From Pseudomonas asiatica (GTDB taxonomy: Bacteria > Pseudomonadota > Gammaproteobacteria > Pseudomonadales > Pseudomonadaceae), in assembly GCF_009932335.1 (NCBI RefSeq), contig NZ_BLJF01000001.1, positions 744,001 through 808,000 of the forward strand: a stretch of 64,000 bases of DNA. The letters run 5' to 3'. The position numbers and the translations under genes are program-made. Below, one piece after another: positions 1 through 64,000 of this stretch (positions within the stretch are counted from its first letter, which is position 1; every line of letters begins with the position of its first letter). The notes below the pieces were generated by a model, which made no database searches, was not told the origin of the DNA, and saw only the letters and a list, made by a program, of their open reading frames with translations.

Positions 1-375
1 TCGCTTCTGCTGGTGCCAGTCGAACGCTTCGCCGCTCTGCTCGGCTTCGTAACGACGTTCTTCCAGCTGCTGGTACAGGTCCAGCTCTTCGTCGGGCATG
101 TAGTGCAGGCAGTCACCCCCGAAGAACCACAGCAGGTCGCGTGGCACCAGGTGGGCGATTTGCGGGTAGCGCTGGATCACCTGGCAGATCAGGTCCTGGC
201 CCAGGTACTGGCTTTCCAGCGGGTCCTGCGGTAGCAGGGTCAGCAATTCGTCGAAACGCTCGAGAAACAGGGTGTGGCTTTCCTCCGGTACCTGCTCGGC
301 TTCACCCAGAGCCACCAGAATGGTACGCAGGTGGTTCAGCAGTTGCAGGTGGTATTCCAGGTGGGGGTTGGCCAT
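1..375 (-). CDS. PA2817 family protein (partial, 3' end outside window)
   Basis: An open frame runs from an ATG at 375-373 to the window edge (125 codons) with no stop, so the C-terminus is missing. The protein begins MANPHLEYHLQLLNHLRT and is soluble and acidic, with no signal peptide or membrane segment. I recognise it as the conserved Pseudomonas family around P. aeruginosa PA2817, whose function is unknown to me. Its position next to a fadE-like gene matches the PA2815-PA2817 neighbourhood. The family call rests on remembered sequence and synteny only. Confidence 0.7.
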   Translation of the reverse strand, partial: MANPHLEYHLQLLNHLRTILVALGEAEQVPEESHTLFLERFDELLTLLPQDPLESQYLGQDLICQVIQRYPQIAHLVPRDLLWFFGGDCLHYMPDEELDLYQQLEERRYEAEQSGEAFDWHQQKR

Positions 376-648
376 GGGGGCGGTCCTCGGGGTAGTTGAA
401 ACGGGGGCGGAGTATACGCCGGTTGAGGGCGGGTTGGGGACGGTGGTGGCTGCTCCGCTCCATTGCGCCTTGTGATTACCCGATGCGGCATGGTCGGCGA
501 GCACCGCGTGCGAACCATGGACCTGTCAATTCTGCCAGGTGCGCACGCACGGGTATTGATCTAGATTCAAGCCCACACAATGACACTGCACCGTTGCTGG
601 CGGTGATAGGCGTTCAGGGCACTCAATCTTCCACGCGAGGTGCGTATC

Positions 649-1083
649 ATGGAAAAGGGCAACACCCCGGCACAGAACGGTGCCATCATCTTCTGGCACG
701 AGTCCAACGTCAGCCATGGCCTGACCTTGCCAGCAGAGGGCAGTGGCGAAAGGGCCAACAAGACGGTTGATGCGACCAACAGCGGTATTGCGATGAGCGA
801 CATCCCTTCTGCCTCGACCATTACGTTGAAGTATAGAAAGGCCCCAGACGATTGGGTTGTGCACTCATCCATCACATTCTTGACCACTCACAGGCCAGCG
901 TCGCTCGACCGGACCCAATACAGCTATCTGCAGGGAACCTATTCCGTTGGCGACTTCGTCAGCGAAGGCCTGGGCCTGAAGGTGATTGCCAAAACGGGCT
1001 CAGCTCTCCTCCAGGCTGATATGAAAGCGAACCATCAAATAGATTGTGAAGTTCAGCTTTCCAAGTTCCCACCCAGTGCCTGA
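649..1083 (+). CDS. Hypothetical protein, 144 aa, unrecognised
   Basis: The ATG at 649 is chosen over an in-frame GTG at 640 because a GAGG at 637-640 lies 8 nt upstream of it. The product (MEKGNTPAQNGAIIFWHE...) has no signal peptide, no membrane segment and one cysteine near the end. Alternating hydrophobic and polar stretches suggest an all-beta fold; that is inference. It stands alone, with about 270 bp of apparently empty sequence upstream and a degenerate REP downstream. Codon choice looks less biased than in the neighbours, consistent with an accessory gene. I do not recognise the family. Confidence 0.5.
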   Translation: MEKGNTPAQNGAIIFWHESNVSHGLTLPAEGSGERANKTVDATNSGIAMSDIPSASTITLKYRKAPDDWVVHSSITFLTTHRPASLDRTQYSYLQGTYSVGDFVSEGLGLKVIAKTGSALLQADMKANHQIDCEVQLSKFPPSA

Positions 1084-1215
1084 GCAGCCCTCAGGCACAC
1101 GCGCTGTATTACGTGTTGCCAAGGTGTGGGACATTTCCCAAGAGACGGGGCCGCTTTGCGCCCCGTCGAAACACAAGACCGCTGTACTCCAAAATCGCGT
1201 CTGGCAATCAGCAGG

Positions 1216-3663
1216 TCAACGTACCTTGCCCTGCCCCAGTAGCAACTGCGTTTTGTCGAAGGCGTCCACATCGATGATCGCGCGGCGGGCTTGCTCGGCT
1301 TCACGCAATCGTTGCCCCTCGGTCGGCTGCAGTGCACCATGCTCGACTGCCGCATCGATCAGCGACTGCCCTGGTGCCGGCTGCACCTTGCCCTCCTTGA
1401 TCGCCTGATGAAGTGCCTTGTACAGTGGCACGGTTTCATCCAGCAAGTCGCAAGCCCGTTGCAGCGCTGCCACCGGGTCGCCCTCGCCCTGCGGCCTGAA
1501 GCAACCAGCAAGCAGCTCTTCCAGCGCCGGGTCGCCCTTGCTGCGGCCGATCAGCGCCGCCACCTCTGCATCCAGTTCATCGCTCGGCCCGGTATGACGG
1601 CGGCCGAAGGGGAACACCAGTATCCGCAACGCGCAGCCGACAAAGCGGTTAGGGAAGTTGTCGAGCAGCCGGTCCAGGGCTGTTTCCGCCTGGCCCAGGC
1701 TTTCCTCCATCGCCCAGCGCAGCAAGGGCTGCATGTGTTCCGGTGAGCCCAGGTCGTGATAGCGCTTGAGCGCGGCGCTGGCCAGGTACAGGTAACTCAG
1801 CACATCCCCCAGCCTTGCGCTCAGCCGTTCGCGGCGTTTCAGTGCGCCGCCCAGCAGCATCATCGACAGGTCAGCCAGCATGGCGAAGGCCGCTGCCTGG
1901 CGGTTGAGTGCACGGAAGTAGCCTTGGCTCAGGGCATCGCCGGGCACGGATTCCAGTCGCCCCAGCCCCAGGCTGAGTATGAGTGTGCTGGCCGCATTGC
2001 CGGCGGCGAACATGATGTGTTTCATCAGCAGGTAATCGAATTCCCTCAATGCCTGATCGCGGTCCTCGCGCCCGGCCAAGGCCATTTCCTTGAGCACGAA
2101 CGGGTGGCAACGGATGGCGCCCTGGCCGAAGATCATCAGGTTGCGCGAAAGAATGTTCGCCCCCTCGACGGTGATGAAGATCGGCGCCCCTTGCCAGTTA
2201 CGGCCCAGGTAGTTGTTCGGGCCCATGATGATGGCCTTGCCGCCGTGTACATCCATGGCGTGCTGGATGCACTCGCGGCCACGCTCGGTGAGGTGGTACT
2301 TGAGGATCGCCGACAGCACCGAAGGCTTCTCGCCCAGGTCCACGGCCTTGGCGGTCAGCAGCCGCGCGCTGTCCATCAGCCAGGCGTTGCCGCCGATGCG
2401 TGCCAGCGACTCCTGGATGCCTTCGAAGGCAGCCAGCGGAACATTGAACTGTTCGCGGATGTTGGCGTACTGGCCGGTGACCAGACTGGTGTATTTGGCA
2501 GCGCCAGTGCCCACGGCCGGCAGGGAGATGGAGCGGCCTACCGACAGGCAGTTCATCAGCATCATCCAGCCCTTGCCGAGCATGGCCTGGCCACCGATGA
2601 GGAAATCCAGCGGCACGAATACGTCCTTGCCGCTGTTGGGGCCGTTCATGAACGCGGCGCCCAGTGGCAGGTGGCGCTTGCCGATTTCGACGCCGGGCGT
2701 GTCGGTAGGGATCAGCGCCAGGCTGATACCCAGTTCTTCCTGCTCGCCCAACAGGTGGTCCGGGTCGTAGGCCTTGAACGCCAGGCCCAGCAGGGTGGCG
2801 ACGGGACCGAGGGTGATATAGCGCTTTTCCCAGTTCAGCCGCAGGCCGATGACCTCTTCGCCGTTCCATTGCCCTTTGCAGACCACCCCGGTGTCAGGCA
2901 TGGCGCCTGCGTCGGAGCCTGCCAGCGGGCCGGTGAGGGCGAAGCAGGGGATTTCATCGCCACGCGCCAGGCGTGGCAGGTAGTGGTTGCGTTGTTCGTC
3001 AGTGCCGTAATGCAACAGCAGTTCGGCCGGGCCGAGCGAGTTGGGCACCATCACGGTGGAAGCCAGGTCGCCGCTGCGGGTAGCCAGTTTCATCGCCACC
3101 TGGGAGTGGGCGTATGCCGAAAAGCCTTTGCCGCCGTACTCCTTGGGAATTATCAGGGCGAAGAAGCCATTCTGCTTGATATGCGCCCAGGCTTCGGGCG
3201 GCAGGTCCATGTCCTGGCCGATCTGCCAGTCGCTGACCATGGCGCACAGTTGTTCCGTCGGGCCGTCGATGAATGCCTGTTCTTCTTCGGTCAGCTGTGG
3301 AGCCGGGTAGGCGAGCAGGGTGCGCCAATCGGGACGGCCGCTGAACAGTTCGCCGTCCCACCACACGGTGCCGGCGTCGATCGCCTCGCGCTCGGTCTGC
3401 GACATCGGCGGCAGGGTGCGCTGGAACCACTTGAACACGGGGCCTGTGAATACCTTGCGGCGCCATTCCGGCAGCGCCACCAGGGCGACTTTCAGGGCCA
3501 GCACTATCCAGATCAGGGTCAGCAGCCAGCCGGGAGCACTGCTGAAAATGCCCATCAGCAGTACATAAGCCGCCATGATGCCAAGAATCTGCAAGGGCGC
3601 CAGGCGCCGGTGCGTGAGGTACGCCGCGCCGATCACCAGCACTACCAACCACAACAGCAACAT
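1216..3663 (-). CDS. fadE: Acyl-CoA dehydrogenase, FadE type
   Basis: FAD-dependent dehydrogenase catalysing the first step of fatty-acid beta-oxidation (acyl-CoA to trans-2-enoyl-CoA). The 815-residue length is that of the large FadE class rather than the ~380-residue short class. Hydrophobic segments cover residues 1-20, 23-42 and 45-66 and should anchor it to the inner membrane. The acyl-CoA dehydrogenase N-terminal domain follows, with IPKEYGGKGF at 172-181, and an FadE-specific C-terminal extension closes the protein. An AAGGAGG-type ribosome site sits just before the ATG at 3663. It corresponds in position to PA2815. Chain-length preference cannot be read from the sequence. Confidence 0.92.
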   Translation of the reverse strand: MLLLWLVVLVIGAAYLTHRRLAPLQILGIMAAYVLLMGIFSSAPGWLLTLIWIVLALKVALVALPEWRRKVFTGPVFKWFQRTLPPMSQTEREAIDAGTVWWDGELFSGRPDWRTLLAYPAPQLTEEEQAFIDGPTEQLCAMVSDWQIGQDMDLPPEAWAHIKQNGFFALIIPKEYGGKGFSAYAHSQVAMKLATRSGDLASTVMVPNSLGPAELLLHYGTDEQRNHYLPRLARGDEIPCFALTGPLAGSDAGAMPDTGVVCKGQWNGEEVIGLRLNWEKRYITLGPVATLLGLAFKAYDPDHLLGEQEELGISLALIPTDTPGVEIGKRHLPLGAAFMNGPNSGKDVFVPLDFLIGGQAMLGKGWMMLMNCLSVGRSISLPAVGTGAAKYTSLVTGQYANIREQFNVPLAAFEGIQESLARIGGNAWLMDSARLLTAKAVDLGEKPSVLSAILKYHLTERGRECIQHAMDVHGGKAIIMGPNNYLGRNWQGAPIFITVEGANILSRNLMIFGQGAIRCHPFVLKEMALAGREDRDQALREFDYLLMKHIMFAAGNAASTLILSLGLGRLESVPGDALSQGYFRALNRQAAAFAMLADLSMMLLGGALKRRERLSARLGDVLSYLYLASAALKRYHDLGSPEHMQPLLRWAMEESLGQAETALDRLLDNFPNRFVGCALRILVFPFGRRHTGPSDELDAEVAALIGRSKGDPALEELLAGCFRPQGEGDPVAALQRACDLLDETVPLYKALHQAIKEGKVQPAPGQSLIDAAVEHGALQPTEGQRLREAEQARRAIIDVDAFDKTQLLLGQGKVR

Positions 3664-3784
3664 AATCGGTCCTCCTTGGAACCAGGGGGGTAAGCCGTCC
3701 CAGACAGCTTAGACGCAACGCTGCGAACGGCCGGGTCAGAACAGTGACAGGGTATGGCGGCGGGAGTTTCAGGGCATTGCTTGT

Positions 3785-3892
3785 CTGTACCGGCCTCTTC
3801 GCGGGTGAACCCGCTCCCACAGGTACTGCATCACTCTCAGGTCTGGCGCAGAACCCTGTAGCGGGTTTACCCGCGAAGAGGCCGGTACAGGC
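3785..3892. repeat. REP pair (inverted)
   Basis: Two REP units face each other: 'accggcctcttcgcgggt' near 3789 and its inverse near 3865-3890. They lie between fadE and the GST gene. The right unit lacks the usual 'gtgggagc' part and reads 'ccctgtagcggg'. The element is typical of P. putida-group intergenic repeats. Confidence 0.85.
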
Positions 3893-3944
3893 GACGAAAG
3901 TCTGGAGTAGACTGCACCACCTCCGCATTCATTAGGACGTTGCC

Positions 3945-4568
3945 ATGCTGAAGATCTGGGGTCGCAAGAATTCGAGCAATGTGCGCAAGGCGCTATGGAT
4001 CGCCCACGAACTGGGCCTGGATTTCGAGTCGATCGACGCCGGCGGCGCCTTCGGCGTGGTCAACGAGCCGCACTACCGCGCGCGCAACCCCAATGGCCTG
4101 GTGCCGATGCTGGAAGACGGCGACCTGACCCTGTGGGAGTCCAACACCATCGTCCGCTACCTGTGCGCCGAGTACGGTGCGGAGCAAGGCTGGTACCTGG
4201 AAGACCCGCGTCAGCGCTCCCTGGCGGACAAGTGGATGGACTGGACCACCTCGTCCTTCGCCACGCCGTTCCGCCCACTGTTCTGGGGCCTGTTGCGCAC
4301 CCCGGAAGACCAGCGCGACTGGGTGGCGATCAACGCTGCGCACAAGCAATGCGCCCAGTTGCTGGCCATTGCCGACGAAGCCCTGGCCAAACAACCGTAC
4401 CTTTCCGGTGACCAGATCGGCATGGGCGACATCCCACTGGGTAGCTTCATCTATGCCTGGTTCGAAATGCCCATCGAGCGCCCGGCCATGCGTCACCTGG
4501 AGGCCTGGTACGAGCGCCTCAAGGCCCGCCCTGCCTACCAGGCAGCGGTAATGACTGCGCTGACCTGA
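3945..4568 (+). CDS. Glutathione S-transferase family protein
   Basis: A 207-residue cytosolic protein of standard GST length. The N-terminal thioredoxin-like domain starts MLKIWGRKNSSNVRKALW, and the glutathione-binding segment NPNGLVPMLEDGD and WESNTIVRYL follow at about residues 48-70. An all-helical C-terminal domain makes up the rest. The SSN in the first helix region supplies the likely catalytic serine or asparagine of beta/theta-like bacterial GSTs. It is a single gene between fadE and an ABC exporter, matching the PA2813 position. The substrate is unknown. Confidence 0.88.
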   Translation: MLKIWGRKNSSNVRKALWIAHELGLDFESIDAGGAFGVVNEPHYRARNPNGLVPMLEDGDLTLWESNTIVRYLCAEYGAEQGWYLEDPRQRSLADKWMDWTTSSFATPFRPLFWGLLRTPEDQRDWVAINAAHKQCAQLLAIADEALAKQPYLSGDQIGMGDIPLGSFIYAWFEMPIERPAMRHLEAWYERLKARPAYQAAVMTALT

Positions 4569-4712
4569 TCGAACGCCACGGCCACTTCGATAGTCATTAT
4601 CAATACACATGACTGTACTTGTGCGGCCAGGCCAAGCACCATTGGCCGCACTCACTGCGCCAGTGCCTTTACCTGGCGTGTCCTGCACCTTTTTCTCGGT
4701 AAGTGACCCGCT

Positions 4713-5645
4713 ATGAGTTCCGCCCTGTCCATCCGACAGCTGACCAAGACCTACGGCAACGGCTTCCAGGCCCTCAAGGGCATCGATCTGGATGTTGCCG
4801 AAGGCGACTTCTTCGCCTTGCTCGGCCCCAACGGCGCGGGCAAGTCCACCACCATCGGCATCCTCTCCACCCTGGTGAACAAGACCAGCGGCACGGTCAA
4901 CGTGTTCGGCCACGACCTGGACCGCGAGCCGTCGGCGCTCAAACGCTGCCTGGGCGTGGTGCCGCAGGAGTTCAACTTCAACCAGTTCGAGAAAACCTTC
5001 GACATCGTCGTGACCCAGGCCGGTTACTACGGCATCCCGCCCAAGGTGGCCAAGGAGCGTGCCGAGCAGTACCTGACCCAGCTCGGCCTGTGGGACAAGC
5101 GTGACGTGCAGTCGCGTTCGCTGTCGGGGGGCATGAAGCGCCGCCTGATGATTGCCCGCGCGCTGATCCACGAACCGCGCCTGCTGATTCTCGACGAGCC
5201 CACCGCCGGTGTGGACATCGAACTGCGTCGTTCGATGTGGAGCTTCCTCACCGAGCTGAACCAGAAGGGCATCACCATCATCCTCACCACCCACTATCTG
5301 GAAGAGGCCGAGCAGCTGTGCCGTAACATCGGCATCATCGACCACGGCACCATCGTCGAGAACACCAGCATGCGCCAGTTGCTGGGCAAGCTGCATGTCG
5401 AAACCTTCGTGCTCGACCTCAGGCAGGACCTGGCCACTGCACCGGTGCTGCAGGGCTACCCGTGCCGGTTGCTGACCCCGCACACCCTGGAAGTGCAGGT
5501 GGACAAGGACATCGGCATCACTGCGCTGTTCGGCCAGCTGGCGCTGCAGAACATCGAGGTGCAGAGCCTGCGCAACAAGACCAACCGACTCGAGGAGCTG
5601 TTCGTGTCCCTGGTGGAAAAAAACCTGTCGAAGGTGGCCGTATGA
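4713..5645 (+). CDS. ABC transporter ATP-binding protein (ABC-2 exporter)
   Basis: A 310-residue ATPase of the DrrA/YadG/CcmA type. Walker A GPNGAGKST is at 38-46, the signature SLSGGM near 136-141, Walker B LLILDEPTAGVD near 157-168, and the H-loop TTHYLEEAE follows. The roughly 80-residue C-terminal extension is usual in ATPases paired with ABC-2 permeases. The stop codon overlaps the permease ATG (ATGA at 5642-5645), so the two are translationally coupled. The pair should export a drug, lipid or polysaccharide; the substrate cannot be read. Confidence 0.92.
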   Translation: MSSALSIRQLTKTYGNGFQALKGIDLDVAEGDFFALLGPNGAGKSTTIGILSTLVNKTSGTVNVFGHDLDREPSALKRCLGVVPQEFNFNQFEKTFDIVVTQAGYYGIPPKVAKERAEQYLTQLGLWDKRDVQSRSLSGGMKRRLMIARALIHEPRLLILDEPTAGVDIELRRSMWSFLTELNQKGITIILTTHYLEEAEQLCRNIGIIDHGTIVENTSMRQLLGKLHVETFVLDLRQDLATAPVLQGYPCRLLTPHTLEVQVDKDIGITALFGQLALQNIEVQSLRNKTNRLEELFVSLVEKNLSKVAV

Positions 5646-6421
5646 GTGTGGAACTGCGCACCAACTGGGTCGCCCTGAATACCATCGTCTACCGCGAAGT
5701 GCGGCGCTTCCTGCGTATCTGGCCGCAGACCCTGCTGCCGCCAGCGATCACCATGGTTCTGTACTTCGTCATCTTCGGTAACCTGATCGGTCGGCAGATC
5801 GGCGACATGGGTGGCTTCAGCTACATGGAGTACATCGTGCCGGGGTTGATCATGATGTCGGTGATCACCAACTCCTACGGCAACGTGGTGTCGAGCTTCT
5901 TCGGCAGCAAGTTCCAGCGTTCTATCGAGGAGTTGATGGTGTCGCCGGTTTCGCCACACACCATCCTCGTCGGTTATGTGCTGGGTGGCGTGCTGCGCGG
6001 CTTGGCGGTGGGCGTGATCGTGACCTTCCTGTCGCTGTTCTTCACCCATTTGCAGGTGCACCACCTAGGCGTGACCGTGGTCGTGGTACTGCTGACCGCA
6101 ACCATTTTCTCGCTGCTGGGCTTCGTCAACGCGGTGTTCGCACGCAACTTCGACGATATCTCGATCATCCCGACCTTCGTGCTGACGCCGCTGACGTACC
6201 TGGGCGGGGTGTTCTATTCGATCAACCTGCTGCCGCCGTTCTGGCAGACCGTGTCGTTGGCCAACCCGGTGCTGCACATGGTCAACTCGTTCCGCTACGG
6301 CATCCTAGGGGTGTCGGATATCAGCATTGGTACGGCGATTACCTTCATGCTGGTCGCCACCGCGGTGCTCTACCTGGTGTGCGTTCGCCTGCTGGTCAGC
6401 GGCCGCGGCATGCGTGCCTGA
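5642..6421 (+). CDS. ABC-2 type transporter permease
   Basis: A 259-residue inner-membrane protein starting MSVELRTNWVALNTIVYREV, with about six transmembrane helices (for example ILPPAITMVLYFVIFGNLIG near residues 35-55 and the last helix near the C-terminus). It matches the YadH/DrrB family and partners the ATPase just upstream through a 4-bp ATGA overlap. Its last 117 bp overlap the 3' end of the convergent DUF2062 gene. Confidence 0.9.
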   Translation: MSVELRTNWVALNTIVYREVRRFLRIWPQTLLPPAITMVLYFVIFGNLIGRQIGDMGGFSYMEYIVPGLIMMSVITNSYGNVVSSFFGSKFQRSIEELMVSPVSPHTILVGYVLGGVLRGLAVGVIVTFLSLFFTHLQVHHLGVTVVVVLLTATIFSLLGFVNAVFARNFDDISIIPTFVLTPLTYLGGVFYSINLLPPFWQTVSLANPVLHMVNSFRYGILGVSDISIGTAITFMLVATAVLYLVCVRLLVSGRGMRA

Positions 6422-6937
6422 AGCCTTGCACCGGCATTGGCGCAGACGCCACTGCCGGCCCACCCACCAGCGCCAGTAGAGCATGGTGGTGAAGTAGCCA
6501 AGGATGCCCAGCACCACACCACACACTACCGAGCCGAGCAGGAAAGGTTGCCACAACGTCGACAGCTGGTCGGTTATCCACTGGAAAGTCAGCTCGTCGG
6601 GCAGGGTGCGCGGCGGTACCTGCATCAGCCAGGCGCCGGTCATGTAGGTGACGAAGAACACCGGTGGCATGGTCAGCGGGTTGGTCAGCCAAACCAGGCT
6701 TACCGCGATCGGCAGGTTGCCGCGCAGCGGAATGGCCAGCGCGGCAGCCAGCAGCATTTGCGCCGGCATCGGGATCAGCGCCGCGAACAGGCCAACGCCC
6801 ATGGCCCTCGCCACCGAGTGGCGGTTCAGGTGCCAGAGGTTCGGGTCATGCAGCAACTTGCCGAAAAAGCGTAAGGACTTGTGTTCCCGAATACTGATCG
6901 GGTCCGGCATGTAGCGTTTGAAAAGTCGGCGCGGCAT
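6305..6937 (-). CDS. DUF2062 membrane protein with an abnormal C-terminal tail
   Basis: The ATG at 6937 is preceded by GGGAG and gives MPRRLFKRYMPDPISIREHK, the typical DUF2062 start. Two hydrophobic segments (AMGVGLFAALIPMPAQMLLAAALAI and a later one ending in YFTTMLYWRWWV) enclose the conserved WLTNPLTMPP motif. Function is unknown. About the first 172 residues resemble the family. The last ~38 residues (rich in H, Q, N, D) are antisense to the end of the permease gene and look like stop-codon read-on rather than selected sequence. Confidence 0.85.
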   Translation of the reverse strand: MPRRLFKRYMPDPISIREHKSLRFFGKLLHDPNLWHLNRHSVARAMGVGLFAALIPMPAQMLLAAALAIPLRGNLPIAVSLVWLTNPLTMPPVFFVTYMTGAWLMQVPPRTLPDELTFQWITDQLSTLWQPFLLGSVVCGVVLGILGYFTTMLYWRWWVGRQWRLRQCRCKASGTHAAAADQQANAHQVEHRGGDQHEGNRRTNADIRHP

Positions 6938-7079
6938 GTAGGCTCCCGGAGCGTTGATCCGGGCAGTATGCCCTGATTCCCGCTCAGCCTCGTTTAGAGT
7001 TTGTGACAATTGTTGAGCAAGCGCTGCCGGCAATTGGGCTATGCCTCAGGAGGTGATTTCGCTTCTGGAGCTCTACTTC

Positions 7080-9293
7080 ATGCGCACAGGGATGTTTGCG
7101 CTCGCGCTCGGGCTGTTGTGCCTGGGCTTTCTTCCCGCATTGCCATCGGTCGGATGGCTGGTGCTGCTGGCTGTAGCCGGTGGCCTCGGCCTGTTCACCC
7201 GTCTGTGGCCGCTGGGCTGTTTTCTGTTGGGCCTGTGTTGGGCCTGCTGGTCTGCGCAGCAGGCGCTGGATGACCGCCTGGCAACCGGGCTGGATGGCCG
7301 CACCTTGTGGCTTGAGGGCCGGGTGGTCGGCCTGCCGACCCGGACTGCGCAGGGTGTGCGCTTCGAGCTGGACGCGGCCCGCTCGCGGCGGGCAGAGCTG
7401 CCGCAGCGCCTGCAACTGAGCTGGTTCGACGGCCCGCCGCTGCGCGCGGGCGAGCAGTGGCGGCTGGCGGTGACCTTGCAGCGCCCGGCCGGGCTGCTCA
7501 ACCCGCATGGACCGGACCGTGAGGCGCAATTGCTGGCGCGGCGGGTCGGTGCGACCGGTACGGTCAAGGCCGGGCAGTTGCTGGCGCCGGTTGTCGGCGG
7601 CTGGCGCGACACGCTGCGCCAGCGCCTGCTGGCAGTCGAGGCCAATGGCCGGCAGGCAGCGTTGGTGGCGCTGGTGCTTGGCGACGGGGCGGGCCTGGCC
7701 CGGGAGGACTGGCAAACGTTGCAGGCCACCGGCACGGTGCACCTGTTGGTGATCTCTGGCCAGCACATCGGCCTGGTTGCCGGCTTGCTGTATGGCCTGG
7801 TTGCCGGGCTGGCGCGTTGGGGGCTGTGGCCCGCTCGGTTGCCGTGGCTGCCCTGGGCGTGTGGCTTGGCCATGGCTGCGGCACTGGCCTACGGTTGGTT
7901 GGCTGGTGGCGGTGTACCGGTGCAGCGTGCCTGCCTGATGCTGGCCGTGGTGTTGCTCTGGCGCCTGCGTTTTCGCCAACTGGGTGCGACCTTGCCGTTG
8001 TTGCTGGCGCTGATTGCCGTACTGTTGGTGGAGCCGTTGGCCGCGCTGCTGCCCGGGTTCTGGCTGTCGTTCGCGGCCGTGGCCACGCTTGTCTATTGCT
8101 TCAGTGCCCGCCTGGGCAGCTGGCGGCCCTGGCAGGCCTGGACGCGGGCGCAATGGGTGATTGCGATCGGCTTGCTGCCGGTACTGCTGGCTACGGGCTT
8201 GCCGGTGAGCTTGAGTGCGCCGCTGGCCAACCTTGTTGCGGTGCCCTGGGTCAGCCTGGCCGTGCTGCCATTGGCATTGCTGGGCACTTTGCTGCTGCCG
8301 TTGGGCGGGGTAGGGGAGGCGCTGCTCTGGCTGGCGGGTGGTTTGCTCGATGTGCTTTTCCGGCTGCTGGAGTTGGTGGCGCAACAGCAGTCGGCGTGGC
8401 TGCCAGCAGTTCTGCCGTTGTGGGCCTGGCTGCTGGTGTGCCTGGGTACGTTGCTGGTTTTGATGCCCCGTGGCGTACCACTGCGCGGGTTGGGTGGCGT
8501 AATGCTGCTGGCGCTGTGGGTACCCCGGGAGACGGTGCCGTTCGGCCAGGTCGAGGTCTGGCAGCTGGACGTCGGCCAGGGGCTGGCAGTGCTTTTGCGC
8601 ACCCGGCATCACAACCTGCTGTACGACGCCGGGCCGGCCAGGGGCGAGAGCGACCTGGGCGAGCGGGTGGTGTTGCCGACCTTGCGCAAGCTGGGGGTGG
8701 GCAGCCTGGACCTGATGCTGGTCAGCCACGCCCATGCCGACCACGCCGGTGGTGCTGGCGCAATCATGCGTGGCCTGCCGGTCGAACGGGTGATCGGCGG
8801 CGAATTGCTGGATGACCTGCAACTGCAACCTTGCGTAAGTGGCGAGCAGTGGATGTGGGATGGCGTGCGCTTTTCGATGTGGCGCTGGGCCGATGGGCAG
8901 AGCAGCAATGACCGCTCCTGTGTGTTGTTGGTCGAGGCGCAGGGTGAGCGGTTGTTGCTGGCGGGAGACATGGAGGCCGGTGCCGAACGGGCCTGGCTGG
9001 CGGCCACGGAAGCACCGCGGATCGACTGGTTGCAGTCGCCGCATCACGGCAGCCGCAGTTCGTCCAGCGAGGCCTTCATCCGCGCCACGGCGCCGCGCGG
9101 GGTACTGATTTCGCGGGGGCGCAACAACAGCTTCGGGCACCCGCATGCGCAGGTGGTCGAACGTTATCGGCGGCATGGGGTGGTGATGCATGACACGGCG
9201 GAGCAGGGGGCGTTGCGGTTGGTGCTGGGGAGGCTGGGGGAGGTGGAGGGTGTGCGGGGGCAGAGGCGGTTTTGGCGGGTTCGGGTGCAGTGA
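7080..9293 (+). CDS. comEC: ComEC/Rec2 DNA uptake channel protein
   Basis: A 737-residue polytopic membrane protein that forms the inner-membrane channel for transforming DNA. It has an N-terminal DUF4131 region, a central competence domain with many helices, and a C-terminal metallo-beta-lactamase-like domain with HAHADH at about residues 550-555. I chose ATG 7080 (MRTGMFALALGLL), which has GGAG 10 nt upstream. The ATG at 7041 gives 13 more residues but no ribosome site, and a strong AGGAGGTGA at 7048-7056 would lie inside it. Reads toward exbB, as at P. aeruginosa PA2984-PA2983. Confidence 0.93.
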   Translation: MRTGMFALALGLLCLGFLPALPSVGWLVLLAVAGGLGLFTRLWPLGCFLLGLCWACWSAQQALDDRLATGLDGRTLWLEGRVVGLPTRTAQGVRFELDAARSRRAELPQRLQLSWFDGPPLRAGEQWRLAVTLQRPAGLLNPHGPDREAQLLARRVGATGTVKAGQLLAPVVGGWRDTLRQRLLAVEANGRQAALVALVLGDGAGLAREDWQTLQATGTVHLLVISGQHIGLVAGLLYGLVAGLARWGLWPARLPWLPWACGLAMAAALAYGWLAGGGVPVQRACLMLAVVLLWRLRFRQLGATLPLLLALIAVLLVEPLAALLPGFWLSFAAVATLVYCFSARLGSWRPWQAWTRAQWVIAIGLLPVLLATGLPVSLSAPLANLVAVPWVSLAVLPLALLGTLLLPLGGVGEALLWLAGGLLDVLFRLLELVAQQQSAWLPAVLPLWAWLLVCLGTLLVLMPRGVPLRGLGGVMLLALWVPRETVPFGQVEVWQLDVGQGLAVLLRTRHHNLLYDAGPARGESDLGERVVLPTLRKLGVGSLDLMLVSHAHADHAGGAGAIMRGLPVERVIGGELLDDLQLQPCVSGEQWMWDGVRFSMWRWADGQSSNDRSCVLLVEAQGERLLLAGDMEAGAERAWLAATEAPRIDWLQSPHHGSRSSSSEAFIRATAPRGVLISRGRNNSFGHPHAQVVERYRRHGVVMHDTAEQGALRLVLGRLGEVEGVRGQRRFWRVRVQ

Positions 9294-9345
9294 GGTGTAG
9301 TGGCTTGCAGGTGCTTGCCGTTACATTTTCAGTGCCTGTGGGATT

Positions 9346-9558
9346 GAGCGCCGCCCGCGCGGCGCTTCGCAGCGCAAGGCTGCTCCTACATCTGTTTCGG
9401 GCCAATTATTCCTGAGGCAAAGGCGCGCGGCCCCTTGGCGTCCACCTCGATATCGGGCCGGACAAACAAGGCGGTCGCGCGCATTGGCACAGGCGTTACT
9501 GGCCCGAAACAGATGTAGGAGCAGCCTTGCGCTGCGAAGCGCCGCGCGGGCGGCGCTC
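9346..9558. repeat. Perfect 59-bp inverted repeat with REP-like core
   Basis: Arms 9346-9404 and 9500-9558 are exact reverse complements over 59 bases and enclose a 95-base centre. The arms carry a REP-family core (cagcgcaaggctgctcctac). It fills most of the 420-bp comEC-exbB gap. A C-rich run follows at about 9589-9632. I see no gene in the gap. Confidence 0.9.
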
Positions 9559-9713
9559 GATCTCGCAGGCGCTGCAACTGTCATGGCGACCCCACCCCCC
9601 CACCCCCCACCCCCTCCGCAACCCCCACACAACCCAATTCCCTGACCTCCGGCAGATGAGCCCCCGGCGCGCCTATGGTAGAGTGGCGGCCTTTTTCCGA
9701 AGGGGCGTTTACT

Positions 9714-10349
9714 GTGTGGGAATTGGTCAAGTCCGGTGGTTGGATGATGCTGCCGATCATTCTGAGCTCCATCGCTGCCATGGCTATCGTCGTCGAGCGC
9801 CTGTGGACCCTGCGCGCCAGTCGCGTCACCCCGCCGCACCTGCTGGGTCAGGTGTGGATGTGGATCAAGGACAAGCAACTGACCAGTGACAAGCTCAAGG
9901 CCCTGCGCGCCGATTCGCCACTGGGCGAAATCCTTGCCGCCGGTCTGGCCAACTCGCGCCATGGCCGCGAAATCATGAAGGAATGCATCGAGGAGGCCGC
10001 TTCGCGCGTCATCCACGAACTGGAACGCTACATCAGCACCCTCGGCACCATCGCCGCCATGGCTCCGCTGTTGGGCCTGCTGGGCACCGTGCTGGGCATG
10101 ATCGACATCTTCAGCGCCTTCATGGGCTCGCAGATGACCGCCAACGCCGCGGTGTTGGCCGGTGGTATCTCCAAAGCCCTGGTCACCACCGCGGCCGGCC
10201 TGATGGTTGGTATCCCGGCGGTGTTCTTCCACCGCTTCCTGCAGCGCCGCATCGATGAGTTGGTGGTGGGCATGGAGCAGGAAGCGATCAAGCTGGTGGA
10301 GGTGATCCAGGGCGACCGCGAAGTGGAAGTGGCCGGAGGCAAGGTGTGA
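9714..10349 (+). CDS. exbB: ExbB/TolQ-type proton channel protein
   Basis: A 211-residue MotA/TolQ/ExbB family protein. The GTG at 9714 is taken because it has GAAGGGG upstream and gives (M)WELVKSGGWMMLPIILSS, the form seen in Pseudomonas homologues. It has three membrane segments (about residues 10-30, 105-130 and 150-175). With ExbD it forms a proton-motive-force motor in the inner membrane. Its stop overlaps the exbD start. No tonB gene is nearby. The link to lpxK suggests an envelope role; this is inference. Confidence 0.9.
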   Translation: MWELVKSGGWMMLPIILSSIAAMAIVVERLWTLRASRVTPPHLLGQVWMWIKDKQLTSDKLKALRADSPLGEILAAGLANSRHGREIMKECIEEAASRVIHELERYISTLGTIAAMAPLLGLLGTVLGMIDIFSAFMGSQMTANAAVLAGGISKALVTTAAGLMVGIPAVFFHRFLQRRIDELVVGMEQEAIKLVEVIQGDREVEVAGGKV

Positions 10350-10780
10350 AGTTCCGGCGCAATCGCCAGCGGGAGAACGTCGACATCAACCTGGCGTCGC
10401 TGATCGACGTGGTGTTCGTCCTGCTGCTGTTCTTCGTGGTCACCACCACCTTCACCCGCGAGACCCAGCTGCGCGTCGAGCTGCCTGAAGCTGCCAGCGC
10501 CGAGCCGGCGGCGCCCGACCAGGGCAAGCTGGTGGAAATCACCATCAGCGCCGAAGGCGTGTACTCGGTGAACAACCACTTGCTGCCAAAGAGCGACCTG
10601 GCCACCCTGAGCGAAGCGATCGAGCGTGAGTCGGGCGGCGACAACAAGCTGCCGCTGGCCATCAGCGCCGACGGCAAGACCCCGCACCAGGCCGTGGTCA
10701 CTGCGATGGATGCCGCCGGCAAGCTCGGTTTCAGCCAGTTGCGCATGACCACTGTCGAGGCGGCCCAGGGCACACCTTGA
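10346..10780 (+). CDS. exbD: ExbD/TolR-type motor protein
   Basis: A 144-residue protein with one membrane helix (about residues 17-36). The proton-carrying aspartate is D21 in [12 protein letters not shown], and a periplasmic domain follows. It starts with GTG at 10346, overlapping the exbB stop by 4 bases, and its stop overlaps the lpxK ATG, so exbB-exbD-lpxK are coupled. It is ExbB's partner in the same motor complex. Confidence 0.9.
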
Positions 10781-11781
10781 TGGCCTTCGCCGACCGTCTG
10801 CTCGCCGCCTGGTACGCCGGGCACCCGGCCCTGGCGCTGCTGCGCCCGCTGGAGGCGCTGTATCGCCGCGTGGTCACGCGCAAGCGGGCGCGTTTTCTCA
10901 GTGGCGAAAGTGCCAGCTACCGGGCCCCGGTGCCGGTCATCGTGGTGGGTAACATTACCGTGGGTGGTACCGGCAAGACGCCGATGATCCTCTGGCTGAT
11001 CGAGCACTGCCGCAAGCAGGGGTTGAAAGTGGGCGTGGTCAGCCGTGGCTATGGCGCCAAGCCGCCGCAGCTACCCTGGCGCGTGCAGCCCGATCAGGCG
11101 GCCGGGCAGGCCGGCGATGAACCGCTGCTGATCGTGCAGCGCACCGGCGTGCCGCTGATGATCGACCCCGACCGCTCCCGGGCCGTGCAGGCATTGCTGG
11201 CCAGCGAACCCCTCGACCTGATCCTGTGTGACGACGGCATGCAGCACTATCGCCTGGCGCGCGACCTGGAGCTGGTGCTGATCGATGCCGCACGCGGCCT
11301 GGGCAATGGCCGCTGCCTGCCGGCGGGGCCACTGCGTGAGCCCGCCGAGCGCCTGCACGAGGCTGACGCAGTGCTGTTCAACGGCGCCAGCGCAGACCGC
11401 GCCGATGGTTTCGGCTTCCGCCTGCAGCCGTCCGCCCTGGTCAACCTGCGCAGTGGCGAGCGCCGTGCGCTTGACCATTTCCCCGCAGGCCAGCGCCTGC
11501 ACGCGGTGGCCGGTATCGGCAACCCGCAACGTTTCTTCAATACCCTGCTGGGGCTAAACTGGCAGCCGGTGCCGCATCCCTTTGCCGACCATGCGCAGTT
11601 CAGCGCCCAGAGCCTGGCCTTCAGCCCGCCGCTGCCGCTGGTCATGACCGAGAAGGATGCGGTGAAATGCCGGGCCTTCGCCGCTGACGACTGGTGGTAC
11701 CTGGCCGTCGAGGCGCAGCCCACGCCGGCTTTCAGCGCCTGGTTCGACAACCAGTTGCAACGCTTGCTGCGCAAGCCCTGA
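10780..11781 (+). CDS. lpxK: Tetraacyldisaccharide 4'-kinase LpxK
   Basis: A 333-residue lipid A pathway kinase that phosphorylates the 4' position of the tetraacyldisaccharide-1-phosphate at the inner membrane. The P-loop [11 protein letters not shown] is at 58-68, after an N-terminal amphipathic stretch. The ATG at 10780 shares its A with the exbD stop. It is followed by ycaR and kdsB, the usual gamma-proteobacterial lpxK-ycaR-kdsB order. Confidence 0.96.
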
Positions 11782-11825
11782 GCCCTTTTTCAATTCCCGG
11801 CCACCTGGCCTAAAGGAAGCCTCAA

Positions 11826-12011
11826 ATGGACACCAAACTGCTCGATATCCTGGCCTGCCCGATCACCAAGGGCCCGCTCAAGCTCAGTGCCGACAAGACC
11901 GAGCTGATCAGCAAGGGGGCTGGCCTGGCCTACCCGATCCGCGACGGCATCCCGGTCATGCTGGAAAGCGAGGCACGCACCCTGACCGATGAAGAGCGTC
12001 TGGACAAATGA
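11826..12011 (+). CDS. ycaR: Trm112/UPF0434 family protein (YcaR)
   Basis: A 61-residue protein beginning [18 protein letters not shown], the family signature, with [11 protein letters not shown] near the end. The usual second pair of zinc cysteines is absent: only one cysteine (C11) is present, as in other gamma-proteobacterial members. AAGGAAG precedes the ATG. The stop overlaps the kdsB start (ATGA at 12008). Function is not established. Confidence 0.93.
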
Positions 12012-12772
12012 GCCTGGATTTCACCGTGGTGATCCCCGCCCGGCTGCGCTCCACGCGCCTGCCGGGCAAGCCATTGCTGTCGATCGCCGGCAAGCCGATG
12101 GTGCAGCATGTGTGGGAACAGGCCCGCAAGAGCGGCGCCAGCCGCGTGGTCATCGCCACCGACGACGCCAGCATCGTAGAGGCCTGCAAGGCCTTCGGCG
12201 CCGAAGTGCTGCTGACCCGTGCCGACCATGAGTCCGGCACCGACCGCCTGGCCGAAGTGGCCGTACACCTAGGCCTGTCTGCCGATGCCATCGTGGTCAA
12301 TGTACAGGGCGACGAGCCGCTGATCCCGCCGGTGATCATCGACCAGGTGGCAGCCAACCTGGCGGCGCATCCGGAAGCCGGCATCGCCACCCTGGCCGAA
12401 CCGATCCATGAGCCGGAAACGGTGTTCAACCCCAATGCGGTCAAGGTGGTCAGCGACAAGAACGGCCTGGCCCTGACCTTCAGCCGTGCGCCGCTGCCCT
12501 GGGCTCGCGATGCTTTTGCCAAGGATCGCAACCTGTTGCCAGAAGGCGTGCCATATCGCCGCCACATTGGCATGTACGCCTACCGCGTCGGCTTCCTGCA
12601 GGACTTCGTCAGTTGGGGCCCATGCTGGCTCGAGCAGACCGAAGCGCTGGAGCAGCTGCGTGCCCTGTGGCATGGCGTGCGCATCCACGTCGAAGACGCC
12701 ATCGAGGCGCCTGCCGTGGGCGTGGATACCCCTGAAGATCTGGAGCGCGTACGGCGCTTGCTGGAGGCCTGA
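12008..12772 (+). CDS. kdsB: CMP-KDO synthetase KdsB
   Basis: A 254-residue 3-deoxy-manno-octulosonate cytidylyltransferase that makes CMP-KDO for the LPS inner core. The nucleotide-binding start [14 protein letters not shown] is at about residues 8-21, with VNVQGDEP near 98-105 and the substrate segment [11 protein letters not shown] near 182-192. Coupled by overlapping stop/start codons to ycaR upstream and to the phosphatase gene downstream. Confidence 0.97.
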
Positions 12773-13236
12773 TGCGCGTCCTGTTCGTCTGCCTCGGCAA
12801 TATCTGTCGCTCGCCCACCGCCGAAGGCGTGCTGCGCCATCAATTGCAGGCTGCCGGGCTTGCCGACCGGGTGCATGTAGCCTCGGCCGGCACCGGCGAC
12901 TGGCACGTCGGCAAGGCGCCCGACAGCCGCACCTGCAAGGCAGCGCTGGCGCGTGGCTATGACCTCTCGCAGCAACGCGCCCAGCAGGTCAAGGCGGCGC
13001 ACTTTGCCGAATATGACCTGATCCTGGCCATGGACGAGAGCAACCTTGGCCACTTGCGTGCGATGCGCCCGCACACGGCAGTGGGGGAGCTCGACCTGTT
13101 CCTGCGCCGTTATGGCGCAGCGCTGGATGAAGTGCCGGACCCGTACTACGGTGGCGCCGACGGCTTCGAGCAGGTGCTCGACCTGGTTGAAGCGGCTTGC
13201 CAGGCGCTGGTCCTGGAAATCAAGGGGCGGATATGA
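12772..13236 (+). CDS. Low-molecular-weight protein-tyrosine phosphatase
   Basis: A 154-residue cytosolic phosphatase. The catalytic P-loop CLGNICR (C-X5-R) is at residues 7-13 and the general-acid loop DPYYGG near 123-128. Family length is about 150. It sits between kdsB and murB with ATGA-type overlaps at both ends, an arrangement shared with other pseudomonads. The envelope neighbours suggest control of polysaccharide or LPS enzymes, but the substrate is unknown. Confidence 0.93.
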   Translation: MRVLFVCLGNICRSPTAEGVLRHQLQAAGLADRVHVASAGTGDWHVGKAPDSRTCKAALARGYDLSQQRAQQVKAAHFAEYDLILAMDESNLGHLRAMRPHTAVGELDLFLRRYGAALDEVPDPYYGGADGFEQVLDLVEAACQALVLEIKGRI

Positions 13237-14252
13237 CAGTGCAGTGGCAGGAGCAGGTATCGCTCAAGCCGTACAACACCTTTGGCATCGACGTGAAGGC
13301 GCGGTATTTCACCCAGGCACATGATGACCAGGAGGTGCGCCTGGCGCTGGCCCAGGCGCAGCAAGGCGGCGTGCCGGTGCTGGTGATTGGCGGTGGCAGC
13401 AACTTGCTGCTCACCCGCGATATCGATGCGCTGGTGCTGCATATGGCCAGCCGTGGTCGGCGCGTGCTCGGCGACGATGGCGAACGTATCGTGGTCGAGG
13501 CCGAGGCCGGTGAGCCGTGGCACCCGTTCGTGCAGTGGACACTGGCGCAGGGCTATTGCGGGCTGGAGAACCTCAGCCTGATCCCCGGCACCGTGGGCGC
13601 CGCGCCGATGCAGAACGTGGGCGCCTATGGCGTGGAGATCAAGGACGTATTTGTCGGCTTGACCGCCCTGGACCGCGAGACCGGCGAGTTGCGTGACTTC
13701 GGCCTGGCTGAATGTGCCTTCGGGTATCGCGACAGCCTGTTCAAGCGCAACCCTGGGCGTTGGTTGATCCTGCGTGTGCGCTTTGCCTTGAGCCGTACGC
13801 TACAGGCTCACCTGGACTACGGCCCGGTGCGCCAGCGCCTGGCGGAGCAGGGCGTGACCGAGCCGACCGCGCAGGCGATCAGCGAGGCGATCTGCAACAT
13901 TCGCCGCGAGAAGCTCCCAGACCCGGCAGAGCTGGGTAATGCCGGGAGCTTCTTCAAGAACCCGGTGGTCTCGGCGGAACTGGTCGAGCGTATTCGTGCG
14001 CAGTACCCGGGGGTAGTGGCTTATCCCCAAGCCGATGGCCAGGTGAAGCTGGCGGCAGGCTGGTTGATTGAGCAGGCAGGCTGGAAGGGCCACCGCGAGG
14101 GGGATGCCGGGGTGCATCGTTTGCAGTCGCTGGTGCTGGTCAACTACGGCCAGGCGAGCGGGGCGCAGATGCATGCACTGGCGTGCCGGATCCAGGCCGA
14201 TATCCTCGAGCGGTTCGGGGTCGAGCTGGAGATGGAGCCTAACCTCTACTGA
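13233..14252 (+). CDS. murB: UDP-N-acetylenolpyruvoylglucosamine reductase MurB
   Basis: A 339-residue FAD enzyme that reduces the enolpyruvyl group to make UDP-MurNAc for peptidoglycan. FAD-binding motifs GGGSNLLL and PGTVGAAPMQNVGAYG are present, and the catalytic serine lies in GNAGSFFKNP. This is the longer type I MurB of gamma-proteobacteria. The ATG at 13233 overlaps the upstream stop. It is the last gene of the exbB-to-murB run and ends before a REP pair and a terminator shared with rne. Confidence 0.96.
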   Translation: MTVQWQEQVSLKPYNTFGIDVKARYFTQAHDDQEVRLALAQAQQGGVPVLVIGGGSNLLLTRDIDALVLHMASRGRRVLGDDGERIVVEAEAGEPWHPFVQWTLAQGYCGLENLSLIPGTVGAAPMQNVGAYGVEIKDVFVGLTALDRETGELRDFGLAECAFGYRDSLFKRNPGRWLILRVRFALSRTLQAHLDYGPVRQRLAEQGVTEPTAQAISEAICNIRREKLPDPAELGNAGSFFKNPVVSAELVERIRAQYPGVVAYPQADGQVKLAAGWLIEQAGWKGHREGDAGVHRLQSLVLVNYGQASGAQMHALACRIQADILERFGVELEMEPNLY

Positions 14253-14263
14253 TTCAGTGCCTG

Positions 14264-14368
14264 GGCTGGCCCTTTCGCGGCTGAAGCCGCTCCCACAGGG
14301 ACGTCATAGGGCTTGAGGGTGGTGGGGGCCTGTGGGAGCGGGTTTACCCGCGAAGAGGCCGGTACAGG
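14264..14368. repeat. REP pair (inverted)
   Basis: Two facing REP units, ggccctttcgcggctgaagc near 14269 and cgggtttacccgcgaagagg near 14340, lie between the convergent murB and rne genes. Confidence 0.85.
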
Positions 14369-14385
14369 AAAAACGCCCAGCCAAG

Positions 14386-14421
14386 AAAAAGCCCCGCCAG
14401 TTCGCACTGGCGGGGCTTTTT
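14386..14421. terminator. Bidirectional terminator between murB and rne
   Basis: A stem of AAAGCCCCGCCAGT with its complement around a TCGC loop is flanked by an A-run on the left and a T-run on the right, so it can end transcription from either side. It lies 17 bp from the rne stop codon. Confidence 0.9.
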
Positions 14422-14437
14422 CATTCAGCCTTGGCTA

Positions 14438-17400
14438 TCAACCGTGATGAGGCTTTTGCTCATCGCTGGCTTCCAGGGCTGGCTCCTCGGCAGCAGCAGC
14501 TTCCTGCGCGGCCTTGGCTGCAGCCTCGGCCTCACGCTTGCGGCGACGCACTTCACGCGGGTCGTTCGGCGCACGGCCGTTGGCCAGCATGACAGTGGCA
14601 GGTTCCACCACCGCAGGGGCTTCGACCGGTGCAGGCTCGACGGCCACTGGTGCAGGCTCGGCCACCACTTCTGGCTGGGCTTCGACAACCGGGGCAGGTT
14701 GCTCGGCGACCGGAGCGGCTTCGACCACGGTCGGGGCCTGCTCGATTTCACCGGCTTCGACGGCAGGCGCTTCGACCGGTGCTTCGGCAACCACTACCGG
14801 TTCGGCAGCAGGTGCTTCGTCGACCACTGGCTGCGGAGTGACTTCGACCACTGGCTCGGCAGTTGCCTCGACCACGGCCACAGGCTCGCTGACCGGCTGC
14901 TCGACCACAGGAGCCACAGCCACTTGTTCAGCCTCGGCAGCAGCTTCTACCTGCTCGAACTTCTCAGCCTGCTCGACCGGCTGGGCGACTTCGGCGGTGG
15001 CAAGCTCGGCCTGCTGGTTGGCCTGGGCTTCGGCGTCGGCACTGATGTTGCTGCTGGCGACAGCGGCAGTCACGGCCAGGCCGGCGGCCAGTTCGGCACC
15101 CAGCTCGGTGGCCTGGTGCTGTTGTGGCTGCTCTTCGCTGCCTTCTTCCTCGCTGCCATCGATCAGCTCGCCGTTGGCGTTGCGCTGACGCTCACGACGG
15201 TTGCTGCGACGACGCTGGCCACGGGAACGGCGGCGCGGGCGCTCGCCATCGGTGCCTTCCTGTTCGTCCTGCAGCAGTTCTTCGTTCGGCAGTTGCTCTT
15301 CGGCCAGCTCGGCAGCCTGCTCGGCGGCTTCTTCGGCTACGCGTGGCTGACGCTCTTCGCGTGGTGGGCGAGGGGCACGTTCTTCGCGTGGAGCACGTTC
15401 TTCACGAGGTGCACGCTCTTCACGAGGAGCACGTTCTTCGCGAGGTGCGCGTTCTTCACGTGGAGCACGTTCTTCACGAGGTGCGCGTTCCTCGCGAGGT
15501 GCACGCTCTTCACGTGGGGCACGTTCTTCACGGGCTACACGTTCCTCGCGCGGCTGACGTTCTTCACGCTCGGCAGGGGTGGCGTCCAGTGGCTCACGCA
15601 GTTCGCGCACACGCTCTTCGCCACGATTGCCACGGCGGTCTTCGCGTGGCTGGCGTGGGGCACGTTCTTCACGCGGTGCACGCTCTTCGCGTGGGGCGCG
15701 TTCTTCACGTGGTGCGCGTTCTTCACGTGGTGCACGCTCTTCGCGCGGGGCACGTTCTTCACGAGGTGCGCGTTCGGCACGCTCTTCACGCGGCTTGCGC
15801 TCTTCGTCGCGACGGCCGTTGCGGTTGCGGCTCTGCTGACGGCCGTTGCGGCGTTCTTCGTTGCGTGGGCTGCGCTCGGCGGCCGGCTTCTCGGCGGCAG
15901 TGACAACCGGCGCTGCGGCAGGCTCTTCCTTGCCGGCGAACAGGCTTACCAGCGACTTCACCAGGCCCTTGAACAGGCTTGGCTCCGGAGCGACCGGGGC
16001 AGGGGCGACCGGTGCGGCAGGCTGCGGTTCTTCGACAGTGGCCGGTACCGGCGCGTTGGCGCGGGCCGGGGCGGTCTTGACTGCGGCTTCCTGGCGAACC
16101 AGGGTGCGGGTGGCGGTCGGCTGCGGCGCTTCTTCGGCTTCGGCGGCGGCGATCTCGTAGCTGGACTGGTTGCTCAGCACTTCCGGATTGTCGTCGCGCA
16201 GGCGCTGGACTTCGAAGTGAGGGGTTTCCAGGTGATCGTTCGGCAGGATGATGATGCGCGCACGGGTGCGCAGTTCGATCTTGGTGATCGAGTTGCGCTT
16301 CTCGTTGAGCAGGAAGGCAGCCACCGGGATCGGCACCTGGGCGCGAACTTCGGCGGTGCGGTCCTTCAGGGCTTCTTCTTCGATCAGGCGCAGGATGGCC
16401 AGCGACAGCGATTCGACGTCACGGATGATGCCGGTGCCGGAGCAGCGTGGGCAGACGATGCCGCTGCTTTCGCCCAGCGAAGGGCGCAGGCGCTGACGGG
16501 ACATTTCCAGCAGGCCGAAGCGCGAGATGCGGCCGACCTGGACGCGGGCGCGGTCGGCTTCCAGGCACTCGCGAACACGCTCTTCGACGGCGCGCTGGTT
16601 TTTCGCCGGGGTCATGTCGATGAAGTCGATGACGATCAGGCCACCGATGTCACGCAGGCGCAGCTGGCGGGCGATTTCCTCGGCCGCTTCCAGGTTGGTC
16701 TGCAGGGCGGTTTCTTCGATGTCGCTGCCTTTGGTGGCGCGCGCCGAGTTGATGTCGATCGACACCAGGGCTTCGGTCGGGTCGATCACGATCGAACCGC
16801 CGGACGGCAGGTCGACCACGCGCTGGAAGGCGGTCTCGATCTGGCTTTCGATCTGGAAGCGGTTGAACAGCGGCACGCTGTCTTCGTACAGCTTGACCTT
16901 GCTGGCGTACTGCGGCATGACCTGGCGGATGAAGGTCAGGGCTTCTTCCTGGGCATCGATGCTGTCGATCAGCACTTCGCCGATGTCCTGGCGCAGGTAG
17001 TCGCGGATGGCGCGGATGATGACGTTGCTTTCCTGGTAGATCAGGAATGGCGCGGCGCGGTCCTGGGACGCTTCCTTGATGGCGGTCCACAGTTGCAGCA
17101 GGTAGTCGAGGTCCCACTGCATTTCTTCGCTGCTGCGGCCAAGGCCGGCAGTGCGCACGATCAGGCCCATGTCGCCCGGCACGGTCAGGCCGTTCAGGGC
17201 TTCACGCAGTTCGTTGCGCTCTTCGCCTTCGATGCGGCGGGAAATGCCGCCGGCACGCGGGTTGTTCGGCATCAGCACCAGGTAGCGGCCGGCCAGGCTG
17301 ATGAAGGTGGTGAGGGCGGCGCCTTTGTTGCCACGCTCTTCCTTCTCGACCTGGACGATGACTTCCTGGCCTTCGCTCAGCACTTCCTTGATGTTGACCC

Positions 17401-17653
17401 GCCCTTCGGGGGCTTTCTTGAAGTATTCGCGGGAGATTTCTTTCAGCGGCAGGAAGCCGTGACGTTCGGAGCCGAAGTCGACGAAGGCGGCTTCGAGGCT
17501 GGGTTCGATGCGGGTGATCTTGCCTTTGTAGATGTTGGCCTTTTTCTGCTCGCGCGCGCCGGACTCGATGTCCAGGTCGTAGAGACGTTGGCCGTCCACC
17601 AGGGCTACACGCAACTCTTCGGGTTGAGTCGCGTTAATCAGCATTCTTTTCAT
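14438..17653 (-). CDS. rne: Ribonuclease E
   Basis: A 1071-residue endoribonuclease, the core of the RNA degradosome. It processes rRNA and tRNA and starts mRNA decay. The start [13 protein letters not shown] at 17653 is canonical; an upstream in-frame ATG would add 16 untypical residues. An S1 domain covers about 35-125 and the DNase I-like catalytic core holds D300 and D343. The Zn-link CPRC is at 401-404. A membrane-targeting helix ([14 protein letters not shown]) is at 561-574. The disordered C-terminal half has two arrays of an APREER repeat and then an acidic A/V/E/P-rich tail. Transcribed from a distant promoter with a long leader (see UTR entry). Confidence 0.98.
15347..15532 (-). repeat. 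18-bp tandem repeat inside rne (block 2)
   Basis: About ten near-identical 18-bp units encode APREER repeats at RNase E residues 708-769. Synonymous third-position changes (cgt/cgc, gaa/gag) keep the units from being perfectly identical. Such arrays can change copy number by slippage while staying in frame. Confidence 0.9.
15653..15769 (-). repeat. 18-bp tandem repeat inside rne (block 1)
   Basis: About six APREER-encoding 18-bp units at RNase E residues 629-667. They are separated from block 2 by a non-repeated 40-residue segment. The unit is the same as in block 2, implying duplication within the arginine-rich RNA-binding region. Confidence 0.88.
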
Positions 17654-18388
17654 GTTGTACCGTCGGTTTCCGGGCTGCCGGAAACGGCGTTCGGCACACA
17701 CGACGTCTCATGGTCGGTGCCAAGGTGCGCAAAGGGTGGCCGGGCCACCCCCGTGTCGAGCGACGTTCGGCACCAGCCGGTTGCCCAGCCTGCCGTTGTC
17801 GCGACGACGCGTCCTGTTTGCTGCGGTGCCAACAAGGCCCCGGTGGCTTCGAATTGGAATCCGAATCAACCAAGCGGGCCTTGTGCACTCAGTCAGGAGG
17901 AGGAATCAACCGTCAGCCGTGGACGCCCGGGGGCATCTGTTCAGGACCTTATCCGCTCGCCAGCCGCTCAGTGGGCTGGTGGCCGGACGCGGTGCTACAC
18001 GGTCCGAGGGCTGTGCATCTCCACCCTGCACGTATCCCTGATAATTCGGGTGCTGCCGCGCGCTGAATCCGCAACGGGTTGCATTTTTCGCCAGCGCAGG
18101 TACTGCGCTGGCGCCATTCATGTCCAAGGCAGGTATTTCCGAAGCATTCGCCGGGCGTTGCGTGGAAGCGACGGGGCGGGCAGAGGTGCAGCGAAAAGAA
18201 TCGGGTAAGCAGGTGAAACACCGCACTTGTCGTTTTTTTTCGGTCTTCTCTACACAGCGCTGGTGGCGATTCCAGGCAATTCGGTAAACTGGCGAAAACC
18301 CCGTAGGACGGCCTCGCGTCCTGGAGAATTGCGTTGGTCAGGGACCGGCTCGGAGCCTGGTGCCGCTGGCCTGCCGCTTTTGGCGGCG
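17654..18388 (-). promoter_or_regulatory. Long 5' UTR of rne
   Basis: If the promoter at 18395-18423 is right, rne mRNA has a leader of about 735 nt with no gene in it. A strong hairpin lies at 18089-18113 (10-bp perfect stem CGCCAGCGCA, 5-nt loop). RNase E of E. coli autoregulates through hairpins in its 361-nt leader, and a Pseudomonas-specific leader motif (rne-II) has been described. I did not match this sequence to that model. An autoregulatory role is inferred. Confidence 0.6.
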
Positions 18389-18394
18389 TTCGCG

Positions 18395-18423
18395 ACTATA
18401 GCAGCAATGATTAAGTGCTTCAA
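18395..18423 (-). promoter_or_regulatory. Sigma-70 promoter for rne
   Basis: On the minus strand TTGAAG (18423-18418), a 17-bp spacer and TATAGT (18400-18395) give a near-consensus promoter directed at rne. The predicted start is about 18388. Its -35 box overlaps that of the divergent rluC promoter. Confidence 0.65.
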
Positions 18424-18445
18424 TTCCATAAAAAATTGTTATGAT
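18417..18445 (+). promoter_or_regulatory. Probable rluC promoter giving a leaderless mRNA
   Basis: A TATGAT -10 box at 18440-18445 ends 6 bp before the rluC ATG, so transcription should start at or next to the A of ATG (18452). The -35 match is weak (GCTTCA at 18417-18422, 17-bp spacing). No ribosome site precedes the ATG, in line with a leaderless message. Confidence 0.5.
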
Positions 18446-18451
18446 CCCGCC

Positions 18452-19408
18452 ATGACGACCAATACCCCTCCGACTTCCGGCGTTCAGCTGATCGAAGTCG
18501 CGCCGGAGCTTGCCGGCCAACGCATCGACAATTTCCTCATCACGGCCCTCAAGGGCGTGCCCAAGACCTTGGTGTACCGCATCCTGCGCAAGGGTGAGGT
18601 ACGGGTCAACAAGGGGCGCGTCAAGCCGGAGTACAAGATCCAGGCCGGGGACATCGTGCGGGTACCGCCCGTCCGCCTGCCGGAACGTGACGAGCCCGCG
18701 CCGGTGGCCCAGGGCCTGTTGCAGCGCCTGGAAGCGGCCATTGTCTACGAAGACAAGGCGCTGATCGTGATGAACAAGCCGGCCGGCATCGCCGTGCATG
18801 GCGGCAGCGGCCTGAGCTTCGGCGTGATCGAGGCGCTGCGCCAGTTGCGCCCGGACGCCAAGGAGCTGGAGCTGGTGCACCGCCTGGACCGCGACACCTC
18901 CGGACTGTTGATGATCGCCAAGAAGCGCAGCATGCTGCGGCACCTGCACGCCGCATTGCGTGGCGACGGTGTCGACAAGCGCTACATGGCGCTGGTGCGC
19001 GGCCACTGGCCGACCTCGAAGAAGCAGGTCAGCGCGCCGTTGCTCAAGAGCAACCTGCGCTCCGGCGAGCGCATGGTCGAGGTGAACGACGAGGGCAAGG
19101 AGGCGCTGACCCTGTTCCGCGTGCTGCGCCGCTTCGGCGAGTTCGCCACCATTGTCGAGGCGCGCCCGATCACTGGCCGTACCCACCAGATCCGTGTGCA
19201 CACCCTGCATGCCGGGCATATGATCGCTGGCGACAGCAAGTACGGTGACGAAGACTTCAGTCGTGAAATTCGCGACTTGGGCGGCAAGCGCCTGTTCCTG
19301 CATGCCTATGCGCTGACCGTGCCGCTGCCGGACGGTGGCGAGCTGAAGCTCGAGGCGCCGGTGGATGAAGTCTGGGCGAAAACCGTTGAACGTCTGAGTG
19401 CGTCCTGA
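18452..19408 (+). CDS. rluC: 23S rRNA pseudouridine synthase RluC
   Basis: A 318-residue RluA-family enzyme that makes pseudouridine in 23S rRNA (positions 955, 2504 and 2580 in E. coli). An S4 RNA-binding domain covers about residues 22-80. The catalytic aspartate is D146 in HRLDRDTSG. It is divergent from rne, the arrangement also found in E. coli. The ATG at 18452 ([16 protein letters not shown]) has no visible Shine-Dalgarno sequence. It is followed 3 bp later by a HAD phosphatase gene, suggesting an operon. Confidence 0.94.
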
Positions 19409-19411
19409 CCT

Positions 19412-20086
19412 ATGAAAAAAGGCTATGAGCTACTGATCTTCGACTGGGATGGCACCCTGGCCGACTCGATCGGGCGTATCGTCGAGGCCATGAACGCCGC
19501 CGCCGAGCGTGCCGGTGAGGCGCAAAGCAGCGAGGACGCGGTCAAGGGCATCATCGGCCTGGCCCTGGGCGAGGCGATCCACACCCTGTACCCGCACCTG
19601 GCGCCTGCTCAGGTCGAAAGCTTTCGTCAGCACTATGCCGATATCTACATGGCCCTGGACCAGCAGCCCTCGCCGCTGTTCGAGGGTGTGGTCGAGTCGC
19701 TGGATGCCTTCCGTGCCGAGGGTTACCGCCTGGCGGTGGCCACCGGCAAGGCGCGTCGCGGGCTGGATCGGGTACTCAAGGCCAATGGCTGGGAGCAGTT
19801 CTTCGACATCACTCGCGCCGCCGACGAGACCCGCGGCAAGCCGCACCCGCTGATGCTCGAGGAAATTCTCCGGCATTGCGGTGTCGAAGCAGGGCGTGCG
19901 CTGATGGTTGGCGATTCGGCATTCGATCTGCAGATGGCCAGCAATGCCGGCATGCATTCGGTGGCCGTGGGCTATGGTGCCATGTCGCTGCAGGCACTGG
20001 CCGAGTTTGGTCCGCAGGTGTGCATCGATCATTTTTCCCAGTTGCGTGAGTGGCTGGGTGGTTCCGCAATTCCATTTCCAAGGTAG
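19412..20086 (+). CDS. HAD family hydrolase (Gph-like)
   Basis: A 224-residue HAD-superfamily phosphatase. Motif I FDWDGTLAD carries the nucleophile D10 and D12. A helical cap follows, then motif II (VATGKARRG) and motif IV (MVGDSAFDLQMASNAG). It resembles phosphoglycolate phosphatase and is the conserved downstream neighbour of rluC in pseudomonads. The natural substrate is not known. Confidence 0.9.
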   Translation: MKKGYELLIFDWDGTLADSIGRIVEAMNAAAERAGEAQSSEDAVKGIIGLALGEAIHTLYPHLAPAQVESFRQHYADIYMALDQQPSPLFEGVVESLDAFRAEGYRLAVATGKARRGLDRVLKANGWEQFFDITRAADETRGKPHPLMLEEILRHCGVEAGRALMVGDSAFDLQMASNAGMHSVAVGYGAMSLQALAEFGPQVCIDHFSQLREWLGGSAIPFPR

Positions 20087-20092
20087 GTAAGC

Positions 20093-21085
20093 ATGGCAGA
20101 CGAATGGAAAGCCCCTGAGGCCGAACCCGACGAGGGGCGCGAAGAGCACAAGAGCTGGAAGCTGCTGGAAAAGACCCTGCTGGCGGGCGTTCAGGAGCAG
20201 CGCCGGGCGCGACGCTGGGGGATCTTCTTCAAGTTGCTGACCTTCGTCTACCTGTTCGGCATCCTGATCCTGTTCACGCCGTTGATGGACATGGACAATG
20301 CAGCGTCGCGCAGTGCCAGCCATACCGCGCTGGTCGAGGTGCGCGGGGTGATTGCCGACCAGGAGCCAGCCAGTGCCGACAATATCGTCAAGAGCCTGCG
20401 CGAGGCGTTCAAGGACAGCAAGACCAAGGCTGTGGTGATGCGCATCAACAGCCCGGGAGGCAGCCCGGTGCAGTCGGGTTACGTGTATGACGAAATTCGC
20501 CGTCTGCGGGCTGAATATCCGGCCATCAAGCTGTATGCGGTCATCGCCGACCTTGGCGCTTCCGGTGCCTACTACATCGCCAGTGCGGCGGACGAGATCT
20601 ATGCCGACAAGGCCAGCCTGGTGGGCTCGATTGGTGTGACGGCGGCCGGTTACGGCTTTGTCGGCACCATGGAGAAGCTAGGTGTGGAGCGGCGTACCTA
20701 CACTGCAGGCGAGCACAAGGCCTTCCTCGATCCGTTCTCGCCGCAGAAGCCGGAAGAGACCGAGTTCTGGCAGGGCGTACTGAATACCACGCACCAGCAG
20801 TTCATTGCCATGGTCAAGCAGGGGCGGGGTGAGCGCCTGAAGGACAAGGAGCATCCGGAGCTCTTCAGTGGCCTGGTCTGGTCGGGCGAGCAGGCCAAGG
20901 AGCTGGGCTTGGTGGATGGGTTGGGCAGTGCCAGCTATGTGGCGCGCGAGATCGTGGGTGAAAAGGAGTTGGTGGACTTCACCGTGCAGGAATCGGCGCT
21001 CGATCGCTTCTCCAAGCGCGTTGGCGCCAGCGTGGCTGAACGCTTGGCGATGTGGATGGGCTTCCAGGGGCCGCAGTTGCGCTGA
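20093..21085 (+). CDS. sppA: S49 family signal peptide peptidase SppA
   Basis: A 330-residue inner-membrane serine protease that degrades cleaved signal peptides. A charged N-terminus is followed by one membrane helix (about residues 44-62). A single SppA domain contains NSPGGSP and the nucleophile segment GASGAYYIASAADEI. This is the short single-domain form, as in SohB/Bacillus SppA, not the 618-residue E. coli form. It is 6 bp from the HAD gene and probably shares its operon. Confidence 0.92.
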   Translation: MADEWKAPEAEPDEGREEHKSWKLLEKTLLAGVQEQRRARRWGIFFKLLTFVYLFGILILFTPLMDMDNAASRSASHTALVEVRGVIADQEPASADNIVKSLREAFKDSKTKAVVMRINSPGGSPVQSGYVYDEIRRLRAEYPAIKLYAVIADLGASGAYYIASAADEIYADKASLVGSIGVTAAGYGFVGTMEKLGVERRTYTAGEHKAFLDPFSPQKPEETEFWQGVLNTTHQQFIAMVKQGRGERLKDKEHPELFSGLVWSGEQAKELGLVDGLGSASYVAREIVGEKELVDFTVQESALDRFSKRVGASVAERLAMWMGFQGPQLR

Positions 21086-21123
21086 TCCGGGATTGTGGGG
21101 TGGCGCAGCGCGGCCTCAAAGTC

Positions 21124-21702
21124 TCAGGGAATCACCACCCCTTCCTTGGTCAACATATCCACCAGTCTAATCAACGGCAGTCCGATCAGGCTGGTCGCAT
21201 CGCACCCGTGCGTGCTCTGGAACAGGCTCACTCCCAGGCCCTCGGCCTTGAAGCTGCCGGCGCAGTCCAGCGGCTGTTCCGCCGCCACATAGCGCTCCAC
21301 TCGCTCCCGGTCCAGTTCGCGCAGGGTCACGGTAAACGGCACGCAGTCCACCTGGCAGTGCCCGGTGGCGCTGTTCAGCAGCGCCAGCCCGGTCAGGAAG
21401 CTCACCTGCTGCCCGCTGCACTCCAGCAGTTGCTCGCAAGCCCGCTCGAAGGTGTGCGGCTTGCCCAGTACCTGCTCGCCCAGCACCGCAACCTGGTCCG
21501 AACCAATGATCAGCTGCCCGGGGTGGCTGCCTGCCAGGGCCTCGGCTTTTTGCCTGGCCAGCCGCTGCACCAGCTCCACCGCCGGTTCGTCATCCAGGCG
21601 TCGCTCGTCTATATCGGGGCTTGCCCAGGTGAAGGGCAGGCGCAGGCGTGCAAGCAGTTCGCGGCGGTAGGCAGAGCTGGAAGCCAGTAACAGAGGAAGC
21701 AT
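21124..21702 (-). CDS. yceF: Maf-like nucleotide pyrophosphatase, YceF type
   Basis: A 192-residue Maf family protein starting MLPLLLASSSAYRRELLARL, with SPDIDE and the catalytic region GSDQVAVLG. The YceF subgroup hydrolyses m7GTP, a house-cleaning role. It is divergent from yceD-rpmF, the same context as E. coli yceF-yceD. The start is set by the family N-terminus; AGGAG lies upstream on the minus strand. Confidence 0.92.
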   Translation of the reverse strand: MLPLLLASSSAYRRELLARLRLPFTWASPDIDERRLDDEPAVELVQRLARQKAEALAGSHPGQLIIGSDQVAVLGEQVLGKPHTFERACEQLLECSGQQVSFLTGLALLNSATGHCQVDCVPFTVTLRELDRERVERYVAAEQPLDCAGSFKAEGLGVSLFQSTHGCDATSLIGLPLIRLVDMLTKEGVVIP

Positions 21703-21760
21703 GGTAGACTCCTGAATCGGTTGAACAAATTCTATCACGCACGATGCCGCCGAATTTCCT

Positions 21761-21789
21761 TTGACAGGGGCGGGGGGCATCCCTAGAAT
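21761..21789 (+). promoter_or_regulatory. Strong sigma-70 promoter of yceD-rpmF-plsX
   Basis: Consensus TTGACA at 21761-21766, a 17-bp spacer and TAGAAT at 21784-21789. The predicted start is about 21796, only 2-3 bases before the yceD ATG at 21799, so the message would be nearly leaderless. Confidence 0.75.
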
Positions 21790-21798
21790 GCTGCGCCT

Positions 21799-22326
21799 AT
21801 GTTGAATGACCCGATTCCACCTCACGTTGACCCGCGCAAATTAGCCGATCGTGGCGTAACCCTTAACGGTTCGCTGCAGCTCGCTGATTTGGAAAGACTC
21901 TGCGACCCGCTTTCCGACAATGTCGGTACGGTGCAGGCGAAGTTCGATTTTGAACGAGATGAACAGCACGTGGTGGTTATCCACAGCGAGCTGGACGTCG
22001 AGGTCAAGATGGTTTGCCAGCGTTGTCTTGAGCTGGTCACCCTGCCGATCCACAGCGAATGTACATACGCCGTGGTGAAGGAGGGTGCGAATACCCAGTC
22101 GTTGCCGAAAGGCTATGACGTGCTGGAACTGGGCGAAGATCCTTTGGATCTGCAGGCATTGATCGAGGAGGAGCTTCTGCTCGCCTTGCCAATCGTGCCT
22201 GCTCATCATCCGGAAGAATGCCAGCAGCCGGCGGGCGCAGACGAGCCCGAATCGAGCAAGGACGAGGTATCGCGGTCCAACCCGTTCAGTGTTTTGGCGC
22301 AGTTAAAGCGTGACCCAAACGTTTAG
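21799..22326 (+). CDS. yceD: YceD/DUF177 family protein
   Basis: A 175-residue protein (MLNDPIPPHVDPRKLADRG) with the DUF177 metal-type motif CQRCLE near residues 73-78. The family is linked to large ribosomal RNA accumulation and always sits upstream of rpmF. 13 bp separate it from rpmF. It is expressed from the promoter at 21761. Confidence 0.93.
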   Translation: MLNDPIPPHVDPRKLADRGVTLNGSLQLADLERLCDPLSDNVGTVQAKFDFERDEQHVVVIHSELDVEVKMVCQRCLELVTLPIHSECTYAVVKEGANTQSLPKGYDVLELGEDPLDLQALIEEELLLALPIVPAHHPEECQQPAGADEPESSKDEVSRSNPFSVLAQLKRDPNV

Positions 22327-22339
22327 GAGTTAATCAATT

Positions 22340-22522
22340 ATGGCTGTTCAGCAGAACAAAAAATCCCGCTCTGCCCGTGACATGCGCCGTTCGCACGACG
22401 CCCTGTCGGAAAACGCGCTGTCGGTAGAGAAAACCACCGGTGAAGTACACCTGCGTCACCACGTTTCGCCAGAAGGCGTATACCGTGGTCGCAAAGTGGT
22501 CGACAAGGGCGCTGACGAGTAA
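22340..22522 (+). CDS. rpmF: 50S ribosomal protein L32
   Basis: A 60-residue basic protein, [20 protein letters not shown], of normal L32 length. It is the zinc-free form without the CxxC pair. A TTAGGAG site precedes the ATG. Standard yceD-rpmF-plsX order. Confidence 0.98.
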
Positions 22523-22525
22523 TCC

Positions 22526-23536
22526 TTGTCCGCTCAGATCATCGCGATCGACGCAATGGGCGGGGACTTCGGTCCCCGCAGCATTGTCCAGGCTAGCATT
22601 GCCTGCCTTTCGGCTACCCCCTCGCTGCACCTGACCCTCGTCGGTCAACCCTCCCTCCTCGAAGATCTTGTCAGCGGCCTTGCGGCTGCGGATCGCGCGC
22701 GCCTGCAAATCGTGGCCGCCAGCGAGGTGGTCGGCATGGACGAGCGGCCATCCCAGGCGCTGCGCGGCAAGCCGGACTCGTCGATGCGCATCGCCCTCGA
22801 ACTGGTGCGCGACGGCAAGGCTCAGGCCTGCGTCAGCGCCGGCAATACCGGGGCGCTGATGGCGCTCTCGCGTTTCGTGCTCAAGACACTGCCAGGTATC
22901 GATCGGCCGGCCATGGTGGCGGCGATCCCGACCCAGACCGGTTACTGCCAGTTGCTCGACCTTGGCGCCAACGTCGACTGCAGCGCCGAGAACCTCTACC
23001 AGTTCGCCGTGATGGGCTCGGTGGCCGCCCAGGCGCTGGGTGTGCAGCGGCCGCGCGTGGCGCTGCTTAACATCGGTACCGAGGACATCAAGGGCAACCA
23101 GCAGGTCAAGCTGGCGGCCAGCCTGTTGCAGAACGCCCGCGGGCTCAACTACATAGGCTTCGTCGAGGGTGACGGGTTGTATCGCGGCGAAGCCGATGTG
23201 GTGGTGTGCGACGGGTTCGTCGGCAACATCCTGCTCAAGTCGAGCGAGGGGCTGGCGACGATGATCGGTGCGCGCATAGAGCAGTTGTTCAAGGGTGGCG
23301 TATTGTCGCGGGCAGCCGGGGCCGTGGCCATGCCGCTGCTCAAACGCCTGCAGGCCGACCTGGCACCGGCGCGGCACAATGGTGCGAGTTTCCTGGGGTT
23401 GCAGGGCATCGTCATCAAGAGCCATGGCTCGGCGGGGGTGCAGGGCTTCCAGAGTGCCATCCAGCGGGCGTTGATCGAGATTCAGGAAAACCTGCCGCAG
23501 CGCTTGCATGGGCGGCTGGAAGATTTGCTGTTGTAG
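22526..23536 (+). CDS. plsX: Phosphate acyltransferase PlsX
   Basis: A 336-residue enzyme that converts acyl-ACP to acyl-phosphate for phospholipid synthesis. It starts with TTG at 22526 ([17 protein letters not shown]), 3 bp after rpmF. A later ATG at 22556 would remove the conserved IAIDAMGGD strand, so TTG is preferred, probably by coupling. GVEGHGxxx-type and SAGNTGALM motifs are present. A fabH gene, the usual next gene in E. coli, is absent, as in other pseudomonads. Confidence 0.95.
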
Positions 23537-23539
23537 CCT

Positions 23540-23645
23540 GTGCCGGCCTCTTCGCGGGTAAACCCGCTCCCACAGGTGCCCCATAACCTTTAGGTCTGTG
23601 GTAACCCTGTGGGAGCGGGTTTACCCGCGAAGAGGCCGGTGCTGA
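23540..23645. repeat. REP pair (inverted)
   Basis: Two facing REP units with the core cctcttcgcgggtaaacccg near 23548 and its complement near 23615. They fill much of the plsX-fabD gap, where E. coli carries fabH. Confidence 0.88.
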
Positions 23646-23788
23646 AGGAATAAAGACCTTAGGCATATCGCCGCTGAAGTGCTTAAATGTGACCGCTTGG
23701 TCCGCGTCTCCATCCAAGTTTTCAGATTCCGCGTCTGGCTAATGTCCGGCGCACCCTATCCGACGACAAGATCATAAGGGCTTGTTCA

Positions 23789-24727
23789 ATGTCTGCATCT
23801 CTCGCATTCGTCTTTCCCGGTCAAGGTTCCCAGTCGCTGGGCATGCTCGCCGAGCTCGGCGCCGAGAAGCCAGTGATCATCGAAACCTTCAAGGAAGCGT
23901 CCGAGGCACTCGGTTACGACCTGTGGAAGCTGGTCCAGGAAGGCCCGGAAGAGCAACTCAACCAGACCGACAAGACCCAGCCGGCCATCCTCACCGCGTC
24001 CATCGCACTGTGGCGCCTGTGGCTGGAAGAGGGCGGTGCCAGGCCGGCCTTCGTCTCCGGTCACAGCCTGGGTGAATACAGCGCCCTGGTTGCCGCCGGC
24101 AGCCTGAGCCTGAAAGATGCCGTGCGCCTGGTCGAGCGCCGGGGCCAGCTGATGCAGGAAGCCGTGCCGGCCGGTCATGGCGCCATGGCCGCCATTCTTG
24201 GCCTGGACGACGCCGTGGTCGTGGAAGTCTGCGCCGAAGCGGCCGAAGACCAGGTGGTCAGCGCGGTCAACTTCAACTCGCCAGGCCAGGTGGTTATCGC
24301 TGGCAACAAGGCCGCCGTCGATCGCGCCATCGAGCTGTGCAAGGCCAAGGGTGCCAAGCGCGCCCTGCCGCTGGCGGTCAGCGTGCCGTCGCACTGCGCG
24401 CTGATGAAGCCGGCTGCCGAGCGCTTTGCCGAGTCGGTCAACGCCATCGAGTGGCACGCCCCGCAAATTCCCGTGGTGCAGAACGTCACCGCTGCCGTTG
24501 CCGCTGACCTTAATGCCCTCAAGCACGACCTGCTGGCGCAGCTGTACCAGCCAGTGCGCTGGGTCGAATGCGTGCAGACCCTGGCCGCTAACGGTGCGGT
24601 CAACCTGGTCGAGTGCGGCCCGGGCAAGGTCCTGGCCGGCCTGAACAAGCGTTGCGCCGATGGCGTGACCACCTACAACCTCAATACCCCTGACGCCGTC
24701 GCCGCCACCCGCGCGGCACTGGCCTGA
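23789..24727 (+). CDS. fabD: Malonyl-CoA-ACP transacylase FabD
   Basis: A 312-residue cytosolic enzyme that loads malonate onto ACP. FPGQGSQS lies near residues 9-16, the catalytic serine in GHSLGEYS is at about S93, and the catalytic histidine in VPSHCALM is near 200. Followed 15 bp later by fabG. Confidence 0.97.
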   Translation: MSASLAFVFPGQGSQSLGMLAELGAEKPVIIETFKEASEALGYDLWKLVQEGPEEQLNQTDKTQPAILTASIALWRLWLEEGGARPAFVSGHSLGEYSALVAAGSLSLKDAVRLVERRGQLMQEAVPAGHGAMAAILGLDDAVVVEVCAEAAEDQVVSAVNFNSPGQVVIAGNKAAVDRAIELCKAKGAKRALPLAVSVPSHCALMKPAAERFAESVNAIEWHAPQIPVVQNVTAAVAADLNALKHDLLAQLYQPVRWVECVQTLAANGAVNLVECGPGKVLAGLNKRCADGVTTYNLNTPDAVAATRAALA

Positions 24728-24742
24728 TTTGGAGAAGCTTGC

Positions 24743-25483
24743 ATGAGCCTGCAAGGTAAAGTTGCACTGGTCACCGGCGCCAGCCGTGGCATTGGCCAGG
24801 CCATCGCCCTCGAGCTGGGCCGCCAGGGCGCGACCGTGATCGGCACCGCCACGTCGGCCTCCGGCGCCGAGCGCATTGCTGCCACGCTGAAAGAACACGG
24901 CATCACCGGTACCGGCATGGAACTGAACGTGACAAGCGCCGAATCGGTTGAAGCTGTGCTGGCCGCCATCGGCGAGCAATTCGGCGCACCGGCCATCCTG
25001 GTCAACAACGCCGGTATCACCCGTGACAACCTCATGCTGCGCATGAAGGACGACGAGTGGTTCGACGTGATCGATACCAACCTGAACAGCCTCTACCGTC
25101 TGTCCAAGGGCGTGCTGCGTGGCATGACCAAGGCACGTTGGGGCCGTATCATCAGCATCGGCTCGGTCGTCGGTGCCATGGGTAACGCCGGCCAGGCCAA
25201 CTACGCGGCCGCCAAGGCCGGCCTGGAAGGCTTCAGCCGCGCCCTGGCGCGTGAAGTGGGCTCGCGTGGCATCACCGTCAACTCGGTGACCCCGGGCTTC
25301 ATCGACACCGACATGACCCGCGAGCTGCCAGAAGCGCAGCGTGAAGCGCTGCAGACCCAGATCCCGCTGGGCCGCCTGGGCCAGGCCGACGAAATTGCCA
25401 AGGTTGTTTCGTTCCTGGCATCTGACGGCGCAGCCTACGTAACCGGCGCTACCGTGCCGGTCAACGGCGGGATGTACATGTAA
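24743..25483 (+). CDS. fabG: 3-oxoacyl-ACP reductase FabG
   Basis: A 246-residue NADPH-dependent short-chain dehydrogenase of the fatty-acid elongation cycle. Cofactor motif GASRGIGQA is near 12-20, NNAG near 89-92, the catalytic tyrosine near 154 in NYAAAKAG, and the C-terminus NGGMYM. GGAG precedes the ATG. A 203-bp gap with a new promoter separates it from acpP. Confidence 0.97.
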   Translation: MSLQGKVALVTGASRGIGQAIALELGRQGATVIGTATSASGAERIAATLKEHGITGTGMELNVTSAESVEAVLAAIGEQFGAPAILVNNAGITRDNLMLRMKDDEWFDVIDTNLNSLYRLSKGVLRGMTKARWGRIISIGSVVGAMGNAGQANYAAAKAGLEGFSRALAREVGSRGITVNSVTPGFIDTDMTRELPEAQREALQTQIPLGRLGQADEIAKVVSFLASDGAAYVTGATVPVNGGMYM

Positions 25484-25607
25484 CACTGCAACTCAATGTG
25501 ACGGATTTCGTAAAAAAAGAGTCATACTGCGAGCCTAAAATCCGTTATAAAGCTGCAACCAGATTCCAGGCAGCGGGTGTGGGGGTTGGTGTGAAGGCGT
25601 GTTTAGC

Positions 25608-25635
25608 TTGAAAAGCGAACGTCTTTCTATAAAAT
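25608..25635 (+). promoter_or_regulatory. Probable acpP promoter
   Basis: TTGAAA at 25608-25613, a 16-bp spacer and TAAAAT at 25630-25635 (overlapping TATAAA). This would give acpP a short leader of about 45 nt that contains the sRNA target site described below. Confidence 0.5.
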
Positions 25636-25664
25636 TAGCCACCGGCCAGCTGCCTGACATATGT

Positions 25665-25679
25665 CCATTAGGAGTGAAA
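25665..25679 (+). promoter_or_regulatory. Predicted RgsA pairing site over the acpP ribosome site
   Basis: CCATTAGGAGT (25665-25675) is repeated exactly at 31933-31943, inside the sRNA gene but on its antisense strand, so sRNA and acpP leader can pair. With one G-U and three more A-U pairs the duplex covers 15 positions. It includes the AGGAG Shine-Dalgarno sequence at 25670-25674. Confidence 0.7.
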
Positions 25680-25686
25680 ACTAGGT

Positions 25687-25923
25687 ATGAGCACCATCGA
25701 AGAACGCGTCAAGAAAATCGTCGCCGAGCAACTGGGCGTCAAGGAAGAGGAAGTGACTCTCGAGAAGTCCTTCGTCGATGACCTGGGTGCCGATTCGCTT
25801 GACACCGTTGAGCTGGTGATGGCTCTGGAAGAGGAATTCGAGACCGAAATCCCTGACGAAGAAGCCGAGAAGATCACTACCGTTCAAGCTGCCGTAGACT
25901 ACGTCAAAGCCCACCAGGCCTAA
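25687..25923 (+). CDS. acpP: Acyl carrier protein
   Basis: A 78-residue acidic carrier of growing acyl chains. The phosphopantetheine site is S37 in [12 protein letters not shown]. The start follows AGGAG 12 nt upstream plus a closer AGG. It has its own likely promoter and a terminator-like hairpin after it, as expected for a gene expressed far above its neighbours. RgsA is reported to repress acpP in P. aeruginosa. Confidence 0.99.
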
Positions 25924-25950
25924 GACGCTGTAGTCGACGCTTCTTGTCGG

Positions 25951-25987
25951 GAAAAACCGCACTGCCTTTGCCGGCGTGCGGTTTTTT
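25951..25987 (+). terminator. Terminator or attenuator after acpP
   Basis: AAAACCGCAC and GTGCGGTTTT form the stem around a roughly 13-nt loop, followed by a T-run. It should partly end acpP transcripts and lower fabF expression. Confidence 0.85.
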
Positions 25988-26111
25988 CTTTGCGAGCACC
26001 CTGCGTTTTGCAAGTCGGTCTCGTTCACCGGGTATCAAGAGCTTGTTGCCATTTCATTCCATCGCTTGAATGCAATGGCAAGAAACTCTGTCATTAGAAA
26101 AGGAGAGTACT

Positions 26112-27356
26112 GTGTCGCGTAGACGCGTCGTGGTCACCGGTATGGGTATGCTGTCGCCACTGGGTACTGATGTACCGAGCACCTGGCAGGGCATTCTGGC
26201 TGGCCGCAGTGGCATCGGTCCGATCGAACACACGGATCTGTCTGCCTACTCCACCCGTTTTGGCGGCTCGGTGAAAGGCTTCGAGGTCGAGCAATACCTG
26301 TCGGCCAAAGAGGCCCGCAAGCTCGACCTGTTCATCCAGTACGGCTTGGCGGCCGGGTTCCAGGCAGTGCGTAATGCCGGTCTGGAAGTCACCGACGCCA
26401 ACCGCCAGCGTATTGGCGTGGCCATGGGCTCGGGTATCGGCGGCCTGACCAATATCGAAGAAACCAGCCGCACCCTGCACGACTCGGGGCCGCGTCGTAT
26501 TTCGCCTTTCTTCGTGCCAGGCTCGATCATCAACATGATCTCCGGCTTCCTGTCGATCCACCTGGGGCTGCAAGGGCCGAACTACGCCATCGCCACCGCG
26601 TGCACCACTGGTACCCACTGCATCGGTATGGCCGCGCGCAACATCGCCTACGGTGAAGCCGACGTGATGATCGCCGGCGGCGCCGAAATGGCTGCCTGCG
26701 GCCTGGGCATGGGCGGCTTCGGCGCCTCCCGCGCACTGTCCACTCGCAACGACGAGCCGACCCGGGCCAGCCGCCCGTGGGACAAGGGCCGTGACGGCTT
26801 CGTGCTGTCCGACGGTGCTGGTGCCCTGGTGCTCGAAGAACTGGAACATGCCAAGGCCCGCGGCGCGACCATCTATGCCGAACTGGTCGGGTTCGGCATG
26901 AGCGGTGACGCTTACCACATGACTTCGCCACCCGACACCGGTGAAGGCGCTGCCCGTTGCATGGCCAACGCCTTGCGCGATGCCGGCATCCAGCCGGAAG
27001 AGGTCAGCTACATCAACGCCCATGGCACCTCGACCCCTGCTGGCGACGTGGCCGAAGTGGCGGCGATCAAGCGCGTGTTCGGTGAGCATGCCTACAAGCT
27101 GGCGGTCAGCTCGACCAAGTCGATGACCGGCCACCTGCTGGGCGCCGCCGGTGCCGTAGAAGCGATCTTCAGCGTACTGGCAATCAACAGCCAGATGGCT
27201 CCGCCCACCATCAACCTGGACGAGCCGGACGAAGGCTGCGACCTCGACTTCGTGCCGCACCAGGCGCGCAGCATGCCGATCGATGTGGTGCTGTCCAACT
27301 CGTTCGGCTTTGGCGGTACCAACGGTTCGCTGGTATTCCGCCGGTTCGCCGGTTGA
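26112..27356 (+). CDS. fabF: 3-oxoacyl-ACP synthase II FabF
   Basis: A 414-residue condensing enzyme of fatty-acid elongation. Start GTG at 26112 ([12 protein letters not shown]) has AAAGGAGA upstream at a good distance. The catalytic cysteine is C164 in TACTTGTHC, with histidines in NAHGTSTP and GHLLGAAG. The stop overlaps the pabC ATG. Confidence 0.96.
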
Positions 27357-28171
27357 TGCAAAGCTGGATCGATGGCCAGCCGGCGGCTGCAGTCAACCTG
27401 CAGAACCGCGGCCTGGCCTACGGCGATGGGCTATTCGAGACCATCGCCGTGCGCGACGGCCGGCCCAGCTTGCTGGACGGCCACCTCGCACGCCTGGCGC
27501 TGGGTTGCCAGCGCCTGGCGATCAGTACCGACCTGGCGCTGGTACGCGACGAACTCCTGCGCTATGCCAGCCAGCTCGGTGATGGCGTAGCCAAACTCAT
27601 CCTTACTCGTGGTGGCAGCCAGCGCGGTTACGCACCGGTTGCCGGTGCCGCGCCGCGGCGTATTCTGCAGGGCAGCCCGTTGCCCAGCTATCCTGTCGAC
27701 AATGCCGAGCAGGGCGTGCAACTGTTTCCGTGCCAGACCCGGCTTGGGGAACAACCGCTGCTGGCCGGCCTCAAACACCTCAACCGCCTGGAGCAGGTGC
27801 TGGCCCGTGCCGAATGGCAGGACAGCGAACATGCCGAAGGCCTGATGCGTGATGGGCAGGGCAGGGTGATCGAAGGTGTGTACAGCAATCTGTTCCTGGT
27901 GCGCGATGGCGTGCTGTTCACGGCTGACCTCAGCCGCTGTGGCGTCGCTGGCGTGATGCGGGGCGCGTTGCTGGAACAGGCAGCGCTGCAGGGCATCCCG
28001 GTGCAGGTCTGCGACCTGCCGTTCGACGCTCTGGAGCAGGCAGATGAAGTATTTGTCTGCAACAGCGTCTACGGTGTCTGGCCCGTGCGAGGCGTTGCCG
28101 AGCTAAACTGGTCGCCGGGCCCGCTCACCCGTAAACTGCAGGCCGTTGCCCGTACGTTACTGGAAACCTGA
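27356..28171 (+). CDS. pabC: Aminodeoxychorismate lyase PabC
   Basis: A 271-residue PLP fold-type IV enzyme forming p-aminobenzoate for folate. It has the GLAYGDGLFETI start motif, the lysine-bearing segment GLKHLNRLEQ and a GVYSNLFLV strand. ATG 27356 overlaps the fabF stop, and mltG follows 4 bp after its stop. The order fabF-pabC-mltG-tmk-holB is that of E. coli. Confidence 0.94.
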   Translation: MQSWIDGQPAAAVNLQNRGLAYGDGLFETIAVRDGRPSLLDGHLARLALGCQRLAISTDLALVRDELLRYASQLGDGVAKLILTRGGSQRGYAPVAGAAPRRILQGSPLPSYPVDNAEQGVQLFPCQTRLGEQPLLAGLKHLNRLEQVLARAEWQDSEHAEGLMRDGQGRVIEGVYSNLFLVRDGVLFTADLSRCGVAGVMRGALLEQAALQGIPVQVCDLPFDALEQADEVFVCNSVYGVWPVRGVAELNWSPGPLTRKLQAVARTLLET

Positions 28172-28175
28172 ATTC

Positions 28176-29378
28176 GTGAGACGTAAATTCCTGCTGCTGC
28201 TGGAAATGGGCTTGATCCTCGCCGGCCTTGCCGTGGGCTGGTCCGCCTGGAAAGTCAACTCGGTCCTGGAGCAGCCTCTGCACGTGACGCAGGAGCGCCT
28301 GCTGGACGTGCCCAATGGCACCACCCCCAACCGCATGTTCTATCGCATGCAGAACGAAGGGTTGCTCGACGACGCCGTCTGGTTGCGCCTGTACTGGCGT
28401 TTCAACATGGCCGGCACCCCTCTGCACACCGGTGAGTATCGCCTGACCCCCGGCATGACCGTGGAGCAGCTGTTCGATGCCTGGCGTCGAGCCGACGTGG
28501 TGCAGTACAACCTCACCCTGGTCGAAGGCTGGACCTTCCGCCAGGTGCGCGCGGCCGTGGCCAAGCATGAAAAGATCAAGCACACCCTGGACGGGCTGTC
28601 CGATTCGGAAGTGATGGACAAGCTCGGCCATACCGGGGTGTTCCCTGAAGGGCGCTTCTTCCCGGACACCTATCGCTTCGTGCGCGGCATGACCGACGTC
28701 GAGTTGCTGCAGCAGGCCTATATGCGCCTGGACGAAGTGTTGGCCAAGGAGTGGGCCGAGCGCACCACCGACCTGCCATACCGCGACCCGTACCAGGCGC
28801 TGATCATGGCTTCACTGGTGGAGAAGGAAACCGGCATTCCTCAGGAGCGCGGGCAGATCGCCGGCGTTTTCGTGCGGCGCCTGCGCCTGGGCATGATGCT
28901 GCAGACCGACCCTACGGTGATCTACGGCATGGGTGAGCGCTACAACGGCAAGATCACCCGCGCCGACCTGCGCGAGCCGACGCCCTACAACACCTACACC
29001 ATCACCGGCCTGCCGCCGACCCCGATCGCCATGGTCGGTCGCGAAGCGATTCACGCGGCGCTCAACCCGTCCGATGGCACCAGCCTGTACTTCGTCGCCC
29101 GTGGCGATGGCAGCCATGTGTTTTCCGACGACCTCGACGACCACAACTCGGCGGTGCGCGAGTTCCAGCTCAAGCGCCGTGCGGACTACCGCTCCAGCCC
29201 CGCGCCGCAATCGCAGCCAGAGCAACAGACGCAACCAGGTGCCGACGAGGCCGAACAACCCGAAGCCCCTGCCGACGAGTCTACCGTGCAGCCAGCGCCC
29301 GACCAGCCGCCTGTGCAGGACGCCCCAGCCGGCGGCGCGCAAGCGGCCGAACGGCCGATGTCTGACGAACAACATTAA
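28176..29378 (+). CDS. mltG: Endolytic transglycosylase MltG
   Basis: A 400-residue inner-membrane lytic transglycosylase thought to end glycan strand growth. It starts with GTG (VRRKFLLLLEMGLILAG) and has one N-terminal membrane helix. The YceG domain has the catalytic EKETG motif at about residues 216-220. A proline/glutamine/glutamate-rich tail of about 60 residues is an unstructured extension beyond the E. coli protein. Confidence 0.95.
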   Translation: MRRKFLLLLEMGLILAGLAVGWSAWKVNSVLEQPLHVTQERLLDVPNGTTPNRMFYRMQNEGLLDDAVWLRLYWRFNMAGTPLHTGEYRLTPGMTVEQLFDAWRRADVVQYNLTLVEGWTFRQVRAAVAKHEKIKHTLDGLSDSEVMDKLGHTGVFPEGRFFPDTYRFVRGMTDVELLQQAYMRLDEVLAKEWAERTTDLPYRDPYQALIMASLVEKETGIPQERGQIAGVFVRRLRLGMMLQTDPTVIYGMGERYNGKITRADLREPTPYNTYTITGLPPTPIAMVGREAIHAALNPSDGTSLYFVARGDGSHVFSDDLDDHNSAVREFQLKRRADYRSSPAPQSQPEQQTQPGADEAEQPEAPADESTVQPAPDQPPVQDAPAGGAQAAERPMSDEQH

Positions 29379-30999
<1,621 letters not shown>

Positions 31000-31029
31000 T
31001 TTTCATTTTTTCATGTGTGTCGTTATCCC

Positions 31030-31812
31030 ATGCTCGTAGATTCCCATTGCCACCTCGACCGTCTGGACCTGAGCGCCCACCAGGGCTCCCTCGATGCTGC
31101 CCTGCAGGCGGCGCGTGAGCGCGGGGTCGGGCATTTCCTGTGTATTGGCGTCAGTGCCGAGAATGCTGGTGCGGTGAAGGCGCTGAGCGAGCGTTACGCC
31201 GATGTCGATTGCTCGGTGGGCGTGCACCCGCTGGACCTGGCGCCGGGCGAAACGCCGGCGCTGGAATGGCTGCTGCGCGAACTGGCTCACCCACATGTGG
31301 TGGCGATTGGAGAAACCGGGCTGGATTACCACTACGAGCCGGAAGCAGCCGAGTTGCAGCAAGCCTCGTTCCGCCTGCACCTGGAGGCCTCGCGGCAGAC
31401 CGGCAAACCGGTGATCGTGCATACCCGTGCGGCGCGTGCCGATACCCTGGCACTGCTGCGCGAGGCCAATCTGCCGCAGGCCGGCGTGCTGCACTGCTTC
31501 ACCGAAGACTGGGACATGGCCAAGGCGGCGCTGGACCTGGGGTATTACATTTCGTTGTCTGGCATCGTTACCTTCCGCAATGCCGATGCCCTGCGTGAAG
31601 TGGCGCGGCAGGTGCCGGTCGATCGTTTGCTGGTGGAAACGGATTCGCCGTACCTGGCGCCGATTCCGTATCGCGGCAAGCCGAATTTGCCGCAGTATGT
31701 GCGTGAGGTGGCGGAGTACGTGGCTTCGTTGCGCGGGGCCAGTTATGAGCAGTTGGCCGAACAGACCACTGCCAACTTCAAGCGTTTGTTCCCGTTGGCG
31801 CGGGTGGCCTGA
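31030..31812 (+). CDS. TatD family metal-dependent hydrolase
   Basis: A 260-residue TIM-barrel hydrolase with a divalent metal site: DSHCHLD at residues 4-10, GETGLDYHY near 98-106, HTRAA, and TDSPYLAP near 205-212. Homologues (TatD, YcfH) are DNases or deoxyribonucleases in DNA repair and fragmentation. E. coli has ycfH at this same place after holB. ATG 31030 is used because the conserved N-terminus begins there; the ribosome site is poor. Confidence 0.93.
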   Translation: MLVDSHCHLDRLDLSAHQGSLDAALQAARERGVGHFLCIGVSAENAGAVKALSERYADVDCSVGVHPLDLAPGETPALEWLLRELAHPHVVAIGETGLDYHYEPEAAELQQASFRLHLEASRQTGKPVIVHTRAARADTLALLREANLPQAGVLHCFTEDWDMAKAALDLGYYISLSGIVTFRNADALREVARQVPVDRLLVETDSPYLAPIPYRGKPNLPQYVREVAEYVASLRGASYEQLAEQTTANFKRLFPLARVA

Positions 31813-31892
31813 CTCGAAGGGTTGCGGGTGAGGGCACCTAGCAGCCCACACGTAATCCCAAAAATGCCCCCAACGCCCCCCTCGAAACACCC

Positions 31893-31928
31893 AAAAAAAA
31901 CCCGGGTTCTGGGGGGGGAATCCGGGTT
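31893..31928 (-). terminator. Terminator of the rgsA sRNA
   Basis: On the minus strand AACCCGG, a 16-nt loop containing eight C, CCGGGTT, then a T-run. On the plus strand there is no T-run after the stem, so it does not serve tatD. Confidence 0.88.
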
Positions 31929-32012
31929 AAGACCATTAGGAGTAAAACAAAGGTACGCGGTCCCTGAGCACCTTTATCGGCGCGCCACTTGGGGGGGATG
32001 CGCCGCGCCAAC
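31893..32012 (-). ncRNA. rgsA: Small RNA, probable RgsA (P16)
   Basis: A gene-free 400-bp gap holds a minus-strand unit. It has a -10 box CTAATACT (32026-32019), a first hairpin (GGCGCG/CGCGCC with a C-rich loop, 32009-31979), and a second hairpin (AAAGGU/ACCUUU, 31975-31949). A single-stranded stretch with ACUCCUAAUGG follows, then a terminator with AACCCGG/CCGGGTT and eight T. Length is about 120 nt. The place, after tatD, matches the remembered site of rgsA (PA2958.1) in P. aeruginosa, an RpoS- and Gac-dependent sRNA reported to repress fis and acpP. The exact 11-nt complement to the acpP ribosome site supports the name. Confidence 0.78.
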
Positions 32013-32018
32013 ACTTCA

Positions 32019-32026
32019 AGTATTAG
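32019..32026 (-). promoter_or_regulatory. RpoS-like -10 element of rgsA
   Basis: Minus-strand CTAATACT resembles the sigma-S extended -10 (CTATACT). It lies about 7 bp before the predicted RNA start, and I see no clear -35, as is common for sigma-S promoters. Confidence 0.5.
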
Positions 32027-32212
32027 TCAGCTTTGGCGCAGTGCCAGTGCATATTGATCGATTTTTAAACAAATTTGGAATACGCCCACGTTTCATTCCT
32101 CCCGCAGCGCATGGCCATAAGCATCGTGAAACACAGACATGCTTGGATGATCCGTGCAATTTCTTGCAAGTTAGGCATAATAAACCGCTTCGATTGTCAT
32201 CCAGTCCTTCCT

Positions 32213-32848
32213 ATGCAGAAAGAACCTCGTAAGGTCCGTGAGTTTCGCCGTCGCGAACAGGAAATCCTCGACACCGCGCTCAAGCTTTTTCTCGAACAGG
32301 GAGAAGACAGCGTCACCGTCGAGATGATCGCCGACGCCGTGGGCATCGGCAAAGGCACGATCTACAAGCACTTCAAGTCCAAGGCGGAGATCTACCTGCG
32401 CCTGATGCTCGACTACGAGCGCGACCTGAACGCGCTGTTGCATTCGGCCGACGTCGATCGCGACAAGGAAGCCCTGTCGCGAGCCTACTTCGAGTTCCGC
32501 ATGCGCGATCCGCAGCGTTACCGGCTGTTCGACCGCCTGGAAGAAAAGGTGGTCAAGGGCAACCAGGTACCGGAAATGGTCGAACAGCTGCACAGCATCC
32601 GTGCCTCCAACTTCGACCGCCTGACCCAGCTGATCAAGGGCCGTATCAGCGAAGGCAAGCTCGAAGACGTGCCGCCGTATTTCCACTATTGCGCCGCCTG
32701 GGCGCTGGTGCACGGCGCCGTGGCGCTTTACCACTCGCCGTTCTGGAGCAATGTGCTGGAGGACCAGGAAGGCTTCTTCCAGTTCCTGATGGACATTGGC
32801 GTGCGCATGGGCAACAAGCGCAAGCGCGACCCGGAACCTTCGAACTGA
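32213..32848 (+). CDS. TetR family regulator
   Basis: A 211-residue regulator. The N-terminal helix-turn-helix is VTVEMIADAVGIGKGTIYKHF at about residues 30-50, followed by a ligand-binding helical domain. The ATG at 32213 (MQKEPRKVREFRR) is chosen because the DNA-binding domain begins there; upstream in-frame starts run through the sRNA promoter region. It corresponds in place to PA2957. No adjacent target gene is obvious, and the ligand is unknown. Confidence 0.9.
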   Translation: MQKEPRKVREFRRREQEILDTALKLFLEQGEDSVTVEMIADAVGIGKGTIYKHFKSKAEIYLRLMLDYERDLNALLHSADVDRDKEALSRAYFEFRMRDPQRYRLFDRLEEKVVKGNQVPEMVEQLHSIRASNFDRLTQLIKGRISEGKLEDVPPYFHYCAAWALVHGAVALYHSPFWSNVLEDQEGFFQFLMDIGVRMGNKRKRDPEPSN

Positions 32849-32876
32849 AGCATCCGCGTTCAGGCAATACGCAGTA

Positions 32877-32975
32877 CCTGTAGGAGCAGCCTTGTGCTGC
32901 GAAAGGGCCGGTACAGCCAGCACACATCTGCATGGCTGTACTGGCCCTTTCGCAGCACAAGGCTGCTCTTACCTA
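32877..32975. repeat. REP-type inverted repeat
   Basis: Arms 'taggagcagccttgtgctgc' (32881) and its near-complement (about 32946-32972) are separated by about 50 bases. Same family as the 9346-9558 element, between tetR and moaA-like genes. Confidence 0.85.
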
Positions 32976-32998
32976 TTTCGGCGATGTGCAGGGCTTGC

Positions 32999-33026
32999 AA
33001 AAACCTGATTTATGAGTCAGGTTTTG
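32999..33026 (+). terminator. Terminator-like hairpin
   Basis: AAAACCTGA and TCAGGTTTT form a 9-bp stem with an 8-nt loop. The T-run is short, so it may be a weak, two-way terminator for tetR. Confidence 0.45.
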
Positions 33027-33057
33027 CCAGCCCCCATCATCCATGCCGGAGTCATTC

Positions 33058-34026
33058 ATGATCGTCGATCGTCAAGGCAGGCGTTTTCGCAACCTGCGCG
33101 TCAGCCTGACGGCTGCCTGTAACTATGCCTGCACCTACTGCGTGCCAGACGGCAAGCGCCTGGTGGCAGCACAGGACGAACTGTCGGCGGAGGCCCTGGC
33201 TCGTGGCGTGGCCTACCTGATCGAAGCCGCCGGCATCGAACGCTTGCGCATCACCGGCGGTGAGCCATTGGTCAGTCCGCGCCTGGATGCTTTCCTGGCC
33301 GCCGTGGCCAAGCTCGACCTTGACGATATCTCGATGACTACCAATGGCCAGTTGCTGGCGCGCAAGTTGCCCCAGTTGCAGGCGGCAGGTATCCGCCGAT
33401 TGAACGTTTCCCTCGACACCCTCGACCCTCAGGCGTTCCGCCGTATTGCCCGGGGCGGCGACTTGGCCAGCGTGCTGGCGGGCATGGAGCGGGCCAGCGC
33501 CATGGGCATGCAGATCAAGGTGAACATGGTGCCGATGCGCGGGCACAACCTCGATCAGGTGCTGCCGCTGCTGGATTATTGCCTTGAGCGCGGCTTCGAA
33601 CTGCGCTTCATCGAGCTCATGCGCATGGGCCACCTGGCCCGTGACCAAAACGTCTTCCTGCAGCAGTTCGTCGGCCTCGACCAACTGCTCGCACTGATTG
33701 CTGGCAAGCATGCCTACGTTCAGGTCGATGCGCCGCTGGACGCCACTGCCTTGCGTTATCAGGTGCCCGGCAGAGGCCACTTCGGCGTGATCGCCAACGA
33801 AAGCGTACCATTCTGCCGCACCTGCTCGCGGCTGCGCCTGTCCTCCACGGGCTGGCTGCATGGCTGCCTGTCGTCGGGCAATCGCCATTTCGTCGGCGAC
33901 CTTCTGGAAAAACCGCGCCATCAGGCGCTGCCGGCGCTGCAGCGCTTGCTGGTAAAGGCCTTGGCAGACAAACAGGACCTGGCGTTTTCCGGCGATGTGA
34001 TGGTGATGAAGGTGATTGGCGGCTGA
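33058..34026 (+). CDS. MoaA-like radical SAM protein
   Basis: A 322-residue homologue of GTP 3',8-cyclase, the first enzyme of molybdopterin synthesis. The radical SAM cluster CNYACTYC has cysteines 21, 25 and 28. The C-terminal second cluster CRTC plus a cysteine 13 residues later (C253, C256, C270) and the terminal GG are both typical of true MoaA. Start 33058 has GGAG 6 nt upstream; ATG 33043 overlaps that site. No other moa gene is nearby, so it is probably a second moaA copy. Confidence 0.85.
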   Translation: MIVDRQGRRFRNLRVSLTAACNYACTYCVPDGKRLVAAQDELSAEALARGVAYLIEAAGIERLRITGGEPLVSPRLDAFLAAVAKLDLDDISMTTNGQLLARKLPQLQAAGIRRLNVSLDTLDPQAFRRIARGGDLASVLAGMERASAMGMQIKVNMVPMRGHNLDQVLPLLDYCLERGFELRFIELMRMGHLARDQNVFLQQFVGLDQLLALIAGKHAYVQVDAPLDATALRYQVPGRGHFGVIANESVPFCRTCSRLRLSSTGWLHGCLSSGNRHFVGDLLEKPRHQALPALQRLLVKALADKQDLAFSGDVMVMKVIGG

Positions 34027-34092
34027 AGCTGGCGCAAAAGCTGCATCCGCCAGCTATTCGCCGGTTTTTCGTCGCCGGCCACTGGAGGAAAG

Positions 34093-34698
34093 ATGCGTAG
34101 CCTGGTTTTGCTGCTGGCGCTGATGGCGTTGGGCGGTTGCATGAATGTCAGCGATATGGGCGAGGGCGTCCGTTACCACATGAGCGATGCCGGTCTGCTG
34201 GACCACAGCGATACCCGTCGCACCCTGTCGATCCGCCTGCAGCCCGATTCGTTCATCTTCATCGGCCAGGGCGCGTTCGTGCCTCCGGGCAAGGGACCGG
34301 TGCCGCGGCAGAACGCGGTGGCCGAGCAGGCCTACAAGAGCTTCGTCGAATATTTCCCGCTGGTACGGCGTGCCCAAGGGCCATTGGGCCTGGAAGAGGC
34401 CATCGCCCAGGCCCGTTCGGTGGGTGCCGACTACGTGCTGTACACCCGCTTCGCGCGCACCGACGACCGCATCGGCAATGGCGACGAGTGGTATGACGAA
34501 CAAGCGGTCGACCGCCTGGGCTGGGACACCGGCGTGGTGCAGATGATGCTCATCGAAACCAGTACCCGCTACCTGATCGACACTGCACGTATCAAGAGCC
34601 GTGGCGGTTTGTTGACGTTCCACGATAAAACCCCGGAGGATTTGCTTGGCGCGCCGATGCGCGAGTACGCTCGTAGCCTTCTGGGTGTGAGTAAATGA
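34093..34698 (+). CDS. DUF4823 lipoprotein
   Basis: A 201-residue predicted lipoprotein. The signal MRSLVLLLALMALGGC ends in a lipobox (LGGC) with C16 as lipidation site and M17 at +2. The rest is a soluble domain with VGADYVLYTRFARTDDR, as in DUF4823. GGAGG precedes the ATG. Function is unknown. It is followed 10 bp later by the DUF1285 gene. Confidence 0.85.
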   Translation: MRSLVLLLALMALGGCMNVSDMGEGVRYHMSDAGLLDHSDTRRTLSIRLQPDSFIFIGQGAFVPPGKGPVPRQNAVAEQAYKSFVEYFPLVRRAQGPLGLEEAIAQARSVGADYVLYTRFARTDDRIGNGDEWYDEQAVDRLGWDTGVVQMMLIETSTRYLIDTARIKSRGGLLTFHDKTPEDLLGAPMREYARSLLGVSK

Positions 34699-34708
34699 GG
34701 CAAGCGTG

Positions 34709-35269
34709 ATGAGCGATTCCGGCAAGGCCAATGATCTTCTGGCGCAGATTCCCAAGGCCAAGGGCCTGCCGCCGGTACATCTGTGGAACCCGGACTTCTG
34801 CGGTGACATCGACATGCGCATCGCCCGTGATGGCACCTGGTATTACCTGGGTACGCCGATCGGTCGCAAGCCGATGGTGCGGCTGTTTTCCACCATCATC
34901 CGCCGCGATGGCGATGACTACTTCCTGATTACCCCGGTAGAGAAGGTGGGCATCCGCGTCGACGATGCGCCGTTCGTGGCCGTGGCGCTTGACGTGGAAG
35001 GTGAGGGTGAGCAGCAGGTGCTGCACTTCACCAGCAATGTCGAGGACCAGGTCGAAGCCGGGCCGGCCAACCCGCTGCGCGTGGTGATCGACGCTGTCAC
35101 GCAGGAGCCATCGCCGTATGTGCTGATACGCAGCAACCTCGAGGCGCTGATTAATCGCAATGTGTTCTACCAGTTGGTAGAGCTGGCGGTGCCGCGCGAG
35201 ATCGACGGGGAAGAGTGGCTTGGGGTCTGGAGCCACGGTGAGTTTTATCCGATCGGACGTAGCAGCTGA
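34709..35269 (+). CDS. DUF1285 family protein
   Basis: A 186-residue soluble protein with PVHLWNPDFCGDIDMRIARDG near the N-terminus and PVEKVGIRVDDAPFVAV in the middle, which are typical of DUF1285. ATG 34709 has GAGG 8 nt upstream; an in-frame GTG at 34706 is less likely. Function is unknown. Probably co-transcribed with the lipoprotein gene. Confidence 0.85.
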   Translation: MSDSGKANDLLAQIPKAKGLPPVHLWNPDFCGDIDMRIARDGTWYYLGTPIGRKPMVRLFSTIIRRDGDDYFLITPVEKVGIRVDDAPFVAVALDVEGEGEQQVLHFTSNVEDQVEAGPANPLRVVIDAVTQEPSPYVLIRSNLEALINRNVFYQLVELAVPREIDGEEWLGVWSHGEFYPIGRSS

Positions 35270-35282
35270 GATATCTGGTGCC

Positions 35283-35328
35283 TGCACCGGCTTCCTCGCG
35301 GGCTTGCCCGCGAAGAGGTCGGCACAGG
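35283..35328. repeat. Single REP unit
   Basis: One palindromic REP (ctcgcgggcttgcccgcgaag core) lies after the DUF1285 gene. Confidence 0.8.
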
Positions 35329-35424
35329 CAATGATCGGCCTCTTGGTTTTTCCCCGAATTGGTCATTTGTCTCTCTGCCCCACAGGCCTAACCTGCAGGC
35401 AATTGCCATCCAGGAGAAGCCCCC

Positions 35425-35841
35425 ATGAAACCGTTTAGCATCATCCTTTTCGCCCTGCTCGCCGCTCAAACCCCTGCCTGGGCGCACGGCGATGCTGCCG
35501 ACCAGGTCAAGGTGCTGCAGCAGCAACAACCCTCGAACGCCCCCGGCAAGAGCGCCGTGATGCTCACCGTCAGCTACGCCCCCGGCCAGGCATCACCTGC
35601 GCATCAGCACCCGGGCGCAGTGATGGCCTACGTGCTGGAAGGGGCAGTGGTATCGAAGCTCGATAACGAGCCGGAGAAAACCTACAAGGCCGGTGAATAC
35701 TGGTACGAAGCCCCGGGTACCGTGCACAGCGTGTCACGCAACGCCAGTCAGAAGCAGTCAGCCAGGTTGCTGGTCTGGAGCCTGGTGGATGAAGGCAGTG
35801 CGGTCACATTGCCCTATCCGGCAGCAGGCTCGGAGCGCTGA
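35425..35841 (+). CDS. Exported cupin-domain protein
   Basis: A 138-residue protein. A signal peptide covers about residues 1-20 (AWA-H cleavage), and a single cupin domain follows. Metal-binding histidines lie in PAHQHPG, and the second cupin motif is PGTVHSVSRN. It is a small periplasmic beta-barrel of unknown substrate. GGAG precedes the ATG. Its last 28 bp overlap the convergent deaminase gene. Confidence 0.87.
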   Translation: MKPFSIILFALLAAQTPAWAHGDAADQVKVLQQQQPSNAPGKSAVMLTVSYAPGQASPAHQHPGAVMAYVLEGAVVSKLDNEPEKTYKAGEYWYEAPGTVHSVSRNASQKQSARLLVWSLVDEGSAVTLPYPAAGSER

Positions 35842-37100
35842 GCCTGCCCCAGCCGGGTTGTAACTTCCTGCATCAGGTTCGGGTCCAGTACCTGGCAAGG
35901 CGCAACCTGCACGTTGCTCGTGTAGAACGGCGGCAGATTTTGCGCCAGTCGAGCAACATCCTTGGCAGTGCAGCCTGTTGGCAGCAATACATATTGCAGG
36001 CTTGAGGGGAAGGACGGCGCGGTGTGCCGTTCCATGGTGGAGCCATACGCGCCAAGGGTCATGACCGCCTCGCTGTCGGCCGGGTCCGGAAAACGGAGCA
36101 GGACGAATGTGCAGAAACGGGGGTGGGTGAGATGCTGGTGTGCTTCGTGGCGGACCTGTGGGTCGTCATGGTTCATCAGGTTCCAGCGCAACGCGGCGTA
36201 GCTGCGAGTGGTCTCCATGAATGCAGTGCGAATGGGGGAGCGCGTTTCGTCACCGCTCAGGCAGGCCAGCAGATTGCCGAATGGGTCCAGCAAGGCTACG
36301 GCATTGCACGTATCTGCCGCGAGCGCTGTGTCGACCAATGGCTCGGCCAGTTCGATGCCGGGCAGCCGAGGGTCTGCACTTTTGCTGCGCAGGCTCCATG
36401 GGCTCAAGCCCGCCAGGGCCTGGCGTACCAGGCTCCGGCTGGGTAGGGTGATCGGGTCCTTCAGGGCAGATGGCGGGAGGCCGGCGTTGCTGCTTTCGTC
36501 GTGCACATGGTTCACGCTGGCCTCGAACAACGAACGGGTAAGGCACATCGTTGCGGCGTCGATGCGTTCGCCAGCGTAGACCGGCCCTTGCGGCGGCCCG
36601 ACATAGTCGCGATCAAAAGGGCTGCCGACAGCATAGTAGCCCCACGTGGCTTGCGCGCGCAGACGAAGTGCGGCCGGCAGGCCGGGGAATTCGAAACGGC
36701 CGTCATGATTGACGCCGGCAAAGGTGTCGAGCGCACTTACGGCAACATTGAAGCCGGCAGTCAGCAAGGCGCCTGCGCACATGGCGCAGGGGTCGAGCGT
36801 GGTGATGACGGTCAGTTCATGCGTGGGGGGGAGGGCAAGGCGCTGCTGGTTGTCGAAATACCAGTCGACCAGCCGGCGCTCACCATGCCCCGCTGGGTCG
36901 CGGAGCCTGAATGCGGGTTGCGCCTGGCTGGCAGAGGGCTCCAGCACGCGATTGTGCAGGGCGATCAGTACCTTTCCAGTGGCATTTTCGATGATGCAGC
37001 CACCCACGGCGAACGTTGCTTGTCGGCTTGCCAGGAGGGCCTGGTTGGCGGCGATTGCTACCGCTTGCTGAGCGTTCTGGGTGAAATCGTTGGCTTTCAT
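35814..37100 (-). CDS. Cytidine-deaminase-fold protein, possibly Bd3614-like nucleic acid deaminase
   Basis: A 428-residue protein. Residues 1-130 carry a deaminase zinc site: H72 and E74 in GHGE and C105/C108 in DPCAMC. The histidine motif is HGE rather than the usual H(A/C)E. A second half of about 280 residues has no motif I know. The ATG at 37100 (MKANDFTQNAQQ) is preferred over a longer in-frame start that runs into the tRNA terminator. It may belong to the Bd3614-type deaminases, which I recall only from domain surveys. It lies between a cupin gene and tRNA-Asn and looks accessory. Confidence 0.72.
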   Translation of the reverse strand: MKANDFTQNAQQAVAIAANQALLASRQATFAVGGCIIENATGKVLIALHNRVLEPSASQAQPAFRLRDPAGHGERRLVDWYFDNQQRLALPPTHELTVITTLDPCAMCAGALLTAGFNVAVSALDTFAGVNHDGRFEFPGLPAALRLRAQATWGYYAVGSPFDRDYVGPPQGPVYAGERIDAATMCLTRSLFEASVNHVHDESSNAGLPPSALKDPITLPSRSLVRQALAGLSPWSLRSKSADPRLPGIELAEPLVDTALAADTCNAVALLDPFGNLLACLSGDETRSPIRTAFMETTRSYAALRWNLMNHDDPQVRHEAHQHLTHPRFCTFVLLRFPDPADSEAVMTLGAYGSTMERHTAPSFPSSLQYVLLPTGCTAKDVARLAQNLPPFYTSNVQVAPCQVLDPNLMQEVTTRLGQAQRSEPAAG

Positions 37101-37172
37101 GCTTGCCTGTGCTCGTCGAGGGATCTCGGACGATACAGCAGCCGTGCGCTGGCATGAGGGGATAAGTGCAAC

Positions 37173-37208
37173 AAAAAACCTCCAGTGCTTGCGCATCTGG
37201 AGGTTTTC
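37173..37208 (-). terminator. Terminator of tRNA-Asn
   Basis: Minus-strand AAAACCTCCAG, an 11-nt loop, CTGGAGG and a T-run directly follow the tRNA gene. Confidence 0.88.
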
Positions 37209-37214
37209 AATGTT

Positions 37215-37290
37215 TGGCTCCGCGACCTGGACTCGAACCAGGGACCCAATGATTAACAGTCATTTGCTCTACCGACTGAGCTATCGCGGA
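37215..37290 (-). tRNA. tRNA-Asn (GTT)
   Basis: A 76-nt gene with acceptor arms TCCGCGA/TCGCGGA, GTT anticodon, a GGTTCGAGTCC T-loop and an encoded CCA. It has its own promoter and terminator. Confidence 0.97.
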
Positions 37291-37300
37291 ATCTGTGCGT

Positions 37301-37328
37301 ATCTTACTGATTGCCCAGGGGAAGTCAA
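37301..37328 (-). promoter_or_regulatory. tRNA-Asn promoter
   Basis: Minus-strand TTGACT (37328-37323), a 16-bp spacer and TAAGAT (37306-37301), 10 bp before the tRNA. Confidence 0.7.
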
Positions 37329-37352
37329 GCCACCCCTAGGCAAAACAATGAG

Positions 37353-38549
37353 TTACAGTACCTGCACGATAGCTTTGGTCACTACGTGGATGTTGCTCTT
37401 GTTCAGCGCGGCCACGGCGATGCGGCCGGTGTCCAGCGCATAGATGCCGAACTCGTTCTTCAGGCGGGCGACCTGTTCGACGGTCAGGCCCGAGTACGAG
37501 AACATGCCAACCTGGCGGCCAACGAAGCTGAAGTCGCGGTTGGCGCCATATTCGGCCAGCAGCGAAACCATCTGCTTGCGCATGCCGTGGATGCGCTCGC
37601 GCATTTCGGCCAGCTCGGTTTCCCACATCTGGCGCAGTTCGGCGCTGTTCAGCACGGTGGCAACGATGGTTGCACCGTGGGTCGGCGGGTTGGAGTAGGT
37701 GGTGCGGATCACGCGCTTGACCTGCGACAGCACGCGGGTGCTCTCGTCCTTGGAGGCGGTGACGATCGACAGCGCACCGACGCGCTCGCCGTACAGCGAG
37801 AACGACTTGGAGAACGAGCTGGACACGAAGAACTCCAGGCCCGACTCGGCGAACAGGCGCACGGCGAAGGCGTCTTCGGCGATGCCGTCACCGAAGCCCT
37901 GGTAGGCCATGTCGAGGAACGGCACGTGGCCCTTGGCCTTGACCACTTCCAGGACGTTCTTCCAGTCGTCCAGGCTCAGGTCGACGCCAGTCGGGTTGTG
38001 GCAGCAGGCGTGCAGCACCACGATCGAGCCGGACGGCAGGTTGTTCAGGTCTTCGAGCATGCCGGCGCGGTTGACGTCGTTGGTCGGCGCGTCGTAGTAG
38101 CGGTAGTTCTGCACCGGGAAGCCGGCCGATTCGAACAGCGCACGGTGGTTTTCCCAGCTCGGGTCGCTGATGGCAACCACGGCGTTCGGCGACACACGCT
38201 TGAGGAAGTCGGCGCCAATCTTCAGTGCGCCGGTACCGCCGACGGCCTGCACGGTAACCACGCGGCCGGCGGCCAGCAGTGGCGACTCGGCGCCGAACAG
38301 CAGCTTTTGTACAGCCTGGTCGTAGGTGGCGATACCGTCGATCGGCAGGTAGCCGCGCGAGGCGTGCTGGGCGGCACGCTGGGTCTCGGCTTCGATCACG
38401 GCGCGCAGCAGCGGAATTCGGCCTTCCTCATTGCAATATACGCCCACGCCCAGGTTGACCTTGTCGGTACGTGGGTCGGCGTTGAATGCTTCGTTGAGGC
38501 CCAGAATAGGGTCGCGGGGTGCCAGCTCGACAGCGGAAAACAGGCTCAT
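37353..38549 (-). CDS. tyrB: Aromatic/aspartate amino acid aminotransferase
   Basis: A 398-residue PLP aminotransferase of class I, of normal AspC/TyrB length. HACCHNPTGVD is near residues 188-198 and the PLP lysine is in SSSFSKSFSLYGERVG near 250-260. The conserved C-terminal arginine lies in NEFGIYALDTGRI. It should use tyrosine, phenylalanine and aspartate with 2-oxoglutarate. It is divergent from uvrB, the pair seen at PA3139-PA3138. AAGG precedes the ATG. TyrB versus AspC preference is not decidable here. Confidence 0.9.
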   Translation of the reverse strand: MSLFSAVELAPRDPILGLNEAFNADPRTDKVNLGVGVYCNEEGRIPLLRAVIEAETQRAAQHASRGYLPIDGIATYDQAVQKLLFGAESPLLAAGRVVTVQAVGGTGALKIGADFLKRVSPNAVVAISDPSWENHRALFESAGFPVQNYRYYDAPTNDVNRAGMLEDLNNLPSGSIVVLHACCHNPTGVDLSLDDWKNVLEVVKAKGHVPFLDMAYQGFGDGIAEDAFAVRLFAESGLEFFVSSSFSKSFSLYGERVGALSIVTASKDESTRVLSQVKRVIRTTYSNPPTHGATIVATVLNSAELRQMWETELAEMRERIHGMRKQMVSLLAEYGANRDFSFVGRQVGMFSYSGLTVEQVARLKNEFGIYALDTGRIAVAALNKSNIHVVTKAIVQVL

Positions 38550-38796
38550 TGTTACCTTGGCTCTGATTGGAGTGTGATAGGACGTACACGCTCCAGCCCG
38601 AATGCACTGAAGCGGTGCACAAACGGGGAGTCAGTATAGTGATACCGACCGGTCACCGCGACAGTCCGGCATCGCTTTTCAGGTCATTTGCGCAAATATT
38701 TTTCGACCATTGGTCTAATTGCCGGGTCCACTGCAACAAGCGCTCACAGCTGTGCCTTGAAAGCGCCCCCCTGCGGGCGCATTTGGGTATAGACTA

Positions 38797-38812
38797 CTGG
38801 CTAAATTTACAG
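38797..38812 (+). promoter_or_regulatory. LexA (SOS) box before uvrB
   Basis: CTG-GCTAAATTTA-CAG matches the gamma-proteobacterial LexA consensus CTG-N10-CAG with an A/T-rich centre. It ends 25 bp before the uvrB ATG. Confidence 0.75.
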
Positions 38813-38837
38813 TTGCTGCAACACCGCGAGGTCTGTC

Positions 38838-40853
38838 ATGTCCGAGTTCCAGCTCGTCACCCGTTTCCAGCCGGCCGGCGACCAGCCCGAGGCCATCCGC
38901 CAGATGGTCGAAGGTATCGAGGCGGGGCTGTCGCACCAGACGCTGCTCGGGGTGACTGGCTCGGGCAAGACCTTCAGCATCGCCAACGTCATTCAGCAGG
39001 TGCAGCGGCCTACCCTGGTGCTTGCGCCGAACAAGACCCTGGCCGCGCAGCTTTATGGCGAATTCAAGGCATTCTTCCCCAACAATGCGGTGGAGTACTT
39101 CGTTTCCTACTACGACTACTACCAGCCTGAAGCCTACGTACCGTCGTCCGACACCTTCATCGAGAAGGACGCTTCGATCAACGACCACATCGAGCAGATG
39201 CGCCTGTCGGCGACCAAGGCGCTGCTGGAGCGGCGTGACGCGATCATCGTCACCACCGTGTCGTGCATCTACGGCCTTGGCAGCCCCGAGACCTACCTGA
39301 AAATGGTCCTGCACGTGGACCGTGGCGACAAGCTCGACCAGCGCGCGTTGCTGCGCCGCCTGGCCGACCTGCAATACACCCGCAACGAGATGGACTTCGC
39401 CCGCGCCACCTTCCGCGTGCGCGGCGATGTGATCGACATCTTCCCGGCCGAATCGGACCTCGAGGCCATCCGCATCGAACTGTTCGATGACGAGGTGGAG
39501 AACATCGCCGCCTTCGACCCGCTGACCGGCGAGGTCTTCCGCAAGCTGCCGCGTTTCACCTTCTACCCCAAGAGCCACTACGTCACCCCGCGGGAAACCC
39601 TGCTGGAGGCGGTGGAAGGCATCAAGGAAGAGCTCAAGGACCGCCTGGAATACCTGCAGAAGGCCAACAAGCTGGTCGAGGCCCAGCGCCTGGAGCAACG
39701 CACCCGCTTCGATCTGGAGATGATCCTGGAGCTGGGCTACTGCAACGGCATCGAGAACTACTCGCGCTACCTGTCCGGGCGCCCGGCCGGGGCGCCGCCG
39801 CCCACCCTGTACGACTACCTGCCGCCCGATGCGCTGCTGGTGATCGACGAATCCCACGTCAGCGTTCCGCAGGTCGGCGCCATGTACAAGGGCGACCGCT
39901 CGCGCAAGGAAACCCTGGTCGAGTACGGCTTCCGCCTGCCTTCGGCGCTGGACAACCGGCCGATGCGTTTCGACGAGTGGGAGGACGTCAGCCCGCAGAC
40001 CATCTTCGTATCCGCCACCCCGGGCCCCTATGAGGCCGAGCACGCCGGGCGCGTGGTAGAGCAGGTGGTGCGCCCCACCGGCCTGGTCGACCCTCAGGTG
40101 GAAGTACGCCCGGCGCTTACCCAGGTGGATGACCTGCTGTCGGAAATCCGCAAGCGCGTGGCACAGGGCGAGCGGGTGCTGGCCACCACGCTGACCAAGC
40201 GCATGGCCGAAGACCTCACCGACTACCTGGCCGACCACGACGTGCGGGTGCGTTACCTGCACTCGGACATCGACACCGTCGAGCGGGTGGAGATCATCCG
40301 CGACCTGCGCCTGGGTACCTTCGACGTGCTGGTGGGCATCAACCTGCTGCGTGAGGGCCTGGACATGCCCGAGGTGTCGCTGGTGGCGATCCTCGATGCC
40401 GACAAGGAAGGTTTCCTGCGCTCCGAGCGCTCACTGATCCAGACCATCGGCCGTGCTGCGCGTAACCTCAATGGTCGGGCCATCCTGTATGCCGACAACA
40501 TCACCGGTTCCATGCAGCGCGCCATCGACGAAACCGAGCGTCGTCGCGAGAAGCAGATCGCATTCAACCAGGCCAATGGCATCGTGCCCAAAGGTGTGGT
40601 CAAGGACATCACCGATATCATGGAAGGCGCCACCGTGCCCGGCGCGCGCAGCAAGAAGCGCAAGGGCATGGCCAAGGCAGCGGAGGAGAGCGCCCGTTAC
40701 GAGGCCGAGCTGCGCACGCCGGGCGAGATCACCAAACGCATCAAGCAACTGGAAGAGAAGATGATGCAGTTCGCCCGCGACCTGGAGTTCGAGGCCGCGG
40801 CGCAATTGCGCGACGAGATTGCCCAGCTGCGCGAGCGGTTGATTACCAGCTGA
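38838..40853 (+). CDS. uvrB: Excinuclease ABC subunit B
   Basis: A 671-residue helicase-like damage recogniser of nucleotide excision repair. Walker A GVTGSGKT is at 38-45. The DNA-clamping beta-hairpin [12 protein letters not shown] follows, then helicase motifs ([18 protein letters not shown]), and a C-terminal UVR motif for UvrC binding. It is preceded by a LexA box, so it is probably damage-induced. It stands alone, as in most gamma-proteobacteria. Confidence 0.98.
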
Positions 40854-40860
40854 AGCCTGG

Positions 40861-40968
40861 CGCGGGCCTTGTGGGAGCGGGCGTGCCCGCGAAGAATTCA
40901 ACGCGGTGGCTGGCACCGGCTGCGCCGGTGTTCGCGGGCACGCCCGCTCCCACAGGGACCGCATACAG
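40861..40968. repeat. REP pair (inverted)
   Basis: Facing units 'gtgggagcgggcgtgcccgc' (40871) and its complement (about 40933-40962) separated by a short hairpin-forming centre, between the convergent uvrB and emrB-like genes. Confidence 0.87.
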
Positions 40969-40980
40969 TTTGAAATAGCC

Positions 40981-42531
40981 TCAATGTGCTTCTCCCGCTT
41001 TCAGCCCCTCCGGCAACTTGCGGGTCAACAACACCGCCACCATGCTCACCGCTAACCCGATCCCCACAAAGTGGAACGCATCGTTATAGGCCATGATCAA
41101 CGCCTGCTGGTGAGTGATCTCGCTCAACTTGCCCAGCGCCGCATTGTCATTGCCCAGCCGCTCCGCCAGTTGCGCCAACCGTTCCGCCACCTGCGGGTTG
41201 CTCGGCACCACCGCCTCCCTCAGGTAATCGAAATACACCTTGGTCCGTGCATCCAGCAGGGTGGCCAGCAGCGCAATGCCGATCGCACCGCCCAGGTTAC
41301 GCAGGATATTGAACAGGCTCGACGCCGAACCCGCATCCTGCGGCTGTATATACGCCGTGGCGATCAGCGAAATGGTCACCATGATCATTGGCTGGCCGAT
41401 GGCACGGATGATCTGGATATGGTTGAACTGCGGCCCTGCAAAATCCGGATTGAGCACCCCCGAGCCGAAACTGGCGGCGCCGAACAGGCAGAACCCCAGG
41501 GCACACAACACCTTGGGCGACACCACTTTCATCAGTTGCGGCACCAACGGGATCAGGAACAGCTGCGGGATACCCATCCACATGATCACCTCGCCGATCT
41601 GCAAGGCGTTGTAGCCCTGCACCTGCGCCAGGTACAGCGGCAGCAGGTAGATCGACCCGTACAAGCCCACCCCCATGCCAAGGCTGGCGATGCTCGACAG
41701 GCCAAAGTTGCGGTTGCCGAGGATGCGCAGGTTGATCAGCGGGTGTGGCTTGGAAAACTGCAGGATGACGAAGGTGATCAGGCTGACCAGGGCGGTGCTG
41801 CCCAGGCCGACGATCAGCTGCGATTCCAGCCAGTCCTTGCGGTGGCCTTCCTCCAGGAACACCTGCAGGCAGCCAAGCCCCAGGCCCAGGGTGACGATGC
41901 CGGCGTAATCGGTGCTTTTCAGCAGCTCCCAGTGCGCGTCCTTCTTTTCCAGCCCGTACAGCAGGCCGGCGATCATCACCAGGCCCGGTGGGATATTGAT
42001 GTAGAAAATGTACTCCCAGCCCCAGTTCTCGGTCAGCCAGCCGCCCAAGGTGGGGCCGATGGAGGGGGCGAAGGTGGCGGTCATGGCGAACATGGCCATG
42101 CCCTTGGCGCGGTGGTGTTCGGGCAGCTTGATCAGGGTCAGGGTGAAGGCCAGCGGGATCAGCGCACCGCCGGTAAAACCCTGCAGGGCGCGGAACAGGA
42201 TCATGCTCTCCAGGTTCCAGGCCATCGAACATAACAGCGACGACAACAGGAAACCGCTGGACACCCACACGGCCAGGCGCCGCGCCGACAGCAGCTGCAC
42301 CAGCCAGGCGGTGAGCGGGATCATGATGATTTCCGCGACCAGGTAAGAGGTGGAAATCCACGAGCCTTCCTCCAGCGTCGCCGACAGTGCGCCCTGGATG
42401 TCCTTGAGCGACGAGTTGGTGATCTGGATGTCCAGCACCGCCATGAAGGCGCCGAGCATCACGCTCATCACCGCGATCCAGTCCCGCCGTGTCGGCTCCG
42501 CGGTTGGCCTGAGCAGCTGGTCACCGGCCAT
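40981..42531 (-). CDS. DHA2 family MFS drug exporter (EmrB-like)
   Basis: A 516-residue inner-membrane protein with about 14 helices, starting MAGDQLLRPTAEPTRRDW. DHA2 motifs include VLDIQITNSSLKDIQGAL in helix 1 and GGALIPLAFTLTL. It overlaps the upstream EmrA-like gene by 11 bp, so they are coupled and form one pump. The outer-membrane partner is not encoded here. The substrate is unknown. Confidence 0.9.
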   Translation of the reverse strand: MAGDQLLRPTAEPTRRDWIAVMSVMLGAFMAVLDIQITNSSLKDIQGALSATLEEGSWISTSYLVAEIIMIPLTAWLVQLLSARRLAVWVSSGFLLSSLLCSMAWNLESMILFRALQGFTGGALIPLAFTLTLIKLPEHHRAKGMAMFAMTATFAPSIGPTLGGWLTENWGWEYIFYINIPPGLVMIAGLLYGLEKKDAHWELLKSTDYAGIVTLGLGLGCLQVFLEEGHRKDWLESQLIVGLGSTALVSLITFVILQFSKPHPLINLRILGNRNFGLSSIASLGMGVGLYGSIYLLPLYLAQVQGYNALQIGEVIMWMGIPQLFLIPLVPQLMKVVSPKVLCALGFCLFGAASFGSGVLNPDFAGPQFNHIQIIRAIGQPMIMVTISLIATAYIQPQDAGSASSLFNILRNLGGAIGIALLATLLDARTKVYFDYLREAVVPSNPQVAERLAQLAERLGNDNAALGKLSEITHQQALIMAYNDAFHFVGIGLAVSMVAVLLTRKLPEGLKAGEAH

Positions 42532-43576
42532 TGTGGCCTTCGTCTTCGCTGCGCAGGTCGACGGTGGCGGTCACCGACATGCCAGGGCGGATGCGCCCGT
42601 GCAGCGGGTTGTCAGCGCGGAAGGTCAGCTTGACCGGAATACGCTGCACCACCTTGGTGAAGTTGCCGGTGGCGTTGTCGGGCGGTAGCAGGCTGAACTG
42701 CGCGCCGGAGGCGGCGAAAAGGCTGTCGACCCGGCCTTCTATCGGTGTGTCGGGGTAGCTGTCGAACAGCAGCTCGGCACGCTGGCCGGGCTGCATGCGG
42801 CCGATCTGGGTTTCCTTGAAATTGGCCTGCACCCAGATGTCTTCATCCGGCACGATCGACAGCAGGTAAGCACCGGCCTGTACCACCTGGCCATTGCGCG
42901 CGTTGCGCTGGCCGATGCTGCCGCTGATCGGTGCACGGATTTCACAGCGGGTCAGGTTCAGTTCGGCTTGTGCCAGGTCGGCGCGAGCGTTGGCGATCTG
43001 CGCGTCGAGGCGCTTGAGTTCGGCGGTCAGTGCGTTGACTTGCTGGCGCTGGCTTTGCAGGTCGGCACGGGCCTTGTCGACCTGCGAGCCGGCGACATGG
43101 CTGTCCGCGGACAGGGTGGTGACCCGTTCTTCCGATACGAAACCTGGTTTGCGCAGCTTCTCGGCACGGCTCAGGTCCAGGCGCGAGCGGTCGAAGGTGG
43201 CCTGGTTGGCCGCCACCTGGGCCTGGCCGGCGGCGATCAGGCTGGCTTGCTGGGTCAGGCGGCTTTGCGCCTGCACCTGCTCGGCTTCGCGGGTGGCCAG
43301 GGCGGCGCGGGCGCGTTGCACGGCCAGTTCGAAGTCGGCGGCCTCCAGGCGCACCAGCAGGTCGCCTTTCCTGACGTGCTGGTTGTCCTCGACCCGCACC
43401 TCGTCGATGCGTGCGCCCAACTGGCTGGAAATGCGGGTGATCTCGCCCTGTACGTAGGCGTTGTCGGTGCTTTCGTAGAAGCGGCCCTTGAAGTACCAGT
43501 GGCCCAGGAAGGTGAGGGCGATGACGGCCACCAAGGTGAAGAAGACCAGCAGGCGGCGTTTGAGTTGGGCAGGCAT
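42521..43576 (-). CDS. HlyD/EmrA-type membrane fusion protein
   Basis: A 351-residue periplasmic adaptor. One N-terminal membrane helix is at about residues 12-30, followed by a lipoyl/barrel-sandwich half (ENDNAYVQGEI-type ESTDNAYVQGEITRI), a long coiled-coil hairpin (about 95-210), and the second half (APISGSIGQ). ATG 43576 (MPAQLKRRLLVFF) is chosen by family N-terminus. It works with the DHA2 exporter. Upstream lies a 143-bp divergent region shared with gltX. Confidence 0.9.
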   Translation of the reverse strand: MPAQLKRRLLVFFTLVAVIALTFLGHWYFKGRFYESTDNAYVQGEITRISSQLGARIDEVRVEDNQHVRKGDLLVRLEAADFELAVQRARAALATREAEQVQAQSRLTQQASLIAAGQAQVAANQATFDRSRLDLSRAEKLRKPGFVSEERVTTLSADSHVAGSQVDKARADLQSQRQQVNALTAELKRLDAQIANARADLAQAELNLTRCEIRAPISGSIGQRNARNGQVVQAGAYLLSIVPDEDIWVQANFKETQIGRMQPGQRAELLFDSYPDTPIEGRVDSLFAASGAQFSLLPPDNATGNFTKVVQRIPVKLTFRADNPLHGRIRPGMSVTATVDLRSEDEGHNGR

Positions 43577-43719
43577 GAGGACTATCGTTCCAGAAATGTA
43601 AATAAATTTAACAGCGGCACATGGCCGGTCGACAAGTGACGTTCGCGCCATTGCTGGAGCCCGGTGCCTGCCTCCTGCTAACATCCCGCCTTTGTTTCAT
43701 CTTTCGTTCGAGACTCTCC

Positions 43720-45201
43720 ATGACCACCGTACGCACGCGTATCGCGCCATCGCCTACCGGCGACCCCCATGTCGGCACTGCCTACATCGCCCTGTTCAAC
43801 TACTGCTTTGCCAAGCAGCACGGCGGTGAGTTCATCCTGCGCATCGAAGACACCGACCAGCTGCGCTCCACGCGCGAGTCGGAGCAGCAGATCTTCGATG
43901 CCCTGCGCTGGCTCGGCATCGAATGGAACGAAGGTCCGGACGTCGGCGGCCCGCACGGCCCTTACCGGCAGAGCGAGCGTGGCGAAATCTACGCCAGGTA
44001 CGCCAAGGAGCTGGTTGACGCCGGCCATGCCTTCTACTGCTTCTGCACCGCCGAAGAGCTGGAGCAGATGCGCGCAGAGCAGCAAGCCCGTGGCGAAACC
44101 CCGCGCTACGACGGCCGCGCGCTGCTGCTGAGCGCCGAGGAAGTGCAGCGCCGCCTGGACGCTGGCGAGCCGCACGTGATCCGCATGAAAGTGCCGAGCG
44201 AAGGCGTGTGCGTGGTACCGGACATGCTGCGTGGTGATGTCGAGATCCCGTGGGACCGCATGGACATGCAGGTGCTGATGAAGAACGACGGCCTGCCGAC
44301 GTACTTCCTGGCCAACGTGGTCGACGACCATCTGATGGGCATCACCCACGTGCTGCGCGGCGAAGAGTGGCTGCCATCGGCACCCAAGCTGATCAAACTG
44401 TACGAATACTTCGGCTGGGAACAGCCCAAGCTGTGCTACATGCCGCTGCTGCGTAACCCGGACAAGTCCAAGCTGTCCAAGCGCAAGAACCCGACCTCGG
44501 TGACTTTCTACGAGCGCATGGGCTTCATGCCCGAGGCGATGCTCAACTACCTGGGCCGCATGGGCTGGTCGATGCCGGACGAGCGCGAGAAGTTCTCGCT
44601 GGCCGAGATGGTCGAGCACTTCGACCTGTCGCGTATCTCGCTGGGCGGCCCGATCTTCGACATCGAGAAGCTGTCCTGGCTGAACGGCCAGTGGCTGCGC
44701 GAACTGTCGGTCGAGGAGTTCGCCGCGCGCCTGCAGAAGTGGGCGTTCAACAGCGACTACATGATGAAGATCGCCCCGCACGTGCAAGGCCGGGTGGAAA
44801 CCTTCAGCCAGGTTGCCCCGCTGGGCGGGTTCTTCTTCGAAGGCGCGCTGAAGCTGGACGCCAAGCTGTTCGAAAGCAAGAAGCTGTCGGCCGACCAGGT
44901 ACGCCAGGTGATCCAGCTGATCCTGTGGAAGCTCGAAAGCCTGCGTCAGTGGGAAAAAGAGCGCATCACCGGTTGCATCCAGGCGGTGGTCGAGGCGCTG
45001 GAGCTGAAGCTGCGTGATGCCATGCCGCTGATGTTTGCCGCCATTACCGGCCAGGCCAGCTCGGTTTCGGTGCTGGACGCGATGGAAATCCTTGGCCCGG
45101 ACCTGACCCGCTACCGCCTGCGCCAGGCCCTGGACCTGCTGGGTGGTGTGTCGAAGAAAGAAAACAAAGAGTGGGAAAAGCTGCTGGCCTCTATCGCCTG
45201 A
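43720..45201 (+). CDS. gltX: Glutamyl-tRNA synthetase
   Basis: A 493-residue class I synthetase charging tRNA-Glu. The HIGH-type motif HVGT is at 17-20 and KLSKR at 251-255. Zinc-site cysteines lie in [12 protein letters not shown] 43720 ([15 protein letters not shown]) is fixed by the conserved N-terminus. Three tRNA-Glu genes lie directly downstream under a separate promoter. Confidence 0.98.
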
Positions 45202-45229
45202 CAGTGGTCCCGAGGCCATAAGCCGAACT

Positions 45230-45262
45230 TGTGGGAGCGGGTAAACCCGCTCCCACGGGGCT
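45230..45262. repeat. Short REP unit
   Basis: Palindrome 'gtgggagcgggtaaacccgc' with its complement directly follows gltX; it may also slow read-through into the tRNA array. Confidence 0.75.
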
Positions 45263-45342
45263 CAGTGTTCAGTTTTGGCAAGGGGAGGGCGGTAAGTGAT
45301 TGTTATCTGTGAAAAATTTTTTGAATATTTTGAAAAATTCGT

Positions 45343-45371
45343 TTGACAGCCCTGCAATCCGATCTTAATAT
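45343..45371 (+). promoter_or_regulatory. Promoter of the Ala/Glu tRNA array
   Basis: Consensus TTGACA at 45343-45348, a 17-bp spacer and TAATAT at 45366-45371. A GC-rich stretch (gcgcccc) follows, like the discriminator of stringently controlled stable-RNA promoters. It is preceded by an A/T-rich upstream element. Confidence 0.85.
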
Positions 45372-45446
45372 GCGCCCCGTCCACAGCGATGAACGAAAAC
45401 GAAACGCCAGGCACCCAGCCAGCGCTTCGGTTCAAGGCGACATTGT

Positions 45447-45522
45447 GGGGCTATAGCTCAGCTGGGAGAGCGCCTGCATGGCATGCAGGAGGTCAGCGGT
45501 TCGATCCCGCTTAGCTCCACCA
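45447..45522 (+). tRNA. tRNA-Ala (GGC), copy 1
   Basis: 76 nt with anticodon GGC in the loop ATGGCAT and an encoded CCA. First gene of the array. Confidence 0.97.
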
Positions 45523-45594
45523 AATTCCGTCTGGCAGCCAAGGCTGTCGGGCAAGACCGGGTCCAGCAACCGGGTCTTGAAGGTAAGAAGGTTA

Positions 45595-45670
45595 GTCCCC
45601 TTCGTCTAGTGGCCTAGGACACCGCCCTTTCACGGCGGTAACAGGGGTTCGAGTCCCCTAGGGGACGCCA
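45595..45670 (+). tRNA. tRNA-Glu (TTC), copy 1
   Basis: 76 nt with anticodon TTC in CTTTCAC and acceptor GTCCCCT/AGGGGAC with CCA encoded. The spacer from Ala copy 1 differs from that in the other two pairs. Confidence 0.97.
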
Positions 45671-45723
45671 GTTTTGCACAAGCGATGTTTCAGGATGTCG
45701 CTGGGCCGAGAGGCTAGAAATCC

Positions 45724-45799
45724 GGGGCTATAGCTCAGCTGGGAGAGCGCCTGCATGGCATGCAGGAGGTCAGCGGTTCGATCCCGCTTAGCTCCACCA
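45724..45799 (+). tRNA. tRNA-Ala (GGC), copy 2
   Basis: Identical by eye to copy 1 over 76 nt; begins the duplicated Ala-Glu unit. Confidence 0.97.
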
Positions 45800-45840
45800 A
45801 TTTGCCGCGGTTCGCGAAAGCGGATCGGCACGAAGGTTAC

Positions 45841-45916
45841 GTCCCCTTCGTCTAGTGGCCTAGGACACCGCCCTTTCACGGCGGTAACAGGGGTTCGAGT
45901 CCCCTAGGGGACGCCA
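45841..45916 (+). tRNA. tRNA-Glu (TTC), copy 2
   Basis: Identical by eye to copy 1. It is followed by a terminator-like hairpin at 45942-45975. Confidence 0.97.
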
Positions 45917-45941
45917 CTTTTCCTGCGTTTTGCAGGGCTTT

Positions 45942-45975
45942 AAAGGCTCGTCGATTACTGATGAGCCTTTTGTTT
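45942..45975 (+). terminator. Hairpin with T-run between tRNA pairs 2 and 3
   Basis: AAAGGCTC and GAGCCTTTT form the stem around a 13-nt loop. It may be a remnant of the array's end before the last pair was duplicated. Confidence 0.65.
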
Positions 45976-45976
45976 C

Positions 45977-46052
45977 GGGGCTATAGCTCAGCTGGGAGAG
46001 CGCCTGCATGGCATGCAGGAGGTCAGCGGTTCGATCCCGCTTAGCTCCACCA
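45977..46052 (+). tRNA. tRNA-Ala (GGC), copy 3
   Basis: Third identical 76-nt copy; starts only 2 bases after the hairpin at 45942-45975. Confidence 0.97.
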
Positions 46053-46094
46053 TTTCTGCCGCGGTTCGCGTAAGCGGATCGGCACGAAGGTTAC

Positions 46095-46170
46095 GTCCCC
46101 TTCGTCTAGTGGCCTAGGACACCGCCCTTTCACGGCGGTAACAGGGGTTCGAGTCCCCTAGGGGACGCCA
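46095..46170 (+). tRNA. tRNA-Glu (TTC), copy 3
   Basis: Third identical 76-nt copy. The Ala-Glu spacer is nearly the same as in pair 2, showing a tandem duplication of about 253 bp. Confidence 0.97.
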
Positions 46171-46197
46171 CGTTTACCCGCGTTTTGCGGGACTTTG

Positions 46198-46234
46198 AAG
46201 GCTCATTCGATTATTGAATGGGCCTTTTGTTTTT
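46198..46234 (+). terminator. Terminator of the tRNA array
   Basis: AAGGCTCATTC and GAATGGGCCTT pair around a 6-nt loop, then TTTTGTTTTT. It resembles the hairpin at 45942. Confidence 0.85.
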
Positions 46235-46288
46235 CTCCCCTAATCAAAATTTCGCGACCGACAGGCGGCTGCAGATTCTGCTTGCCAA

Positions 46289-46312
46289 AAAATATTATGC
46301 GAATAATATTTT
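46289..46312. promoter_or_regulatory. 24-bp palindrome, probable TetR operator
   Basis: AAAATATTAT-GCGA-ATAATATTTT has perfect 10-bp arms. It lies 31 bp upstream of the tetR ATG at 46344, in an A/T-rich patch. Autoregulation by the TetR protein is inferred. Confidence 0.6.
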
Positions 46313-46343
46313 GATCATCATATTTTTGTTGGCGAGTGGCCTG

Positions 46344-46883
46344 ATGAGCGACAAGAAGAGCAGAACCCGCGAGCGCATTCTCGAGGCGGCGCGAAGTGCG
46401 CTGATCCAGCACGGCCCGGCCGAGCCCAGCGTCAGCCAGGTCATGGGTGCGGCAGGCCTGACCGTCGGTGGTTTCTACGCCCACTTCGACAGCAAGGACG
46501 AGTTGATGCTCGAAGCGTTCCGCCAGTTGCTGGGCGAGCGCCGCGCCTTGCTCGCGCAGATCGACCCCAGCCTCGATGGCGCCGGGCGGCGGGCGCTGGC
46601 CAGTGCGTTCTATCTGTCGCGCAAGCACCGTGATGCCGAAGTGCATGCCTGCCCGCTGCCCAATTCGCTGGGCGAGATGCAGCGCCTGCCAGAGGCCTTC
46701 CGCGAGGTTCTGGCCGAGCACATCGAGTTGATGGCTGCCGCCATGGTCGACCGCCCCGAGGACGCCGACAAGGCATTGGCCGACCTGGCCCTGATGGTTG
46801 GTGGCCTGGCGCTTGCCCGTGCCCTGGGCACCAGCGAACTGTCCGATCGTATTCTGCGCGCCGCCAAATCGGCGGTGCTTTGA
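46344..46883 (+). CDS. TetR family regulator
   Basis: A 179-residue regulator with helix-turn-helix PSVSQVMGAAGLTVGGFYAHF at about residues 26-46 and a ligand-binding domain. ATG 46344 (MSDKKSRTRERILEAA) is the family-type start; upstream frames cross the palindrome. The FYAHF recognition-helix end is of the AcrR/NemR sort. It is followed 15 bp later by an alpha/beta hydrolase gene that it probably controls. Confidence 0.9.
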   Translation: MSDKKSRTRERILEAARSALIQHGPAEPSVSQVMGAAGLTVGGFYAHFDSKDELMLEAFRQLLGERRALLAQIDPSLDGAGRRALASAFYLSRKHRDAEVHACPLPNSLGEMQRLPEAFREVLAEHIELMAAAMVDRPEDADKALADLALMVGGLALARALGTSELSDRILRAAKSAVL

Positions 46884-46898
46884 GCCTGGAGCATGGCG

Positions 46899-47780
46899 AT
46901 GACTACCCTGAGCTGGATTCGTGGTGTCAATGGCACCTTGGGCCGCCTGGCCCCCGAGCATGTCGCGGGCAAGATGCGCCGTGCCTTCATGACTCCTCGC
47001 AACCTGCCGCCACGGGATTGGGAGTTGCCCGTGCTGGCCAGCGCCGAGCGCATCACTTTGCGCTTCGGCTTGTCGGCCTTGCGCTGGGGCAAGGGGCCGA
47101 CCGTGCTGATGATGCACGGCTGGGAGGGGCGCCCGACCCAGTTTGCCGCGTTGATCGAAACCTTGGTCCAGGCGGGGCACACGGTGGTGTCGCTGGAGGG
47201 GCCGGGGCATGGCCGTTCGCCTGGCGAACAGGCAAATGTGGTGTTGTTTGCCCGAGCGCTGCTGGAAGCTGCCGCCGAGCTGCCGCCGCTGCGCGCGGTT
47301 ATTGGCCATTCCATGGGCGGCGCCAGTGTATTGCTGGCCTTGCAGATGGGGCTGCGTACCGAGGCAGCGGTAAGCATCGCTGCCCCGGCGCGGCTATTGG
47401 GCGTACTGCGTGGCTTTGCCCATCGTCTGGGTCTGCCGGCGCGGGCGCGGGCTGCATTCATTCGCCAGGTGGAGCGGGATGTGGGCATGCAGATTGCGCG
47501 GCTGGATGTGACGGGTTACCAGTTGGAGTTACCCGGGCTGGTGGTGCATGCCGCCGATGATGCCTTGGTCGCAGCCGATGAGGCCCGGGTTATCCACAAG
47601 GCCTGGTTCGATAGCCGCCTGATGCTGCTGGAGGCGGGTGGCCACCAGCGCGTGCTGTCCGATCCGCGCCTGAGTGAAGCGGTGCTGGAGCTGCTGGCCC
47701 GGGCTGGCGCGGTGCCTGTAGGAGCGGCCTTGTGTCGCGATGGGCTGCGCAGCAGCCCCGGCAATCTGTGTCGGGACTGA
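46899..47780 (+). CDS. Alpha/beta hydrolase with REP-encoded C-terminus
   Basis: A 293-residue hydrolase. Oxyanion motif HGWEG is near 73-77, nucleophile elbow GHSMGGAS has S138, the acid residue is in HAADDALV, and the catalytic histidine is in GGHQRVL. ATG 46899 has GGAG 7 nt upstream, while the ATG at 46893 is too close to it. Residues about 271-293 (VPVGAALCRDGLRSS...) are read from a REP element, so the original stop was probably lost or displaced. Substrate unknown. Confidence 0.87.
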   Translation: MTTLSWIRGVNGTLGRLAPEHVAGKMRRAFMTPRNLPPRDWELPVLASAERITLRFGLSALRWGKGPTVLMMHGWEGRPTQFAALIETLVQAGHTVVSLEGPGHGRSPGEQANVVLFARALLEAAAELPPLRAVIGHSMGGASVLLALQMGLRTEAAVSIAAPARLLGVLRGFAHRLGLPARARAAFIRQVERDVGMQIARLDVTGYQLELPGLVVHAADDALVAADEARVIHKAWFDSRLMLLEAGGHQRVLSDPRLSEAVLELLARAGAVPVGAALCRDGLRSSPGNLCRD

Positions 47781-47832
47781 GATTTTGGGGCCGCTGCGCG
47801 CCCCATCGCGACACAAGGCCGCTCCTACAGGG
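47713..47832. repeat. REP pair overlapping a gene end
   Basis: Arms 'ctgtaggagcggccttgtgt' (47716) and its complement (about 47801-47830). The left arm is inside the hydrolase gene. A degenerate single copy of the same type is at about 1150-1200. Confidence 0.85.
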
Positions 47833-47920
47833 ACCGCGTAGCCCCGCAGGCAAGTGCAGAAGGGCTGGACTTTCCCTCGGCGGTCCCTGCTAAATCCACT
47901 TTTGCTCCAAGGAAGCGAAC

Positions 47921-48355
47921 ATGAGCTGGGACTTGGCAACACCCTTCGTCATCGACCTGCGCGTCGGTAGCGAGGATATCGACGGCCTCGGCCACGCCAA
48001 CAACGCGGTCTACGTCACCTGGCTGGAGCGCTGCGCCTGGCGCCATTCCCAGCGCCTGGGCCTGGACCTGGCCGAATATCGCCGGCTGGACCGGGCCATG
48101 GCGGTGGTGCGCCACGAAATCGACTACCTGGCTGCTGCCTACGAGGATGACGAGTTGCAACTGGCCACCTGGATCATCGACTGGGACCAGCGCCTGCGCA
48201 TGACCCGGCGCTTCCAGCTCAAGCGCCCGCGCGACGGCGTGACTTTGCTGCGCGCCCAGACCACCTTTGCCTGCATCGAGCTGTCCAGCGGCAAGCCCAA
48301 GCGCATGCCGGCGGAGTTCCTCGACGGTTACGGCCCGGCGCTGATCGGCGCCTGA
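47921..48355 (+). CDS. Hotdog-fold acyl-CoA thioesterase
   Basis: A 144-residue 4HBT-family protein. The catalytic region DIDGLGHANNAVYVTWLE is at about residues 19-36, with the active-site aspartate/asparagine expected there. It resembles YbgC/FcbC thioesterases. AAGGA precedes the ATG. It is transcribed toward dusC with a 51-bp gap. Acyl specificity is not known. Confidence 0.88.
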   Translation: MSWDLATPFVIDLRVGSEDIDGLGHANNAVYVTWLERCAWRHSQRLGLDLAEYRRLDRAMAVVRHEIDYLAAAYEDDELQLATWIIDWDQRLRMTRRFQLKRPRDGVTLLRAQTTFACIELSSGKPKRMPAEFLDGYGPALIGA

Positions 48356-48406
48356 AACACCGGCAATTTTTGTTAAACTGCCGGCTTTTTCCGCCGAGAC
48401 CCCGAC

Positions 48407-49378
48407 ATGCAAATTGCCCTGGCCCCCATGGAGGGGCTGGTCGACAACATCCTGCGCGACGTGCTGACCCGCGTGGGCGGTATCGACTGGTGCGTCACCG
48501 AGTTCATTCGCGTGTGCGACCGCCTGCTGCCGCCTTCCTCGTTCGACAAGCTGGCGCCCGAGTTGCGCAATGGCGCACGGACCGCTGCAGGGGTACCAAT
48601 GCGCGTGCAGTTGTTGGGGTCGGACCCTGTGTGCCTGGCGGAAAACGCCGCGCTGGCCTGCCAGTTGGGCGCGCCGGTGATAGACCTGAACTTCGGTTGC
48701 CCGGCCAAGACCGTGAACAAGTCGCGCGGTGGAGCGGTGCTGCTCAAGGAGCCGGAGCTGCTGCACGCCATTGTGCGTGAAGTGCGCCATGCCGTGCCGG
48801 CACATATCCCGGTCACCTCGAAGATGCGCCTGGGTTTCGACAGCCCCGATGGCGCGCTGGAGTGTGCCATGGCGCTGGCCGAAGGCGGTTCGGCGCACCT
48901 GGTGGTACATGCGCGGACGAAGGTCGAGGGCTACAAGCCCCCGGCCCACTGGGAGTGGGTGGCGCGGGTGCAGGATGTGGTCAAGGTGCCAGTGTTCGCC
49001 AACGGCGAGATCTGGACCGTGGATGACTGGCGGCGCTGTCGTGAGGTCAGTGGCGCCGAAGATATCATGCTGGGCCGTGGGCTGGTTTCGCGCCCCGATC
49101 TTGGGCTGCAGATTGCCGCGGCGCGTGACGGGCGGGAGTACCAGCCGATGAGCTGGGACGACCTGCTGCCGTTGCTTCGCGAGTTCTGGCGTCAGGCCCA
49201 GGCCAAGTTGTCGCCGCGCTATGCACCGGGGCGGATGAAGCAGTGGCTGGCGATGCTGACCCGCAGTTATCCCGAAGCGGTTGTGCTGTTTGCCGAATTG
49301 CGGCGGGAAGATGACTGTGCGCGGATCAGCCGGTTGCTGGGGGTTGAGGCGGTTACCTTGGAGGCTTGTGTTGCCTGA
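48407..49378 (+). CDS. dusC: tRNA-dihydrouridine(16) synthase DusC
   Basis: A 323-residue FMN enzyme that reduces uridine in the D-loop of tRNA. FMN motif APMEGLVDN is near residues 6-14, the catalytic C98 lies in [16 protein letters not shown], and MLGRGL is in the barrel end. The DusC assignment (position 16) rests on the [10 protein letters not shown] start and lack of DusA/B features; DusA and DusB are longer or differ at the N-terminus. Confidence 0.9.
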
Positions 49379-49380
49379 TC

Positions 49381-49413
49381 CGGCCCTTTCGCGGGCGTGC
49401 CCGCGAAGAGGCC
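49381..49413. repeat. Single REP unit
   Basis: Palindrome around 'cgcgggcgtgcccgcg' directly after dusC. Confidence 0.8.
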
Positions 49414-49454
49414 ATCAAATCCAGTGCAGGAATCCAGATTTTTTCTGCTCCCCC

Positions 49455-49480
49455 CTTGAAAGCATTTCCCCCGGCCATAT
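49455..49480 (+). promoter_or_regulatory. Sigma-32 (heat shock) promoter of ibpA
   Basis: CTTGAAA at 49455-49461, a 13-bp spacer and CCATAT at 49475-49480 fit the RpoH consensus (CTTGAAA, CCCATnT). Confidence 0.82.
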
Positions 49481-49487
49481 CTCTTGA

Positions 49488-49550
49488 GTACGCGATGCCG
49501 AAGTCGGGTCGCGTAATGACTTACTTGCTGAATCTCAGGAGTTCATGACC
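49488..49550 (+). promoter_or_regulatory. ROSE-type RNA thermometer in the ibpA leader
   Basis: Hairpin 1 is TACGCGA/TCGCGTA (49489-49515). Hairpin 2 (about 49516-49547) pairs UUGCU with AGGA of the ribosome site (49537-49541), leaving the G of UUGCU bulged. That bulged-G helix is the mark of ROSE elements, which open on heating and free the ribosome site. ROSE elements are known before ibpA in Pseudomonas. Confidence 0.82.
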
Positions 49551-49994
49551 ATGACTACCGCTTTCTCTCTCGCTCCACTGTTCCGCCATTCCGTTGGTTT
49601 CGACCGTTTCAACGACCTGTTCGAATCCGCGGCACGTAACGAGGCCGGTAGCAGCTACCCGCCCTACAATGTGGAAAAGCATGGCGATGACCACTACCGT
49701 ATCGTGGTTGCTGCAGCCGGTTTCCAGGAAGAGGACCTCGACCTGCAGGTTGAAAAAGGTGTCCTGACCGTGACCGGTGGCAAGCGCGACAATGGCCCTG
49801 CTGAAGTGACCTACCTGCATCAGGGTATCGCGCAGCGCGCCTTCAAGCTGTCGTTCCGCCTGGCCGACCATATTGAAGTCAAGGCCGCCGGCCTGGCCAA
49901 TGGCCTGCTCAGCATCGACCTGCTGCGCATCGTGCCTGAAGAGGCCAAGGCCAAGCGCATTCCGATCAACGGCGACAAGCCAGCGCTGAACTGA
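49551..49994 (+). CDS. ibpA: Small heat-shock protein, IbpA/Hsp20
   Basis: A 147-residue ATP-independent chaperone that binds aggregating proteins. The alpha-crystallin domain runs about residues 35-125 (YPPYNVEKHGDDHYRI, VEKGVLTVTGGK). The C-terminal anchor is IVPE/KRIPI. ATG 49551 is 9 nt after AGGAG; ATG 49545 is only 3 nt after it. It has its own RpoH promoter, thermometer and terminator. Confidence 0.94.
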   Translation: MTTAFSLAPLFRHSVGFDRFNDLFESAARNEAGSSYPPYNVEKHGDDHYRIVVAAAGFQEEDLDLQVEKGVLTVTGGKRDNGPAEVTYLHQGIAQRAFKLSFRLADHIEVKAAGLANGLLSIDLLRIVPEEAKAKRIPINGDKPALN

Positions 49995-50007
49995 TCGTGT
50001 AGATGTG

Positions 50008-50038
50008 AAAAAGGGCACCCCTAGGGGTGCCCTTTTTT
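50008..50038 (+). terminator. Terminator of ibpA
   Basis: AAGGGCACCC-CTAG-GGGTGCCCTT with a T-run follows 14 bp after the stop. Confidence 0.92.
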
Positions 50039-50094
50039 GTGGCGGCTGTCTTGCACAACATCCAGAAGCTGGCGCGATCACTGTGGGAGCGGTT

Positions 50095-53000
50095 TCAGTA
50101 ATCCGCCGGCGCCTCCAGCAACATCTGCCGGAACTCCGGCAACGGCAGCGGCCGGCTGTGCAAGTACCCCTGGTACAGGTGGCACCCCAGCCGTTCCAGA
50201 AACTCCAGTTGTTCGGTCAGTTCCACCCCTTCGGCAATCACCGTCAACTCCAGGCTGCGAGCCATGGCGACGATAGCGCGGACGATTTCGGCGTCGTTGG
50301 GGTCTTCCGGCGCATCGCGCACGAAGGTCTGGTCGATCTTCAGCGCGTCCACTGGCAGGCGTTTCAGGTAGGTCAGCGAGGAATAACCGGTGCCGAAGTC
50401 ATCCATGGCAAAGCTCACCCCGTAGCGCTTCAGCTCGCGCATCTTACTGATGGTGTCCTCCAGGTTCTGGATGACGATGCCTTCGGTAATTTCCAGCGTC
50501 AGCATTTGCCGTGGCAGGCGGTAATCGTCCAGGCTGCGCAGCACCCGCCCGACAAAGTCGTTCTGGCGGAACTGCCGTGGGCTGATGTTCACGCACAAGC
50601 TGAAATCATCGGCGTCGATCAGCCCGTCGCCGAGCATGCGTGCGCAGGCATCGCACGCTTCGTCGAGTATCCAGCTGCCAACCTCCAGGATCAGGCCGCT
50701 TTCTTCCAGCACCTGAATGAATTGCGCCGGTGGCTGCTGACCCAGTTGCGGATGATGCCAGCGCAGCAGCACCTCGGCACCGACGATGCGGTTGTCGCGC
50801 GCATCCACCTGTGGCTGGAAGTGCAGCGCCAACTCGCCGCGGGCCAGGGCCAGGCGCAGGTCGTTTTCCATGCGCAGGCGCTCGCTGGCAGCCTTCTGCA
50901 TGGTGGTATGGAACAGCTGGGTGGTGTTGCGCCCGGAATCCTTGGCACGGTACAGGGCGATATCGGCACGCTTGAGCAGGTCTGCCGGGGTGGCGCCGTG
51001 GTCAGGGATCAGCGCCACGCCTATGCTGGGTGTTACCTGCAGGCGCTGGCCATCCAGCGACATCGGCTCGGCCAGCAGTTCGCGCAGGGTATCGGCCAGC
51101 CCGCGGACTTTCTCTTCGACCAGCTCGCGGCTGCCTTCCAGGCCGCTGAGCAATACCACGAACTCATCGCCACCCAGGCGCGCCACGGTGTCTTCCAGGC
51201 GCACACTGGCTTCCAGCCGCGCTGTGATGATCTTCAGCACCGTGTCGCCCACCGGGTGGCCCAGCGAGTCGTTGATGTGCTTGAAGTGGTCGAGGTCGAG
51301 GAACAGCAGGGCGCCGCGAAGGTTGTGGCGCCTGAGCAGGGCGATCTGCTGGCTCAGGCGGTCCATCAGCAGGGCGCGGTTGGGCAGGTTGGTCAGCGGG
51401 TCGTGGTAGGCCAGGTGGCGAATCTGTGCCTGGGCGTTTTTCAGCTGGCTGACATCGCGGGCGGTTACCAGCAGGCAGTCCACCTCATTGAGGGTGATCG
51501 GCTCCACCGACACTTCCACGGTGAGGATGTCGCCGCGCTTGTTGCGCCCTAGCATCTCGCGATGATGCACCCGGCCACGCTCGCGCAACTCGGCCAGCAG
51601 GGCGCTGCGCTGCTTGTCGTCGGCCCAGATGCCGATCTCGTACACCGTGCGGCCGACCACGTCGGCGGCGTTGTAGCCGGTCAGGCGGCAGAAACCGTCG
51701 TTGATTTCCAGGTAGCGACCGCTGTAGCGTTCGGTGATGGTGATGGCGTCAGGGCTGGAGTGGAAGGCCTTGGCAAACTTCTCCTCGCTGGACTTCAGCG
51801 CCGCCTCGGCGCGCTGCTGCTGGGTGATGTCGCGCAGGGTGGTAACACTGCAAGGCTGGTCATCGACGGTGATCAGGCGGCTGGAAATCACGCAGGTCAG
51901 CGGTGCCCCATTGCGGTGGTTGACCACTACGGCGACGTTGCTCAGGGCCTGCTCGCGGATTACCCGCTCGATGCGTTGCGCGCGCTCGATGGACTCCGCC
52001 CACAGGCCGATTTCCTCGGCGGTGCGGCCGATCACCTGCTCGGTGCTCCAGCCGAAGGTCTGGGTGAACGCCGGATTGATCTCGATGAACTGCCCGGTGT
52101 CCTGGCGGGTGACACAGATTGGGTCGGGGCTTACCTGGAACAGGCTGGCGAACTTCTCTTCCGAAGCGCTCAGGCGCTGTTCGCGCTCCACCTGGTCGGT
52201 GATGTCGAGCAAAGTGCCAGCCATGCGCAGCGGGTTGCCCTGCTCGTCGCGGTACAGCCGGGCGCGGCTTTCGATGTAGCGCGAGATGCCGTTTTCCAGC
52301 TGTACCCGGTAGGTGATCTGGTAGTTGCCGGCAGGTCCTTCGCGCAGGCTGCGGTAGGCCTGGCGCATGGAATTGCGCTCTTGCTCCGGGACCCCTTCGA
52401 AAAACGCGTCGAACGATTCGTGAAACGGGATGGGCGGCAGGCCGTGCAGCTGCGCGGCGCGCGCCGAACCGTAGAGCATGCCGCTGGGAATATGCCAGTC
52501 CCAGGTGCCCAGCTGTGCCGAATCCAGGGCCAGGTCCAGGCGCTCCTGGCTGTCCTTCAAGGCCTGCTCGGCACGTTTGCGCTCGGTGGTGTCGATAAAG
52601 GTGCTGAGCAGGAAGGTTCCGCCCTCCAGTTCGATGCCCTGGGTACAGAGGATGCCGTCATGTACCTTGCCGCTGGTAGCGCGGAACTGGACTTCCATTA
52701 TCAAAGGGCCAGTGTTGCCACGGGTCGACTCCAGCAACTGGTGGCGCTGTTCGGGGTTTGCCCACAGGCCAAGCTCCAGGCTGGTCTTGCCGATCACCTG
52801 GCTACCGGGCCAGCCGAACATGTCTTCGAAGTGCTGGTTGACCTCGAAGATCATGCCGTCGTGGCGTCGGGTGAGCAAAATGGCATTGGGGCTGAGGTGG
52901 AACAGGGTGGCGAAGCGTTTTTCCGAATTGATCAACGCCGTTTCCCGCTCGCGCTGGCGGGTGATTTCACGGATCACCCCGATCATCTGCGGCCGGCCGT

Positions 53001-53391
53001 TCGGGTCGTGGGTCAGGCTGCCGTTGATCTCCAGCCAGTGCAGGCTGCCGTCCGGCCAGCGGATGCGGTGGCGCATGGCCTGCTCCACCGGTTCGCCGTT
53101 GAACACTGCCTGGAACACCTGGCGTGTGCGCGCACGGTCTTCCTCCGGCAGCAGGTCGAGGTAGTCGATATCTGCGGGGAGCGGGCGCTGCGGGTCGAAG
53201 CCGAACAGAGCCTGGGTGCCCCGTGACCAGCTCACCCGGCCGCTGTCGATATCCCATAGCCAGGCTCCCAGCCGTGCGCCGTTGAGTGCGGCCAGCAACT
53301 GTGGGGCGTTCTGCCAGGCCTGTTCCGACTCCTGAGGGTCGGCCGCTGGTATGCGCGGCAGGCGCAAAAAGCGATTCGCTGATTTGGGCAT
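50095..53391 (-). CDS. PAS-rich GGDEF-EAL c-di-GMP enzyme
   Basis: A 1098-residue cytosolic signalling protein with no membrane helix. Five PAS-like domains lie at about 35-145, 155-270, 285-400, 412-525 and 537-650. The GGDEF domain has an intact motif at 740-744 and an I-site RLED (731-734) five residues before it, so it should make c-di-GMP with product inhibition. The EAL domain has EVL at 873-875 in place of EAL, plus DDFGTGYSS near 1010 and EGVE, so hydrolysis is possible. ATG 53391 (MPKSANRFLRLPR) is used; the open frame extends upstream only as antisense of the LysR gene. Confidence 0.93.
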   Translation of the reverse strand: MPKSANRFLRLPRIPAADPQESEQAWQNAPQLLAALNGARLGAWLWDIDSGRVSWSRGTQALFGFDPQRPLPADIDYLDLLPEEDRARTRQVFQAVFNGEPVEQAMRHRIRWPDGSLHWLEINGSLTHDPNGRPQMIGVIREITRQRERETALINSEKRFATLFHLSPNAILLTRRHDGMIFEVNQHFEDMFGWPGSQVIGKTSLELGLWANPEQRHQLLESTRGNTGPLIMEVQFRATSGKVHDGILCTQGIELEGGTFLLSTFIDTTERKRAEQALKDSQERLDLALDSAQLGTWDWHIPSGMLYGSARAAQLHGLPPIPFHESFDAFFEGVPEQERNSMRQAYRSLREGPAGNYQITYRVQLENGISRYIESRARLYRDEQGNPLRMAGTLLDITDQVEREQRLSASEEKFASLFQVSPDPICVTRQDTGQFIEINPAFTQTFGWSTEQVIGRTAEEIGLWAESIERAQRIERVIREQALSNVAVVVNHRNGAPLTCVISSRLITVDDQPCSVTTLRDITQQQRAEAALKSSEEKFAKAFHSSPDAITITERYSGRYLEINDGFCRLTGYNAADVVGRTVYEIGIWADDKQRSALLAELRERGRVHHREMLGRNKRGDILTVEVSVEPITLNEVDCLLVTARDVSQLKNAQAQIRHLAYHDPLTNLPNRALLMDRLSQQIALLRRHNLRGALLFLDLDHFKHINDSLGHPVGDTVLKIITARLEASVRLEDTVARLGGDEFVVLLSGLEGSRELVEEKVRGLADTLRELLAEPMSLDGQRLQVTPSIGVALIPDHGATPADLLKRADIALYRAKDSGRNTTQLFHTTMQKAASERLRMENDLRLALARGELALHFQPQVDARDNRIVGAEVLLRWHHPQLGQQPPAQFIQVLEESGLILEVGSWILDEACDACARMLGDGLIDADDFSLCVNISPRQFRQNDFVGRVLRSLDDYRLPRQMLTLEITEGIVIQNLEDTISKMRELKRYGVSFAMDDFGTGYSSLTYLKRLPVDALKIDQTFVRDAPEDPNDAEIVRAIVAMARSLELTVIAEGVELTEQLEFLERLGCHLYQGYLHSRPLPLPEFRQMLLEAPADY

Positions 53392-53453
53392 CGGTACCAG
53401 ACCTTTGGCGTATGACGCGTCCTTGGAGGTGGCAATACCGGGCTGACGACCGG

Positions 53454-54332
53454 TCAGGCGGGCCCTGCGTGGCTGTCGAGCAGGGCCATGAATGCCCTGG
53501 CCGCGTTCGAAAGCGTACGCTCCGTGTGCAAAATGTAGCCTAGCTGGCGAGACAGCTGTATGCCCGGCAAGGCGATGGGTGCAACCTGTTCGTCGAGCAT
53601 GGTGCGCGGCAGCACGCTCCAGGCCAGGCCGATGGACACCATCATCTTGATGGTTTCCAGATAGTTGGTACTCATGGCGATGTTCGGCGTCAGGCCCTGG
53701 CTTTCGAACAGGCGCTGAACAATGTGGTGGGTAAAAGTGTTGCCGCCCGGGAACACGGCCGGGTGGCGGGCGACGTCGGCCAGGCTGACCGTGTTGTTGT
53801 TGGCCAGCGGGTGCTCGGGAGCGGCGACGAAGTCCAGGGCGTCGTCCCATACCGGCACGGCCTTGACCAGGTGGTGCGGCTCGGGTGCCAAGGTGATAAC
53901 GGCAATCTCCGCGCGGCCATGGAGGATTTCGTCGTAGGCCGCTTCCGAATCCATGAACTGAATATCCAGCGCCACTGCAGGGTATTCCCGGGTGAAGGCC
54001 CGCAGCAGCGGGGGTAGGCGGTGCAAGCCGATATGGTGGCTGGTGGCAAGGGTCAGCCGACCACTCACTTCCCCGGTCAAATTGGTCAGCGCGCGCCGGG
54101 TATCATCGAGGACGTTGAGGATCTGGTAGGCGCGGGGAAGCAGGGCGCGGCCCGCCTCGGTCAGGGTCACCTCGCGGCCCAGCCGGTCGAACAGGCGCAC
54201 ATCCAGTTGCTGTTCCAGTCCGGCGATGCGTTTGCTGACGGCCGGTTGAGTCAGGAACAGGCGGTCGGCCGCCCCGGAAAAACTACCGGTTTCGGCAATT
54301 GCGATGAAGGCGCTAAGGTTGGCCAGATCCAT
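53454..54332 (-). CDS. LysR family regulator
   Basis: A 292-residue regulator. The helix-turn-helix (SFSGAADRLFLTQPAVSKRI) is at about residues 16-35 and the effector domain follows. ATG 54332 has AGGA 9 nt upstream, while a start 9 codons earlier lacks one. It is divergent from leuC; the P. aeruginosa equivalent is PA3122. It may control leuCDB, but the effector is not known. Confidence 0.92.
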   Translation of the reverse strand: MDLANLSAFIAIAETGSFSGAADRLFLTQPAVSKRIAGLEQQLDVRLFDRLGREVTLTEAGRALLPRAYQILNVLDDTRRALTNLTGEVSGRLTLATSHHIGLHRLPPLLRAFTREYPAVALDIQFMDSEAAYDEILHGRAEIAVITLAPEPHHLVKAVPVWDDALDFVAAPEHPLANNNTVSLADVARHPAVFPGGNTFTHHIVQRLFESQGLTPNIAMSTNYLETIKMMVSIGLAWSVLPRTMLDEQVAPIALPGIQLSRQLGYILHTERTLSNAARAFMALLDSHAGPA

Positions 54333-54372
54333 GGGGTCGCATTCCTGTTGGTTATCCAAAGCATAAAAATTA

Positions 54373-54389
54373 TGAATTTGAGTTATTCA
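54373..54389. promoter_or_regulatory. Possible LysR-type operator between lysR and leuC
   Basis: TGAAT-N7-ATTCA is a perfect 5-bp inverted repeat in the 131-bp divergent region. Its size and A/T content fit LysR binding sites. Confidence 0.45.
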
Positions 54390-54463
54390 ATCTAACCCCC
54401 TAGCATCGACCGCACAAGCCAAGGGGTCTTTGGCATAGAAAGACGCTGATGAGGAACAGTCTG

Positions 54464-55897
54464 ATGGCTGGCAAAACGCTCTACGACAAACTCTGGGAAG
54501 CCCATGAGGTCAAGCGCCGTGATGACGGCTCGTCCTTGATCTACATCGACCGTCACATCATCCACGAAGTGACGTCGCCCCAGGCCTTCGAAGGCCTGCG
54601 CCTGGCCAACCGCAAACCTTGGCGCATCGACGCCAACATCGCCACGCCTGACCACAACGTGCCGACCACGCCAGAGCGCAAGGGCGGTATCGAGGCCATC
54701 GTCGACCAGGTGTCGCGCCTGCAGGTGCAGACCCTCGACGAGAACTGTGACGAATATGGCATCGTCGAATTCAAGATGAATGACGAGCGTCAAGGCATCG
54801 TCCACGTCATCAGCCCGGAGCAGGGTGCCACCTTGCCTGGCATGACTGTGGTCTGCGGTGACTCGCACACCTCCACCCACGGCGCCTTCGGTGCCCTGGC
54901 CCACGGCATCGGCACCTCCGAAGTGGAGCACGTGCTTGCTACCCAGTGCCTGGTCGCCAAGAAAATGAAGAACATGCTGGTGCGCGTGGAAGGCCAGTTG
55001 CCTGCCGGCGTAACCGCCAAGGACATCGTCCTGGCCGTGATCGGCAAGATCGGTACCGCCGGTGGTAACGGCCACGCCATGGAATTTGCTGGCAGCGCCA
55101 TCCGCGAATTGTCGATGGAAGGCCGCATGACCATCTGCAACATGTCCATCGAAGCCGGTGCCCGCGTAGGCCTGGTGGCGGTGGACGACACCACTGTTGC
55201 CTATGTCGAAGGCCGCCCGTACGCGCCGAAGGGCGAGCAGTGGAAGCAGGCGGTCGAAGCCTGGAAAGGCCTGGTCTCCGACGCTGACGCGGTGTTCGAC
55301 ACCGTGGTCGAGCTCGACGCTGCGCAAATCAAGCCGCAGGTCAGCTGGGGCACTTCGCCGGAGATGGTCCTCGCTGTCGACCAGCGCGTGCCGGACCCGG
55401 CTGCCGAGCCTGACCTGATCAAACGTGGTTCGATCGAGCGTGCCCTCAAGTACATGGGCCTCGCCGCCAACCAGGCGATAACCGATATCAAGCTCGACCG
55501 CGTGTTCATCGGTTCGTGCACCAACTCGCGTATCGAAGACCTGCGCGCTGCCGCCGAAATCGCCAAGGGCCGCAAGGTCGCTGCCAACGTCAAGCAGGCG
55601 CTGGTGGTGCCGGGCTCGGGCCTGGTCAAGGCCCAGGCCGAGCGCGAAGGCCTGGACAAGATCTTCCTCGAGGCCGGTTTCGAATGGCGTGAGCCAGGCT
55701 GCTCGATGTGCCTGGCGATGAACCCGGACCGCCTGGAGAGCGGCGAGCATTGCGCGTCTACCTCCAACCGCAACTTCGAAGGCCGTCAGGGGGCCGGTGG
55801 CCGCACCCACCTGGTCAGCCCGGCCATGGCCGCCGCCGCCGCGGTGACCGGCCACTTCATCGATGTCCGCGAGTTGATCCAAGGGAGCGCAGCATGA
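54464..55897 (+). CDS. leuC: 3-isopropylmalate dehydratase large subunit
   Basis: A 477-residue [4Fe-4S] enzyme subunit that isomerises 2- to 3-isopropylmalate in leucine synthesis. Cluster cysteines are C352 (GSCTNSR) and C413/C416 (CSMC). ATG 54464 ([12 protein letters not shown]) is the family start. It overlaps leuD by 4 bp, so the two subunits are made together. Confidence 0.98.
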
Positions 55898-56538
55898 AAG
55901 CCTTTACCCAGCACACTGGCCTCGTCGCGCCGTTGGACCGTGCCAACGTCGACACCGACCAGATCATCCCCAAGCAGTTTTTGAAGTCGATCAAGCGCAC
56001 CGGCTTCGGCCCCAACCTGTTCGACGAGTGGCGTTACCTGGACGTGGGCCAGCCTTACCAGGACAACAGCAAGCGCCCGCTGAACAAGGAGTTCGTGCTC
56101 AACCACGAACGCTACCAGGGTGCCAGCGTGTTGCTGGCGCGGGAGAACTTCGGTTGCGGCTCCAGCCGTGAGCACGCCCCATGGGCGCTGGACGAGTACG
56201 GCTTCCGCAGCGTGATCGCGCCGAGCTTTGCCGACATCTTCTTCAACAACAGCTTCAAGAACGGCTTGCTGCCGATCATCCTCAGCGACGAGGAAGTCGA
56301 CGAGCTGTTCAAGCAGGTCGAAGCCATCCCGGGCTATCAGCTGACCATCGACCTGCAGGCGCAGGCGGTGACCCGTCCGGATGGCAAGGTGCTGCACTTC
56401 GAGATCGATGCGTTTCGCAAGCACTGCCTGCTCAACGGCCTCGACGACATCGGCCTGACCCTGCAGGACAGCGATGCGATCAAGGCCTTCGAAGGCAAGC
56501 ACCGCGCCGGGCAGCCTTGGCTGTTCCGTGATGCCTGA
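55894..56538 (+). CDS. leuD: 3-isopropylmalate dehydratase small subunit
   Basis: A 214-residue partner of LeuC with [14 protein letters not shown] in the swivel domain. The start ATG overlaps the leuC stop. It is followed by a REP pair and a methyltransferase gene before leuB. Confidence 0.98.
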
Positions 56539-56560
56539 ATGATGTAGTTGGGTTTGCTGG

Positions 56561-56656
56561 CCTCATCGCCGGCAAGCCAGCTCCCACAGGAACTCCACAG
56601 GTCTGAAGACTGTGGGTTCTCTGTGGGAGCTGGCTTGCCGGCGATAGGGCCAGTAG
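56561..56656. repeat. REP-like inverted repeat (divergent type)
   Basis: Arms 'tcgccggcaagccagctccc' (56566) and its complement (about 56622-56645) have a different core (gccggcaagccagctccca) from the other REPs. They split leuD from the methyltransferase gene. Confidence 0.85.
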
Positions 56657-56685
56657 AGACAACCCAAAACCAAAAGGATCGAGAC

Positions 56686-57450
56686 ATGACCAGCACCCAG
56701 CACACCGATGTGGTCCAACGCCAGTTCGGCGAACAGGCCAGCGCCTACCTCAGCAGCGCCGTGCACGCCCAAGGCAGTGAATTCGGCCTGCTGCAAGACG
56801 CGCTGGCAGGGCGGGGCCATGCCCGCGTGCTCGACCTTGGCTGCGGTGCCGGTCATGTCAGTTTCCACGTCGCCCCTCTGGTTGCCGAAGTGGTCGCCTA
56901 CGACCTCTCGCAAGCCATGCTCGACGTGGTCGCCAGTGCCGCCGCCGAGCGCGGCCTGGCCAATATCACCACCGAACGCGGTGCCGCCGAACGCCTGCCG
57001 TTCGCCGACGCCTCGTTTGACTTCGTCTTCAGCCGCTACTCGGCCCACCACTGGAGCGACCTGGGTCTGGCCCTGCGCGAAGTGCGCCGAGTGCTCAAGC
57101 CGGGTGGCGTGGCGGCGTTCATCGACGTCATGTCGCCGGGCAGCCCGCTGCTCGACACCTACCTGCAAACGGTCGAAGTACTGCGCGACACCAGCCACGT
57201 GCGCGATTATTCCGCTGCCGAATGGCAACGCCAGGTCAGCGAGGCTGGCCTGCATGTACGCAGCCACACCCGCCAGCCGCTGCGCCTGGAGTTTTCCAGC
57301 TGGGTCGAGCGCATGCGCACCCCCGAGCCAATGCGCGTGGCAATTCGCCAATTGCAGCAAGCCATGGGCGAAGAAGTACGGCAGTATTACCAGATCGAGG
57401 CCGATGGTTCGTTCAGCACCGATGTGCTGGTGTTGTGGGCCGAGCGTTAA
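56686..57450 (+). CDS. Class I SAM-dependent methyltransferase
   Basis: A 254-residue methyltransferase with SAM motif I VLDLGCGAGHVSFH at about residues 45-58 and RYSAHHWSDLG near 117-127, the UbiE/BioC group. It lies inside the leu cluster between leuD and leuB, as in P. aeruginosa (PA3119 position), though it has no known part in leucine synthesis. The substrate is unknown. Confidence 0.88.
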   Translation: MTSTQHTDVVQRQFGEQASAYLSSAVHAQGSEFGLLQDALAGRGHARVLDLGCGAGHVSFHVAPLVAEVVAYDLSQAMLDVVASAAAERGLANITTERGAAERLPFADASFDFVFSRYSAHHWSDLGLALREVRRVLKPGGVAAFIDVMSPGSPLLDTYLQTVEVLRDTSHVRDYSAAEWQRQVSEAGLHVRSHTRQPLRLEFSSWVERMRTPEPMRVAIRQLQQAMGEEVRQYYQIEADGSFSTDVLVLWAER

Positions 57451-57504
57451 GAACTTTTCGGTGGGGCCCGCTTGGCCGCGCCGCGTGAATGGATAGAGGA
57501 AAGC

Positions 57505-58587
<1,083 letters not shown>

Positions 58588-58650
58588 TCTCTCTGGCCCG
58601 CCACCCAAAATTCCCGGTGGCGGCCCACTTTTAGCAAAGGTGTAGTTGCG

Positions 58651-59763
58651 ATGAAACGTGTAGGTCTGATCGGTTGGCGCGGTATGGTCGGTTCCGTGCT
58701 CATGCAGCGGATGCTGGAGGAGCAGGATTTCGACCTCATCGAGCCGGTGTTCTTCACCACCTCCAATGTTGGCGGCCAAGGCCCGAACGTGGGCAAGGAT
58801 ACAGCACCGCTCAAGGATGCTTATTCGATCGAAGAACTCAAGACCCTCGACGTTATCCTGACCTGCCAGGGCGGCGACTACACCAACGAGGTCTTCCCCA
58901 AGCTGCGTGAAGCCGGCTGGCAGGGTTACTGGATCGACGCCGCCTCGTCCCTGCGCATGCAGGATGACGCGGTGATCATCCTCGACCCGGTCAACCGCAA
59001 GGTCATCGACCAGCAGCTGGACGCGGGTACCAAGAACTACATCGGCGGCAATTGCACCGTCAGCCTGATGCTGATGGGCCTGGGTGGCCTGTTCGAAGCC
59101 GGCCTGGTCGAGTGGATGAGCGCCATGACCTACCAGGCGGCCTCGGGTGCCGGTGCGCAGAACATGCGCGAGCTGATCAAGCAGATGGGTGCTACCCATG
59201 CTGCCGTCGCCGATGACCTGGCCAACCCGGCCAGCGCCATCCTCGACATCGACCGCAAGGTTGCCGAGACCATGCGCAGCGAAGCGTTCCCGACCGAGAA
59301 CTTCGGCGTGCCACTGGCTGGCAGCCTGATCCCGTGGATCGACAAGGAACTGCCGAACGGTCAGAGCCGTGAAGAGTGGAAGGCCCAGGCCGAGACCAAC
59401 AAGATCCTCGGCCGCTTCAAGAGCCCGATCCCGGTCGACGGCATCTGCGTGCGCATCGGCGCCATGCGTTGCCACAGCCAGGCGCTGACCATCAAGCTGA
59501 ACAAGGACGTGCCGCTGGCCGACATCGAAGGCATGATCAGCCAGCACAACCCTTGGGTGAAGCTGGTACCTAACCAGCGTGAAATCAGCATGCAGGAGCT
59601 GAGCCCGACCAAGGTTACCGGCACCCTGAACATCCCGGTTGGCCGCCTGCGCAAGCTGAACATGGGGTCCCAGTACCTGGGCGCGTTCACCGTAGGTGAC
59701 CAGCTGCTGTGGGGCGCGGCCGAGCCGCTGCGCCGCATGCTGCGGATTCTGCTGGAGCGTTGA
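58651..59763 (+). CDS. asd: Aspartate-semialdehyde dehydrogenase
   Basis: A 370-residue enzyme reducing aspartyl phosphate to the semialdehyde for Met, Thr, Lys and diaminopimelate. [14 protein letters not shown] is near residues 8-21 and the catalytic cysteine is in GGNCTVSL near residue 135. This is the longer gamma-proteobacterial form. A terminator closes the leuC-to-asd run. Confidence 0.98.
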
Positions 59764-59780
59764 TCGCTCCGGCCTGACCG

Positions 59781-59813
59781 AAAACCCGCGCTGGCGACAG
59801 CGCGGGTTTTTTT
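59781..59813 (+). terminator. Terminator of asd
   Basis: AACCCGCGCTG-GCGA-CAGCGCGGGTT and a T-run follow 18 bp after the stop. Confidence 0.93.
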
Positions 59814-59848
59814 ATTTCCGATCCATCCCGGCCGGCCCGGCTCTTCTC

Positions 59849-59879
59849 TGCTTTCGCTTTCGCTTTTGCTTTTGCTTCT
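59849..59879. repeat. Hexamer tandem repeat (cttt[ct]g)
   Basis: About five 6-bp units (GCTTTC or GCTTTT). They sit beside the left end of the long inverted repeat, opposite the hexamer run at 60504-60533. Confidence 0.75.
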
Positions 59880-59909
59880 AGGCGCGCGATAGTTCAGGCG
59901 CCGCCGATT

Positions 59910-60503
59910 GCGACTTCAGGAGGCCGAGCGAAGGGATTGCGGAGGGAGGTGACGGGCATGGATGCCCGTCAAGCGCTGAGGCCCCATGGATGGGGCCTGC
60001 AGCGCGTCCTCCCGGGAGCAAGCCCGTAGCGAGGGGACCCCGGAGCGTAGCGCAGGGGCCGGATGATGGGAGCCGACGGTTTTTGGTTACTTTTTGCCAC
60101 GACAAAAAGGGACCCGCCGTAAGGGCGGAAAGGTGACTTGGCGCCACCATCGCGAATGAATGTCTACTCGATGCGAATGCCCACATCCAAAAGCCAAAAA
60201 GCCAAAAAGCCAAAAAGCTTAAGCGACGGTTTTGATATGGCGAACAGTCCGTTTGCGATGGCGACGCTGATTCACCTTTTCGCCCTTACGGCGAGTCACT
60301 TTTTGTCAAACGCGACAAAAAGTAACCAAAAAACGCTGCGCTCCCATCATCCGGCCCCTCCGCTACGCTACGGGGTTCCCTCGCGCCGGTCTTGCTCCCG
60401 GGAGCACGCGCTGCAGGCCCCATCCATGGGGCCTCAGCGCTTGACGGGCATCCATGCCCGTCACCTCCCTCCGCAAGACCTCTGCTCGGCCTCCTGAAGT
60501 CGC
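59910..60503. repeat. Long imperfect inverted repeat element, about 594 bp
   Basis: Arms 59910-60153 (244 bp) and 60255-60503 (249 bp) are imperfect reverse complements around a centre of about 101 bp. Both include 'gcgacttcaggaggccgagc', nested palindromes (gacgggcatggatgcccgtc; ggccccatggatggggcc) and 'ggttactttttg'. It carries no convincing gene and lies between asd and usg. Similar blocks recur in many Pseudomonas genomes, from memory. Confidence 0.85.
60185..60222. repeat. Tandem repeat of aaaaagcc in the centre of the element
   Basis: Four to five 8-bp units (CAAAAAGC) in the centre of the long inverted repeat. Confidence 0.75.
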
Positions 60504-60533
60504 GAAGATCAAGATCAAGATCAAGATCAAGAG
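60504..60533. repeat. Hexamer tandem repeat (aagatc)
   Basis: Four full AAGATC-type units directly flank the right arm of the long inverted repeat. Confidence 0.8.
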
Positions 60534-60626
60534 CAGCGCAGCTCTAGGTTTGGGCCAGCACAGACAAAACTCTACAATCCGAGTAAAGTGCCGCCCCCCG
60601 CCGTTTTCAGCAAAAGGATCCCTTCC

Positions 60627-61631
60627 ATGACACACCCTTTGGACATCGCCGTCGTCGGCGCCACCGGCAGCGTCGGTGAAGCCCTGGTGCAGATCCTCGA
60701 AGAGCTGGATTTCCCGGTCGCCACCCTGCACCTGCTAGCCAGCATGGAATCGGCGGGCAGTAGCGTGATGTTCGCCGGCAAGAAGCTGAAGGTACGTGAG
60801 GTGGACAGCTTCGACTTTGCCCAGGTCAAGCTGGCCTTTTTCGCCGCAGGCGCCGCAGTCAGCCGAAGCTTTGCCAGCAAGGCGCTGCAGGCAGGCTGCA
60901 CGGTCATCGACCTGTCCGCTGGTCTGGACGACGCCCTGGCTCTGGTGCCCGAAGCCAACGCCGAACGCCTGATTGACCTGGCATTGCCCGCGCGCATCGT
61001 CAGCCCGTGCTCGGCCGCGGTTGCCCTGGCCGTTGCTCTGGCACCGCTCAAGCGCCTGCTGGATATCGAGCGGGTGCAGGTGATGGCCGCGCTGGCGGTG
61101 TCCGCACAAGGTCGGGAAGCTGTCAACGAACTCGCCCGGCAAACTGCCGAGCTGCTCAATGCCCGGCCCCTGGAGCCGCGCTTCTTCGATCGCCAGGTGG
61201 CGTTCAACGTGTTGGCCCAGGTCGGTGCCGCCGATGAGCAAGGCCACACCGCCCTGGAGCGCCGCCTGGTCGGTGAGCTGCGTGTGCTGCTGGGCCTGCC
61301 TGAACTGAAGATTTCCGTGAGCTGCGTTCAAGTCCCGGTATTTTTCGGCGATAGCTTCAGTGTGGCGGTACAGAGCCGTCGCCCGGTCGACCTGGAGGCG
61401 GTCAACCAGGCCCTCGAGGCGGCTGACAGCGTCGAACTGGTGGAGCGCGACGATTATCCGACTCCGGTAGGCGACGCAGTAGGCCAGGACGTGGTCTATG
61501 TTGGTCGTGTAAGGCATGGTGTTGATGAAGACCAGCAGCTCAACCTCTGGCTGACCACCGACAACGTGCGCAAAGGCGCCGCGCTCAATGCTGTGCAAGT
61601 GGCGCAATTGTTGATTAAACACATGCTGTAA
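60627..61631 (+). CDS. usg: Aspartate-semialdehyde dehydrogenase paralogue (Usg)
   Basis: A 334-residue homologue of ASADH starting MTHPLDIAVVGATGSVGEAL, with a Rossmann GATGSVG near residues 10-16. A cysteine in SPCSAAVALAVAL (about residue 132) lies at the catalytic place, but the surrounding NCT-type active-site sequence is not kept. Usg proteins of E. coli and P. aeruginosa (PA3116) are considered inactive or of unknown role. It is separated from asd by the long inverted repeat. Confidence 0.88.
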   Translation: MTHPLDIAVVGATGSVGEALVQILEELDFPVATLHLLASMESAGSSVMFAGKKLKVREVDSFDFAQVKLAFFAAGAAVSRSFASKALQAGCTVIDLSAGLDDALALVPEANAERLIDLALPARIVSPCSAAVALAVALAPLKRLLDIERVQVMAALAVSAQGREAVNELARQTAELLNARPLEPRFFDRQVAFNVLAQVGAADEQGHTALERRLVGELRVLLGLPELKISVSCVQVPVFFGDSFSVAVQSRRPVDLEAVNQALEAADSVELVERDDYPTPVGDAVGQDVVYVGRVRHGVDEDQQLNLWLTTDNVRKGAALNAVQVAQLLIKHML

Positions 61632-61702
61632 AAGATACTGGCGAGCACTATTGTCCTGCTCTGCATGCAGGTTTCAGGACGCTTCATACAAGGGAAGAGG
61701 TC

Positions 61703-64000
61703 ATGCTTCGAATTCGCAAACTGGTTCTGGCCATGGCTGCAGCATCGGCGCTGTCGTCGGGCATGGCGAATGCCCTGGGCCTGGGGGAACTGACCCTCAA
61801 ATCGGCACAGAACCAGCCCCTGGACGCCGAGATCGAACTGCTCGACGTGCGCGACCTCACCGCTGCCGAAGTGGCACCGAGCCTGGCGCCGCCGGAAGAT
61901 TTCAGCAAGGCCGGGGTGGCATTCCCAACCTACCTCGAAGACCTAACCTTCACGCCGGTGATCAACCCCAACGGCAAGAGCGTGCTGCGTGTTACCTCCA
62001 GCCAGCCGCTGCCGGAACCGGTGGTAAAGTTCCTGGTCCAGGTGATGTGGCCGCAGGGCCGCCTGCTGCGTGACTACAGCGTGCTGCTCGACCAGGCCAA
62101 GGCCCAGGGCGACAAGCCTGCGGCAGGCAATGTCGCGCCAGCGGTGACCGCTGCCGGCAGCTATACCACCCAGCGCCGGGACACCCTGTGGCAGATTGCC
62201 GCGCGCAATACCCAGGGCGGCTCGATCCAGCAGACCATGATCGCGATCCAGGCCCTGAACCCGGACGCTTTCATCGGCAACAACATCAACCAGCTGAAGG
62301 TTGGCCAGGTGTTGCGCCTGCCCGACCAGCAGCAGATCCAGAACATCCCGCAGAGCGAGGCGACCGCCGAGGTGGCCGAGCAGTATGCTGCCTGGCGTGA
62401 AGGTCGTCGCCTGGGCCCGCGTGCCCGCCAGCTGGACGCCACTCGCCGCGGTACCGCCGAGGCAGCTCCGGCGCGTATCGCCCAGGGCGACAACCTGCGC
62501 CTGGTCAGCCCGGGCAACCAGGCCGGTGCCGACCAGGCCAAGGCCCTCAATGACAAGCTGGCGGTGGCCCAGGAAAGCCTGGACACCAGTCGTCGCGACA
62601 ACGAAGAGCTCAAGAGCCGCATGGCCGACCTGCAGAGCCAGCTGGACAAGCTGCAGCGTCTGATCGAGTTGAAGAACAACCAGCTGGCCCGCCTTGAAGC
62701 CCAGGGGGCGGCTGCACCGGCCGAACCGGTCGCCAAGCCTGCGCCTGCCGCCGTCGATACCGCACCCAAGCCGGTGCCCGCCGCCGAGGCCGCACCTGCC
62801 GGTCAGCCTGACAGCGTGATCGACGAAATCATGGGCAACCCGCTGCTGCTCGGGCTGATTTCCGGTAGCGCCTTCCTCGTACTGCTGCTTCTGCTGCTGT
62901 TGCTGGCGCGCAAGCGCAAGGCCCAGCAGGAGGCTGAAAAGCACCTGCGCATGGCGCGGGCGCTGGAAGAAGAGCAGGGCGCAGGCTTTGACAGCGATAG
63001 CGCAAGCTTCGATGGCGTAGAAGTCTCGGCGCCGAGCGTAACCCTGTCGCCGGCCGTGGTCGCCGCTTCGGCTGCCGCCGCCACCGCCGCGGAAAAAACG
63101 GCGGCACCCGCTGTCGAAGCGCAACCTGAACCGCAAGCCGACCCCCACGCCGCTTTGCTGGCGGAAGTCGAGCAGTGCGTGGCCGAAGGCCGCCTGAACC
63201 GCGCTACCGACCTGTTGGAACCTGCCGTGGCCGCCGCGCCGCAGCGTGACGACCTGCGCCTGAAACTGATGGATGTGTACGCCCGCCAGGGTGACCAGAG
63301 CGCGTTCGTCGAGCAGGAGCGCAAGTTGCCGGCCAGTGAGCAGAACAGTGCAGCGGTTGCCGGGTTGAAAGAGCGCTACCCGGCCATGCTCGGCCTGGCT
63401 GCTGCCGGCCTGGGCGCGGCGGCCCTGGCTGCCGAGATGGATGAGCAGTACGTGCAGGAGCTGTTGCAGGATCAGCCTGATACGCCAGTGGTTGCCGATG
63501 TAGCGCCGGAGGAAGTGCCGGCGGTCGAGCCAGAGGTGGCGATTGAACCAGAGGCCGTTGCTCTGGCGGAACCTGAAGCAGCGCTCGAACCCGAAGTTGA
63601 CCTGGATGCTGAGCTGGATGCCTTCGATGAAGTGCCGACCCTCGATGCGCCGGGCCTGGACGAGCAGGACCTGGACAGTGCCTTCGACCTGAGCCTGGGT
63701 GACGACCTGCCCGAGCAAGACCCGCTGGCAGCGCCGCTGCTGGACGAATCTGTGGCCCAGCAACCTGTAGTCGAAGAGCCGGTACTGGATGAACCCGTGC
63801 TGGAATCGGCTCAGCCCGAAGACGAGCCGTTTGCGGTGGACGCCGAGCTACAGGCCGACGCTGACGCCGAATTCGAGGCCATGCTGGCGCAGGCCGAGCC
63901 ACAGCCCGCTGTGGACCTGTCCGACTTCGACCTCGACATCAGCGAGCCGGTTGCCCCGGCAGCCCCGGCTGCGGTCGACGAAACCCCGGTGGATGTCGCC
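61703..64000 (+). CDS. fimV: FimV/HubP-type polar protein (partial, 3' end outside window)
   Basis: 766 residues are visible and the frame is open at the window end. A signal peptide (MLRIRKLVLAMAAASALSSGMANA) precedes a periplasmic N-terminal domain. A LysM-like peptidoglycan-binding segment (RRDTLWQIAARN) starts near residue 155, then a coiled coil at about 290-340 and one membrane helix at about 380-402. The cytoplasmic part has a TPR-like stretch near 480-545 and a long acidic tail. FimV organises the pole and, in P. aeruginosa, twitching and type II secretion. GGAAGAGG precedes the ATG. Confidence 0.93.
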   Translation, partial: MLRIRKLVLAMAAASALSSGMANALGLGELTLKSAQNQPLDAEIELLDVRDLTAAEVAPSLAPPEDFSKAGVAFPTYLEDLTFTPVINPNGKSVLRVTSSQPLPEPVVKFLVQVMWPQGRLLRDYSVLLDQAKAQGDKPAAGNVAPAVTAAGSYTTQRRDTLWQIAARNTQGGSIQQTMIAIQALNPDAFIGNNINQLKVGQVLRLPDQQQIQNIPQSEATAEVAEQYAAWREGRRLGPRARQLDATRRGTAEAAPARIAQGDNLRLVSPGNQAGADQAKALNDKLAVAQESLDTSRRDNEELKSRMADLQSQLDKLQRLIELKNNQLARLEAQGAAAPAEPVAKPAPAAVDTAPKPVPAAEAAPAGQPDSVIDEIMGNPLLLGLISGSAFLVLLLLLLLLARKRKAQQEAEKHLRMARALEEEQGAGFDSDSASFDGVEVSAPSVTLSPAVVAASAAAATAAEKTAAPAVEAQPEPQADPHAALLAEVEQCVAEGRLNRATDLLEPAVAAAPQRDDLRLKLMDVYARQGDQSAFVEQERKLPASEQNSAAVAGLKERYPAMLGLAAAGLGAAALAAEMDEQYVQELLQDQPDTPVVADVAPEEVPAVEPEVAIEPEAVALAEPEAALEPEVDLDAELDAFDEVPTLDAPGLDEQDLDSAFDLSLGDDLPEQDPLAAPLLDESVAQQPVVEEPVLDEPVLESAQPEDEPFAVDAELQADADAEFEAMLAQAEPQPAVDLSDFDLDISEPVAPAAPAAVDETPVDVA

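Follow-up and report, generated by a model that had tools for sequence, protein, structure and literature searches.

In enterobacteria, there are Hfq-dependent small RNAs that block the Shine-Dalgarno (SD) sequence with a single-stranded seed. The RgsA-acpP pair described here is like them in that a single-stranded seed lies over a ribosome site and in that the RNA ends in a terminator with a U tail; it is different in the small RNA itself, in the sigma factor and in the target, and no homology is claimed. Much closer is RgsA of Pseudomonas aeruginosa, for which portions of the literature describe control by RpoS, a need for Hfq and repression of acpP by base-pairing. According to passages in reviews, direct base-pairing of RgsA with acpP and fis in P. 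aeruginosa was reported by Lu et al. 2016 (Mol Microbiol 102:244; PMC9308961). Passages of two articles assign the acpP pairing in this organism to RgsA nucleotides 71-77 (PMC9308961, PMC5686131), and the latter names the partner as the acpP1 mRNA (PMC5686131). In other excerpts, RgsA inhibits translation of fis and acpP, with dependence on Hfq for acpP (PMC8395346), and an Hfq peak is found at the 3' end of RgsA (PMC6890931). A published length of 120 nt, the neighbourhood of tatD and an RpoS-type (T/G)CTATACT motif appear in a section of PMC2375449, and both 197 nt and 120 nt are given as the length in a passage of PMC9308961. How do these numberings relate to the seed? Nucleotides 71-77 would fall on it in the 120-nt numbering, and in a longer, Rfam-like unit the seed would lie at about 155-165, inside 141-175; the seed would be included either way.

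The locus described here has in common with that of P. aeruginosa the small RNA family, the target gene and the direct pairing, and nucleotides 71-77 fit the seed at nucleotides 72-82 counted from the transcript start placed below. The differences are that 15 contiguous pairs are formed here, in a probable P. putida-group genome, and that the P. aeruginosa side of the comparison is taken from the literature. The RgsA-acpP pairing is thus an already known, published interaction of P. aeruginosa, restated here in another species. What the sequence alone predicts is that the published repression also runs in this genome.

The RgsA gene, the acpP leader and their complementarity

The window, that is, the whole stretch of 64,000 nucleotides that was analyzed, contains both partners. 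Its assignment to the P. putida group is probable from AcpP, whose best matches in named genomes, a set from which the window's own genome may be missing, belong to Pseudomonas sp. CC120222-01a and P. ceruminis. The acpP gene for acyl carrier protein is located at 25687-25923 on the plus strand (NCBIfam NF002149/TIGR00517, above cut-off), and a consensus scan gives a putative promoter-like site, TTGAAA-16-TAAAAT, at 25608-25635 on the same strand with 10/12 matches. RgsA was identified on the minus strand at 31902-32097 by the covariance model RF00628, above gathering (200 bits vs. a cut-off of 88.4), and this model takes in the promoter region. The transcript of about 120 nt would correspond to 31897-32014 (minus strand), its start being placed from the published length and from the RpoS -10-like CTAATACT upstream, a putative counterpart of the published motif. 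A tatD homolog adjoins RgsA on the opposite strand (TatD family, 31174-31812, plus strand; TIGR00010 above cut-off). In the predicted fold, hairpin 2 occupies nucleotides 37-69 (31946-31978, minus strand), and sequence and fold together point to a terminator hairpin with a T run at 31897-31928 (minus strand). On the 5' side of the terminator lies the conserved seed ACUCCUAAUGGUCUU, a feature defined by this analysis and not by Rfam, for which RgsA of the window has the majority form of 72 of the 77 sRNA/acpP pairs compared below.

The 11-mer CCATTAGGAGT is common to the acpP leader, at 25665-25675 on the plus strand, and to the antisense strand of RgsA, at 31933-31943; the initial annotation had located both copies exactly, as searches of the window and of the whole genome confirm. 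In the leader it lies 12 to 22 bases 5' of the start codon at 25687. Two matches in the window compare with 0.01 expected, and none of 100 shuffles contained at least two. In the genome of 5.97 Mb, the exact 11-mer is present at these two places only, with one-mismatch variants at 13 further places. The worry that it might be frequent in other leaders is unfounded, as acpP is the only leader genome-wide with the exact 11-mer. The match can be extended to CCAUUAGGAGUGAAA of acpP (25665-25679, plus strand; positions -22 to -8 relative to the acpP start) and UUUUACUCCUAAUGG of RgsA (31947-31933, minus strand; nucleotides 68-82 of the predicted transcript); re-derivation gave the same 15 contiguous pairs, one of them G-U, that had been claimed, with AGGAG of acpP covered. 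That the sRNA site is in an unpaired linker holds for the most part: the linker between hairpin 2 and the terminator is mostly free in the predicted fold, but the two U of the 15-mer at nucleotides 68-69 close hairpin 2 and two weak pairs form within the linker. All 15 nucleotides (68-82) are unpaired together with a predicted probability of 0.11, and those of the 11-mer (72-82) with one of 0.24.

In the cofold, hairpin 2 opens and both of its arms pair with a further acpP stretch at 25683-25695 (plus strand), made of AGGUA (25683-25687) and UGAGCACC (25688-25695), so that predicted pairing reaches into the start codon; the sRNA bases opposite UGAGCACC are not the same in near relatives. It is to be noted that a seven-codon ORF, ATGTCCATTAGGAGTGAAAACTAG (ATGTCC...TAG, 25661-25684), overlaps the RgsA-complementary site and is conserved only in near relatives. 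As the leaders of other genera are without its start or stop, this short ORF was rejected as a real element.

Rank of acpP among leaders and the proposed repression

The leader set covers the window and 400 kb in 20 sampled stretches, about 8% of the genome, and with approximate gene starts it comprises 359 of 371 predicted genes (53 leaders from the window), 12 having been left out for want of 100-base flanks. In the accessibility-corrected ranking, which considers contiguous helices only, the acpP helix of -14.4 kcal/mol is first of the 359 (next -8.5, mean -2.2, SD 2.4), and its cofold interaction of -26.8 is also first (next -18.8, mean -7.1, SD 3.1). The initial annotation had asked whether acpP would rank first; by both measures it does so among the sampled leaders. 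Is the RgsA seed simply a generic anti-SD sequence? Within the last 30 bases of the 359 leaders, AGGAG is found in 66, AGGAGT in 16, TTAGGAGT in two (acpP and rpmF) and CATTAGGAG in two (acpP and an unnamed gene of 101 amino acids); the rarity of AGGAGT and of TTAGGAGT argues that it is not.

In a comparison that spanned 12 genera, the RgsA and acpP sequences from 20 genomes were set against 150 leaders of this genome, and only 0-5 of the 150 equalled or surpassed acpP in 17 of the 20 genomes. Pairing was weak in the sampled genomes of genera g8, g17 and g6, for which 23, 17 and 14 of the 150 leaders, respectively, were equal or better. The cofold z for acpP is -7.2 in this genome, whose predicted pairing is the strongest of the 20; for 16 of the remaining 19 genomes it ranges from -2.1 to -5.3.

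From these models, it is highly probable that RgsA covers the acpP SD sequence and blocks its translation in this species. The complementarity, the rank among sampled leaders, the predicted accessibility and the conserved core are observed. RgsA would be made in stationary phase under RpoS, and its seed ACUCCUAAUGG, flanked by hairpin 2 and the terminator and for the most part single-stranded, would pair over the acpP SD sequence. We infer both that repression takes place in this species and that the pairing blocks 30S binding. AcpP would then be lowered, and fatty-acid synthesis would decrease as growth stops, probably with the assistance of Hfq. The direct mechanism suggested in the initial annotation is supported as far as the SD block is concerned, by the first rank and by the published base-pairing in P. 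aeruginosa; it is not a new proposal, and the 11-mer on which it was built is not conserved as such.

The conserved core and genomes without RgsA

Could the match consist mostly of the SD sequence itself? In this alternative, an anti-AGGAGU seed hits several ribosome sites, and the CCATT flank of acpP is an accident of lineage that the sRNA did not select; we give it somewhat less than an even chance. Of 198 Pseudomonadaceae genomes, 172 gave an RgsA match, which was over the cut-off in 157. Eighty better-scoring regions were picked from the matches listed among the 172, and after omission of four without acpP, 76 regions and the window made 77 pairs, in which weak RgsA copies are under-represented because the weakest of the 172 are absent from the listed matches; genus g6, with 13 genomes, is represented by three well-scoring ones, and of its ten weak ones G005 and G022 were read. 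Among these 77 pairs with well-scoring RgsA, 72 share an identical seed, ACTCCTAATGGTCTT, and the five variants (four in g17, one in g8) retain ACTCCTAA. The Hfq peak described for the RgsA 3' end in part of PMC6890931 could be an alternative reason for conservation of the downstream half of the seed.

On the mRNA side, AGGAGT is universal (77/77) and its flank is variable: 14 leaders have the exact 11-mer CCATTAGGAGT, 44 have CCATAGGAGT and 19 have other types. As CCATAGGAGT is one base shorter than the 11-mer, one sRNA base would bulge; in g9 and g12, for example, leaders with CCATAGGAGT form 8-11 contiguous pairs. Conservation of the 11-mer and covariation of the two sites had both been named as checks, and neither was found: over 12 genera, cognate combinations had a mean of -30.3 vs. 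-29.7 for mismatched ones (permutation p = 0.20), in a test that is weak because the seed and the SD sequence hardly vary. Judged from the alignments, conservation holds for the AGGAGU core and not for the 15-mer, which is a lineage-specific extension of this core; since only the core is conserved, it is the core that mutational tests should target.

Seventeen genomes were examined on the opposite side, 13 without an RgsA match under stricter filters and four with weak matches (G002, G005, G022, G124). AGGAGT is present in the acpP leader of 12 of the 13, CCAT is located within two bases of AGGAG in nine, and one (G013) has even the exact 11-mer. The leader motif, as these sequences indicate, stands without the sRNA, and with AGGAGT kept in 12 of 13 such genomes its conservation is not creditable to RgsA. 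Nine of the 13 were searched again with permissive Rfam thresholds over about 11 kb around acpP, and RgsA was found in none of them. The seed pattern, with up to two mismatches, matched in 15 of 20 genomes (the 13 and seven others), none exactly among the matches listed, and gave no match in G013, G019 and G034; in nearly all genomes, a reversed control pattern gave at least as many matches. At four inspected matches, three from the 13 genomes and one from G005, no terminator-like context was seen. The alternative also agrees with several other leaders of this genome that offer 8-12 contiguous pairs. What speaks against it is that acpP is well ahead of the sampled leaders, in which AGGAGT and TTAGGAGT are as rare as described above.

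The g6 genomes G005 and G022 have a diverged RgsA of 61.8 and 56.7 bits, below the cut-off, in which the upstream part and the terminator are kept and the ACUCCU linker is missing; the ACUCCUAAUGG linker has thus been lost in part of g6. A locus at L046:16347-16542 matches this seed-less RgsA at 92%. The acpP flank is CCTTTAGGAGTG in G005 and G022 vs. CCATAGGAGTG in three g6 genomes with the seed. Seed loss in g6 was probably one event, which is proof of nothing alone.

Other candidate targets of the seed

Because the ranking sample is about 8% of the genome, apbC, pal, yajC, accB and others, which were taken from genome-wide patterns, and also fis were scored apart from the 359 leaders. The apbC leader (gene named by NCBIfam NF008669) contains GCCATTGGGAGT (G000:C1:3779913-3779923; L141), forming 12 contiguous pairs with RgsA at -12.2 kcal/mol, which would rank second behind acpP. 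Energies in this genome are -7.6 for pal and -7.1 for yajC, and further candidates are weaker. As a conserved target yajC was rejected, since of 30 leaders only that of this genome has CATTAGGAGT. For fis, with a start codon chosen by the analyst, the same seed gives a weak helix of -0.75 yet a high cofold value of -18.5, and for this reason a different RgsA contact is possible in the model. A weaker second site, TTAGGAGT at 22323-22330 on the plus strand, precedes rpmF (22340-22522), a gene upstream of acpP in their shared fatty-acid gene cluster; the site is conserved in the named Pseudomonas loci listed, whose rpmF leaders have TTTAGGAGT, but the pairing is weak (-5.4).

Is the seed, then, conserved mainly for other targets, with pal/oprL as the candidate and acpP as one member of a small envelope regulon? 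This second alternative is rather unlikely in our view. The pal/oprL leader has CATTAGGAG 5' of ATGGAAATG in 77 of 198 genomes (e.g. G000:C1:3652660-3652684), all RgsA-positive and from six genera: 30/33 in the genus of this species, 25/25 in g9, 18/18 in g12, 2/2 in g4, 1/1 in g8 and 1/2 in g2. As a control, 112 of the 198 genomes have AGGAG 5' of ATGGAAATG, in part at other genes. Of the genomes without an RgsA match, G019 has CACTAGGAG in the pal leader vs. CATTAGGAG in its RgsA-carrying congener G001, and G013 has AAAAGGAG; relatedness is ignored in the association and in the G019/G001 comparison alike, which counts against the alternative. So do the modest pal energy in this genome, the conservation of further parts of the pal leader, the single pal leaders of g5, g6, g10, g15, g16, g17 and g19, which are without CATTAGGAG, and the absence of the pattern from 95 of 172 RgsA-positive genomes, a count in which genera with another pal start are missed because the pattern demands ATGGAAATG.

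A related idea, which we offer tentatively and hold to be doubtful, is that RgsA, through its near-invariant seed, targets AGGAGU and so represses a small envelope regulon consisting of acpP, pal/oprL and, to a lesser degree, rpmF, which stands close to the start of the fab cluster. If it were true, RpoS would reduce membrane-lipid synthesis and outer-membrane anchoring together, and the g6 lineage that kept the sRNA and lost the seed would be a natural loss-of-target experiment.

That the complementarity arose by chance and regulates nothing in this species is very improbable: by our own estimate an SD-complementary seed would reach 11 nt by chance in about one leader per genome, but the leader that matches is that of the reported target acpP, and the cofold z values given above are strongly negative here and negative in those 16 further genomes.

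The window carries other RNA elements as well. At 45447-46170, tRNA-Ala(ggc) and tRNA-Glu(ttc) alternate in three tandem pairs, a ROSE_3 heat-sensor element is located at 49489-49556 (plus strand) and an rne-II leader at 17663-18035 (minus strand), and the TwoAYGGAY RNA has two partial matches, at 59946-60011 (plus strand) and 60402-60467 (minus strand), scoring 52.7 and 49.5 bits vs. a cut-off of 43.
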